38,945 nt of DNA, from the NCBI GenBank assembly GCA_903944085.1, contig CAJAQO010000274.1, positions 1 to 38,945 of the forward strand, read 5' to 3'. Under the pieces are notes generated by a model. That model was not told where the DNA came from and did no database searches. It saw nothing but the letters and a program-made list of their open reading frames with translations. Shown here one piece after another: positions 1-38,945 of the stretch. The position numbers and the translations under genes are program-made. Source of the stretch: an uncultured Verrucomicrobia subdivision 3 bacterium. GTDB taxonomy: Bacteria; Verrucomicrobiota; Verrucomicrobiia; Limisphaerales; UBA11358. Positions within the stretch are counted from its first letter, which is position 1, and each line of letters opens with the position of its first letter.

Positions 1-49
1 AATGAACTCCGAGCAAGAATCCGCAAACTCTGATCTCGTTTTGTCCTGT

Positions 50-967
50 ATGAAAACAATCCTCTATGCCTTCGTGCTTCTTTTTTTCCTGTCTTTTATC
101 GGCTGCAAGCCCAAAGAAACTACGCTATCAGGCCAAGCTTTCATCGTCACACGCGGCGGTGAAAATATAAAACTTGGCTTGGTCGAAGTGCAGTTAATTG
201 AAAGAGACGCTGTGAAAGAATACATTCAAAAAAAGCAGCCCGCAATCGATGCAGAAATTGCCTCTCGGCAACGTGATTATGAATTTGCCAGAAACCTTTT
301 GATTGCCACCAATAAAGTAGATGTCGGTGATGATCCATATTTGGGGTTGGCGGTCATAGAGGAAACAAATTATCTAGCAATTCTAAAACTAATTAAAATT
401 CGCCAAGATGAGCTAACGGAAGAACAAAATGCAGGGCAAGAATTGCGCCGCCGTGCGGACAGTAGCAGGGAGAGCTATGAATCTCGTATTAGAATGGGGC
501 TCGTCACATCACATCTTCAAGTTTTACTGGATGAAAATGCTTTGGAACAAAACGGATACAGGCAAGACCACATTGCGTCAGACATTAGAAAATTGAGTGA
601 GCGCATTGGTCCAATTGAGGCAAGTGTTGTAAAAGCCGAAAACCAATTGAACGCAACCCCAAATGCTGAAATTTACTTTGAAAATATTTCACAAACTTTT
701 TTCGGGCAAAAAACCGTCACCGATGCAGACGGAAAGTTTTCGTTTTCATACCCACCGGACAAAAAATTCACCATATTTGCCCATGCCGAACGTCTAGTTG
801 GCGACAAACCCGAAAAGTATTATTGGCTGGTCAATGCGCCTTCGGGAGTTGAAAAAGCGCAATTGTTTTTGAGCAACAACAATCTCGTATTCACCGACCC
901 TGACGGCTACTTCAAAATTAAGCCGAAACCAGAGTTTCAAGAATCCACTCCCAAAAAGAACGAGTGA
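50..967 (+). CDS. Putative lipoprotein with coiled-coil middle and C-terminal Ig-like/carboxypeptidase-regulatory-like fold
   Basis: I chose the ATG at 50 because it opens directly on a lipoprotein signal: MKTILYAF, a hydrophobic stretch, then lipobox FIGC. The reading frame continues upstream to base 2, but those 16 residues would precede the signal peptide. The mature part (305 residues in all) has a long helical, charged section rich in E, Q and R (roughly residues 60-215) that looks like coiled coil. Near the C-terminus the segment around DADGKFSFSYPP resembles the beta-sandwich of carboxypeptidase-regulatory-like domains found in many surface lipoproteins. No catalytic motif is visible. 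The gene is visibly A+T-richer than its neighbours, which suggests a separate history. Function unknown; probably membrane-anchored on the periplasmic or outer side. Confidence 0.75.
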   Translation: MKTILYAFVLLFFLSFIGCKPKETTLSGQAFIVTRGGENIKLGLVEVQLIERDAVKEYIQKKQPAIDAEIASRQRDYEFARNLLIATNKVDVGDDPYLGLAVIEETNYLAILKLIKIRQDELTEEQNAGQELRRRADSSRESYESRIRMGLVTSHLQVLLDENALEQNGYRQDHIASDIRKLSERIGPIEASVVKAENQLNATPNAEIYFENISQTFFGQKTVTDADGKFSFSYPPDKKFTIFAHAERLVGDKPEKYYWLVNAPSGVEKAQLFLSNNNLVFTDPDGYFKIKPKPEFQESTPKKNE

Positions 968-1029
968 CGGGAGAGTCTTGGTGTGAAACTGGGCGGGACG
1001 GTGGCCACGGTGGGTCAAAAAGCAAATGA

Positions 1030-1114
1030 AGAAGTATGAATGATGAATGATGAAACAAAACAGCAACCGGCTCGCGACGGCGGTAATTCATCATTCATAC
1101 TTCTGCATTCATCA
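1030..1114. repeat. Inverted repeat of atgatgaa words (19-bp arms)
   Basis: Bases 1030-1048 (agaagtatgaatgatgaat) are the exact reverse complement of 1086-1104, giving a 19-bp perfect stem with a 37-base loop. A further partial copy, attcatcatt, follows at 1107-1116. The arms are built of a tandem tgaatga-type word. It could act as a bidirectional transcript end for the lipoprotein gene, but there is no T-run, so a dispersed repeat is at least as likely. Confidence 0.7.
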
Positions 1115-1187
1115 TTTCCCCTCGTTGGCCTTTTGCCCCGGTCCTTGTGGCCGGCCAGACCTTGCGGTCAGCCACCAGGCAAAAAAC

Positions 1188-1219
1188 TTTTCACGCAAAG
1201 ACGCAAAGGCGCAAAGATC
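1188..1219. repeat. Tandem acgcaaag word repeat
   Basis: Three consecutive 8-base words, acgcaaag-acgcaaag-gcgcaaag, occupy 1193-1216, with a tttc lead-in and an at tail. From memory this word pattern recurs in many PVC and cyanobacterial genomes and yields spurious peptides such as SRKDAKAQR, which appear here too in one frame. It is not a gene. Confidence 0.7.
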
Positions 1220-1308
1220 AGACAAAATTCTTTTTCCAGCTCCCGCTCCCGCGTTCATGGCACGGATCGGGCGTGGTAAAACCGTGATGGGCAAGTTGCG
1301 GGCAGCGG

Positions 1309-2820
1309 ATGCGCCTTGCGGCGGGCTGGACAGGGGCGGCCGAAATTTCCTATATTGAGCCAGTGACAGAGCTTCACAAGCCACCGCAGCCGGATGACGA
1401 GCCTTCCGTCAAGTCGGTTGACTGGTCGGATTTCCGCGACCACATCGCCACCGCCGACCGCGAAGGCCGCCGTCAGTGGATGTATCCGCGCAAAGTGAGC
1501 GGACAGTTTTACCGCTGGCGCACCTGGTTTAGCTGGCTGCTGCTGGTCATCATGTTTGCCGGGCCGTTCATCACCATCCACGGCAATCCGCTGCTGCTGA
1601 TGAACATTGTCGAGCGCAAGTTCGTGGTGCTTGGCCAGATTTTTTGGCCGCAGGACATGATCATCTTTGCCGTCGCCACGCTGGTGTTTTTTACCGGCGT
1701 GATTATTTTCACCGCCGCCTTCGGCCGGCTCTGGTGCGGGTGGGCCTGCCCGCAGACGGTGATGATGGAAATGGTCTTCCGCAAAATCGAATACTTCATC
1801 GAAGGCGACGCGCCTTCGCAGCGCGAACTGAACCGCGCGCCTTGGAACGCGCAAAAAATCGCGAAGAAAATTTCCAAGCACGCCATTTTTTTTGCGCTTT
1901 CCTTCCTCGTGGGCAATGTGCTGTTGAGCTACCTCATCGGCTGGCAGCAGCTTTCCCAAATCATCACCGATCCGCCGGCGCGTCACTTCGTCGGCCTCTC
2001 GTTCATGGTCGCCTTTTCACTGTTGTTCTACGGCATCTTCGCGCGCTTCCGCGAACAGGCTTGCACGTTCATCTGTCCCTATGGCCGTTTTCAATCCGTG
2101 CTGCTCGATGAAAATTCCATCGTCGTGGCCTATGACCACAAGCGCGGGGAAAAACGGGCGCCGCTCAAGCGCGCCCAGAAATTCGGCGAGCGCCGTTTCG
2201 CGGGGCTGGGTGATTGCGTGGCGTGCAACCAGTGCGTTTCGGTCTGTCCCACCGGCATTGACATCCGTAACGGCACGCAGTTGGAGTGCGTCCACTGCAC
2301 CGCTTGCATGGACGCCTGCGACACCGTGATGACCAAGATCGGTTCGCCGCGCGGCCTCATCCGCTATGCTTCGCTCAACGGCATCGAGCGCCGCGAACCG
2401 CTGCGCTTCACGCCGCGCCTGGCCGGCTACTGCGTCATCCTGTTCGTTTTGTCGGTGGTGCTGGGGCTGATGCTGTTCCTGCGTTCGGATGTCGAGGCCA
2501 CGGTTTTGCGCGCGCCCGGTTCGCTGTTTCAGCAGATGCCCGACGGCCATTACAGCAATCTTTACACGGTGCGCGTGGTCAACAAAACCTCGCGTGAAAT
2601 GCCGGTGGAACTGCGCCTGGAAAATCCCGCCGGCAGCTTGAGCGTGATGGGGCAGGGGAGCATCGTCGTCGCCGCGCAAAAGCTTTCGGAAAGTTCCGTG
2701 CTCATCGAACTTGATCCGGCGGCGATGAAATCCGGCACCACGGCGCTGGTGCTCGGCGTTTATTCCGGCGGCAAAAAATTGCAGACCTTGAAAACGGCGT
2801 TTATCGGCCCGCGCAATTAA
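1309..2820 (+). CDS. ccoG: Cytochrome c oxidase accessory protein CcoG (FixG/RdxA)
   Basis: Polytopic membrane ferredoxin of the CcoG family, which supports assembly of cbb3-type cytochrome oxidase, probably by reducing copper on its way to the enzyme. Visible features: membrane helices around residues 72-90 and 112-137, the CGWACPQ motif (143-149), two further helices (190-212, 228-247), CTFICPYGRFQ (252-262), and a bacterial ferredoxin domain with cysteines 303, 306, 309, 313 and 327, 330, 333, 337, enough for two 4Fe-4S clusters. A last helix (about 372-392) is followed by an Ig-like FixG C-terminal domain. The ATG at 1309 is used; an in-frame GTG at 1363 is an equally good start because the first 18 residues look unconserved. 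ccoH follows after 2 bases. No ccoN/O/P genes are in the window. Confidence 0.95.
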   Translation: MRLAAGWTGAAEISYIEPVTELHKPPQPDDEPSVKSVDWSDFRDHIATADREGRRQWMYPRKVSGQFYRWRTWFSWLLLVIMFAGPFITIHGNPLLLMNIVERKFVVLGQIFWPQDMIIFAVATLVFFTGVIIFTAAFGRLWCGWACPQTVMMEMVFRKIEYFIEGDAPSQRELNRAPWNAQKIAKKISKHAIFFALSFLVGNVLLSYLIGWQQLSQIITDPPARHFVGLSFMVAFSLLFYGIFARFREQACTFICPYGRFQSVLLDENSIVVAYDHKRGEKRAPLKRAQKFGERRFAGLGDCVACNQCVSVCPTGIDIRNGTQLECVHCTACMDACDTVMTKIGSPRGLIRYASLNGIERREPLRFTPRLAGYCVILFVLSVVLGLMLFLRSDVEATVLRAPGSLFQQMPDGHYSNLYTVRVVNKTSREMPVELRLENPAGSLSVMGQGSIVVAAQKLSESSVLIELDPAAMKSGTTALVLGVYSGGKKLQTLKTAFIGPRN

Positions 2821-2822
2821 TT

Positions 2823-3281
2823 ATGAATTCCACCCGCAACCTTTGGCCGTTCGGCATCATCGCCGCGTTTGTGCTGTTCTTTGCCGGCATGGCCACGGTG
2901 GTGGTCATTGCCGCCACGCATCGCGAACATTTGGTGAATGACAATTACTACGAGCAGGAATTGAAATTTCAAAATCAGATTGACGGCGGCAGCCGCGCGA
3001 AAAAATCCGGTGCGAGCATCGTTTATGATTCCGCCAGCGATTCGGTGGTCATCACTTTACCGGCCGCCCAGCTCGCGCAGAAATTTTCCGGCACGATCGA
3101 ACTTTACCGCCCCTCCGAGCCGAAGCTGGATCGCGAGTTTCTGCTCGAACCGAAGGCTGACGGCACGCATCGCTTGAATGTTTCCAAACTGGCCACCGGA
3201 CTGTGGCTGGTGCGGGTCAAATGGGTGGCCGGCGGGGAAGACTATTTCCTCGAACAAAAAATCACCATCGCCGCCAAATAA
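2823..3281 (+). CDS. ccoH: FixH/CcoH family protein
   Basis: A 152-residue single-pass membrane protein of the FixH family, needed for assembly or stability of cbb3 oxidase and associated with the oxidase complex. It has one N-terminal transmembrane helix (about residues 9-29), followed by the family hallmark around NDNYYEQELKFQNQ with its paired tyrosines, and then a periplasmic beta-rich domain. The start is fixed by its position two bases after the ccoG stop. Its own stop is followed immediately by the ATG of the next gene, so the three genes form one operon. Confidence 0.9.
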   Translation: MNSTRNLWPFGIIAAFVLFFAGMATVVVIAATHREHLVNDNYYEQELKFQNQIDGGSRAKKSGASIVYDSASDSVVITLPAAQLAQKFSGTIELYRPSEPKLDREFLLEPKADGTHRLNVSKLATGLWLVRVKWVAGGEDYFLEQKITIAAK

Positions 3282-3971
3282 ATGGATTTCGGATTCGCCT
3301 TCGCGCTGGGCCTGCTGGGCAGCCTGCATTGTGCCGCCATGTGCGGGCCATTGCTGCTCGCACTGCCGGTGCCGACCGGCGGGCCCGGTCGCTTTGTTGC
3401 TGGGCGCATCCTTTACCAGCTTGGCCGCGTGACAACCTATTGCCTGCTGGGCATCGTCGCCGGATTGGTTGGCAAATCCATTTTTCTGGCCGGGTTGCAA
3501 CGCTGGCTGTCCATCGCCTTGGGCGTGGCGATTCTGGCCGGCTTCCTCGTCTCCAAAAAAATTTCCGTGTCCGCGCCCGTCGTGCGGTTGGTGGCGCGCT
3601 TGAAAGCCGCGATGTCCGCGCAATTGCGGCAGCGGACTTTCCGTTCGCTGGTGCTGCTCGGCATGTTAAACGGCCTGCTGCCCTGCGGCCTCGTTTACGT
3701 TGCGCTGGCCGGAGCCGTTGCGCGTGGCACGTTGCCGGATGGCATGGTTTACATGGCCATGTTTGGTCTGGGCACGTTGCCGACGATGCTGGCCATTGGG
3801 CTTTCGGGAAAATTATTTTCACCCGGCCTGCGCGTCCGGCTGCGGAGCGCGATTCCGGTTGGGGTTTGTTTGCTGGCCGGCCTGCTGATTTTGCGCGGAC
3901 TCGGTTTGGGCATACCCTACGTCAGCCCGGCGCTGGTGGCGGGCCTGCCGATGGATTGCTGCGCGCATTGA
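3282..3971 (+). CDS. SafE/DsbD-like membrane protein (TauE/SafE-type, cbb3-associated)
   Basis: A 229-residue polytopic protein of the DsbD-like/UreH-domain type usually annotated as sulfite exporter TauE/SafE. The two halves each carry a Cys-containing membrane motif: GSLHCAAMCGP (Cys17, Cys21) and LNGLLPCGLVY (Cys135), as in copper- and thiol-handling members beside cco genes. The extreme C-terminus is MDCCAH, which could bind a metal. It starts directly after the ccoH stop with no spacer. By family and context it likely serves copper delivery to, or maturation of, cbb3 oxidase rather than sulfite export; the substrate cannot be read from sequence. The copper ATPase gene ccoI and ccoS, frequent neighbours, are absent. 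Confidence 0.85.
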   Translation: MDFGFAFALGLLGSLHCAAMCGPLLLALPVPTGGPGRFVAGRILYQLGRVTTYCLLGIVAGLVGKSIFLAGLQRWLSIALGVAILAGFLVSKKISVSAPVVRLVARLKAAMSAQLRQRTFRSLVLLGMLNGLLPCGLVYVALAGAVARGTLPDGMVYMAMFGLGTLPTMLAIGLSGKLFSPGLRVRLRSAIPVGVCLLAGLLILRGLGLGIPYVSPALVAGLPMDCCAH

Positions 3972-4534
3972 ACCGCCGTGGTGCTCCGGAGCTTTCTCAT
4001 CAGCACCTGAAGGTGTCAGATTTGCGTCCGCGCGGGCAAAACAGTTTGAGGCAATCCAATTTTTATAAATACCAGCTCCGTTCCTGCCCTAATCATCCAC
4101 CCGCATCCACCCAGTGTTCCGCCCAGATTGTCCTTTGCCCCCGGCCGCCCCCCGGTTATCCCCGCTTGTCCTTTTGGGTTCGGAGCTGGTAAAATTATAA
4201 AAAGCCCCAACGATGCTCGTGAACGAAACACAAACTCGAACCGGCACTTGGGCACCACTCGATCTACCCTTACTAATACGTTTCAAAAACGCGAATCTTT
4301 CAAAAAAAATGCATTTGGCCGCAGATTTTTTTCACGGGCCGGTAAAAAATGCTGAATTGCCAATAAAACCGCATTTTGGGGTCGGCAAAGAAATTGAGAA
4401 ATATGCCGGCGAGCCAACCAGCCGCCATTTTTGCCGGCGGCCACCGGTTTTACTGGGGTGAAGGAATAAAACGAACCGGAGCGGAATTGTTCACGGACGG
4501 CGGGGCGGCGGCAGAATCGGCGGGCCGCCGCGCG
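3972..4534. other. Gene-free convergent gap with inverted repeats
   Basis: Lies between the convergent ends of the cco-type operon and the sigma-factor gene. It contains a long imperfect inverted repeat (4060-4204), a 6-bp-stem hairpin gccgcc/ggcggc at 4421-4441, and a GC-rich hairpin (7-bp arms, 4505-4511 and 4525-4531) just past the sigma-factor stop on the minus strand. The last could end that transcript, but no T-run follows. Open frames up to 82 residues here show no recognisable protein features. Confidence 0.5.
4060..4204. repeat. Imperfect inverted repeat, possible MITE-like element
   Basis: The left arm tttttataaat-accagctccg (about 4060-4080) matches the reverse complement of the right arm (4181-4204), with exact blocks of about 9 and 11 bases separated by a 2-base indel. 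The roughly 100-base interior is GC-rich and non-coding. Size and arm structure resemble a small non-autonomous element, but target-site duplications are not evident. Confidence 0.45.
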
Positions 4535-5152
4535 TCAGAGGATTTCTTTTTTTAAGCGTTCAACTTCTTGGCGAATCTTTTCCGCCACGCGGTGTTTGGC
4601 CAGATAAACCTGACTGGGCAAAATGGCAAACATCTTGGCAATCCGTTCCACCGGCCATTCTTTATGCACGCAAAAATCGAAGATTTGGTATTGCTGCGGA
4701 TTTACCTGCCGTTTGGTTTTGGCCTGGGCGGCGGCCAGCAAATTGACCTCCCACTCGGCATCCCAGATTTTATCAAACTCCGAGTTTTGCTGGGGTATCT
4801 CGGTCAGCCAATCGTCATGGGTGTCGGCGGCAGTCGGTTGGCTGGCGCGCGGCGGGCGCTTCCGATACTGGTCGGTAATGCGCCAGCGAGTTATGTTCAA
4901 GAGCCAGTATTTAAAGGAACCGTGGGCGGGATCATACTTAAAGTCGTGGATATTTTTGGCGACGGTCAGCAGCGTTTCCTGCACCACTTCTTTGGCTTCC
5001 GACGGGGTCAGGCCGCCTTTGATGGCGACGCCATAAATGAGGTTCCAATAGATTTCGGAAAATTCCTGCCAGCTCGAATGATCTTGCCAGTCTTTCAGGC
5101 GAGCTATCAGGGTCGCACGGGTGGGAATGAGCTCCTCCGACGCAAGATCCAT
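4535..5152 (-). CDS. ECF-type RNA polymerase sigma factor
   Basis: A 205-residue sigma-70 family protein of ECF size. Region 2 is visible around residues 28-97: WQEFSEIYWNLIYGVA, then EAKEVVQETLLTVAKN and the -10-binding part SFKYWLLNITRWRITDQYRKR-like helix. Region 4 lies near the C-terminus (about 150-200), with the helix-turn-helix around WPVERIAKMFAILPSQVYLAKHRV. This form, with its charged linker and the GSFKYWLL block, is the type strongly expanded in Verrucomicrobia. The start is the first ATG of the frame, followed by MDLASEELIPTRATL, typical of the group. No anti-sigma gene is adjacent. The oxidoreductase gene lies upstream in the same orientation with a 125-base gap, so it probably has its own promoter. 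Confidence 0.9.
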   Translation of the reverse strand: MDLASEELIPTRATLIARLKDWQDHSSWQEFSEIYWNLIYGVAIKGGLTPSEAKEVVQETLLTVAKNIHDFKYDPAHGSFKYWLLNITRWRITDQYRKRPPRASQPTAADTHDDWLTEIPQQNSEFDKIWDAEWEVNLLAAAQAKTKRQVNPQQYQIFDFCVHKEWPVERIAKMFAILPSQVYLAKHRVAEKIRQEVERLKKEIL

Positions 5153-5277
5153 GCGTGGATTTTAAGCGGCACGCAGGCCGTTTGGCAAATGAAAATTGAT
5201 TTGCTCAAGGCGCTGGTCGGCCAGGGCTTCGCCAAAGTCATCGGATCGCATATGGAAAACGTCAACCAGGCATGGTT

Positions 5278-6672
5278 TCAAAATTCCCGGTTCCGTTTAA
5301 TGCCGGGTTCCGGAACGGGATACTTGCCGGTGGCATCGGCCAGCAACGGCGCCGGCGAGTTCAGCGTCAGTTTATCCACGCCCGGTGCGTATTCCGTTTC
5401 GGAATTGAGGAATTGCTCCAGGGTGATTTCCTGCCCGGTGTGGGCGGCCAAGCGACCCAGAGAACTGACCGCGCTGGCATAGACGCCACGTTCCACTTCG
5501 TTGTAGGGGTGGTCATTGTGGATGGCGGCAATCAAATCATTCCATTCATTCAAATAAGGATCCTGTTCGCCGGGCGGCACGTTGGATTCCCAAAGCCGGC
5601 TGGCGCGGTCTGGATTCTGACTTTTGTAAGTGCTCGACGGCAGCCCGCAGTCGCCAGAGTTGGAGATGATGGCGCTGCCTTTGCTGCCGTGCGCGTAGCT
5701 GGAATAAATTTCCTTGCAGTCGTTGATGCACCGCCCGTCCATGATGAACTTGCTGCCGTCCGCAAAGGTGTATTCCACCGAATAGACATCAAAATTCTGA
5801 TCCACCAATGGCGCGCCGTCGGAGTTCTGGCGATAATGGCGTCCGCCCAGCGCCTGGGCTTTGACCGGCCACGCATTCTTCATCCAGCAGCAATGATCCA
5901 CATGATGAATGTAAAAATCGTTGAAACAGCCGCCGCTGGCCCAGATGAAACTGTGAAAGCGCTGAATTTGCCAGAGCAGTTCGCTGGGCGTGCCCGGCCA
6001 TTTGGTCGAATACGCCGACCCGCCCGGTCCATGCATCCGGTAGCCGCGCAGCAAAATCAGGTCGCCGATTTCTCCATCCTGAATGCGATTGGCCAGCGCC
6101 TGCATTCCGCGATTGTGGCGGGACATCAAGCCGACGCCGACCTTGAGATTTTTTGCCGTCGCCTCCGCCGCCAACTTCAGCATCCGGCGGGAAGTGGGAC
6201 CGTCGGCCGTCAACGGTTTTTCCATGAAAACGTGCAAACCTTTTTGGATCGCATAGCTGAAATGCACCCAGCGAAAAGCCAGCGGCGTGGTAAAGATCAC
6301 GATGTCGCCGGGTTTCAGGCAGTCCATCGCTTTTTGATAGGCGTCAAAGCCGACGAATTTTCGCTCCGCCGGCACGTCCACCAAGCCGCCGACGGGACCG
6401 CCTTTCAAATTATCATAACTGCCGTCGAGCCGGTTTTGAAAAACGTCCGCCATCGCCACCAGCTTGAGCGGAATCTGTTTCACCGAAAGGGCGTTGAACG
6501 CAGCCCCGGTGCCGCGCCCGCCGCAGCCGATGAGTGCAATTTGCGTGAGACCATTCTCGGCCGCGTGAACCTGCGGCAGGACGACGCCGGCGAGCGCGGA
6601 AACGGCGGCGAAACGTCCGGTGTTCAATAAAAATTCGCGGCGGGTGGTGGGATTGGTTGGAGAATTATTCAT
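5278..6672 (-). CDS. Tat-exported Gfo/Idh/MocA family oxidoreductase
   Basis: A 464-residue NAD(P)-dependent sugar-type dehydrogenase of the Gfo/Idh/MocA superfamily. The N-terminus has a twin-arginine signal (TRREFLL, Arg11-Arg12, then a hydrophobic stretch ending in QVHA), so the enzyme is folded with its cofactor before export. The Rossmann dinucleotide motif IALIGCGGRGTG follows at about 46-57. The conserved EKPLTADG segment, characteristic of the family's active site, lies near 152-159, followed by the C-terminal alpha/beta substrate domain with the HHVDHCCW region. Secreted members are abundant in PVC bacteria and are thought to oxidise or rearrange sugars during glycan breakdown; the substrate here is unknown. 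No partner gene is adjacent. Confidence 0.92.
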   Translation of the reverse strand: MNNSPTNPTTRREFLLNTGRFAAVSALAGVVLPQVHAAENGLTQIALIGCGGRGTGAAFNALSVKQIPLKLVAMADVFQNRLDGSYDNLKGGPVGGLVDVPAERKFVGFDAYQKAMDCLKPGDIVIFTTPLAFRWVHFSYAIQKGLHVFMEKPLTADGPTSRRMLKLAAEATAKNLKVGVGLMSRHNRGMQALANRIQDGEIGDLILLRGYRMHGPGGSAYSTKWPGTPSELLWQIQRFHSFIWASGGCFNDFYIHHVDHCCWMKNAWPVKAQALGGRHYRQNSDGAPLVDQNFDVYSVEYTFADGSKFIMDGRCINDCKEIYSSYAHGSKGSAIISNSGDCGLPSSTYKSQNPDRASRLWESNVPPGEQDPYLNEWNDLIAAIHNDHPYNEVERGVYASAVSSLGRLAAHTGQEITLEQFLNSETEYAPGVDKLTLNSPAPLLADATGKYPVPEPGIKRNREF

Positions 6673-6921
6673 AAGTTTAAGGATTCAAATTCCGCCCGGC
6701 AGTCTTCGCATGAAAAGACAGTTGCGCTTGGCCAGGCTGTGTCCGGCAAATCCAACGAAACTTTTGCCCGTCGGATTCTGACCAAGTTTTTTCTGTGCCA
6801 GTCATGCGTCAGTGCAGGGATGGATTGAAGTTATGTTTTCGTCCGGGCTTTGTCCATCCCCAGTTGCAGCCGCCGCCGGTGATTTTATTGACGCATCACC
6901 AATGCCCGTTAAAATCCCATC

Positions 6922-7254
6922 ATGGCTGCGGCTGTAAAAACATTGCGGGTCATTTATTGTGGCCGGCTGGGCATTCCCCCGGAAGCCTTTGAAAAAAAGG
7001 TGCTGCTGGCCTGTCTCCCCAGCTATTACTGGTTGTTGGGCTGGCTGCGGTGGCACTTGAACCGGTCCTATTTCAAGCGGGATTTGGAGATCATCCGCGC
7101 CGTGGCCGATTGCACCAGCCTGCGCGACATCCGTTCGGAAATCACCTATTACCATCACCAAAAAATTGCCGGTCTCCAACGAAATTTTCTGCGGTTCAGA
7201 ATTTCCGGCAAACGCCTGCTGAGTTTCGCCAACAAATTTCTGCCGCAAAATTAA
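6922..7254 (+). CDS. Hypothetical protein
   Basis: A 110-residue protein that I do not recognise. It starts with MAAAVKTLRVIYCGRLG, has an aromatic, hydrophobic stretch around residues 29-45 (LACLPSYYWLLGWLRWHL) and an otherwise basic, helix-rich composition, ending in FANKFLPQN. Support as a gene comes from codon composition like its neighbours, the same strand as the following gene with only a 15-base gap, and lack of a competing frame. It may be co-expressed with the HTH-PTS IIA protein downstream. No Shine-Dalgarno sequence stands out. Function unknown. Confidence 0.65.
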   Translation: MAAAVKTLRVIYCGRLGIPPEAFEKKVLLACLPSYYWLLGWLRWHLNRSYFKRDLEIIRAVADCTSLRDIRSEITYYHHQKIAGLQRNFLRFRISGKRLLSFANKFLPQN

Positions 7255-7269
7255 TAATCGCAACCGAAC

Positions 7270-7992
7270 ATGGCTTATAAAATTCTCAGTCTGGAAGCGG
7301 TGGCGGAATATTTGCATCTGACGCCGGAAGACATCGCGCATCGCGTCAAGCACAACGAGATTCCGCACGAGCAGCGCGGCCAGCGAGTTGTTTTTTCCAA
7401 AGACGCCATTGATCTTTGGGCCTCGCAACGCCTCTTGCGCCTGCCTGACCAGCGACTGCTGGAATATCACCGGAAATCCACCCACGACTTTCGCGAAATC
7501 CTGCCCCGGCAAACCCTCCTGCCGGAAATGATTCAGCCTGGCTTCATCGCCCCGGCTCTGCGGGCGAAAACCAAAGCCTCCGTTTTGCGTGAGCTGGTGG
7601 CGCTGGCGGCCACGACCGGGCACTTGAGCAGCGCGCCGGATTTGATGACCAGTCTGGAAGCCCGTGAAATTCTCTGTTCCACGGGAATGCCCGGCGGTTT
7701 TGCGCTGCCGCATCCCCGCGTGCCCGATCCTTACCTGTTTGAATCTTCCTTCATCGTTCTTGGCCGCACGCTGCAGCCAATCCATTTTGGCGCACCCGAC
7801 GCCAAGCCGACCGATTTGTTTTTTTTGATTTGCTGCCAGGACGACCGGATCCATCTGCACACCATGGCCCGGATTTGTCTCATGGCCCAGAAGACCGCGA
7901 TCCTCGATCAACTGCGCGCGGCCACGGATGCGCCAGCCATGCATGACTCGCTGCTGGCGGCCGAGGAACAGGCGCTGGCCGAAACCGGCTAA
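7270..7992 (+). CDS. HTH-PTS IIA fusion (fructose/nitrogen-type EIIA domain)
   Basis: A 240-residue protein in two parts. Residues 1-55 form a MerR/excisionase-like helix-turn-helix (SLEAVAEYLHLTPEDIAHRV ... VVFSKDAIDLWASQR). Residues about 85-235 form a PTS EIIA domain of the PtsN/fructose type; the phosphorylatable histidine is His148 in GGFALPHPRVPD, matching the ALPHGR-type motif of PtsN. The fusion suggests a phosphorylation-responsive regulator rather than a sugar transporter part; no EIIB/EIIC, HPr or EI gene is nearby. The stop overlaps the stop of the convergent manC gene by 4 bases (7989-7992). Confidence 0.88.
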   Translation: MAYKILSLEAVAEYLHLTPEDIAHRVKHNEIPHEQRGQRVVFSKDAIDLWASQRLLRLPDQRLLEYHRKSTHDFREILPRQTLLPEMIQPGFIAPALRAKTKASVLRELVALAATTGHLSSAPDLMTSLEAREILCSTGMPGGFALPHPRVPDPYLFESSFIVLGRTLQPIHFGAPDAKPTDLFFLICCQDDRIHLHTMARICLMAQKTAILDQLRAATDAPAMHDSLLAAEEQALAETG

Positions 7993-9122
7993 ACCAGTTT
8001 TTTCAGCCGCGCATCCTCGGCGAGTTTCTTGACCAGCTCCTTGATTTTTTGCGCCTGCGATTTGTGCGCGAGCAGCACGGCGTCGTCGGTTTGCACAAGG
8101 ATGGCATCGCGCAGGCCGACCACCGCAATCGGCGTGCGGCGATTTTTGCTGCGCGCGTCGAAAATAATGTTGCGCGCGGCGTCCACATGGATGAAATCCG
8201 CCACGGCGGCGTTGCCTTCGGCGTCCTGTTTGACGTGGCGCGCGAGCGCCGGCCACGCGCCGAGATCGTCCCATTCAAACGTGCCGTCGGCCACGACAAC
8301 ATTCTGCGCCTTTTCCATCAGCGCAAAATCAATCGAGATTTTTTTGATATCCGGATATTCCTTGGCCAGGACTTTGGCAAGTTTGGCGGGATTGTTCGCG
8401 ACCTTGAACCAGCGCTGGCAGGCGGCGAACATTTCCGGCTGATGATGTTCCAGCCCGTTCGTGATGGTGACAAAACTCCAGACGAACATGCCGGCATTCC
8501 AGCGATACTGCTCGCTGTTGACATATTCAATCGCCTTCTCAAAACTCGGTTTCTCCACGAACTGCTCGGCCTTGTGAAAAATCGTCCGGGTTTCCTTTGC
8601 GCCCGCCGCCGGCGGCAGCTCCGGGCCGGTGCGGATGTAGCCGTAGCCGGTCGCCGGCTCGGTCGGCTTGATGCCGATGGTGACAATCACCTGGCCGCGC
8701 GCCGCGAGAGCAAAGGCGTCGGCCAGCACGCGCTGGAATTTTTTTTCGTCGGGGATCACATGGTCGGCGGGCAGCACGGCCATCACGCCGGTGGTGGATC
8801 GCGCGCCGACGAGCGCCGCGCCGAGTGTCACGGCAGCGCAGGTGTCGCGGCCCATCGGCTCGGCCACGACGTTGTCCTTTGGCAATTTCGGCAACTGCTT
8901 GCGGACGGCGGCGACCTGCGCGGTGTTGGTGATGATGAAAATATTTTTCGCCGGCACCAGCGGCAGCACGCGGTCCACGGCGGATTGGAGAAAGGATCTT
9001 TTGCCGAGCAGCGTGAGCAATTGCTTGGGCATTTTCTCGCGGCTCAACGGCCAGAATCGCTCGCCACGTCCGCCGGCCATGATGATGACGAAACGATCGT
9101 GGAGGTCAGCTTTGGTTTTCAT
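7989..9122 (-). CDS. manC: Mannose-1-phosphate guanylyltransferase (GDP-mannose synthesis)
   Basis: Makes GDP-mannose from mannose-1-phosphate and GTP for polysaccharide or glycan synthesis. The 377-residue protein starts with the nucleotidyltransferase signature IIMAGGRGERFWPLSR and KMPKQLL, followed by AVLPADHVI, GYGYIRTG, FVEKP, WNAGMF and the family's FEWDDLGAW. It ends after the left-handed beta-helix part, so it is the short form without the phosphomannose-isomerase domain. I start at 9122 (MKTKADLHDRF); the frame extends 29 residues upstream, but that extension is encoded by an interspersed repeat. It is convergent with the HTH-PTS IIA gene and downstream of the GxxExxY cassette in the same direction. 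Confidence 0.93.
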   Translation of the reverse strand: MKTKADLHDRFVIIMAGGRGERFWPLSREKMPKQLLTLLGKRSFLQSAVDRVLPLVPAKNIFIITNTAQVAAVRKQLPKLPKDNVVAEPMGRDTCAAVTLGAALVGARSTTGVMAVLPADHVIPDEKKFQRVLADAFALAARGQVIVTIGIKPTEPATGYGYIRTGPELPPAAGAKETRTIFHKAEQFVEKPSFEKAIEYVNSEQYRWNAGMFVWSFVTITNGLEHHQPEMFAACQRWFKVANNPAKLAKVLAKEYPDIKKISIDFALMEKAQNVVVADGTFEWDDLGAWPALARHVKQDAEGNAAVADFIHVDAARNIIFDARSKNRRTPIAVVGLRDAILVQTDDAVLLAHKSQAQKIKELVKKLAEDARLKKLV

Positions 9123-9133
9123 AATATTTTTTA

Positions 9134-9164
9134 GCCACAGATGTTCACAGATGAAACACAGATT
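9134..9164 (+). repeat. Left inverted repeat of the GxxExxY cassette (ccacagat family)
   Basis: A 31-base copy of a gccacagatgttcacagatg-type word repeat, containing tandem cacagat words. It is the inverted partner of 9551-9581, with three mismatches. It lies between the manC start codon and the GxxExxY stop codon. Confidence 0.8.
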
Positions 9165-9168
9165 GGAA

Positions 9169-9573
9169 TCAAAAGACCAGGCGTTTGTATTCCACCCGCT
9201 CGCGGCCAAAGTTGATCAGATAGCCCAACCGGATGCCCGTGCCGCGCAATTCATTCAAAAGCTGGGCTTCGTGAACGGCCTGATAAACGGCGTCGGTTTT
9301 CAGTTCCACGATGATTTTATCCGCCACCACCAAGTCGGCGGCATAATCACCAACAATGACGCCCTTGAATTGAACCGGTATTTTCGGCTCGAGCTCCACC
9401 TTCAAGCCGCGCGTCTGAAGTTCAACCTGCATGGCGCGTTGATAGACTTTTTCGAGAAACCCAAAGCCGAGAACATTATGGACTTCAAAGGCGGCACCGA
9501 TGAGCTGCTGCGTCACCGGCTGAAGCAAAAAATCTTTTTCAGCCGCCTTTATCTGTGTTTCATCTGTGTGCAT
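9169..9573 (-). CDS. GxxExxY protein (PD-(D/E)xK nuclease-like fold)
   Basis: A 134-residue protein with the eponymous GFLEKVY motif (Gly38, Glu41, Tyr44), preceded by the family block VTQQLIGAAFEVHNVLG. A PD-(D/E)xK-like core is readable as Asp80 in YAADLVV and Glu90-x-Lys92 in IIVELK, and the C-terminus LINFGRERVEYKRLVF is typical of the family. The biological role of the family is not established; a nuclease-related activity is inferred from the fold. The start codon and the first nine residues (MHTDETQIK) lie inside the right copy of a flanking inverted repeat, and the stop lies 4 bases from the left copy, so gene and repeats form one compact unit inserted between trpA and manC. Confidence 0.9.
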   Translation of the reverse strand: MHTDETQIKAAEKDFLLQPVTQQLIGAAFEVHNVLGFGFLEKVYQRAMQVELQTRGLKVELEPKIPVQFKGVIVGDYAADLVVADKIIVELKTDAVYQAVHEAQLLNELRGTGIRLGYLINFGRERVEYKRLVF

Positions 9574-9581
9574 CCGTGGCT
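9551..9581 (-). repeat. Right inverted repeat of the GxxExxY cassette (ccacagat family)
   Basis: Inverted copy of the repeat at 9134-9164, differing at three positions (two adjacent mid-repeat, one near the outer end). Its outer edge touches the last base of the trpA stop codon, and its inner part supplies the GxxExxY start codon (cat at 9571-9573). Confidence 0.8.
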
Positions 9582-10381
9582 CAAACAGTTTTCACCGCAT
9601 CCGCCAGCGATTTCACAAACGCGCCGACTTTGGCGACGAGTTCCGGCGATTTGCCGTGTTCGGCAATCTGGTTCACAATCGCGCTGCCAACCACGCAGCC
9701 GTCCGCCGCCGCCGCGACCGCTTTCGCCTGCGCCGGATTCGAGATGCCGAAGCCGACGGCGATGGGCAGATTGGTGTGCGCCCGGATTTTGGCAACCTGC
9801 GACGCGAGGTTTGCCGCCACGCTGGTTTGCATGCCGGTGACGCCTTCGCGCGAGATGTAATAAATAAATCCGCTGCCGCGCTTGACGATCAGGGCCATGC
9901 GGTCTTCCGGCGTCGTCGGCGCGACGAGATAAATATGGCAGAGGCCCGCCTGCTTCATCAGCGTTTCATAGTTGTCTGATTCCTCCGGCGGCAAATCCAA
10001 AACGAGCAAGCCGTCCACGCCCGCCCGCGCGGCGTCGGCGATGAATTTTTCCAGGCCGACTTTGTGGATGAGATTAAAATAAATATAAAGGACGATGGGA
10101 ATTTGCGAGTCCTTGCGGACGGCCGCCACGGTCTCCAGTAATTTCGGCGGTGTCGTTCCCGATTCCAGACCGCGCTGCGCGGCAAGCTGGTTGACCAACC
10201 CGTCGGCCAGCGGATCGCTGAACGGCACGCCGAGTTCCAAAATATCCACGCCCGCTTGATCGAACGCGAGCGCCAACTGGCGCGTGACTTCGAGCTGCGG
10301 ATCGCCCGCGCCGACATAGACGACAAAACATTTTTTGCCGGCCGACTTCAATTGGGCGAATTTCTCAACGATGCGGTTCAT
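9581..10381 (-). CDS. trpA: Tryptophan synthase alpha subunit
   Basis: A 266-residue TIM-barrel enzyme that cleaves indole-3-glycerol phosphate to indole and glyceraldehyde-3-phosphate, passing indole to TrpB. Catalytic Glu49 (DILELGVPFSDP) and Asp60 (PLADG) fall at the canonical numbers when the ATG at 10381 is used. The phosphate-binding loop region YYISREGVTG and the C-terminal GFGISNPAQAKAV and VVGSAIVNQI segments are present. The frame extends 19 residues upstream through a word repeat (LPLETWRLKLETLAH); I leave this out. No other trp gene is adjacent, so trpA is separated from trpB in this region. Its stop codon abuts the repeat bordering the GxxExxY gene. Confidence 0.95.
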   Translation of the reverse strand: MNRIVEKFAQLKSAGKKCFVVYVGAGDPQLEVTRQLALAFDQAGVDILELGVPFSDPLADGLVNQLAAQRGLESGTTPPKLLETVAAVRKDSQIPIVLYIYFNLIHKVGLEKFIADAARAGVDGLLVLDLPPEESDNYETLMKQAGLCHIYLVAPTTPEDRMALIVKRGSGFIYYISREGVTGMQTSVAANLASQVAKIRAHTNLPIAVGFGISNPAQAKAVAAAADGCVVGSAIVNQIAEHGKSPELVAKVGAFVKSLADAVKTV

Positions 10382-10388
10382 GTGCGCC

Positions 10389-10430
10389 AAAGTTTCGAGT
10401 TTCAACCGCCAAGTTTCAAGCGGCAAGTTC
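10389..10430. repeat. aagtttcaa word repeat upstream of trpA
   Basis: Words agtttcgagtttcaa, aagtttcaag and caagttc follow one another at 10389-10430. They belong to a class of low-complexity interspersed word repeats and create an in-frame, unsupported N-terminal extension of trpA. Confidence 0.55.
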
Positions 10431-10480
10431 ATGGACAAAACTTAATTTCCGGCAGAACTGATTTGAATTGAACCGGCGTT

Positions 10481-11986
10481 TCAAACGGCGGCTGGAAATC
10501 CCATTTCCTCGGCGTAAATATCCTGAAATGATTCGTCGTCGTTGAGTGAAATGTGTTGCACGCGCTGCGCAATGGCGTCCCATTTTTCCGCGTCCTCAAA
10601 CAAGGCGAACTTCGCGCCCAGCAGCGCGGTGTTGCCGGCGGGCACGACGTTGGCCAGCGGCATCCGCAACAGGCCGATTTTTTTCGCGCTGGCGCGGCTG
10701 ATGTAATTGCCAAACGCGCCGGCGAGATGAACTTTCTTCAAATCGTGAATCGTGATCCCAAATTGTTTCGCGAGAATTTTCAGGCCAGCGGCAATTGCGC
10801 CTTTGGCCAGTTGCAGTTCCCGCACGTCGCGCGGCCGCAGGCAAACCGGCCCGGCCAGCGGCATTTCACCACGATTGGCCATGTGTCCGTTTGGTTGAAT
10901 CCAATTTAGTTCCAAACCCGCCGCCACTGCGTCCACCAAACCGCTGCCGCACAATCCACGCGCTTCGCCGCCGCCGAGCACGCGGCCGGAAATTAATCCA
11001 GCTTCCACCGTGACTTCGCTGATGGCGCCGGTCGCGGCGCGCATCCCTTGCGAAATCCGCGCGCCCTCGAACGCCGGTCCGGCGGCAGTCGAGGTGCAAA
11101 GAATTTTTTCGCGGTTGCCGACAACGACTTCGCCGTTCGTGCCGAGATCCATCAACGCCATCAATTCGTGGCTGGCGTGCAAGCCGCAGGCGACGATGCC
11201 GGCGAGAATGTCCGAGCCGACAAAGCCGCCCAGGCACGGCAAAAATTCCACGACGACGCCATCCGGCAAATCCCAGCCCAGTTCGCCGGGCGAAAATTTG
11301 CAGCGACCCGGCTGCTGCGGCTGAAACGGATGCGCCGCCATCGGCGCGATGTTTACGCCGCAAAACAGGTGGTGCATGACCGTGTTGCCCACGATGACGA
11401 CGCGGTTCAATTTTGAATTTTGTTGTTTGAATTTTAAATTGGCCTTCAAAAGTCGCGACGCCATTTCGCCAAGCTGTTCGCGGACGAGCCGTTGCAATTC
11501 CATTTGGCCGCCGTGCAGCGCGAATTCGACGCGGCTCATGATGTCGCCGCCGTGTCGGGCCTGCGCGTTCAGCATGGTCTGCACGGCGAGCACATTGCCG
11601 GTGGTCAAATCAAGGAGTTGCGCGGCAATGGTGGTGCTGCCGAGATCCATGGCGATGCCGAGTCCCGCGCGCGGCGTGAAGGCAAACGCGGTCTGGTCGG
11701 AAAGAATCGCCGCCTCCCATTGCGCGAGTTCCAGCTCCAACTCGCCGGGCATGGAATGTCGGCACGCCAGCCGCCAGCCGCTTTCCCGTTCACCCGGCGT
11801 CAGCAGAATTTTTTCATCCTCGCCGACGGGCAGTTGGCCTTTCAGCACTTTTACGCGGCAGCCTTTGCAGTGGCCACGACCGCCGCACGGAAATTCCACG
11901 CCCTGCGGGAATAGCACGTCCTGCAATGGCGTGCCGGGAGCCACGTCCAGTTGCAAATCGGCAGGTGAAAGTTTCAGTGTGGCCAT
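10481..11986 (-). CDS. 2Fe-2S/ASKHA corrinoid-activation protein (RamA-like, DUF4445)
   Basis: A 501-residue protein with an N-terminal plant-type 2Fe-2S ferredoxin domain (Cys34, Cys40, Cys43, Cys75: FPCGGRGHCKGCRVKV ... RLACRH) and a C-terminal ASKHA ATPase domain seen in GIAMDLGSTTIAAQLLDL, VVIVGNTVMHHL, MALMDLGTNGEVVVGN and HLAGAFGNYI. Members reduce the inactive cob(II) state of corrinoid methyltransferase systems in an ATP-dependent way. The ATG at 11986 is chosen because it opens on the ferredoxin domain; the arginine-rich upstream extension overlaps DUF1638. It is the third gene of a tight group (2-base gap). A word repeat (11407-11440) encodes an in-frame lysine/asparagine-rich loop before the VVIVGNTV motif. 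Confidence 0.88.
   Translation of the reverse strand: MATLKLSPADLQLDVAPGTPLQDVLFPQGVEFPCGGRGHCKGCRVKVLKGQLPVGEDEKILLTPGERESGWRLACRHSMPGELELELAQWEAAILSDQTAFAFTPRAGLGIAMDLGSTTIAAQLLDLTTGNVLAVQTMLNAQARHGGDIMSRVEFALHGGQMELQRLVREQLGEMASRLLKANLKFKQQNSKLNRVVIVGNTVMHHLFCGVNIAPMAAHPFQPQQPGRCKFSPGELGWDLPDGVVVEFLPCLGGFVGSDILAGIVACGLHASHELMALMDLGTNGEVVVGNREKILCTSTAAGPAFEGARISQGMRAATGAISEVTVEAGLISGRVLGGGEARGLCGSGLVDAVAAGLELNWIQPNGHMANRGEMPLAGPVCLRPRDVRELQLAKGAIAAGLKILAKQFGITIHDLKKVHLAGAFGNYISRASAKKIGLLRMPLANVVPAGNTALLGAKFALFEDAEKWDAIAQRVQHISLNDDESFQDIYAEEMGFPAAV
11407..11440. repeat. aattttgaatttt word repeat inside the ASKHA gene
   Basis: An A+T-only-like run of aatttt/gaatttt words interrupts a G+C-rich coding sequence and is translated in frame as LKFKQQNSKLN between the linker helix and the first ASKHA strand. 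It fits the same interspersed word-repeat style seen elsewhere in the window. Confidence 0.6.
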
Positions 11987-11988
11987 GC

Positions 11989-12741
11989 TCAAACTTTTTC
12001 CGCGCCGATGAGCTGCGCGTCTGAACGCAGGCCGACGCGTTCGCCGGGATTCAGTTTCAGAAATTCGTGCTCGTTCCAATCCGCGTCGAGCAATCGCCGC
12101 AGCCAGCCGAGGTCGCCGGGCAATTTCTCGAATTGCCAGCCGCGCTGTTGCGCGAGGTCGCGGGCGGCGGCTTCCCATTTTTTGCCGGCCGGCACCGGCG
12201 TTTCAATAAAGGCCAGCCGCTCGTAGTGCTGCGTGAAGTTCTGAAATTGTTCGCGGAGATAATCGGCGTTCTCCGCGTCGTATTTTTCCACAAGCTGATC
12301 GCGCGTCACATTGGTGTTCGGGCCGAAGGTGAAATTTTGCCGGCGGACTTCATCGTTGGCCGGCGAGTTTTCCAGCCAGCCGGCGCTTTGAAAATAAGTG
12401 CCCGGCTGCGCTTCGAGCTGCGCCAGATAGCACCGGCTGCTGCCGAGCAGCATTCCGATGCAGTCGTGTGCGCGCGGAATTGTCACCGGCACCGTTCGCG
12501 CTTGCAAGCCGATGACACCGCGATTGCAGAGCCCGTAGGCGATGGCGATGGCGTCGCACTGGCCGGCGGGCATGGCGTCAATGGCGGCCTGCAACGCGGC
12601 GCGAAGATTTTCGGCGGAACCCTCGTGCAGGCCCATGTCCAAATGCTGCAACGTGATCACGGACCGGGCGCTGGGCACTAGGAGCTCCAATTCCCGCTGG
12701 AAAACCGGGCAGGCGATGACATGCAACCGCAGCCGGCTCAT
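11989..12741 (-). CDS. DUF1638 domain-containing protein
   Basis: A 250-residue protein that matches DUF1638 by its opening MSRLRLHVIACPVFQREL, the central GQCDAIAIAYGLCNRG, and the VTIPRAHDCIGMLLGSS segment. Biochemical function is not established; members often sit beside corrinoid-dependent methyltransferase genes. Here it lies between a homocysteine methyltransferase-like gene (4-base gap upstream) and the ASKHA activator (2-base gap downstream), so the three are almost certainly one transcript. Conserved Cys and His residues in ACPVF, GLCNRG and RAHDC could bind metal or a ligand, but this is inference. Soluble, with no signal peptide. Confidence 0.88.
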   Translation of the reverse strand: MSRLRLHVIACPVFQRELELLVPSARSVITLQHLDMGLHEGSAENLRAALQAAIDAMPAGQCDAIAIAYGLCNRGVIGLQARTVPVTIPRAHDCIGMLLGSSRCYLAQLEAQPGTYFQSAGWLENSPANDEVRRQNFTFGPNTNVTRDQLVEKYDAENADYLREQFQNFTQHYERLAFIETPVPAGKKWEAAARDLAQQRGWQFEKLPGDLGWLRRLLDADWNEHEFLKLNPGERVGLRSDAQLIGAEKV

Positions 12742-12745
12742 AATA

Positions 12746-13630
12746 TTATTTTGCGTGAAGCTGCCGGTGAAGCTCGCGGATGAAATCCGGTGAGGTGCCG
12801 CAGCAGCCGCCGATGAAATCGGCTCCGGCCGCGAGCACGGCGGGAACGTGGCCGGCGAATTCCGCCGCCGTCATCGCATACACGGCCTTGCCACCTCGCA
12901 TTTGCGGCAGGCCGGCGTTGGCCTTGATCCAGACCGGATGACCCGCCGCCGCCGATTTCAGCCGCGCGCAGACTTTCACAAAACCAGCGATGCCCTGGCC
13001 GCAATTCGCGCCGATGACATCCGCGCCGGCGGCGACGAGCGCAGCCGCAGCCTGTTCCGGCGTGGTGCCCATCATGGTCCGGTCCTTGTCTTTGCCGGAA
13101 TCGAACACCATGCTGGCCACGATCGGCAGGCCGGTGGCTTTGGCGGCCGCAATGGCGATGCGCGCCTCGTCCAAATCCTGCATGGTTTCCACCACCAGAC
13201 CCTGCGCGCCGCCGCCGGCGAGCGCCTGGGCTTGTTCGGCAAATGCGGCGAGCAATTCGGCCTCGGTCACGTCGCCGTTCATCAGCAATTTTCCGCTCGG
13301 TCCGATGGAGGCGAAGACCAGCGTTCCGTTTTCCGCCGCCGCGCGCGAAATCCGCGCGCCCGCTTCGTTGATCGCTTTGACCTGATCCGCCGCGTCCGCC
13401 TCGGCCAGTCGAAAACGATTTGCGCCGAAGGTGTTTGTCAAAATGATCTGCGAACCGGCGGTCACATAGGCTTGGGCCACGGCGCTGACTTTTTCCGGGT
13501 GCGTGAGGTTCCACAAATCGGGAGCCTCGCCCGGTGCCAGCCCGTGCGTCTGAAGTTGCGTGCCCCACGCACCGTCAGTCAACACCGGTCCGGCGGCAAT
13601 CAATTTTTGAATGACAAGATGAATATTCAT
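12746..13630 (-). CDS. Homocysteine S-methyltransferase family protein (MetH N-domain-like)
   Basis: A 294-residue TIM-barrel methyltransferase of the homocysteine S-methyltransferase family, which uses zinc-bound homocysteine or a related thiol as methyl acceptor. The zinc cysteines are visible in GANCGQG and GGCCGTSP, and the N-terminal LTDGAWGTQLQ and IILTNTFGANRFRL motifs are those of the cobalamin-dependent MetH first domain. It lacks the pterin, B12-binding and reactivation domains of full MetH, so it must work with separate partners. It starts the group with DUF1638 and the ASKHA activator. The ATG at 13630 (MNIHLVIQKL) is preferred; an upstream in-frame extension of 15 residues looks unconserved. 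Confidence 0.88.
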   Translation of the reverse strand: MNIHLVIQKLIAAGPVLTDGAWGTQLQTHGLAPGEAPDLWNLTHPEKVSAVAQAYVTAGSQIILTNTFGANRFRLAEADAADQVKAINEAGARISRAAAENGTLVFASIGPSGKLLMNGDVTEAELLAAFAEQAQALAGGGAQGLVVETMQDLDEARIAIAAAKATGLPIVASMVFDSGKDKDRTMMGTTPEQAAAALVAAGADVIGANCGQGIAGFVKVCARLKSAAAGHPVWIKANAGLPQMRGGKAVYAMTAAEFAGHVPAVLAAGADFIGGCCGTSPDFIRELHRQLHAK

Positions 13631-13735
13631 GGCGTGAATAAAGGCGAATTTTCGCGAGCCGCGGACCGCCTGCAAAGCAAATAATTTGCCGGCGGGGCGA
13701 CCGCCAGTCGCCAGGCCAGATTTTTGGGGTTGAGA

Positions 13736-16111
13736 TCAAAGCTCGCCGTTCCACTGGATCGTTTCACCGGCCTTCGTTTTGATAAACTTGATGTCCGCGC
13801 CGTAGCGCAGGCGAACGTTATTGCCGAGGAGCGAGTGAATGGTGGCCGTCGTCAATTTTCCATCGCGCCAAGCGATGTCCACCTCGAAACCGCCGCGCGC
13901 ACGCAGACCTTGCACGCTGCCGGTGGACCAGTTTTTTGGCAGCGCCGGGAGCAGTTGGATTTCGTCGTTCTGGCTTTGCAGCAGCATTTCGGCGATGCCG
14001 CTCGCGCCGCCGAAGTTGCCGTCAATCTGAAACGGCGGATGCGCGTCGAACATGTCGGGAAACGTCCGCGCCGGGCTTAACAGAAATTCCAAAATACTGA
14101 ACGCGTGGTCGCCGTCATGCAGCCGCGCCCACAGATTGATGCGCCAGGCCGTCGCCCAGCCGGTGGCCTGGTCGCCGCGAATTTCCAGGGATTTTTTCAC
14201 GGCGGCGGCAAGTTCCGGCGTGGTGTTCACATCAATTTGCGCGCCCGGAAAAAGTCCGTAAAGATGCGAGACGTGGCGGTGATGCAAGTCGCGGGATTGC
14301 AGGTCAAGATCCTGCAGCCATTCCTGAAGCTGGCCCGATGAACCAATTTGCAGCGGCGCGAGCCGTGCACGCGTGGCCGCGAGCTGCGCGGCGAATTTTT
14401 TGTCTGCGCCCAGAATTTCCGAGGCGCGAATGCAGTTGGCAAACAGGTCGCGCAAAATTTCCAGATCCATCGTCGGCCCGGCGGTGATGCTGGTGCTTTT
14501 CGCGGCGGGATTGCGATTCTCCGGCGAGAGTGACGGGCAGGTGACGAGCCAGTGATGCGTCGGTTCTTCGACCAGCGTGTCGAGGAAAAATTGCGCCGCG
14601 CCTTTCATGGCCGGATAAATCTTTTTCAAATATTTTTTGTCGCCGGTGAACAAGTAATGTTCCCATAAATTCTGGCAGAGCCACGCGCCGCCCAGCGGCC
14701 ACATGCCGGACGCCGGACCGTCCACCGGCGCGGTCGCCCGCCATAAATCGGTGTTGTGATGCGCCACCCAGCCGTGCGCGCCATACATCACCTTCGCCGT
14801 GCGCGTGCCGGTGTCGGCCATTTCCAAAACCATTTGCGTGAGCGGCTCGACACATTCGCCGAGGTTGCACGGCTCGGCGGGCCAGTAGTTCATCTCGGTG
14901 TTGATGTTGATGGTGTATTTGCTGTCCCACGGCGGCGTCATGGAATCGTTCCACAAACCTTGCAGCGTCGCGGGCTGACCCCCGGGCCGCGAACAGCAGA
15001 TCAACAGGTAGCGCGCGAATTGAAAATACAGCGTGGCAAGCTGTGGATCGTTGCCATCGGCGAAATGCGCGATGCGCACGTCCGTCGGCAATTTCACCGA
15101 ATCCGTTTCGCCGAGATCCAGCGCGACGCGGCGGAACAATTTTTGATGCGCGGCAACATGGTCCGCGCGCGTGGTGTCAATGCCGTCGGCGACATGGCCG
15201 TTCCACCATTTTTTATGGGCCTCGGCGATTTGCTTTTTGGTGATCCCTTCGGGATCGCCGCTGACATCGTGATAATTTTTATAGCTCGTCGCCGCGGCGA
15301 TGAGCAGGGTGACGGAATCCGCGCCGGCCACGGAAATTTTATCCGCGCCGGCAAAAATGGTTCCGCGATCCGGCAGCACGCGCACGCGCGCCTGGAATTT
15401 CAGCGCGCCCTTGATGCCGCGCATCTCGGCATTGACGCCATTCATGACGAGCGTTGCATCATTGGTTGCGCCGATGTGAGGCTTGAAGGTATTGACTTCC
15501 GTGCTCATTTCAACTTTCTGCGGCGTGGTCATGCCGGCGGTGAACGAAATCTGTCCCGGCTTGTCGGCGGTGAGGTGAATCACGATGACCTGGTCCACCG
15601 GGCTGGAAAAAATTTCGCGTTTGAAATGCACGCCATTCGCGGTGTAGCTGACGCTGGCAACCGCGGTGTCGAGATCCAGCTCGCGGCGGTAATTTTCAAT
15701 CGCCGCGTTCGTCGGAAAATTGAGGAACAAATCGCCGAGCGTTTCGTAGGGCATTTGGCGCAGCGGCACGGCCATCATTTTATCGCTGATCAATTTGTGC
15801 GCCTCGTCATATTGGCCGTCAAACACCAACTTGCGCGCCTCCGGCAGCGCGGCCAGCGCGTTCGTGTTGTTGGGATCGTATGGCCCGCCGGCCCAGAGCG
15901 TGGCTTCATTGAGCTGTAGATGTTCGCGCTGCGCGCCGCCAAAAATCATCGCGCCGAGCTGGCCGTTGCCGATGGGCAGCGCCTCGGTCCATTTCACGGC
16001 GGCATTGGTGTAGCAGAGCGTCAGCGGCGAAACGGCTTCCGTCGCGCGGCCGGATTGAAAAATTAAAATTGCCGCGAGCGCGGCAAAAAAATTGCGGGGC
16101 AGTGGTGGCAT
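13736..16111 (-). CDS. Secreted GH95 family glycosidase (alpha-L-fucosidase type)
   Basis: A 791-residue glycoside hydrolase family 95 enzyme, usually 1,2-alpha-L-fucosidase, sometimes alpha-L-galactosidase. The N-terminal signal (PPLPRNFFAALAAILIFQ) leads into the family opening WTEALPIGNGQLGAMIFGG and LNEATLWAGGPYDPNN. The (alpha/alpha)6 barrel shows NYWPAEPCNLGEC, HGWVAHHNTDLWRATAP, GMWPLGGAWLCQNLWEHY and, near the end, IDGNFGGASGIAEMLLQS. The ATG at 16111 is chosen over a GTG at 16132. This ATG lies in the loop of a strong inverted repeat. GH2 lies 62 bases upstream in the same direction, suggesting joint action on fucosylated, galactose-containing glycans in the periplasm or outside the cell. 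Confidence 0.92.
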   Translation of the reverse strand: MPPLPRNFFAALAAILIFQSGRATEAVSPLTLCYTNAAVKWTEALPIGNGQLGAMIFGGAQREHLQLNEATLWAGGPYDPNNTNALAALPEARKLVFDGQYDEAHKLISDKMMAVPLRQMPYETLGDLFLNFPTNAAIENYRRELDLDTAVASVSYTANGVHFKREIFSSPVDQVIVIHLTADKPGQISFTAGMTTPQKVEMSTEVNTFKPHIGATNDATLVMNGVNAEMRGIKGALKFQARVRVLPDRGTIFAGADKISVAGADSVTLLIAAATSYKNYHDVSGDPEGITKKQIAEAHKKWWNGHVADGIDTTRADHVAAHQKLFRRVALDLGETDSVKLPTDVRIAHFADGNDPQLATLYFQFARYLLICCSRPGGQPATLQGLWNDSMTPPWDSKYTININTEMNYWPAEPCNLGECVEPLTQMVLEMADTGTRTAKVMYGAHGWVAHHNTDLWRATAPVDGPASGMWPLGGAWLCQNLWEHYLFTGDKKYLKKIYPAMKGAAQFFLDTLVEEPTHHWLVTCPSLSPENRNPAAKSTSITAGPTMDLEILRDLFANCIRASEILGADKKFAAQLAATRARLAPLQIGSSGQLQEWLQDLDLQSRDLHHRHVSHLYGLFPGAQIDVNTTPELAAAVKKSLEIRGDQATGWATAWRINLWARLHDGDHAFSILEFLLSPARTFPDMFDAHPPFQIDGNFGGASGIAEMLLQSQNDEIQLLPALPKNWSTGSVQGLRARGGFEVDIAWRDGKLTTATIHSLLGNNVRLRYGADIKFIKTKAGETIQWNGEL

Positions 16112-16142
16112 GAAAAAATTTTCCGCCAGCACCGCCCCGCAA
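16092..16142 (-). promoter_or_regulatory. Hairpin with the GH95 start codon in its loop
   Basis: Bases 16092-16108 pair with 16126-16142 (ttgcggggc/gccccgcaa exact, then 7 more positions with one mismatch after a single a-c mismatch). The 17-base loop (16109-16125) contains the GH95 start codon. In RNA this could limit translation or separate expression of GH95 from GH2; the function is inferred. Confidence 0.5.
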
Positions 16143-16173
16143 ACAAGCGCAAATTAAAATTATCTGCGAATCG

Positions 16174-19100
16174 TCACGGCACGCTCGGACGCGGCGTGCA
16201 AGTCTGGGCCGTGATGGTGGCCGTGATCGGTTTCAATCCGTCCGCGCTCGCGGTCAGCTTGATTTCGCCGGCATCCTTGGTGGCTTGCACGGTGATTTGC
16301 GCAAGGCCGTTGAACAGGCTGCGCGACCACGGCGACGCCGTCGGCTTGCCCACAATTTCCACGTTCACGTCGGGACTCAGTCCGCCCGAGCTTTCGTCGT
16401 TTTTCACGCCCACCGCGATGACATTGTCGCCCGCATGCAGCGCTTTCTTGATATCGAACATGGGCTGCGATGACCAGTCATGCGATTCGCCCACGCGTTG
16501 ATTGTTCACGAACACCCAGCCGTGATCGTCAATCGTGCCGAAACGAATCTGCACGCCGGGATTGTTCAAATCGTCCTCCGTCAGCTTCACATGCGCGCGA
16601 TAAATCGCCGTCTCGCCTGGCTTCAGGAACATGTCACCAGTGTCACCGTCGGTTTTGGGCTTGATGGTGCTCCAAGCCGCATCGTCAAATTCCGGCGCAT
16701 ATTCCGGCGCGAGTCCGCCGTGATTCGGAAGCTTGGCCAGTTTCCAATGCCAGTCATTAACCGCGATGGCGCGCACCGGCAGACTCGGAATAAACGTGTC
16801 CGGCTCATGGCAGCTTGGATCACCATTGCCGACGCCGAGAATTTTCCCCGCGCCTTCGAGCACAAAATTGATTTTGTTTTGCGCCACCGGCACGATGCGG
16901 CCTTGCGCATCCGTCGCGGAAACGGTGAACACGCTCACATCTTCGCCGTCAGCATTGATCGCGGCGCGATCCGGCGTCAGTTGGATCGCTGCCGCGTCGC
17001 CGGTGGTTTCAGTTTTCGTCTCGGCGATGACATTGCCGGCGTCATCAAAACCCTTCGCGCTCAACGTGCCCGGCGCGTATTTCACCTGCCAGGTCAAATG
17101 TGAATTCGGCTTCATCGTCTGTTTGCCGAGCGACGTGCCGTTCAAAAACAATTCCACCTGTTTACAGTTGCTCAACGCGTTCACCTTGATTTCCTGACCT
17201 TCTTTGCCCGGCCAGTTCCAGTGTGGCAGCAAATGCAAAACCGTGTTGGTCGTCCACCAGGATTGGTAATAATAAAAATTGTCCTTCGGGAACCCGCACA
17301 CGTCGAGGATGCCGAAATGCGAATTCACGCACGGCCACGCATACGGCGTGGGCTCACCGCGATAATCAAAACCGGTCCACACGAAGCCGCCGCTCAGCCA
17401 CGGGCGGTCGGCGAAATAGCTCCACCATTTCTCGGTCGTGGTGGCCCAGCTCGGCGCGTTATCATCGTAGGCGGCCACATAGCCGCGCTCTTTGTCGTTC
17501 GCATAAATGCCGCGCGTGCTCACGGTGCTGGCCTGTTCGGTGCCGACTTCCGGCTGCGTCGGATGTTCAGCGTGATATCTGTCCATGTCGTCGCCGACGT
17601 GGTAATTCCAGCCGCGCACTTCGATGACGCCGTTGATGCCGGCAAACGTGTCGCCCTCCGGCGCGGCGTAAGTCACCGGCCGCGTTGGGTCGAGCGACTT
17701 GACATAATTTTGCATCGTGCGCGCGACATTGCCGCCCTGCGGCGAATCCTGCACGGAAAATTCCTCGTTCGCCACGCTCCAGATGGCGACGCTCGGATGA
17801 TTGCGGTCGCGGCGAATCTGGTCGTCCCACTTGCGCAAATTTTCCGAATCGCTGCCGAGCAGGCGGCTCTCGTCCATGATCAACATGCCCAGGCGGTCGC
17901 AGGCGTCGAGCAGTTCCGGCGTGGGCGGATTGTGCGAGGTGCGGATGGCGTTGCAGCCGAATTCCTTCAATTTTTTCACGCGGAAATCCTGCAGCGCATC
18001 CGGCAGCGCCGCGCCGACGCCCGCCATGTCCTGATGATTGCAGGTGCCGTAAAGTTCATAATGTTTGCCGTTCAGGAGAAAGCCTTTGTCCTTGTCGAAC
18101 CCGACCGTGCGGATGCCGAAGGTGGTTACTTGACGGTCAACAACTCCGTTGGCCATGAGCGCCCCACCGCCCATGATTTCAACTGTCGTGATGAGCTTGT
18201 AAAGTTTTGGAGATTCGGGCGACCAAAGTTCGGTCGTAGCAAAAACATCTTTGGTCTGACTGTCAGGTGTGGGCGAAGGCATCCTAATTGAACTGTTTGG
18301 AGGGTAAAAATTAAAATAGGCTTTGACTTGCTGTTGCGAATTGGCTTTCAGTTCCAAGTTGTCTTTGCCCACGGGCAGACCAATACGCTGGCGGAATTCG
18401 CCAACAGATTTTCCGCCGGGATCAATGACTTCAAAATTTACATAGACATTGTTGTCTTCATAGGTTTCAACGTTTTTTGTATTTAGAATTTGCGCCTGAA
18501 TTTCAACCACAGTGCAGCCGTTCGGCGGTCTGCTTGAAACAAAAATCCCATCCGGCGCGATGGCCACCGGCGCGGTTTTGTCCAGCCAGACATGGCGGTA
18601 AATGCCCGCGCCTTCGTAAAACCAGCCCTCGAATTTCGTCGCGTCCACCTTCACGGTCACGGTGTTCTTGCCGCCGAAATGCGCCACATCCGTGATATCT
18701 TCGCGGAACGGGTAGTAGCCGCCTTCGTGCCGCTTGATGATCCAGCCGTTGACCCACACCGTCGCGTCGCGGAACACGCCGTCGAACGTCAGCCAGATGC
18801 GCTTGCCGGCATCCGCCGCCGGCAAATCAAACGTGCGGCGATACCAGCCGATGCTGTTCTTGGTGAAGCCCGGCCCGACCGGCTTGAAGCCGTGGCTGGT
18901 GTCGGAATTTTTGTCGAAGGGCAGTTCAATCGCCCAGTCGTGCGGCAAATCCAGCGTGCGCCACGAATTGTCGTTGAATTTTTCCGCCGCCGGGCCGGCG
19001 CTGGCACCGGCTTTGTCGAGATGCAATGCTCCGGGCCAGTCGTCACCCAGATGAAATTTCCAATTGGCGTCGAGCGAGAGATGTTCGCGCGGCGAAGCGG

Positions 19101-19191
19101 CGGCGCTGCCGTCGTCCGCAAAGGAATTGAACGTGAACGCTGCCACCGTGATCGCGAGCAGCCGGATCGAAACCAAGTTGAGGAATTTCAT
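16174..19191 (-). CDS. Secreted GH2 family glycosidase (beta-galactosidase type) with C-terminal extra domains
   Basis: A 1005-residue exo-glycosidase of family GH2. After a signal peptide (MKFLNLVSIRLLAITVAAFTF...FA) comes the jelly-roll sugar-binding domain (LSLDANWKFHLGDDWP, LDLPHDWAIELPF, WLTFDGVFRDATVWVNG), an Ig-like domain, and the TIM barrel with YGTCNHQDMAGVG, IRTSHNPPTPELLDACD, and the acid/base glutamate in WSVANEE; the nucleophile is probably in EVGTEQAS. A DUF4982-like Ig domain (LPHWNWPGKEGQEI), a Big-type domain and an inserted galactose-binding-like domain (AVNDWHWKLAKL ... GWVFVNNQRVGESHDW) follow. The ATG at 19191 is chosen; the frame extends upstream through the hairpin-array repeat. 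Residues about 223-355 are encoded by markedly A+T-richer DNA. GH95 follows downstream. Confidence 0.92.
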   Translation of the reverse strand: MKFLNLVSIRLLAITVAAFTFNSFADDGSAAASPREHLSLDANWKFHLGDDWPGALHLDKAGASAGPAAEKFNDNSWRTLDLPHDWAIELPFDKNSDTSHGFKPVGPGFTKNSIGWYRRTFDLPAADAGKRIWLTFDGVFRDATVWVNGWIIKRHEGGYYPFREDITDVAHFGGKNTVTVKVDATKFEGWFYEGAGIYRHVWLDKTAPVAIAPDGIFVSSRPPNGCTVVEIQAQILNTKNVETYEDNNVYVNFEVIDPGGKSVGEFRQRIGLPVGKDNLELKANSQQQVKAYFNFYPPNSSIRMPSPTPDSQTKDVFATTELWSPESPKLYKLITTVEIMGGGALMANGVVDRQVTTFGIRTVGFDKDKGFLLNGKHYELYGTCNHQDMAGVGAALPDALQDFRVKKLKEFGCNAIRTSHNPPTPELLDACDRLGMLIMDESRLLGSDSENLRKWDDQIRRDRNHPSVAIWSVANEEFSVQDSPQGGNVARTMQNYVKSLDPTRPVTYAAPEGDTFAGINGVIEVRGWNYHVGDDMDRYHAEHPTQPEVGTEQASTVSTRGIYANDKERGYVAAYDDNAPSWATTTEKWWSYFADRPWLSGGFVWTGFDYRGEPTPYAWPCVNSHFGILDVCGFPKDNFYYYQSWWTTNTVLHLLPHWNWPGKEGQEIKVNALSNCKQVELFLNGTSLGKQTMKPNSHLTWQVKYAPGTLSAKGFDDAGNVIAETKTETTGDAAAIQLTPDRAAINADGEDVSVFTVSATDAQGRIVPVAQNKINFVLEGAGKILGVGNGDPSCHEPDTFIPSLPVRAIAVNDWHWKLAKLPNHGGLAPEYAPEFDDAAWSTIKPKTDGDTGDMFLKPGETAIYRAHVKLTEDDLNNPGVQIRFGTIDDHGWVFVNNQRVGESHDWSSQPMFDIKKALHAGDNVIAVGVKNDESSGGLSPDVNVEIVGKPTASPWSRSLFNGLAQITVQATKDAGEIKLTASADGLKPITATITAQTCTPRPSVP

Positions 19192-19273
19192 CCGCCAAAT
19201 TTGGAAAACTTTGCGGCGCGTGGCAAATTCATTTGCGCACTTTTTTTGGGTTGGAACTGGATGTCGCGGGCGC

Positions 19274-19378
19274 GGTAGCGCAGGCGTCACGCCTGCGGGT
19301 TTGGGCGGCGTCTCGCCGCCCGTTGGAAACGCGCACCGAGACCGTGCGCGGACCCGCAGCCGAGACGGCTGCGCCACG
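19274..19378. repeat. Array of four consecutive short hairpins
   Basis: Four perfect stem-loops follow one another: 19279-19297 (cgcaggcg/cgcctgcg), 19303-19321 (gggcggcg/cgccgccc), 19330-19350 (cgcgcac/gtgcgcg) and 19355-19373 (cgcagcc/ggctgcg). Most loops contain a gagac or gtctc word. The outer edges, gtagcgca and tgcgccac, are near-inverted copies. The element lies between the divergent GH2 and lipoprotein genes and generates spurious peptides such as AQPSRLRV in the GH2 frame. Confidence 0.75.
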
Positions 19379-19435
19379 AAGCTCCAGCAAAACGCCGCGC
19401 TCGACAAGCCAAGCCGGGCAAAATACAGTCGGCGC

Positions 19436-20446
19436 ATGATACACGGTTTGTTGCGCCTATTTTTGTTTCCCGCCCTCGCCGTTTTAATTTTCACCGGCTG
19501 CGCGCACACGCCCATTGCCGCCAGCAAGCCCGCGCGAGCGGCAGTCGCGAGCAGCACAAACACGGTCGCAAAAAATTCTCCCCCGCCGCGCGAGCAAGAT
19601 CCCGGCTCGCGCCGCTCGACTTACACGCCGCGCGTTTATCCGGTGGACGAACGCGGGTTCTCGCCCGTGGACGCCGCGCTCGCGAAGGCTTACGCCCGCG
19701 AGGAAATCATCACCAACGACGACGCAGGCTCGTTGAATCCGTTCGTCCTGAAAGTCATCAGCGGCTATCCGCTGGACGGCTCGTATCAATATCATTGCAG
19801 TTGGAAGCCGCGGGAATACGACATTTACAACGGCGTGACGCAGGATCAGTGGTATCGCGGTATGGTCGTGGCCAAGGCATATCCCGACGGTTCGCGGTGC
19901 AGCTACTGCTGCGGCTTCACGTTCGAGGTGTTTGTGCGGGCGATGAAACTGCGCAATATCCAGGCCGGCCTCGAACCGGATGATTTCAACGGCATGACGT
20001 TCAATGACCTCTTCAACGCGCTGCAATTTTGGTATATCGAAGGCAAGGGCGATTCCGAAGCGAGGGCGATCACCAGCTACGGGCTGGGGACGACGATCAC
20101 GAATTTTGACGACGCGCGGCCCGGCGATTTCCTCAGCTACAGCACGACGCCGGCCGGCGGCCATGCGGTGATATTCCTCGGCTGGCTGCGCGACGACACG
20201 AACAAGATTACCGGCTTCAAATACTTTTCCTCGAACCTCACCGGCAACGGTGTGGGCTACGCGCAGACGCATTTTAGTGATTCCACGAAGAACGGGCACG
20301 GCGTGTTGCGAAATTATGTGAACATCGGCCACGTCGGGGCGATCAAGCATTACCGGCCGTTCAACCGCGCGGAAATTCCGCAGCGCAACGCCTACGCACC
20401 CACGCAACCGACGCGTATTATTTATTTGCCGGAACCGGCAAAATGA
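19436..20446 (+). CDS. Lipoprotein with NlpC/P60- or CHAP-like cysteine-peptidase features
   Basis: A 336-residue lipoprotein. The ATG at 19436 opens a clear signal (MIHGLLRLFLFPALAVLIFTGC); the frame runs further upstream but through repeat DNA. After a proline- and serine-rich linker (residues 25-70), the globular part contains DGSRCSYCCGFTFEVFVRAM and later PGDFLSYSTTPAGGHAVIFLGW. The Cys-Gly-Phe and Gly-Gly-His-Ala-Val pair, separated by about 90 residues, resembles the Cys and His of NlpC/P60 or CHAP-type amidases acting on cell-wall peptides. This is distant similarity seen by eye, so the catalytic role is a proposal. NIPSNAP follows 58 bases downstream. Confidence 0.7.
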   Translation: MIHGLLRLFLFPALAVLIFTGCAHTPIAASKPARAAVASSTNTVAKNSPPPREQDPGSRRSTYTPRVYPVDERGFSPVDAALAKAYAREEIITNDDAGSLNPFVLKVISGYPLDGSYQYHCSWKPREYDIYNGVTQDQWYRGMVVAKAYPDGSRCSYCCGFTFEVFVRAMKLRNIQAGLEPDDFNGMTFNDLFNALQFWYIEGKGDSEARAITSYGLGTTITNFDDARPGDFLSYSTTPAGGHAVIFLGWLRDDTNKITGFKYFSSNLTGNGVGYAQTHFSDSTKNGHGVLRNYVNIGHVGAIKHYRPFNRAEIPQRNAYAPTQPTRIIYLPEPAK

Positions 20447-20504
20447 TTTGGCGGACAATGTAACCTTGAACCTCGAAACACGTCTGATTCGCGATAACAA
20501 CCTT

Positions 20505-21293
20505 ATGAACTCACGCACCTTTCTCGCTTCCGTTCTGGCCCTCGCGGCCGGAGTCGCCGTCATCGGTAATCCCTTTCGCGCCGCCGCGGCAGATGCCGAC
20601 AAGAACCAATATTATGAAGTGCGGATTTACAGCACGACGTCCGACGCGCAGCGGCAGCGCGTGAACGACTATTGGCAGAACGCGGCGATTCCCGCCTACA
20701 ACCGCCTGGGCATTCAGCCGATCGGCGTGTTCACCGAGCAGGAAGATTCCGCGACCAACAGCATTTACGTCCTCATTCCGTGCGACTCGCTGGAAATTTT
20801 CTCCGCCATTCCCGCCAAACTCGCGGCGGATGCGGATTATCAGAAAGCCGCCGCCGAATTTTTGTCAGCGCCGAAAGGCAATCCTGCCTACGACCGTTTT
20901 GAAAGCTCGCTGCTCGTGGCGTTCGATGGTATGAAACACATTTCCATTCCGCCCGCCGACAAAAAGCCGAACATTTTCGAACTGCGCACCTACAAAAGTT
21001 CCAGCGAAGGCAAGGGCTTGAACAAAATAAAGATGTTCGAGAGCGGCGAAATCACGGTCATGAAGGAAGTCGGCCTGGCCCCGGTGTTTTACGGCCGGAA
21101 AGTGATCGGCGCGAACATGCCCTGCCTGATGTATATGACGTGCGGCGAAAACGCGGATGCGCACAAGCAGCATTGGTCGGGTTTCGGCGGCGCGGCCGTC
21201 TGGAAACAGTTGCAGGCCGATCCGCAATACAAGGACAACATGATCGGCATGATCCGCGTGATCCTCAAACGCACGCCCGCCTCGCAGATTTGA
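20505..21293 (+). CDS. Exported NIPSNAP family protein
   Basis: A 262-residue protein with a signal peptide (MNSRTFLASVLALAAGVAVIG ... AAA) and two NIPSNAP-type ferredoxin-fold repeats. The first starts at QYYEVRIYSTTSDAQRQRV, the second at NIFELRTYKSSSEGKGLNKIKMF, which shows the typical ELRTY opening. NIPSNAP domains are dimeric alpha/beta barrels of uncertain function; secreted two-domain forms are common in Verrucomicrobia and Planctomycetes. The ATG at 20505 is preferred to a TTG at 20448. The stop lies 3 bases from the stop of the 49-residue gene on the other strand. Confidence 0.9.
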   Translation: MNSRTFLASVLALAAGVAVIGNPFRAAAADADKNQYYEVRIYSTTSDAQRQRVNDYWQNAAIPAYNRLGIQPIGVFTEQEDSATNSIYVLIPCDSLEIFSAIPAKLAADADYQKAAAEFLSAPKGNPAYDRFESSLLVAFDGMKHISIPPADKKPNIFELRTYKSSSEGKGLNKIKMFESGEITVMKEVGLAPVFYGRKVIGANMPCLMYMTCGENADAHKQHWSGFGGAAVWKQLQADPQYKDNMIGMIRVILKRTPASQI

Positions 21294-21296
21294 GTT

Positions 21297-21446
21297 TCAG
21301 ACTGGGGCAACTGGAACCGCCGGAGCCGGATTATTTCCGGCGGCAGGCTGGGCGGCGGCGAGTTTCAGCCGGCGCTTCTCATCTTTCTTGGCTTTCTTGT
21401 CGAGCTCTTTGCGGCGCTTCTCAAACTGGTAATTGGGTTTTTGCAT
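21297..21446 (-). CDS. Conserved small basic protein (MQKPNYQFEKRRKEL type), 49 residues
   Basis: Reading the minus strand from the ATG at 21446 gives an uninterrupted 49-codon frame ending in TGA at 21297-21299. It starts MQKPNYQFEKRRKELDKK, continues as a strongly basic helix (KAKKDEKRRLKLAAA) and ends in a Pro/Ala/Val-rich tail. The opening PNYQFEKRRKEL matches, from memory, a widespread family of tiny bacterial proteins of unknown function. A possible ribosome site ggtaaag lies just before the ATG. It is convergent with the NIPSNAP gene (3-base gap) and divergent from the PhnA-like gene. Confidence 0.8.
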   Translation of the reverse strand: MQKPNYQFEKRRKELDKKAKKDEKRRLKLAAAQPAAGNNPAPAVPVAPV

Positions 21447-21500
21447 CTTTACCAGTTTAGCAGTTGGAATCAGCTAGCGCGAGTTTTTCCCACCCCAAGT

Positions 21501-21544
21501 GCGCGGTTGATTCGCCGCGCGGAAAAAGGTTATGCTGAACCTTT
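21501..21544 (+). promoter_or_regulatory. Promoter/hairpin region of the PhnA-like gene
   Basis: Two hairpins precede the start codon: gcgcgg/ccgcgc (21501-21506 with 21515-21520) and aaaggtt/aaccttt (21525-21531 with 21538-21544), the latter ending directly at the ATG. A weak -35 ttgatt (21507-21512) and -10 tatgct (21531-21536), 18 bases apart, would place the transcript start almost at the ATG, giving a nearly leaderless mRNA. Either reading is tentative. Confidence 0.35.
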
Positions 21545-21877
21545 ATGACCAAACCTGCCTGCCCGATGTGCGAAATGACCGAAGTTCTGGAATTCCCCGA
21601 CAAATGGGAATGCGTTACCTGCGGTCACGAATGGTTGCGCGAAGTTGCGCCTGAAATCGCTGCCGGCCCGCGTGTCGTCAAGGATGCTCACGGCAATGTG
21701 CTGGCCGACGGTGATTGCGTCATCTTGATCAAGGATTTGAAATTAGGCGGTTCACAGGTGCTCAAGGGCGGCTCAAAATCCAAGCCCATCCGCCTCGGTG
21801 ATGGCGACCACGAAATCTCCTGCAAAGTGGACGGCATCGCCGTGGGCCTGAAAGCCTGCTTTGTGAAGAAGGTTTGA
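21545..21877 (+). CDS. PhnA/YjdM-like zinc-ribbon protein
   Basis: A 110-residue protein of the PhnA (alkylphosphonate utilisation-associated, YjdM) family. The N-terminal zinc ribbon is readable as CPMCEMTEVLEF ... WECVTCGHEW (Cys6, Cys9, then Cys23 and Cys26). The C-terminal SH3-like domain is seen in VKDAHGNVLADGDCVILIKDLKL and GGSKSKPIRLGDGDHEISCKVDGI. Despite the name, the family is not required for phosphonate breakdown and its role is unclear. It is the full usual length and soluble. It is followed by the 21-bp tandem array and not by another phosphonate gene. Confidence 0.92.
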   Translation: MTKPACPMCEMTEVLEFPDKWECVTCGHEWLREVAPEIAAGPRVVKDAHGNVLADGDCVILIKDLKLGGSQVLKGGSKSKPIRLGDGDHEISCKVDGIAVGLKACFVKKV

Positions 21878-21944
21878 TCCGGCGGCGAAGACGTGAGACC
21901 GGCTGTGGCCGACCAGCGACCGCAGTTCGTTGGAATCCAGCTTT

Positions 21945-22196
21945 GCCTGCAAACAAAGCAGTTTGGCCTGCCGACACAGCAACCTTGGCTGCCGGCAATC
22001 TTGCTTTGGCTGCCGACAAGAAAGTGATGCCTGCCGACGACAATGTTTTGAGGCCAGACACACCAATTCCGTCTGCCGACAGGGGCATTGTGACGCCAGA
22101 CAATGCTGTTCCGTTGGCAGACAAGACTTTTTAGATGGCAGACACAATGCCTTTGCTTCCAGACAAAATTGCTTTGTCTGGAAGCAACGCGGCCAA
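21945..22196. repeat. 21-bp tandem array, 12 units, no indels
   Basis: Twelve consecutive 21-base units share a core g-c-c-t-g-c-c-g-a-c-a, often varied to ggcagaca or gccagaca. The conserved C of the core falls at 21954, 21975, 21996, 22017, 22038, 22059, 22080, 22101, 22122, 22143, 22164 and 22185, that is exactly every 21 bases. The other half of each unit is variable but T/A-rich. In translation this gives heptapeptide series, for example PADxxxL on the plus strand and LSAGxTA on the minus strand. Confidence 0.85.
22153..22187. terminator. 15-bp perfect hairpin closing the 21-bp array
   Basis: ttgcttccagacaaa (22153-22167) pairs perfectly with tttgtctggaagcaa (22173-22187) over a 5-base loop, attgc. 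It forms from the last two array units, the final one being a reverse complement of its neighbour. It may act as a transcript end for the PhnA-like gene, although no T-run follows; the type is assigned for want of a better class. Confidence 0.45.
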
Positions 22197-22362
22197 AATT
22201 GGCAAAATAATGGCGAAAACTTGTTTTTCAGACTTTTCACCCTGCCAAAGCCGCGCACCGGGATCACGGTCGCTCAGTGCGCTGCAATGCCCGTGCCGCC
22301 CGCACCCTCAAATAACCGGCGTTTTACATTGCTATGTGGTCGCCCTGCACTGAAGCTTCAGC

Positions 22363-22551
22363 ATGAGTAATAGCCTCCAACAGCACGGATTCCGGGAAAT
22401 CAACAAGCAACTCCGCTTTCGGATGATTGCCAACGGACTGGACTCCATCAAAGTTCTGGTCACCCGCCGGTCCGGAAAATTCCATTTCAACTTCACCGGC
22501 TCGCCCGAACAAGTTGTGAAGGCGGAAGCGATTCTGGCGGCTTGGGGCTGA
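22363..22551 (+). CDS. Hypothetical small protein, 62 residues
   Basis: A compact, plausible protein I cannot assign: MSNSLQQHGFREINKQLRF ... VLVTRRSGKFHFNFTGSPEQVVKAEAILAAWG. The alternation of a basic strand (KVLVTRRSGKFHFNFTG) with a closing helix (PEQVVKAEAILAAW) suggests a small alpha/beta fold like a nucleic-acid or ligand-binding KH- or ACT-type mini-domain, but this is only an impression. It is preceded by a perfect 12-bp palindrome (22350-22361) one base before the ATG. No partner gene is adjacent. Confidence 0.5.
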   Translation: MSNSLQQHGFREINKQLRFRMIANGLDSIKVLVTRRSGKFHFNFTGSPEQVVKAEAILAAWG

Positions 22552-22664
22552 CCTTGGCTCGTCCTCGCCCTGGAAATAAGCCGTGCGAGGCAGTTCATCC
22601 GGCCGGGCGGACGCTAATTTTCATGGATTGAATTCGTGCTGATGCGTGCAAATTGTGTCCGCGT

Positions 22665-23240
22665 TCAAACCTTGAGCGAGCCACGAAACGCCCGGCCGCT
22701 ATAGTAAGACTCCGCACCGTTGTGCCCCACGAAGACGCGACCGTAACGGCGATCACCATAAATCGCGCCGCCGAGTTTCCGGATCTCCGCCGGCGTCTTC
22801 ACCCAGCTCGACGACTTCGTGTCGAACTCGCCGAGCTTTTGCAGCGCTAAATATTCCGCTTCCGTCAAAAGCTCGATGCCCATGGCTGCGGCCAGGTCCA
22901 TGACGCTGCTTTTGGGTTTATGTTCCTTCCGGGATTCCCATGCCTCGCGGTCGTAACACAAGCTGGTGCGGTCCTTGGGACTTTGCGCGGAACAATCAAA
23001 GAAAACGTATTCGCCCGACTTTTTATCCAGACCCACCACGTCCGGTTCACCGCCGGTGCGTTCCATTTCCTGGAGCGACCACAATTTTTCCGCCTTGGCT
23101 TCCAGCCTGGCCTGCACGTTGGTCCAATCCAGACCTGTATGGCGGTTCAGATTTTTCTCAAACCGGTCTTTCAACGCGCGGAGCAGATCTTCCCTTTGTT
23201 TTTGGGACAATGCCTTTTTATTGCTCTTCATGCTGTTCAT
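22665..23240 (-). CDS. DUF4256 domain-containing protein
   Basis: A 191-residue soluble protein matching DUF4256: the segments EKLWSLQEMERTGGEPDVV, YVFFDCSAQSP, SLCYDREAWESRK and MGIELLTEAEYLALQKLGEFDTKSSSWVKTP are characteristic. The function of the family is unknown. The start may be the first Met or the Met three residues later (MKSNKKALSQKQ). It stands alone on the minus strand, divergent from the histidine kinase gene, with a 239-base intergenic region shared between them. Confidence 0.88.
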   Translation of the reverse strand: MNSMKSNKKALSQKQREDLLRALKDRFEKNLNRHTGLDWTNVQARLEAKAEKLWSLQEMERTGGEPDVVGLDKKSGEYVFFDCSAQSPKDRTSLCYDREAWESRKEHKPKSSVMDLAAAMGIELLTEAEYLALQKLGEFDTKSSSWVKTPAEIRKLGGAIYGDRRYGRVFVGHNGAESYYSGRAFRGSLKV

Positions 23241-23479
23241 TTTTTCTTCGCGCGCGCCGGCTCAGTTCTGCTCAATATATTTCTGGAGAACAAATGATGC
23301 AACTCAACGGTAGTGCCTTAATTTGAAATCCTGCCAAACGGCTACGCACTTGATCCCGTCATTCTTGAACCGGAACGACGTGGATTCAAGGGCGTGCTGG
23401 CGAAGCTTTTTGATTTTGGAAAACTACGCGAGAATCTTTCCCGGATACTGTATAGTTCAACGGTTAGCAAAACCGCACC

Positions 23480-25702
23480 ATGAGCAGCAAACCAAACAGC
23501 TCGGGAATTCCCGCCAAACGCCAGCGCCGGTCCGCGTCCGAACCGCGAGAATTCCACGACCAGGAACAACAGCGTCCCATGCTGGCTGAACTCTACCGCA
23601 AAGCTAAAGCCAGCCTGCGCCACCAAAAGCAGCATCAGCGGTCAAAGGCCGTTGCGCCACCAACGGCGGCCGATCCCCGGCGGCTGCTCCACGAATTGGA
23701 GGTTCACCAGATTGAGCTGGAATTGCAAAATGCCGAACTGCGCCAGGCCCGGGATGAGCTGGAAACGGCCTTGGAGAATTATACCGACCTCTACGATTTC
23801 GCGCCGGCGGGTTATTTTACCCTCACTTCAGCCGGCATCATCCGCCAAGTCAATCTCACGGGCGCCCAGCTCGTGGGCCTTGAGCGTTCACGTTTGGTGG
23901 GCCGGGCGTTTGGCCAGCTGGTATCGGCGGCGCAACGTCCCGATTTCAATTCGTTTTTCAAGCAGGTCCTTGCTGGTGAAGATAAACTCTCCCTTGATCT
24001 TGAATTGCCAAATAAAGCCGAACCGCTCCAGATCGTCCGCGTCCGGGCCAAACGTTCGCCCACCGGGCTGGATTGTCGCGTCGTGTTGGTGGATATCACC
24101 GGGCTAAAACGGGAAGAGGACAAAGTGCGGGTTTCGGAAATCCGTTACCGCCGGCTCTTTGAAACGGCGCACGACGGCGTCATCCTCCTCGACCCCGCCA
24201 CCCGCAAAATCACCGATGCCAATCCGTTCATGACGAAATTGCTGGGCTACACGCATGGCCAGTTTGTCGGCAAGGAACTCTTTGAAATCGGTCTGCTCAA
24301 AGATGAAACCGCCAGCCGGGAAATGTTTGAGAAACTGAAACGGAACCACGAGGTGCGCTACGAAGATCTGCCGCTGGAGACCGAAACCGGCCGGCATCAA
24401 GAGGTCGAAGTGGTGGCCAACCTTTATTCGGAGAGCCGCCACGCCGTCATCCAATGCAACATTCGCGACATCACGCAGCGCAAACTCGCGGAGCACGCGT
24501 TGCGGGCGAGTGAAGAACGCTATCGCATCTTGTTTGAACTGGGTCCGGTAGCCGTCTATTCGTGTGACGCTGCCGGCATGATTCAAAATTTCAATGCCCG
24601 CGCCGCCGAACTGTGGGGTCGCCGGCCAGTGCTCGGAGAAACCAACGCCCGCTATTGCGGCTCCTTCAAGCTGTTCCGTCCCGACGGCAGTGCCATGCGC
24701 CCCGCAGATTGTCCCATGGCGCAAGTGTTGAAAGGCAAAATATCCGAAGCGCGGGATCAAGAAGTGATTATCGAGCGGTCGGATGCTTCGCGGCTTAGTT
24801 GCGTCGTGAATATTCGTCCCTTGAAGAACCAGCATGGCAAAGTCACGGGCGCGATCAATTGCTTTTACGACATCACGGAACGCAAAGCGGTCGAGGAGGC
24901 CCAGCGCCGCCTCGAAGTGCTCGCGGCTTCGAATCAGAAATTGGCAGCCGAGATCGCCCGGCGGCAAGTCGTGGAGGCCTCGCTCAAACAAAGCCAGCAA
25001 CAGCAGACCCAGTTGTTGGCCGAGTCGCGGTTCATGCAGGAACAACTGCGGCATCTGTCCCGCCAGGTTTTACAGGCCCAGGAGGACGAGCGCAAACGCA
25101 TCAGCCGCGAGCTGCACGATGTCATCGCCCAGACTTTGACCGGCATCAACCTCCGCCTGGCCACCCTGAAAAAAGGCGCCGGACTCAACCCGAAAAATTT
25201 TGACCGCGACATCGAACGCACCCAAAAGCTGGTGGAAAATTCGGTGCATATCGTGCATGAATTCGCCCGCGAATTGCGCCCGGCGGTGTTGGATGATCTC
25301 GGACTGATTCCCGCGCTGCATGCGTTCTTGAAAAACTTCACCACGCAGACCGGCGTCCGCACGCATTTAACGGCCTTCGCCGGATTGGAAGCATTGGATG
25401 CGGCCCGGCGCACCATTCTTTACCGCGTGGCCCAGGAAGCGCTCACCAACGTGTCCCGGCATGCGCAAGCCAGTCGCGTGGAAGTGACCATCCAGAAACT
25501 GGCGGCGGGGATTTGCATGAAAATAAACGACAACGGCAAATCCTTCAGCGTGGAGCGTCTGTTGCAAGCCAAAGGCAGCCAGCGGCTCGGCCTGCTCGGC
25601 ATGCGGGAACGGCTGGAGATTGTCGGCGGTCGGTTCGCGATTGAATCGGCACCCAGTCTGGGCACCACCGTCACGGCGGAGATCCCATTTAACCAGCCGT
25701 GA
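23480..25702 (+). CDS. PAS-domain sensor histidine kinase (HisKA_3/NarL-type partner class)
   Basis: A 740-residue cytoplasmic sensor kinase without membrane segments. The basic N-terminus and a coiled coil (LLHELEVHQIELELQNAEL) lead into three PAS domains: about 105-210 (YDFAPAGYFTLTSAGII), 222-335 (RYRRLFETAHDGVILLD) and 345-465 (RYRILFELGPVAVYSCDAAG), each ending in a DIT-type motif. A coiled coil precedes the HisKA_3 dimerisation domain with His546 in ISRELHDVIAQ. The HATPase domain shows Asn657 (QEALTNVSRH), Asp684 (INDNGKS) and the GLLGMRERLEIVGGRF G-box. Kinases of this type phosphorylate LuxR-type response regulators, but none is encoded in the window. A small cggtt/aaccg hairpin lies just upstream of the ATG. 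Confidence 0.93.
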   Translation: MSSKPNSSGIPAKRQRRSASEPREFHDQEQQRPMLAELYRKAKASLRHQKQHQRSKAVAPPTAADPRRLLHELEVHQIELELQNAELRQARDELETALENYTDLYDFAPAGYFTLTSAGIIRQVNLTGAQLVGLERSRLVGRAFGQLVSAAQRPDFNSFFKQVLAGEDKLSLDLELPNKAEPLQIVRVRAKRSPTGLDCRVVLVDITGLKREEDKVRVSEIRYRRLFETAHDGVILLDPATRKITDANPFMTKLLGYTHGQFVGKELFEIGLLKDETASREMFEKLKRNHEVRYEDLPLETETGRHQEVEVVANLYSESRHAVIQCNIRDITQRKLAEHALRASEERYRILFELGPVAVYSCDAAGMIQNFNARAAELWGRRPVLGETNARYCGSFKLFRPDGSAMRPADCPMAQVLKGKISEARDQEVIIERSDASRLSCVVNIRPLKNQHGKVTGAINCFYDITERKAVEEAQRRLEVLAASNQKLAAEIARRQVVEASLKQSQQQQTQLLAESRFMQEQLRHLSRQVLQAQEDERKRISRELHDVIAQTLTGINLRLATLKKGAGLNPKNFDRDIERTQKLVENSVHIVHEFARELRPAVLDDLGLIPALHAFLKNFTTQTGVRTHLTAFAGLEALDAARRTILYRVAQEALTNVSRHAQASRVEVTIQKLAAGICMKINDNGKSFSVERLLQAKGSQRLGLLGMRERLEIVGGRFAIESAPSLGTTVTAEIPFNQP

Positions 25703-25758
25703 TAGCGCAGTGGCTGGCAGCTAAAAACCAAAACGGGGATCTTGCTGGATCGGAAGCT

Positions 25759-26277
25759 TCAATTCGCCGATGGATCGTTTGCCTCGCTGCCATGATTTTC
25801 GTGCCACTGATTTTTGGCATCCTCCAAAACGATGATTTGCGCCGGCGTCAGCAGCGGCTTGATTTGTTTGACGGCCGCATCGCGGTAGGGCTGAAGGCCG
25901 GCCCAGACCTGCTGCAACTGCCGGCGCGCGGATTCGATTCTTCCCGTGTCCTTTGATTCGCGCGCCTGCCGGTTCACATCCAGGGCCGCATCAATGCGGG
26001 GTTGATTGGCAGTTTGGTATTGCTCGCTCGTGTTGAAGAAGTCGTCTTCTATGGGCTTAAGTTCGCTGCGTTGCTCTGCCGTAAGCCGCAGCTTTTCCTT
26101 GAGGCCGGGCGGCAAAAGGGCGCGTTCTCCCAGCAACCGGTCGGTTTCCAAGGCCACCTGATATTTCACCGTCTGATTAAGCGGAAGGGCATTGGTGCTG
26201 GCATTTTGCGCCCGCAAAACGGGTGCGCCCAGCAGCAGCGAACTGCTAATGGCAAGCAAGGCAAGTTTGGTTTTCAT
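25759..26277 (-). CDS. Exported Spy/CpxP-like (LTXXQ) protein
   Basis: A 172-residue secreted helical protein. The ATG at 26277 opens a signal peptide (MKTKLALLAISSSLLLGAP, cleavage near VLRA-Q); the frame extends 27 residues further but without a plausible signal. Two LTxxQ motifs, LTAEQRSELKP and LTPAQIIVLEDAK, and long charged helices between them are typical of Spy/CpxP-type periplasmic proteins, which act as chaperones or stress sensors. Its distance from canonical Spy makes the exact role uncertain. It lies convergent with the histidine kinase gene and downstream of the glycine-zipper gene. Confidence 0.7.
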   Translation of the reverse strand: MKTKLALLAISSSLLLGAPVLRAQNASTNALPLNQTVKYQVALETDRLLGERALLPPGLKEKLRLTAEQRSELKPIEDDFFNTSEQYQTANQPRIDAALDVNRQARESKDTGRIESARRQLQQVWAGLQPYRDAAVKQIKPLLTPAQIIVLEDAKNQWHENHGSEANDPSAN

Positions 26278-26356
26278 AGATCTGCCACTTCGTTGCGAAA
26301 GCGCTCCGGAAGCATTTTCATGCTGGCTTCTTTTTATTGGTTGATGGTTTTGAATC

Positions 26357-26386
26357 ACCTGCGGCAGCGTTGCCGCCGCCGCAGGT
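26357..26386. terminator. 9-bp hairpin between the glycine-zipper and Spy-like genes
   Basis: acctgcggc (26357-26365) and gccgcaggt (26378-26386) form a perfect 9-bp stem with a 12-base GC-rich loop, just past the stop of the glycine-zipper gene on the minus strand. There is no T-run, so it may be a 3'-end or processing structure rather than an intrinsic terminator. Confidence 0.4.
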
Positions 26387-26399
26387 ATTGTTTTCGCAA

Positions 26400-26987
26400 T
26401 CAGAGGCGGGCATGGCTGTAAGCCGTCTCGGTTTGCCGCGCCGGGCGGGCGGCAGGCTTGCTCTTTTTGGGGGTGGCAGCCTCACCGGTGGTGCAGATGT
26501 CCTGCGCGCCGGCTTGGGTGAAGATTTCCTTGGCCCGCGTGATTTCCGCTGAATTATCCGTGTGGACGGAGATGAGGATATTACCTTCCTTGATCTTGCC
26601 TTCATAACGCTTGGCCTCAATTTCAGGGATGCCCAAGCCGATCAACCCGCCAGCTATGCCACCAATGGCAGCACCGATGGCCACACCGCTTAACGCGGCG
26701 ACAATCGGTCCCGCCGCAATGAACGGCCCGACGCCGGGAATGGCCAGGGCGCCGATGCCCGCGATCCAGCCCAAGGCGCCAACGACGACTCCGCCGGTGG
26801 CCGCGCCGGTGACGGCACCTTCCGGAGCTTTGGTATGCTTCTCATGCGCGAAGTCATGACTGGTGCCTTTATCGGCGAACAGCGCCGAGATGGCATTATT
26901 CGAGAAGTTCGCGTTCTTGAGCTGCTCAACAATTTGATCAGCCTGAGTGCGCGAGGTGGCGATGCAGAATACAGATTTCTTTGACAT
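26400..26987 (-). CDS. Glycine-zipper stress protein (YflT/DUF3341-like)
   Basis: A 195-residue protein starting MSKKSVFCIATSRTQADQIV, an alpha/beta ferredoxin-like half as in YflT-type general stress proteins, whose second half (EGNILISVHTDNSAEITRAKEIFTQAGAQ) closes the fold. Between them, residues about 60-130 form a glycine-zipper double membrane hairpin (GAATGGVVVGALGWIAGIGA ... GAAIGGIAGGLIGLGIP). A basic tail ends the protein. The ATG at 26987 is chosen; the upstream 47-residue extension overlaps the PRC/BON region and is not supported. Such proteins usually occur with general-stress genes, in keeping with the neighbours. Function unknown. Confidence 0.75.
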   Translation of the reverse strand: MSKKSVFCIATSRTQADQIVEQLKNANFSNNAISALFADKGTSHDFAHEKHTKAPEGAVTGAATGGVVVGALGWIAGIGALAIPGVGPFIAAGPIVAALSGVAIGAAIGGIAGGLIGLGIPEIEAKRYEGKIKEGNILISVHTDNSAEITRAKEIFTQAGAQDICTTGEAATPKKSKPAARPARQTETAYSHARL

Positions 26988-27030
26988 ATATTTATTCTTT
27001 CGTTTTGTTTGTTTGTTTCGTTGACCAAAT

Positions 27031-28434
27031 TTAGTTGCTGCTGGGTGTGGTTGCCACGTCCAGTTGGTTGTCCACATTGCCCGCGCTCGCGATCCGATCC
27101 GCGATGGCAGCAATCCGATCTTTTTCATCCGCCGTATTCACCGGCCCGCGGAGGGTGACATGGCCATTGAGCGTGATGATTTTCACGTTCTTGGCATTCG
27201 TGGTCATGCCAGCATCCGCCATGATTTCTTGGCGAATCTGCGCCGTCGTATCCACATCGGCCTGGCTATTGCCTTGATCCAGCGGCGTCAGCGTCCGACT
27301 GTCGCGGTCACGAACATTTAGCCGGGTATTATCCACGCTGTTCGTGGCGTCGGTGGTGAAATAAGGTTCAACATTATAAGCGCGATAAACGCCACCGACA
27401 TAATCGGGTTGATTGAGGTCGGGCCATTCGCTGGCCCGGAAATGCGGTGAACTGGCCAGACTCTCCTTGGAGGCATCCAGTTGCAGCGCGTCATGTTGCG
27501 CATCAAACCGCAGCGCGGTCGGCGGCACGGCGCTCAACTCGTTGTCCATGCCCATAAAACCACCCGAGGAGACGATCACCGCCACAATTCGGCCCGCCGC
27601 GAGATTAACGGTGAAATTCTCCACTTTGCCGAGATTCTCACCCTGCAAATTCTTCACCGAAGTGCCGATAAGTTTGCTGGCTTTCTGAACATACCCCAGC
27701 TTGGCCCAAGCAGATCTAGAGCCGTTGAGATCCGAAGAGTAATTGTGGTTCCAAGTTCCATCCGGGTTGCGCGTTGCCGTCTCGGTCTCGAAGTTGGTTC
27801 CCCGCCAGGTTTTGGCAATTTCAGCATTATGCGCGACGTCCATAGGCCGGGCTGCGGCCGTATTGATGGTCCCATCCATATTGCGGGGCAGTGTGCTGGC
27901 GAAAGTCCCGTCCCGGTTGGTCATTGAATATCCATTTTGGCCGGCTGTGAAATAAGGTTGTTCCCCATAATAACCATAAACTTCAGTGACCCGGTTAGAC
28001 TGCGTGCATTCTTCCCATTTTGCAGTGTCAAAGCGGGGTGCGGCATTGAACTTCTCCTTGCTGGAGTTTAATTGCAGGATTTTTAACTCGGCATCTTGAT
28101 GCAATGCGCCGGGCGGCACCGCCGTGAGCGTGGTGCCCATGCCTAGAAATCCGCCGCTGGAAATAATCACCTGAACGATGCGGCCGGATTCCACATCCAC
28201 CGCGAGATCGGACACTTTGCCGAGTTTTTCATCCTGATAGTTATTCACCGTCATCCCGATGACGTCGCTGGCTTTGGCCGCACCGCTCAATCGTTCTGAG
28301 CTGGTTTGGATCAAGCTTTGCTGGATGTAATTGGTTTGGCCGATTGGCTGCGTGAGCGATTCCTGCCCCAGCGCGGCTAACGCCAGAAGCGATACCGCCG
28401 ACACATTCGTAATCATTTTAAGTTTTTGTTTCAT
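27031..28434 (-). CDS. Exported protein with two PRC-barrel domains and a C-terminal BON domain
   Basis: A 467-residue secreted protein. From the ATG at 28434: signal peptide (MKQKLKMITNVSAVSLLALAALG), PRC barrel 1 (SDVIGMTVNNYQDEKLGKVSDLAVD ... GRIVQVIISSGGFLGMG), PRC barrel 2 (SKLIGTSVKNLQGENLGKVENFTV ... GRIVAVIVSSGGFMGMD), and a BON domain (TAQIRQEIMADAGMTTNAKNVKIITLNGHVTLRGPV ... ASAGNVDNQLDV). The two PRC halves repeat the same GRIVxVIxSSGGFxGM motif, so they arose by duplication. PRC/BON proteins are linked to envelope stress and membrane stability. The glycine-zipper gene follows 43 bases downstream in the same direction and is probably co-transcribed. Confidence 0.88.
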   Translation of the reverse strand: MKQKLKMITNVSAVSLLALAALGQESLTQPIGQTNYIQQSLIQTSSERLSGAAKASDVIGMTVNNYQDEKLGKVSDLAVDVESGRIVQVIISSGGFLGMGTTLTAVPPGALHQDAELKILQLNSSKEKFNAAPRFDTAKWEECTQSNRVTEVYGYYGEQPYFTAGQNGYSMTNRDGTFASTLPRNMDGTINTAAARPMDVAHNAEIAKTWRGTNFETETATRNPDGTWNHNYSSDLNGSRSAWAKLGYVQKASKLIGTSVKNLQGENLGKVENFTVNLAAGRIVAVIVSSGGFMGMDNELSAVPPTALRFDAQHDALQLDASKESLASSPHFRASEWPDLNQPDYVGGVYRAYNVEPYFTTDATNSVDNTRLNVRDRDSRTLTPLDQGNSQADVDTTAQIRQEIMADAGMTTNAKNVKIITLNGHVTLRGPVNTADEKDRIAAIADRIASAGNVDNQLDVATTPSSN

Positions 28435-28813
28435 GTTTTCGTTTTTGTTTAAAGCAAAGGGTGTTTCCCTTGTCATAGCTTTCACATTAGGCGGTGCAAC
28501 AATGGAGGGCTATGGGGTGTTACCCGACTGGAACAATTAATGCCGCTAATCGGCTCTGTCGTCGGCCGGCTTGGGCTGACATTTTTAAAACTGCTCATGG
28601 CCCATGTATTCCCCGGCTCCGGCGTTGCTTCAAAATCGAAAAGCGGCTCACGCAGCAACCGCTAGGAACTTCCCAGTCGCGGTCATTTCATTTAAGACGT
28701 AATGATAAACACGCCGATGAACTCCAAACGAAATATGCACCGCGCCAAACCGGCCTTGGGCCGTTTTCGCGAATTAAAATTCAAGTCCCGCCGGCAACGG
28801 TCGTAAGGAAGCG
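28435..28813. promoter_or_regulatory. Divergent control region between PRC/BON and HtrA-like genes
   Basis: A 379-base region without a supported gene. A clear Shine-Dalgarno aaggaag (28807-28813 area) precedes the HtrA-like ATG at 28814. GGAACTT at 28665-28671 followed 16 bases later by tcattt resembles an ECF/sigma-E-type promoter for the protease; this is tentative. Upstream of PRC/BON, on the minus strand, no strong sigma-70 promoter was identified. Confidence 0.35.
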
Positions 28814-29668
28814 ATGAACGTAAATTTACAGCGGGCTTTCGGGCTGGTCTTAGGTTTGACCTTCGTGGTCGTTCCGATTGGATTGCGGGCGGCCTTAACG
28901 CCCGAAAAGTTATACCAGAAGGTTTTGCCCTCGGTGATGACGTTGGAAGTCGAAAACCAAAAAGGGGAACGATTCGTTGGCAGCGCCGTGCTCGCACTGG
29001 CAGACAACGCGGCGGTGACGACCTGGCATGTCGTCGCCGATGCACGTTCGGTTTGGGCTGTCTTCGCTGATGGACAGCGTGTAAAAGTGGCCGGGTGCTT
29101 TGACCATGACAGCGGGCATGATCTGGCGCTGCTGAAGTTGGAAAAACTAATGCCCCATCGACGGGCGACCCTAGGTCGTGAAATGCAACCCGTGGCCGCC
29201 CGGGCTTATGTCATCGGCGCACCAAAAGGCTATGATTTTAGCATCAGCGATGGATTGATCAGCCAGATTCGGAGCATGGACGGGTTTTTGCAATATCAAC
29301 TGTCTTGCCCCATCTCGCCGGGAAATAGTGGCAGCCCGATTCTTAACCAACGCGGTGAAGTCATCGCCGTTGCCGCCTGGACGAAGGCCGACGCGCAAAA
29401 CGTCAGCTTCGCCATTCCCGCGCAACAATTCAGCCGGCTCAGTATTTCCAAGCCGCTGATGACTTGGGAGCAACTGGCGACCATCGCCTCTCCGATCCAG
29501 TCCGCCACGTTGACCAGTTCGCATCAACGCATCGTCCAAGTTTCAGATGCTGCTGCGGGAGATTATTCTGCCTTTATGAAACGGCTGAATGAATCCAGTG
29601 GCAAATCGGTGAAGGTCACTTTTCAGGAAGCAGGACGAACCAACATTTATTCGTTCATCGTCAAGTAA
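28814..29668 (+). CDS. Exported HtrA-like trypsin-fold serine protease (no PDZ domain)
   Basis: A 284-residue chymotrypsin-fold protease of the S1C/HtrA type. A signal peptide (LQRAFGLVLGLTFVVVPIG ... A) is followed by the catalytic triad His72 (VTTWHVVAD), Asp103 (SGHDLALLKLE) and Ser172 (ISPGNSGSPILNQ). The C-terminal 80 residues do not show a PDZ domain, so it is shorter than DegP/DegQ. It likely degrades damaged envelope proteins. The start is supported by a good ribosome site. It is divergent from the PRC/BON gene and convergent with the RND outer-membrane gene, with a 110-base gap in which I see no terminator. Confidence 0.9.
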   Translation: MNVNLQRAFGLVLGLTFVVVPIGLRAALTPEKLYQKVLPSVMTLEVENQKGERFVGSAVLALADNAAVTTWHVVADARSVWAVFADGQRVKVAGCFDHDSGHDLALLKLEKLMPHRRATLGREMQPVAARAYVIGAPKGYDFSISDGLISQIRSMDGFLQYQLSCPISPGNSGSPILNQRGEVIAVAAWTKADAQNVSFAIPAQQFSRLSISKPLMTWEQLATIASPIQSATLTSSHQRIVQVSDAAAGDYSAFMKRLNESSGKSVKVTFQEAGRTNIYSFIVK

Positions 29669-29778
29669 TGGACGCTTATCGGCAAAGCCTGGCGCGCACG
29701 GGTTGCCTTGTAATTTCCGCCACCATAGCCACCTTCGCCACTTTTTGAATATTCAGCTGCAAACAGATTGGGGCACCA

Positions 29779-31245
29779 TCACGGGCTGGTTCGATGAGCG
29801 GTTGGCATTTCCCAGCCGCCGCCCAGCGCGCGGTAAAGTTGCACGACGGCGAGCAGTTGGTTGAGTTGAAACTGCACCAGTGAATTTTCCGCCGGGAAAA
29901 GCAATTGCTGCTCCTGCAAAACTTCGTAGTAATCTGCGTTGCCCAGGCGATAGCGCTCCATCGCAATTTTCACGGCTGCCTGATAAGCGGTCACCGCATG
30001 ACTTTCAAGCACGCGGGCGGCGGCTGATTTTTCACGCGAAATCAGCGAATCAGAAATTTCAAGAAACGCATTCAGCACGGCGGCCTGGTATTGCAGGGCA
30101 AATTGTTCGCGCGCGGCGCGGGCTTGGGCATATTGCGCGCGAAGCTGGCCGCCGTGGAAAATCGGGCCGGTCAAACCGGCGGCAATGCCCCAGGCAATCG
30201 CGCCGCCGGAAGTGAACGCCGCCAGTTCGGGACTGACGCCGCCGAACAATGCCGTGAGGTTGAGCTGCGGGAAAAAATCGGCTTTCGCCGCGCCGACTTG
30301 CGCGTTGGCGGAACGCAATTGCTGCTCGGCTTCGCGAATGTCGGGACGCCGTTCCAGCAGCGCGGATGGCAGGCCGGCGGGGATTTCCGGCGGCGTTTCG
30401 TTGTCGAGTGAAAGACTGCCGCGCACGATGGCTCCGGGGTTTTGGCCGAGCAAAACGCTCAACTGATTTTCCTGCAAGGCGATTTGCTGTTCGAGTCCGG
30501 GAATCGTCGCGGCGGCGGAATCCATCAGCGCTTCGGCAGACGACGTTTCCAATTTTGACGCGACGCCGCCTTGCAATCGCTGGTTGAAAATCTTCAGGCT
30601 CCGGCCGAAGGAATTGGTGCTTTGACGCGCAATCTCAAGCTGATTGTCCAGCGCCAGCAATTGAAAATAATCCTGCGCGATTTGGGCGATGAGCGAAATC
30701 GTCACGTCGCGCCGGGCTTCTTCGCTCGCCAAAAATTGCGCGCGGGCGGATTCGTTCAGCCGGCGGATGCGGCCCCACAAATCAATTTCCCACGAGGCGT
30801 TTGCGTCGGCGGCAAACACGCTGCCGCTCGTTCCAGTCGGCGACGGTCCATTGTTGGCGATATTTTTCCCTCCGCCCGCGGTGACGGCATAGTTAAGCTG
30901 CGGGAAAAATCCCGCGCGCGCCTGCGCGGCGAGGGCGCGCGCCTGTTCGACGCGCGTGACGGCGATCCGCAAATCGTAATTGTTCGTCAGCGCGATGCAA
31001 ATCAGGCTTTCCAGCGCGTCGTCATGAAACACCTGCCACCAAGGAAGACTGGCAAACGAGTTTGTGGAAATGTCGGTTTCGCCGCGAAACGCTGCCGGCG
31101 CATTGACAGGCGGACGTTTGTAATTGGGTCCGACTGCACAACCAATGAAAGTCAAAAGTCCAATGCCCAAAGTCCAATGTCCAAAGGTCCGCGCATTGAG
31201 CAGACTTTGGACTTTGGACATGAGGCTTTGGACTAATTTGTTCAT
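29779..31245 (-). CDS. RND efflux outer-membrane lipoprotein (OprM/NodT family)
   Basis: A 488-residue TolC-like outer-membrane channel with two OEP repeats. The lipobox TFIGC follows the signal region, then the family start AVGPNYKRPPV. Further hallmarks: LPWWQVFHDDALESLI, ANASWEIDLWGRIRRLNESARA and, in the second half, LPSALLERRPDIREAEQQLRSANAQVGAAKADFFPQL. It completes the three-part pump. Its ATG overlaps the RND transporter stop by 4 bases (31242-31245). The first 30 residues are largely encoded by a word repeat (31151-31233), so its signal sequence appears to have been built from repeat DNA. Confidence 0.93.
   Translation of the reverse strand: MNKLVQSLMSKVQSLLNARTFGHWTLGIGLLTFIGCAVGPNYKRPPVNAPAAFRGETDISTNSFASLPWWQVFHDDALESLICIALTNNYDLRIAVTRVEQARALAAQARAGFFPQLNYAVTAGGGKNIANNGPSPTGTSGSVFAADANASWEIDLWGRIRRLNESARAQFLASEEARRDVTISLIAQIAQDYFQLLALDNQLEIARQSTNSFGRSLKIFNQRLQGGVASKLETSSAEALMDSAAATIPGLEQQIALQENQLSVLLGQNPGAIVRGSLSLDNETPPEIPAGLPSALLERRPDIREAEQQLRSANAQVGAAKADFFPQLNLTALFGGVSPELAAFTSGGAIAWGIAAGLTGPIFHGGQLRAQYAQARAAREQFALQYQAAVLNAFLEISDSLISREKSAAARVLESHAVTAYQAAVKIAMERYRLGNADYYEVLQEQQLLFPAENSLVQFQLNQLLAVVQLYRALGGGWEMPTAHRTSP
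31151..31233. repeat. gtccaaag/ctttggac word repeat in the OMF signal region
   Basis: Tandem and inverted copies of the word agtccaaa/tttggact: 31151-31190 (gtcaaaagtccaatgcccaaagtcc...) and 31203-31233 (gactttggactttggac...). The two blocks are partly complementary. The repeat encodes VQSLMSKVQSLL and RTFGHWTLGIGLLTF at the start of the outer-membrane protein. Confidence 0.75.
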
Positions 31246-34200
31246 CCGTTCGGCTCCGGCGGTTGCGGCGCGTGTTCTTCACGGGTTTTTTTACTGAAAC
31301 GCGCCGCGACTTTTTCGACGACGGAAAACGTGACCGGCACGATAAAAATATCCACCAGCGTCGCGCCCAACATGCCGCCGATGACCACCGTGCCCAGCGT
31401 CTGGCGCGACATGCCGCCGGAACCGGACGCGAGCCAGAGCGGCAGGCAGCCGAGAATGAACGCAAACGACGTCATCAAAATCGGCCGCAGCCGGATGCGC
31501 GCACCGGTCATGGCGGCCTCGGCAATTGGTTTGCCTTTTTCGTATTCTATTTTGGCGAAGGAAATGATGAGGATGGCGTTTTTGGCGGCGAGGCCGATGA
31601 GCATGATCAAACCGATTTGCACATAAACATTGTTTTGAAAGCCGCGCAATGTCAGCGCGAGGAACGCGCCCAAAATGGCCGTGGGCGTGCCGAGCAGCAC
31701 ACTCATCGGCAGCGACCAGCTTTCAAATTGCGCGGCGAGAATCAGAAAAACGCACAGGACCGAGAGGCTGAAAATGAGCACGGGCGAAACGCCTTCGGCC
31801 GCCTGCTGTTCCTGGAATGACATGCCGAAATAATCGTGGCCGATCCCCGGCGGCATAGTTTGGGCGAAAACTTCCTCAAGCGCTTTTGTGGCCTGGCCGT
31901 CACTGTAACCGGGTGCCGCCGCGCCGTTGATCTGCGCGCAGGTATATTCGTTGTAGTGCATGACGAATTCGGGTCCGGTGCGATGCTGGATTTCCGTGAA
32001 CGCCGAGAGCGGAACGGCTTGTCCCTGATTGTTGCGCACATAAAACCCCAAAAGATTTTCGGCATGGGTGCGATACTGGGCCTCGGCTTCCAGATAAACC
32101 TGCCATTGTCGCCCAAACCGGTTGAAATAATTCACAAAATAACCGCCCATGAAGGTTTGCAGCGTGTTGTAAACATCGCCGATCGCAATGCCCTGTTTCA
32201 AAACCTTGTCGCGGTCCACTTTGACGAACACCTGCGGCACGTTCGGCAGATACGTCGTCATGATGCCGGCGAGTTCGGGGCGTTTGCGCGCGGCGGCCAT
32301 GAACGCGTCCAGATTTTTCGTCAGAAATGAAGGGTCCTGGCTGCCGGAGCGGTCTTCCAGCATCATGGTGAAACCGCCGGACGTGCCGACGCCGGGAATG
32401 GACGGTGGCGAAAAAGCGGACGCCGTCGCTTCGGGCAGTTTGGCCAGTTCGCTGTTGAGGTGCTTGTTGATTGCCGTGATCTGTTCCTCGGATTTTGTCC
32501 GTTGGCTCCATGGTTTGAGCGTCACGAAAAAGAAGGCGTTGTAAGTGGCCTGCACCTGGCTCAACAGACTGAAACCTTCGACGGTCGTGCAATATTTGAC
32601 GCCCGGTGTGCTTTGTATAATCGCCTCGATCTTCTTGGCGACGGCATCGGTGCGTTCGAGCGACGCGGCGTAGGGCAGTTGCGCTACGACATAGGCGTAG
32701 CCCTGGTCTTCCACCGGCAGAAATGCGCCGGGCAAACGCGCGCCAAGCAAAAGCGCGACGGTTAGAATCACCGCGAGCATGATGATGGTGAAAGCGCTTT
32801 TGCGGATCAGCGTGCCGGCGACTTTGATGTAACCGTCGCGCGCCCGGTCAAACACGCGATTGAACCAGTCGTAAAATTTGCCAAGCGGCCCGCGCGATTT
32901 ATTTTTTTCCTTTGGCTTCAACAACATCGCCGCGAGCGCGGGACTCAGCGACAGCGCGTTGAACGCCGACAGCATGACGGAAATGACAATCGTCAGCGCG
33001 AATTGCTGGTAAAGCCGCCCGGTGATGCCCGCGATGAAAATGGTCGGAACAAATACCGCCGCCAGAATGAGCGCGAGCGAAACGACCGGACCGGCGACTT
33101 CTTCCATCGCCTTGAGCGCGGCGTCTTTGGGCTTCATTCCGTCATCAATGTGCCGTTCGGTTGCCTCGACCACGACAATGGCGTCGTCCACCACCAGCCC
33201 AATCGCCAGCACCAGGCCCAAAAGCGAAAGTGTGTTCAGCGTAAAACCAAAGATCGGAAAAAATGCAAAAGTCCCGATCAGCGCCACCGGAACCGCGCAC
33301 AGCGGAATGAGCGAGGCACGCCAGCCCTGCAGAAAAATGAAAACGACGATGATGACAAGAACCAGCGCGATGACCAGGGTGCGCATGATGTCGTGCATGC
33401 CCTCGGAAACGGCGAGCGTGGTGTCGAGCGAAACGACGTAGTCCAGGTCGGCGGGAAAACTCTGCTTGAGTTTCGCCATGAGTTTGAGCACCGCCTTCTG
33501 GTCGTCGAGCGCATTGGAGTCGGGCAGTTGATAAATCGCCAGGACCGCCGCCGGTTTGCCGTTCAATTTGCCGACGATGTTGTAAAGCTGTGCGCCGAGT
33601 TCCACGCGCGCGACGTCTTTCAACCGCACGATCGAGCCGTCCGGATTTTCGCGGATGATGATGTCGCCAAATTCTTTTTCGGAAACGAGCCGGCCCTGCG
33701 CGGTGATGGCATAGGTGAATTCCTGCCCGTGCGGCGTCGGCGGTCCGCCCACCAACCCGGCGGGATTCGGGGTGTTCTGCGCATTGATGGCGGTGATGAT
33801 GTCATTGACGGTGAGGTTCAGTTTTGCGAGCTGGTCGGGCTTGACCCAAAAGCGCATCGCGTATTGGCCGGCGCCGAAAACATTGATGTTGGAAATGCCC
33901 TTCAACTGCGTGATCTGGTCCACGAGATTGATATAGGCGAAATTCGCGAGGAACGTCGCGTCGTGAGTGCCATTCGGCGACGTGATGGCGATCAACATCA
34001 TCGGACTCGACGGCGATTTCAAAAGAGTGACGCCATATTGTTGGACGGACGCCGGCAGTTGCGACGCGGCCTGGTTTTCGCGGAGTTGCGCGAGCACCTG
34101 GTCAACGTTCGGGTCGGTCTTGACATTGAAATTTATACCCATGCGCATCACGCCATTGTTCGCGCTGACGGAATACATGTAATTCATGTTGTCCACGCCG

Positions 34201-34409
34201 CTCATCTGTTCCTCGATCGGCGTCGCAACGGACTGCGCCAGCGTGAGCGCGTCGCCGCCGAGGAACGTGGTCTGGATGCGGATTTCCGGCGGAACGATGT
34301 TGGGAAATTGCGCGACCGGCAGGCTCACCATCGAAACCAGCCCGATGATCACCATCAAAATGGCGATGACCATCGCGACAATCGGGCGGTTGATGAAAAA
34401 TCTATACAT
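31242..34409 (-). CDS. RND multidrug efflux transporter (HAE1 family, AcrB/MexB-like)
   Basis: A 1055-residue inner-membrane proton-driven pump. It starts MYRFFINRPIVAMVIAILMVIIG, has the GLVVDDAIVVVEATERHI segment with the paired aspartates of transmembrane helix 4, the two periplasmic porter halves, and the conserved lysine in GLAAKNAILIISFAKIEYEKG of helix 10. Length and the HAE1 motifs (GPVVSLALILAAVFVPTIF, TSFAFILGCLPLW) match full-length AcrB-type pumps for hydrophobic and amphiphilic drugs. It lies 33 bases after the adaptor gene and overlaps the outer-membrane gene by ATGA, so translation is probably coupled. No specific substrate can be read from the sequence. Confidence 0.96.
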   Translation of the reverse strand: MYRFFINRPIVAMVIAILMVIIGLVSMVSLPVAQFPNIVPPEIRIQTTFLGGDALTLAQSVATPIEEQMSGVDNMNYMYSVSANNGVMRMGINFNVKTDPNVDQVLAQLRENQAASQLPASVQQYGVTLLKSPSSPMMLIAITSPNGTHDATFLANFAYINLVDQITQLKGISNINVFGAGQYAMRFWVKPDQLAKLNLTVNDIITAINAQNTPNPAGLVGGPPTPHGQEFTYAITAQGRLVSEKEFGDIIIRENPDGSIVRLKDVARVELGAQLYNIVGKLNGKPAAVLAIYQLPDSNALDDQKAVLKLMAKLKQSFPADLDYVVSLDTTLAVSEGMHDIMRTLVIALVLVIIVVFIFLQGWRASLIPLCAVPVALIGTFAFFPIFGFTLNTLSLLGLVLAIGLVVDDAIVVVEATERHIDDGMKPKDAALKAMEEVAGPVVSLALILAAVFVPTIFIAGITGRLYQQFALTIVISVMLSAFNALSLSPALAAMLLKPKEKNKSRGPLGKFYDWFNRVFDRARDGYIKVAGTLIRKSAFTIIMLAVILTVALLLGARLPGAFLPVEDQGYAYVVAQLPYAASLERTDAVAKKIEAIIQSTPGVKYCTTVEGFSLLSQVQATYNAFFFVTLKPWSQRTKSEEQITAINKHLNSELAKLPEATASAFSPPSIPGVGTSGGFTMMLEDRSGSQDPSFLTKNLDAFMAAARKRPELAGIMTTYLPNVPQVFVKVDRDKVLKQGIAIGDVYNTLQTFMGGYFVNYFNRFGRQWQVYLEAEAQYRTHAENLLGFYVRNNQGQAVPLSAFTEIQHRTGPEFVMHYNEYTCAQINGAAAPGYSDGQATKALEEVFAQTMPPGIGHDYFGMSFQEQQAAEGVSPVLIFSLSVLCVFLILAAQFESWSLPMSVLLGTPTAILGAFLALTLRGFQNNVYVQIGLIMLIGLAAKNAILIISFAKIEYEKGKPIAEAAMTGARIRLRPILMTSFAFILGCLPLWLASGSGGMSRQTLGTVVIGGMLGATLVDIFIVPVTFSVVEKVAARFSKKTREEHAPQPPEPNG

Positions 34410-34442
34410 GAATGAATCGCAGGCGCGTCGGGAAAAATATTA

Positions 34443-35621
34443 TCATTTCGTCTGGTTGGTTTGCGCGGCGGCATTTGTCGGCATTCCGGCTTGACCGATC
34501 TGATTGGTTTCCGTCCCAAACGGAATTGGATTTACGACCGCGTCTTCCTTCGCCTTTTGTGTTCCCTCCACCACGACGCGGTCACCCGGTCTGAGGCCGC
34601 TTTCAATGATCCAGTCCGGGCCGACCTGCTCGCCGACGGTGACGGGTTGGAGGTGCGCCGTGTTGGTCTCGCCCACGATGGTGACCTGATAGGAACCTTG
34701 AAGTTGGACCACCGCGCGCTGCGGCACGAGCAGCGCGTTGGTGATGGTGTGCGTTTGCGCGCGGACGCGGCCGTATTGGCCGGGACGCAAAACTAAATTC
34801 GCGTTGGAAAAAAGCCCGACGATTTGCAGCGTGCCGGTGTTCGGATTGATTTGCCGGTCGGCGAAGAGAAATTTTCCTTTTTGCGCGTAAACCGAGCCGT
34901 CGGAAAAGATCAGCTGCAATTCGAGATTGGTTTCGGCACCGCTGCCCGCCGCGTGTTGCCGCCAAAAGTTAAGATGCGATTGTTCGCTGATTTGAAAATT
35001 AACCTTGATCGGGTTAAGCGTCGAAACCGTGGTGAGCAAACCGGACGACGGCGATAGCAGGTCGCCAATCTGCGCCAGCGCAATGCCCGCGAGGCCGTCA
35101 ATCGGCGACATGATTTTGGTGAACCCCAGATTCAACTGCGCGTTTTCCACGGCGGCTTCGTCCGCCTTGACCTGCGCCTCCGCTGCCAGGTTCGCCTGCA
35201 CGGCGTTGTCCAATTCCTCCTCGCTGATCGCCTGTTCCTTCGCCAGCGGCGTGTAGCGTTTCACGTCCAACGCCGTTTTGCCCGCTTGCGCCTGGTCCTG
35301 CGTCAGCTTGGCATCGGCTTGATCGAGCGCCGCCTGAAACGGACGCGGATCAATTTGAAACAGCACATCGCCCTTTTTCACCGCACTGCCTTCGGCGTAG
35401 TTTTGCGTGAGCAGATAACCAGATACCTGTGCGCGAATTTGCGCGTTCACAAAACCATCCAGCGTGCCGATCCATTCCTCAAAAATTGGAACGTTCGTCG
35501 GTGCAAGGGTGACAACCTGAACCTCCGGCGGCAGTGGCGGCGAAGGCTTTTTTTTGCAGCCCACGACCGGCAGCAGCAGCATCGAAAAGCAAAAGGTGCC
35601 AATCAGCCAATGTTTTGCCAT
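34443..35621 (-). CDS. RND efflux adaptor lipoprotein (membrane fusion protein, AcrA/MexA-like)
   Basis: A 392-residue periplasmic adaptor. From the ATG at 35621: lipoprotein signal with lipobox VVGC (MAKHWLIGTFCFSMLLLPVVGCKKK), then the biotin-lipoyl half AQIRAQVSGYLLTQNYAEGSAVKKGDVLFQIDP, an alpha-hairpin (DQAQAGKTALDVKRYTPLAKEQAISEEELDNAV), the lipoyl second half LGFTKIMSPIDGLAGIA, and the beta-barrel and membrane-proximal parts (RPGQYGRVRAQ, LLVPQRAVVQLQGSY). An upstream extension of 33 residues precedes the signal and is rejected. It begins the operon; the promoter lies at about 35642-35669. Confidence 0.94.
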   Translation of the reverse strand: MAKHWLIGTFCFSMLLLPVVGCKKKPSPPLPPEVQVVTLAPTNVPIFEEWIGTLDGFVNAQIRAQVSGYLLTQNYAEGSAVKKGDVLFQIDPRPFQAALDQADAKLTQDQAQAGKTALDVKRYTPLAKEQAISEEELDNAVQANLAAEAQVKADEAAVENAQLNLGFTKIMSPIDGLAGIALAQIGDLLSPSSGLLTTVSTLNPIKVNFQISEQSHLNFWRQHAAGSGAETNLELQLIFSDGSVYAQKGKFLFADRQINPNTGTLQIVGLFSNANLVLRPGQYGRVRAQTHTITNALLVPQRAVVQLQGSYQVTIVGETNTAHLQPVTVGEQVGPDWIIESGLRPGDRVVVEGTQKAKEDAVVNPIPFGTETNQIGQAGMPTNAAAQTNQTK

Positions 35622-35641
35622 ATAACGTAAAATAACTTGGT

Positions 35642-35669
35642 ATATTAACCCGCATTCCTCCGTTGGCAA
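35642..35669 (-). promoter_or_regulatory. Sigma-70-like promoter of the RND efflux operon
   Basis: Read on the minus strand: -35 TTGCCA (35664-35669, five of six consensus bases), 16-base spacer, -10 TAATAT (35642-35647). The expected transcript start, near 35635, leaves a short leader before the adaptor ATG at 35621. No strong Shine-Dalgarno is present. Confidence 0.5.
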
Positions 35670-35672
35670 ATT

Positions 35673-35688
35673 GTCTATTTCGATAGAC
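35673..35688. promoter_or_regulatory. 16-bp palindrome next to the RND promoter (candidate operator)
   Basis: gtctat-ttcg-atagac is a perfect inverted repeat 3 bases upstream of the -35 element. A second small hairpin, cgcc-ttc-ggcg, adjoins it (35688-35698). Placement fits an activator or repressor site for the efflux operon; no regulator gene is adjacent. Confidence 0.45.
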
Positions 35689-35807
35689 GCCTTCGGCGAA
35701 GCTGTTGGTTTTGGCTTCATCGGTCAAGCGCAGGTTTTACGATGCATTCACCGGGCACCAGACACGCAGAATATGTATATGAGTTCAGAGGCTTTCACGA
35801 ACGCGTT

Positions 35808-36416
35808 TCAGTCATGCGACTGCGCCTTGATCGAGTTCGTCACCGATGAATTTGTTTTCGAGAGCAAGAGCAGGAAGACTTCCTGATATAGATTCTGCAT
35901 ATCCTGGCCGATGCCTGCCAGCGCATGGGCGCGTTCGGGCTGCGGCTCATTTTCCCCGGCGACTTTCGCCAAATGCCACGCATAGCTCAACGCCTCGGTT
36001 TGAGTCAGGAGCAAAGTCAGCTCAAATTCATCTCCGCTCCGACTCAATAATTCCTTTTCCTTCGTGGACGCTATCGCATCGCGCGTGGCCAACTCGCCCG
36101 GCGGCAGCCGCAGATCGTCCAGGCGGATTGACGGATCATCCTTCGCAAATTCCTCCAGCAGCTTGGCTCCCGTGCCGGAAGTGGTGGCAATCCGTTTCAC
36201 CAAAGTTTTAACATCGGAATGTTCGGATTTGATGAATCGCAACAGGCTGACATCTTTTTGCTCCTCCAGGAGTTGATGGAGCAGGCTGTAACAATTGTTC
36301 CGCACTGAAGCGCCGCTTTGAACCATTGGCACGGCCTTTGGCGATTGACACCCTGTCAGAAAACAGGCTGCCAAAAACATTCCCGCGAGCAGCGGGAGGA
36401 TGGCCTTGATATTCAC
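35808..36416 (-). CDS. Helical lipoprotein of unknown function
   Basis: A 202-residue lipoprotein: MNIKAILPLLAGMFLAACFLTGCQ has lipobox FLTGC. The mature part is mostly helical with leucine- and charge-rich stretches (NCYSLLHQLLEEQKDVSLLRF, DVKTLVKRIATTSGTGAKLLEEF, FELTLLLTQTEALSYAWHLAKV) and resembles a four-helix bundle. I do not recognise a named family. Its start overlaps the stop of the upstream CBM48-like gene by 4 bases (36413-36416), so the two are co-translated. Context suggests an envelope or stress role. Confidence 0.75.
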   Translation of the reverse strand: MNIKAILPLLAGMFLAACFLTGCQSPKAVPMVQSGASVRNNCYSLLHQLLEEQKDVSLLRFIKSEHSDVKTLVKRIATTSGTGAKLLEEFAKDDPSIRLDDLRLPPGELATRDAIASTKEKELLSRSGDEFELTLLLTQTEALSYAWHLAKVAGENEPQPERAHALAGIGQDMQNLYQEVFLLLLSKTNSSVTNSIKAQSHD

Positions 36417-36859
36417 AAAATGGACGTCCTGACTGACAAGGGCACCGTGAGAACCGAGTTGAAGCCGCCATGAGGATTGGCCATCCGTTGAACAGCTTGA
36501 GGATCTTCAGTCCATCGGCCATCCACGACAAAAAGATATTCATACTGGCCGGACCTCAGCATCAAGCGGACAACCCATTCGCCGGCACCGGTGTTTTTCA
36601 GCGGCGTGGCATCCGGACGCCAGCCATTGAAATTACCGGCGGCCTTCACTTCCCCGGCGAGCGGAGCGAAAAATGTTAGTATTACTTCCTGTTCCTCCAA
36701 CGCGGGAAACCGTTCAGAAATCGGCTGGATGGCCAGCTTGACCTTCACAGCCGCATTTTCGGAAGTCCGCGTGGTTTTGCCGTTCTTTGTGACAACTGGT
36801 TGTGCCGTAGTTTCGGCATCAGCCGCACCGCCATGAGTGACGATTGTATGGGAGTTCAT
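36413..36859 (-). CDS. CBM48/AMPK-type glycogen-recognition domain protein
   Basis: A 148-residue single-domain protein. The C-terminal 90 residues are an Ig-like carbohydrate-binding module of the isoamylase/AMPK-beta type: VILTFFAPLAGEVKAAGNFNGWRPDATPLKNTGAGEWVVRL, SGQYEYLFVVDGRWTEDP and the closing NPHGGFNSVLTVP. The sugar-contacting tryptophans are visible in NGW and RWTEDP. There is no catalytic domain and no signal peptide. Stand-alone modules of this type are seen in stress-related gene groups, and their binding partner is not known. The downstream lipoprotein gene overlaps by ATGA. Confidence 0.85.
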   Translation of the reverse strand: MNSHTIVTHGGAADAETTAQPVVTKNGKTTRTSENAAVKVKLAIQPISERFPALEEQEVILTFFAPLAGEVKAAGNFNGWRPDATPLKNTGAGEWVVRLMLRSGQYEYLFVVDGRWTEDPQAVQRMANPHGGFNSVLTVPLSVRTSIL

Positions 36860-36985
36860 AATTTTGGCTTCTCCATGGTGTGAAACGCAAACCTATTGCT
36901 GCCGGCAGGGCTTTAGTTGTTGCTTAGTTACTAACACTTCCACATCAATCACGCGAATTGGCAAGCCAAAATGCCAGACCATCAA

Positions 36986-37240
36986 CTATTGATTGGTGCT
37001 GGCCGGTAAATTGGTATTCGTATCCGGCAGACTATTCGTCGCCGGCGTGTTTGTATTTAACACGGGCACGCTGTTGATGGCCGACATATTGGTAGATCCG
37101 CCGATCGGGCTGCTGGCACCGCTCATATTTGAGTTGGTAGCCGAGGTGTCGGTTGAACTGCCGGGATTGTTTTGGTTACAACCCACCAGCGCAAAGGCGG
37201 CCACAACGGTGATAGCTGACAGCGTAATCATTGATTTCAT
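36986..37240 (-). CDS. Small Thr/Asn/Ser-rich lipoprotein
   Basis: An 84-residue lipoprotein: MKSMITLSAITVVAAFALVGC gives lipobox ALVGC. The mature part is low-complexity and rich in Asn, Thr and Ser (TDTSATNSNMSGASS ... NTNTPATNSLPDTNTNLPASTNQ), with no fold visible. Short exported proteins of this kind act as spacers or surface tethers in some bacteria; no function can be inferred. It lies between DUF4142 and the CBM48-like gene, all on the minus strand. Confidence 0.7.
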   Translation of the reverse strand: MKSMITLSAITVVAAFALVGCNQNNPGSSTDTSATNSNMSGASSPIGGSTNMSAINSVPVLNTNTPATNSLPDTNTNLPASTNQ

Positions 37241-37340
37241 AAGTTCGTTATTTAGTTTTTGTTGCCGCCAGCGTGTTTTCGCTTTTTCCGCCCCGCCAGC
37301 GTGGCGTTCGCAGGCAAGGGCGCGATCCTGCCACAGACCA

Positions 37341-37913
37341 CTATTTCTTCATGGCCATGACGTGCTGCAAATGCGACTCCACCACCGGAATGGATTTATC
37401 CAGAAAGCTTTTGATATCCGCGTCCTGCGTTGCGGCAAATTCAGCTTTGAACGCCTTGGCATCCTTTTTGTGGCCTTTGATCATGGCGGCGACATAGGCA
37501 TCGTCGAATGCCGAGCCAGTCAAGGCGGCCAATTTATCCACCATCCCTTGATGTTTGGCATCGAGGCTGTCGGGGAGCGTCACACCCTCTTTTGCGGCCA
37601 GTGCTTTCAGGTCATCATTGATGGCTGAATGATCCTTCACCATCATCTGGCCGAATTCCTTCACGTCGGCGCGCAGCCCGTTTTGGGCCGCCAGTTCGCC
37701 CAGTTTCACCTCGGTCATGCCGCCCTGGGCCGCCGCCTGCATAAATTCCTGATCCGTTGCGGACACAGCCGTGGCCGCGCTTGCACTTGGAACGAGAAAT
37801 CCCAACGCCACCAAAGCCAAACCCAAAGCGGCAGATGCTGAATTGAAAATGAGTTTTGCAAACCGGGACTTGCCCTGCTCAACTGTCCGCTGTGCTTTTG
37901 TATTCGTATTCAT
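37341..37913 (-). CDS. DUF4142 (ferritin-like fold) exported protein
   Basis: A 190-residue protein with a signal region (NSASAALGLALVALGFLVPSASA) and a DUF4142 four-helix domain: ATDQEFMQAAAQGGMTEVKLGELAAQNGLRADVKEFGQMMVKDHSAINDDLKALAAKEGV, then FDDAYVAAMIKGHKKDAKAF and SFLDKSIPVVESHLQHVMAMKK. The conserved KDH and ESHLQH histidines follow the family pattern. Members are periplasmic and stress-associated; whether they bind metal is not settled. The gene fits the surrounding envelope-stress set. Confidence 0.92.
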   Translation of the reverse strand: MNTNTKAQRTVEQGKSRFAKLIFNSASAALGLALVALGFLVPSASAATAVSATDQEFMQAAAQGGMTEVKLGELAAQNGLRADVKEFGQMMVKDHSAINDDLKALAAKEGVTLPDSLDAKHQGMVDKLAALTGSAFDDAYVAAMIKGHKKDAKAFKAEFAATQDADIKSFLDKSIPVVESHLQHVMAMKK

Positions 37914-38038
37914 AAGTAATGTTTCGGTTTAATGTCTTTTTAGACATCACGGTCAAAGCATACCCGGCTGATGGCGAGTGCGATATGGGGTGAACACCCC
38001 ATGAAGAATTGAACGACAAAAACACAAAGCGAAGACCT

Positions 38039-38069
38039 GACACGAATTTCACGAATTGGCACGAATTCC
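38039..38069. repeat. cacgaatt word repeat
   Basis: Three copies of the word cacgaatt (acacgaatt, tcacgaatt, ggcacgaatt) lie in a row between the DUF4142 gene and the terminator of the last gene. It belongs to the same class of short interspersed word repeats seen at 1188, 9134, 10389, 11407 and 31151. Confidence 0.7.
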
Positions 38070-38087
38070 ACAGCGCCTTCAGCGCAT

Positions 38088-38115
38088 AAAAAAACGGCCT
38101 CCGTTTCCGAAGGCC
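38088..38115 (-). terminator. Rho-independent terminator of the gene at 38157-38870
   Basis: On the minus strand an 8-bp stem (GGCCTTCG with CGGAGGCC, one G-U pair) closed by a GAAA tetraloop spans 38115-38096 and is followed by GTTTTTTT. It lies 41 bases past the stop of the hypothetical gene. This is the clearest intrinsic terminator in the window. Confidence 0.85.
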
Positions 38116-38156
38116 ACTTGGCTTGTTCAATTTGATTTTTATTTGCCTGCCGTGGC

Positions 38157-38870
38157 TCACGGCTTCGGCGTCGTAGCCGGCGGAGTCGGCGTGGAGCCAT
38201 TGCCGCCGGCGGGCGGGAAGGTGTTCAAACGGAACTGATCGCGGAAGCCGGCGTTGGCGGGGTCGGTCACCGGCCATTGCAGATTGGCGGCGTGTTGGAT
38301 GGTCAGCAGCCGTTCGTATAAATCGGCGGCGTCCTGATTCTTCACGGTGGTGGAAACTTTCGCGCCGCCTTTGTCCTGCGCCTGCGCCTGCTCCACGGTG
38401 CCGAAATTGCCGCGCGCAGCCACAAACGACGCCGTCTCCGCATCCGTCCACGCCTTGAGCTTGAGCGTGGGCAGGTTGTTGGCGTTTTGCACCGAGGCGA
38501 GAATGATGTCGGCTCGGCCCAGCACGGAGCCGAGGTCGTGCGGGATGTTGTTGCCCACTTGAAATTCCTGATGCAGTTTCACGGACTGGCCGGGAAAGGC
38601 GAGCTTGGCGGTTTCGCGCGCCTGCTGCATCCAGTATTGAAGCGTGTCCAGATTAGTGTGCTGGAGCGGCGTGAGGTTGCCGAGTTCGCCGTGGGCGGTT
38701 TTCTGGCTGCCAACATCGGCTTTGACTTTGGCGAGCGCGGCGATGGCGTCGGTGACGTAGTTGGCCGGGAGTCGGTTGGCGACGGCGGCATTGGCCACAG
38801 CGGCATCGGTAATCAGCTTGCCGTTGTGCGTGAGGATGGCAATGGGGAAGTGCGGAATGTGATTGCTCAT
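38157..38870 (-). CDS. Hypothetical protein with helical N-terminal domain and proline/threonine tail
   Basis: A 237-residue protein I cannot assign. It starts MSNHIPHFPIAILTHNGKLITDAAVANAAVANRLPANYV, with no signal peptide, is mainly helical with conserved-looking segments (TLQYWMQQARETAKLAFPG, HQEFQVGNNIPHDLGSVLGRADIILASVQ), and ends in a low-complexity PTPPATTPKP tail. Coding character and a strong terminator downstream support it as a real gene. Just before the ATG on the minus strand is a 6-bp hairpin, aaggtg/cacctt (38890-38871), whose first arm could be the ribosome site. Confidence 0.8.
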   Translation of the reverse strand: MSNHIPHFPIAILTHNGKLITDAAVANAAVANRLPANYVTDAIAALAKVKADVGSQKTAHGELGNLTPLQHTNLDTLQYWMQQARETAKLAFPGQSVKLHQEFQVGNNIPHDLGSVLGRADIILASVQNANNLPTLKLKAWTDAETASFVAARGNFGTVEQAQAQDKGGAKVSTTVKNQDAADLYERLLTIQHAANLQWPVTDPANAGFRDQFRLNTFPPAGGNGSTPTPPATTPKP

Positions 38871-38890
38871 AAGGTGATGTTAAACACCTT
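38871..38890 (-). promoter_or_regulatory. Start-proximal hairpin that may mask the ribosome site
   Basis: On the minus strand aaggtg (38890-38885), an 8-base loop and cacctt (38876-38871) form a stem ending exactly at the ATG (38870-38868). The first arm resembles a Shine-Dalgarno sequence, so the stem would hide it. Function inferred. Confidence 0.4.
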
Positions 38891-38945
38891 TCCGCTTTTC
38901 GTGTCAAAATAAATTTTGCAAATTTTGAGCGAAGCGGAGCCAACG

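Follow-up and report, generated by a model that had tools for sequence, protein, structure and literature searches.

In the genome of an uncultured Verrucomicrobia subdivision 3 bacterium (5.8 Mb, here G000), we found an array of twelve 21-bp units that is very probably an orphan member of a class of gene-linked, phased arrays. It lies in the 38,945-nt stretch of DNA that was analysed as a whole (contig C274, hereafter the window). Its arrays lie just in front of genes that belong to a single expanded family, a pairing that suggests an unrecognised system of array plus gene. The class spans at least two phyla (Verrucomicrobiota and Spirochaetota) and is also found in Azoarcus-like MAGs. The window array is called an orphan because the window holds no family gene, while a close relative of the array in genome G002 has one. 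The explanation that we favour overall, an orphan gene-linked array combined with a cis-acting DNA mechanism, is given a probability of about 0.4.

Window array and its closest relatives

The array occupies positions 21942 to 22193 of the window and has the consensus TTGYYKNCMGACA plus 8 variable bases on the plus strand; the strand was assigned after the G002 relative, in which the array is directed at its gene. All 12 units are in phase from 21943 onward (0 register shifts) at a mean pairwise divergence of 0.46, with 81 differences from the consensus, and the first-pass annotation was thus correct in reporting twelve strongly diverged 21-bp units with no indel. Over 210 bp the array matches itself at lag 21 with an identity of 0.576; 2000 shuffles of the intergenic sequence, scored at periods 15 to 44, reached no more than 0.395, and lags 21 and 42 lead all others across the whole window. 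Tandem Repeats Finder did not call the array since its units are too diverged. Taken alone, the array has no significant dyad symmetry (p = 0.11 against column permutation) and no clear repeat alternation. Elsewhere in the window, a heptamer tandem repeat (AAAGTCC, 5.6 copies) is found at 31148 to 31186, at the junction of an outer-membrane efflux gene and an AcrB-type gene.

Arrays related to this one were found in only two other genomes among the 49 of the genus, G005 and G002 (the latter a same-genus Limisphaerales MAG from a bog), and an order-wide search of 320 genomes still confined them to these three. The gene neighbourhoods differ among all three arrays. Across their 32 units, G3 and C12 never vary and G10/A11 is present in 31; the conserved core C that had been noticed from the window sequence is confirmed. 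The G005 array contains one 20-bp unit. In G002, inverted units extend the array past its hairpin with the 21-bp phase kept, and a 206-aa family gene (fn3-like) lies directly downstream. No remnant of a family gene was found in the window or beside the G005 array. Downstream of the G005 array (locus L011, approximately 2710 to 2900, minus strand) there is a remnant of a PhnA 3' end, comprising CFVKKV-stop and the following bases (score 41, shuffle maximum 31); the phnA gene 5' of the window array is intact. Another 21-bp array was noted in genome G036 (L091, approximately 103 to 350), roughly 1.1 kb downstream of phnA, and no family gene is reported on that contig.

The window array ends in a perfect hairpin with a 15-bp stem and a 5-nt loop (22153 to 22187), formed by the last forward unit, TTGCTTCCAGACA, and its inverted copy. 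The hairpin is common to the window, G005 and G002 arrays; the one stem pair that varies is A-T in G005, against C-G in the other two genomes. A terminator scan did not list it and no T-run follows it, so by that scan it is not an intrinsic terminator. The hairpin was also considered as a general end mark of arrays and rejected, being confined to the three TTGTCTGC-type arrays. Next to it comes a 64-bp tail (22188 to 22251), and the G005 element has a homologous one; local alignment of the G000 and G005 elements spans 21942 to 22251 with a score of 180 (shuffle maximum 37).

The array is contained in approximately 430 bp of lineage-specific extra DNA (21878 to 22309) that is absent in two congeners, G047 and G036. 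In both, homology to the window from 22310 onward begins about 15 bp after the PhnA gene (an empty site), indicating either a lineage-specific insertion or loss in both congeners. Upstream of the insertion and outside the element is the yjdM/phnA gene (21545 to 21877, plus strand). A 61-aa ORF downstream (22366 to 22554, plus strand) is also present at the empty sites and hence does not belong to the element. In genome G028 (L088), phnA and the 61-aa ORF are separated by about 970 bp of DNA that is unrelated and seems to bear genes. The gap between these two genes seems to be an insertion hotspot. Neither the hairpin nor the insertion figures in the first-pass annotation.

Arrays upstream of one gene family

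By contig pattern scan, similar 21-bp arrays with the palindromic core TTGTCTNNAGACAA were found in termite-gut Treponema and in Azoarcus-like MAGs. A genome-wide pattern scan gave 34 loci, many of which are chance or coding repeats. Two of the Treponema arrays adjoin members of one gene family. Of 73 family genes that had 400 bp or more of upstream sequence, 59 were preceded by an array, 57 of these at period 21; over all 61 arrays the period is 21 in 59 and 22 in two. In a fixed test (600 bp, tandem period with a score of at least 0.55), Limisphaerales loci had an upstream array in 17 of 27 cases and Treponema/Azoarcus loci in 22 of 26, with 21 as the period in almost every case; the downstream controls gave one array in 27 and none in 24 (1/51 together). 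PhnA flanks, taken as a further control in the 600-bp test, carried arrays in 0 of 58 cases. In the window's genome an array is present at nearly all full-length family copies, and the copy at L197, from another family of the class, has one too.

A typical array has approximately 6 to 24 units (often 9 to 14) and lies about 30 to 630 bp upstream of the family gene. The unit sequences are wholly different between most loci and the pitch is kept. The array farthest from period 21 is a truncated one that precedes a Treponema family gene (L130, 1 to 115) and has period 23. Genes around the cassettes are mostly unrelated from locus to locus, which indicates that array plus gene is the unit. A perfect CRP/FNR-like palindrome (TGTGAN6TCACA) is found between array and gene at L153, L181, L186, L192 and L193, and with one mismatch at L179. 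It is located 74 to 117 bp before the start of the family gene and occurs in one clade only; in that clade its position places the array upstream of a probable promoter.

The family proteins are 205 to 220 aa long. Their C-terminal half is fn3-like by PDB profile search (E = 2e-13), and the N-terminal half is unmatched and predicted, at low confidence, to be helical; single-sequence structure prediction was poor (pLDDT 46). The window's own genome has 13 family matches (17 by profile search) and other congeners have up to 16 per genome. Five Treponema genomes have 8, 21, 13, 33 and 1 matches and an Azoarcus-like genome has three. The Limisphaerales and Treponema families align over 189 columns by hhalign (probability 95%, E = 3e-8), and it was concluded that they are homologous. 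Family genes with arrays are also present in termite-gut betaproteobacterial MAGs (Azoarcus/Zoogloeaceae; L064, L044, L120 and L126). These copies reflect either horizontal transfer or mis-binned Treponema contigs. Searches of the family proteins against NCBIfam and PADLOC gave nothing convincing, no defence model (cas-type included) was matched, and PHROG matches are through the fn3 part only.

Constraint within arrays

In 51 arrays with 547 units, 2714 substitutions from the consensus were counted versus 2 register shifts inside the detected arrays, the detector being one that may cut an array at a register shift. An edge scan picked up shifts of 1 to 3 bp, in part by chance, on as many as 25 sides of arrays. 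A class-wide rule of no indels at all was rejected on account of these edge shifts, and we estimate that substitutions exceed shifts by a factor of about a hundred or more. The first-pass proposal that the period is under selection is supported by these counts in the wider class.

Compared with column permutation, 23 of 61 arrays show an excess of dyad symmetry at p ≤ 0.05, where 3 are expected (median p = 0.115). No half-unit A/T phasing was found across the arrays. A-tract curvature was tested and is not supported. Apart from the usual AA/TT excess, no common dinucleotide or constant box motif is present in all arrays. Covariation of the arms within arrays appeared significant and disappeared when compared with a null that included the same dyad selection step. 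The idea that the array motif is the address of its own protein was rejected after Mantel tests (r = 0.45 in Limisphaerales and r = 0.12 in Treponema), the Limisphaerales signal coming from protein pairs above 70% identity. The proteins change more slowly than the array motifs.

Proposed mechanism

As a tentative first choice we propose that the array acts as double-stranded DNA. It would present dyad-like sites at intervals of two helical turns, all on the same face of the helix, to which an oligomerising dimeric protein could bind. Once bound, the protein would assemble into a regular nucleoprotein filament in front of the promoter of the family gene, and this filament may control the linked gene. 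The window copy would have lost its gene or been dispersed without one.

In favour of the explanation as a whole are the placement of the arrays before the family genes, the rarity of register shifts, the class-wide excess of dyad symmetry and, in one clade, the palindrome between array and gene. Several observations count against it. Dyad symmetry is not universal among the arrays, and it is not significant in the window array, which also lacks the gene; nor is there covariation within arrays once the choice of dyad is controlled. The unit sequences differ between loci, so that no single sequence-specific protein could read all of them, and to our knowledge there is no known reader protein. 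Period 22 in two arrays and period 23 in the truncated one do not fit strict helical phasing over 10 or more units. Finally, motif similarity tracks protein identity only above about 70%.

A strictly phased, sequence-diverse array tied to one paralogous family suggests an unrecognised genetic system. Because each genome offers many natural variants, it can be tested directly what reads a constant 21-bp pitch without a constant sequence.

Alternative explanations

The array could instead serve in the recognition or replication of a dispersed element (array with or without the gene) that is mobilised in trans, an explanation that we regard as possible but on balance improbable. Cassettes occur at unrelated places in 13 to 33 copies per genome, orphan arrays exist, and the window element is an insertion relative to two empty sites. 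The homologous G000 and G005 elements are found at different loci, each linked with phnA sequence. A mobile cassette would account for the insertion and the copy number, but a recognised enzyme is lacking: no transposase or integrase family was found beside the sampled cassettes (ten neighbours scanned), a shared end sequence was not found, and phage, plasmid and viral-contig collections gave no matches. In addition, units that are specific to each locus do not fit a single recombinase.

It is unlikely that the array is transcribed and read as RNA in the manner of TIGR arrays, with short repeats and variable spacers of 6 to 9 nt set to a fixed ruler length. The array RNA would be cut into small RNAs for the fn3-like protein or another partner, in either case a non-TIGR protein. 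As in TIGR, the arrays have repeats that are constant within a locus and different between loci, they stand beside one gene, and their short repeats alternate with spacers of 8 to 12 nt. The array at L194 has an identical 12-nt repeat and fully variable 9-nt spacers, and A/B unit alternation with a 42-bp super-period is seen in 10 of 47 arrays. The window array is predicted to fold strongly as RNA (z = -5.4 on one strand and -4.8 on the other), but any tandem palindromic sequence should give such a value. Many arrays (e.g., L183 and L190) show little variety in their spacers, no constant box motif was found, and the strand bias of G-U pairs is not significant (78 versus 56 A-C). No Nop domain was found in the family proteins or in the window's genome; TIGR-Tas proper is not supported, as that genome has no PF01798 match.

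Quite unlikely, in our estimate, is the broader proposal that the arrays and the fn3-like protein constitute an unrecognised array-guided system over several phyla. If it were array-guided, the fixed unit length would be read out (by a processed RNA or a nucleoprotein ruler) and the sequence would be free to diversify, giving dozens of differently addressed copies per genome.

An ordinary decaying minisatellite that has kept its phase by chance is very improbable. The unit number and sequence do vary, and the motif turnover outpaces that of the proteins. Placement only upstream, beside one gene family, is hard to reconcile with a neutral minisatellite; the near-constant period despite the divergence and the conserved core positions in three species also argue against it.

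The first-pass annotation had offered a heptapeptide repeat (PADxxxL or LSAGxTA, depending on strand) or a spacing of two helical turns as the basis of the period; the second stands as a possibility, although half-unit A/T phasing is absent and two arrays have period 22, and the first is largely refuted. The unit does equal seven codons and the G002 array is open in the LPADxxx frame, but the window array has an in-frame TAG, G005 has its 20-bp unit, the Asp codon is always GAC and never GAT, 22-bp arrays exist, in 9 of 47 arrays none of the six frames is open, and codon periodicity of conservation is seen in only 1 of 41. Coding heptads were tested for an open frame and for codon-wise conservation, and neither held.

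Comparison with known systems

The first-pass annotation knew of no named feature that would explain the array, and this holds for Rfam, Pfam, NCBIfam, PADLOC and the full-text literature. The Rfam 15 search gave no match at the gathering score. The array class was not found described in the full-text literature, whose coverage leaves out most subscription papers and all preprints; the class is apparently undescribed, and an earlier report may exist given that coverage.

Iterons and plasmid centromeres consist of tandem sites of about two helical turns with one sequence and one Rep or ParR reader. The present arrays resemble them in having tandem units of about two helical turns and differ in having another sequence at every locus. 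REP/BIME elements (GTAG and CGTC families) are short palindromic extragenic repeats that have been reported from Verrucomicrobia too; they form sequence families dispersed in the genome and are linked to RAYT transposases (PMC3733652). Unlike these, each array described here has its own sequence, is strictly tandem and lies upstream of one gene family. CRISPR repeats are 25 to 36 nt long with spacers of similar size (PMC12045711). The likeness to CRISPR is a regular array beside a gene; the whole unit here is only 21 bp and the linked protein has no cas-type defence match.

TIGR arrays are also constant in their repeats within a locus and different between loci, typically with 5 to 15 units next to one protein gene (PMC12045711). 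They have two alternating repeats of 8 to 12 nt with 9-nt spacers and a period of about 36; the partner is a Nop-domain (Tas) protein and the processed RNAs are 36 nt long (PMC12045711). The arrays described here share with them short repeats and spacers at a fixed length, a locus-specific sequence and one adjacent gene. They differ from them in the low spacer diversity of many arrays, in the period (21 or 42 here versus about 36 there) and in the partner, which is an fn3-like protein here and a Nop-domain protein there.
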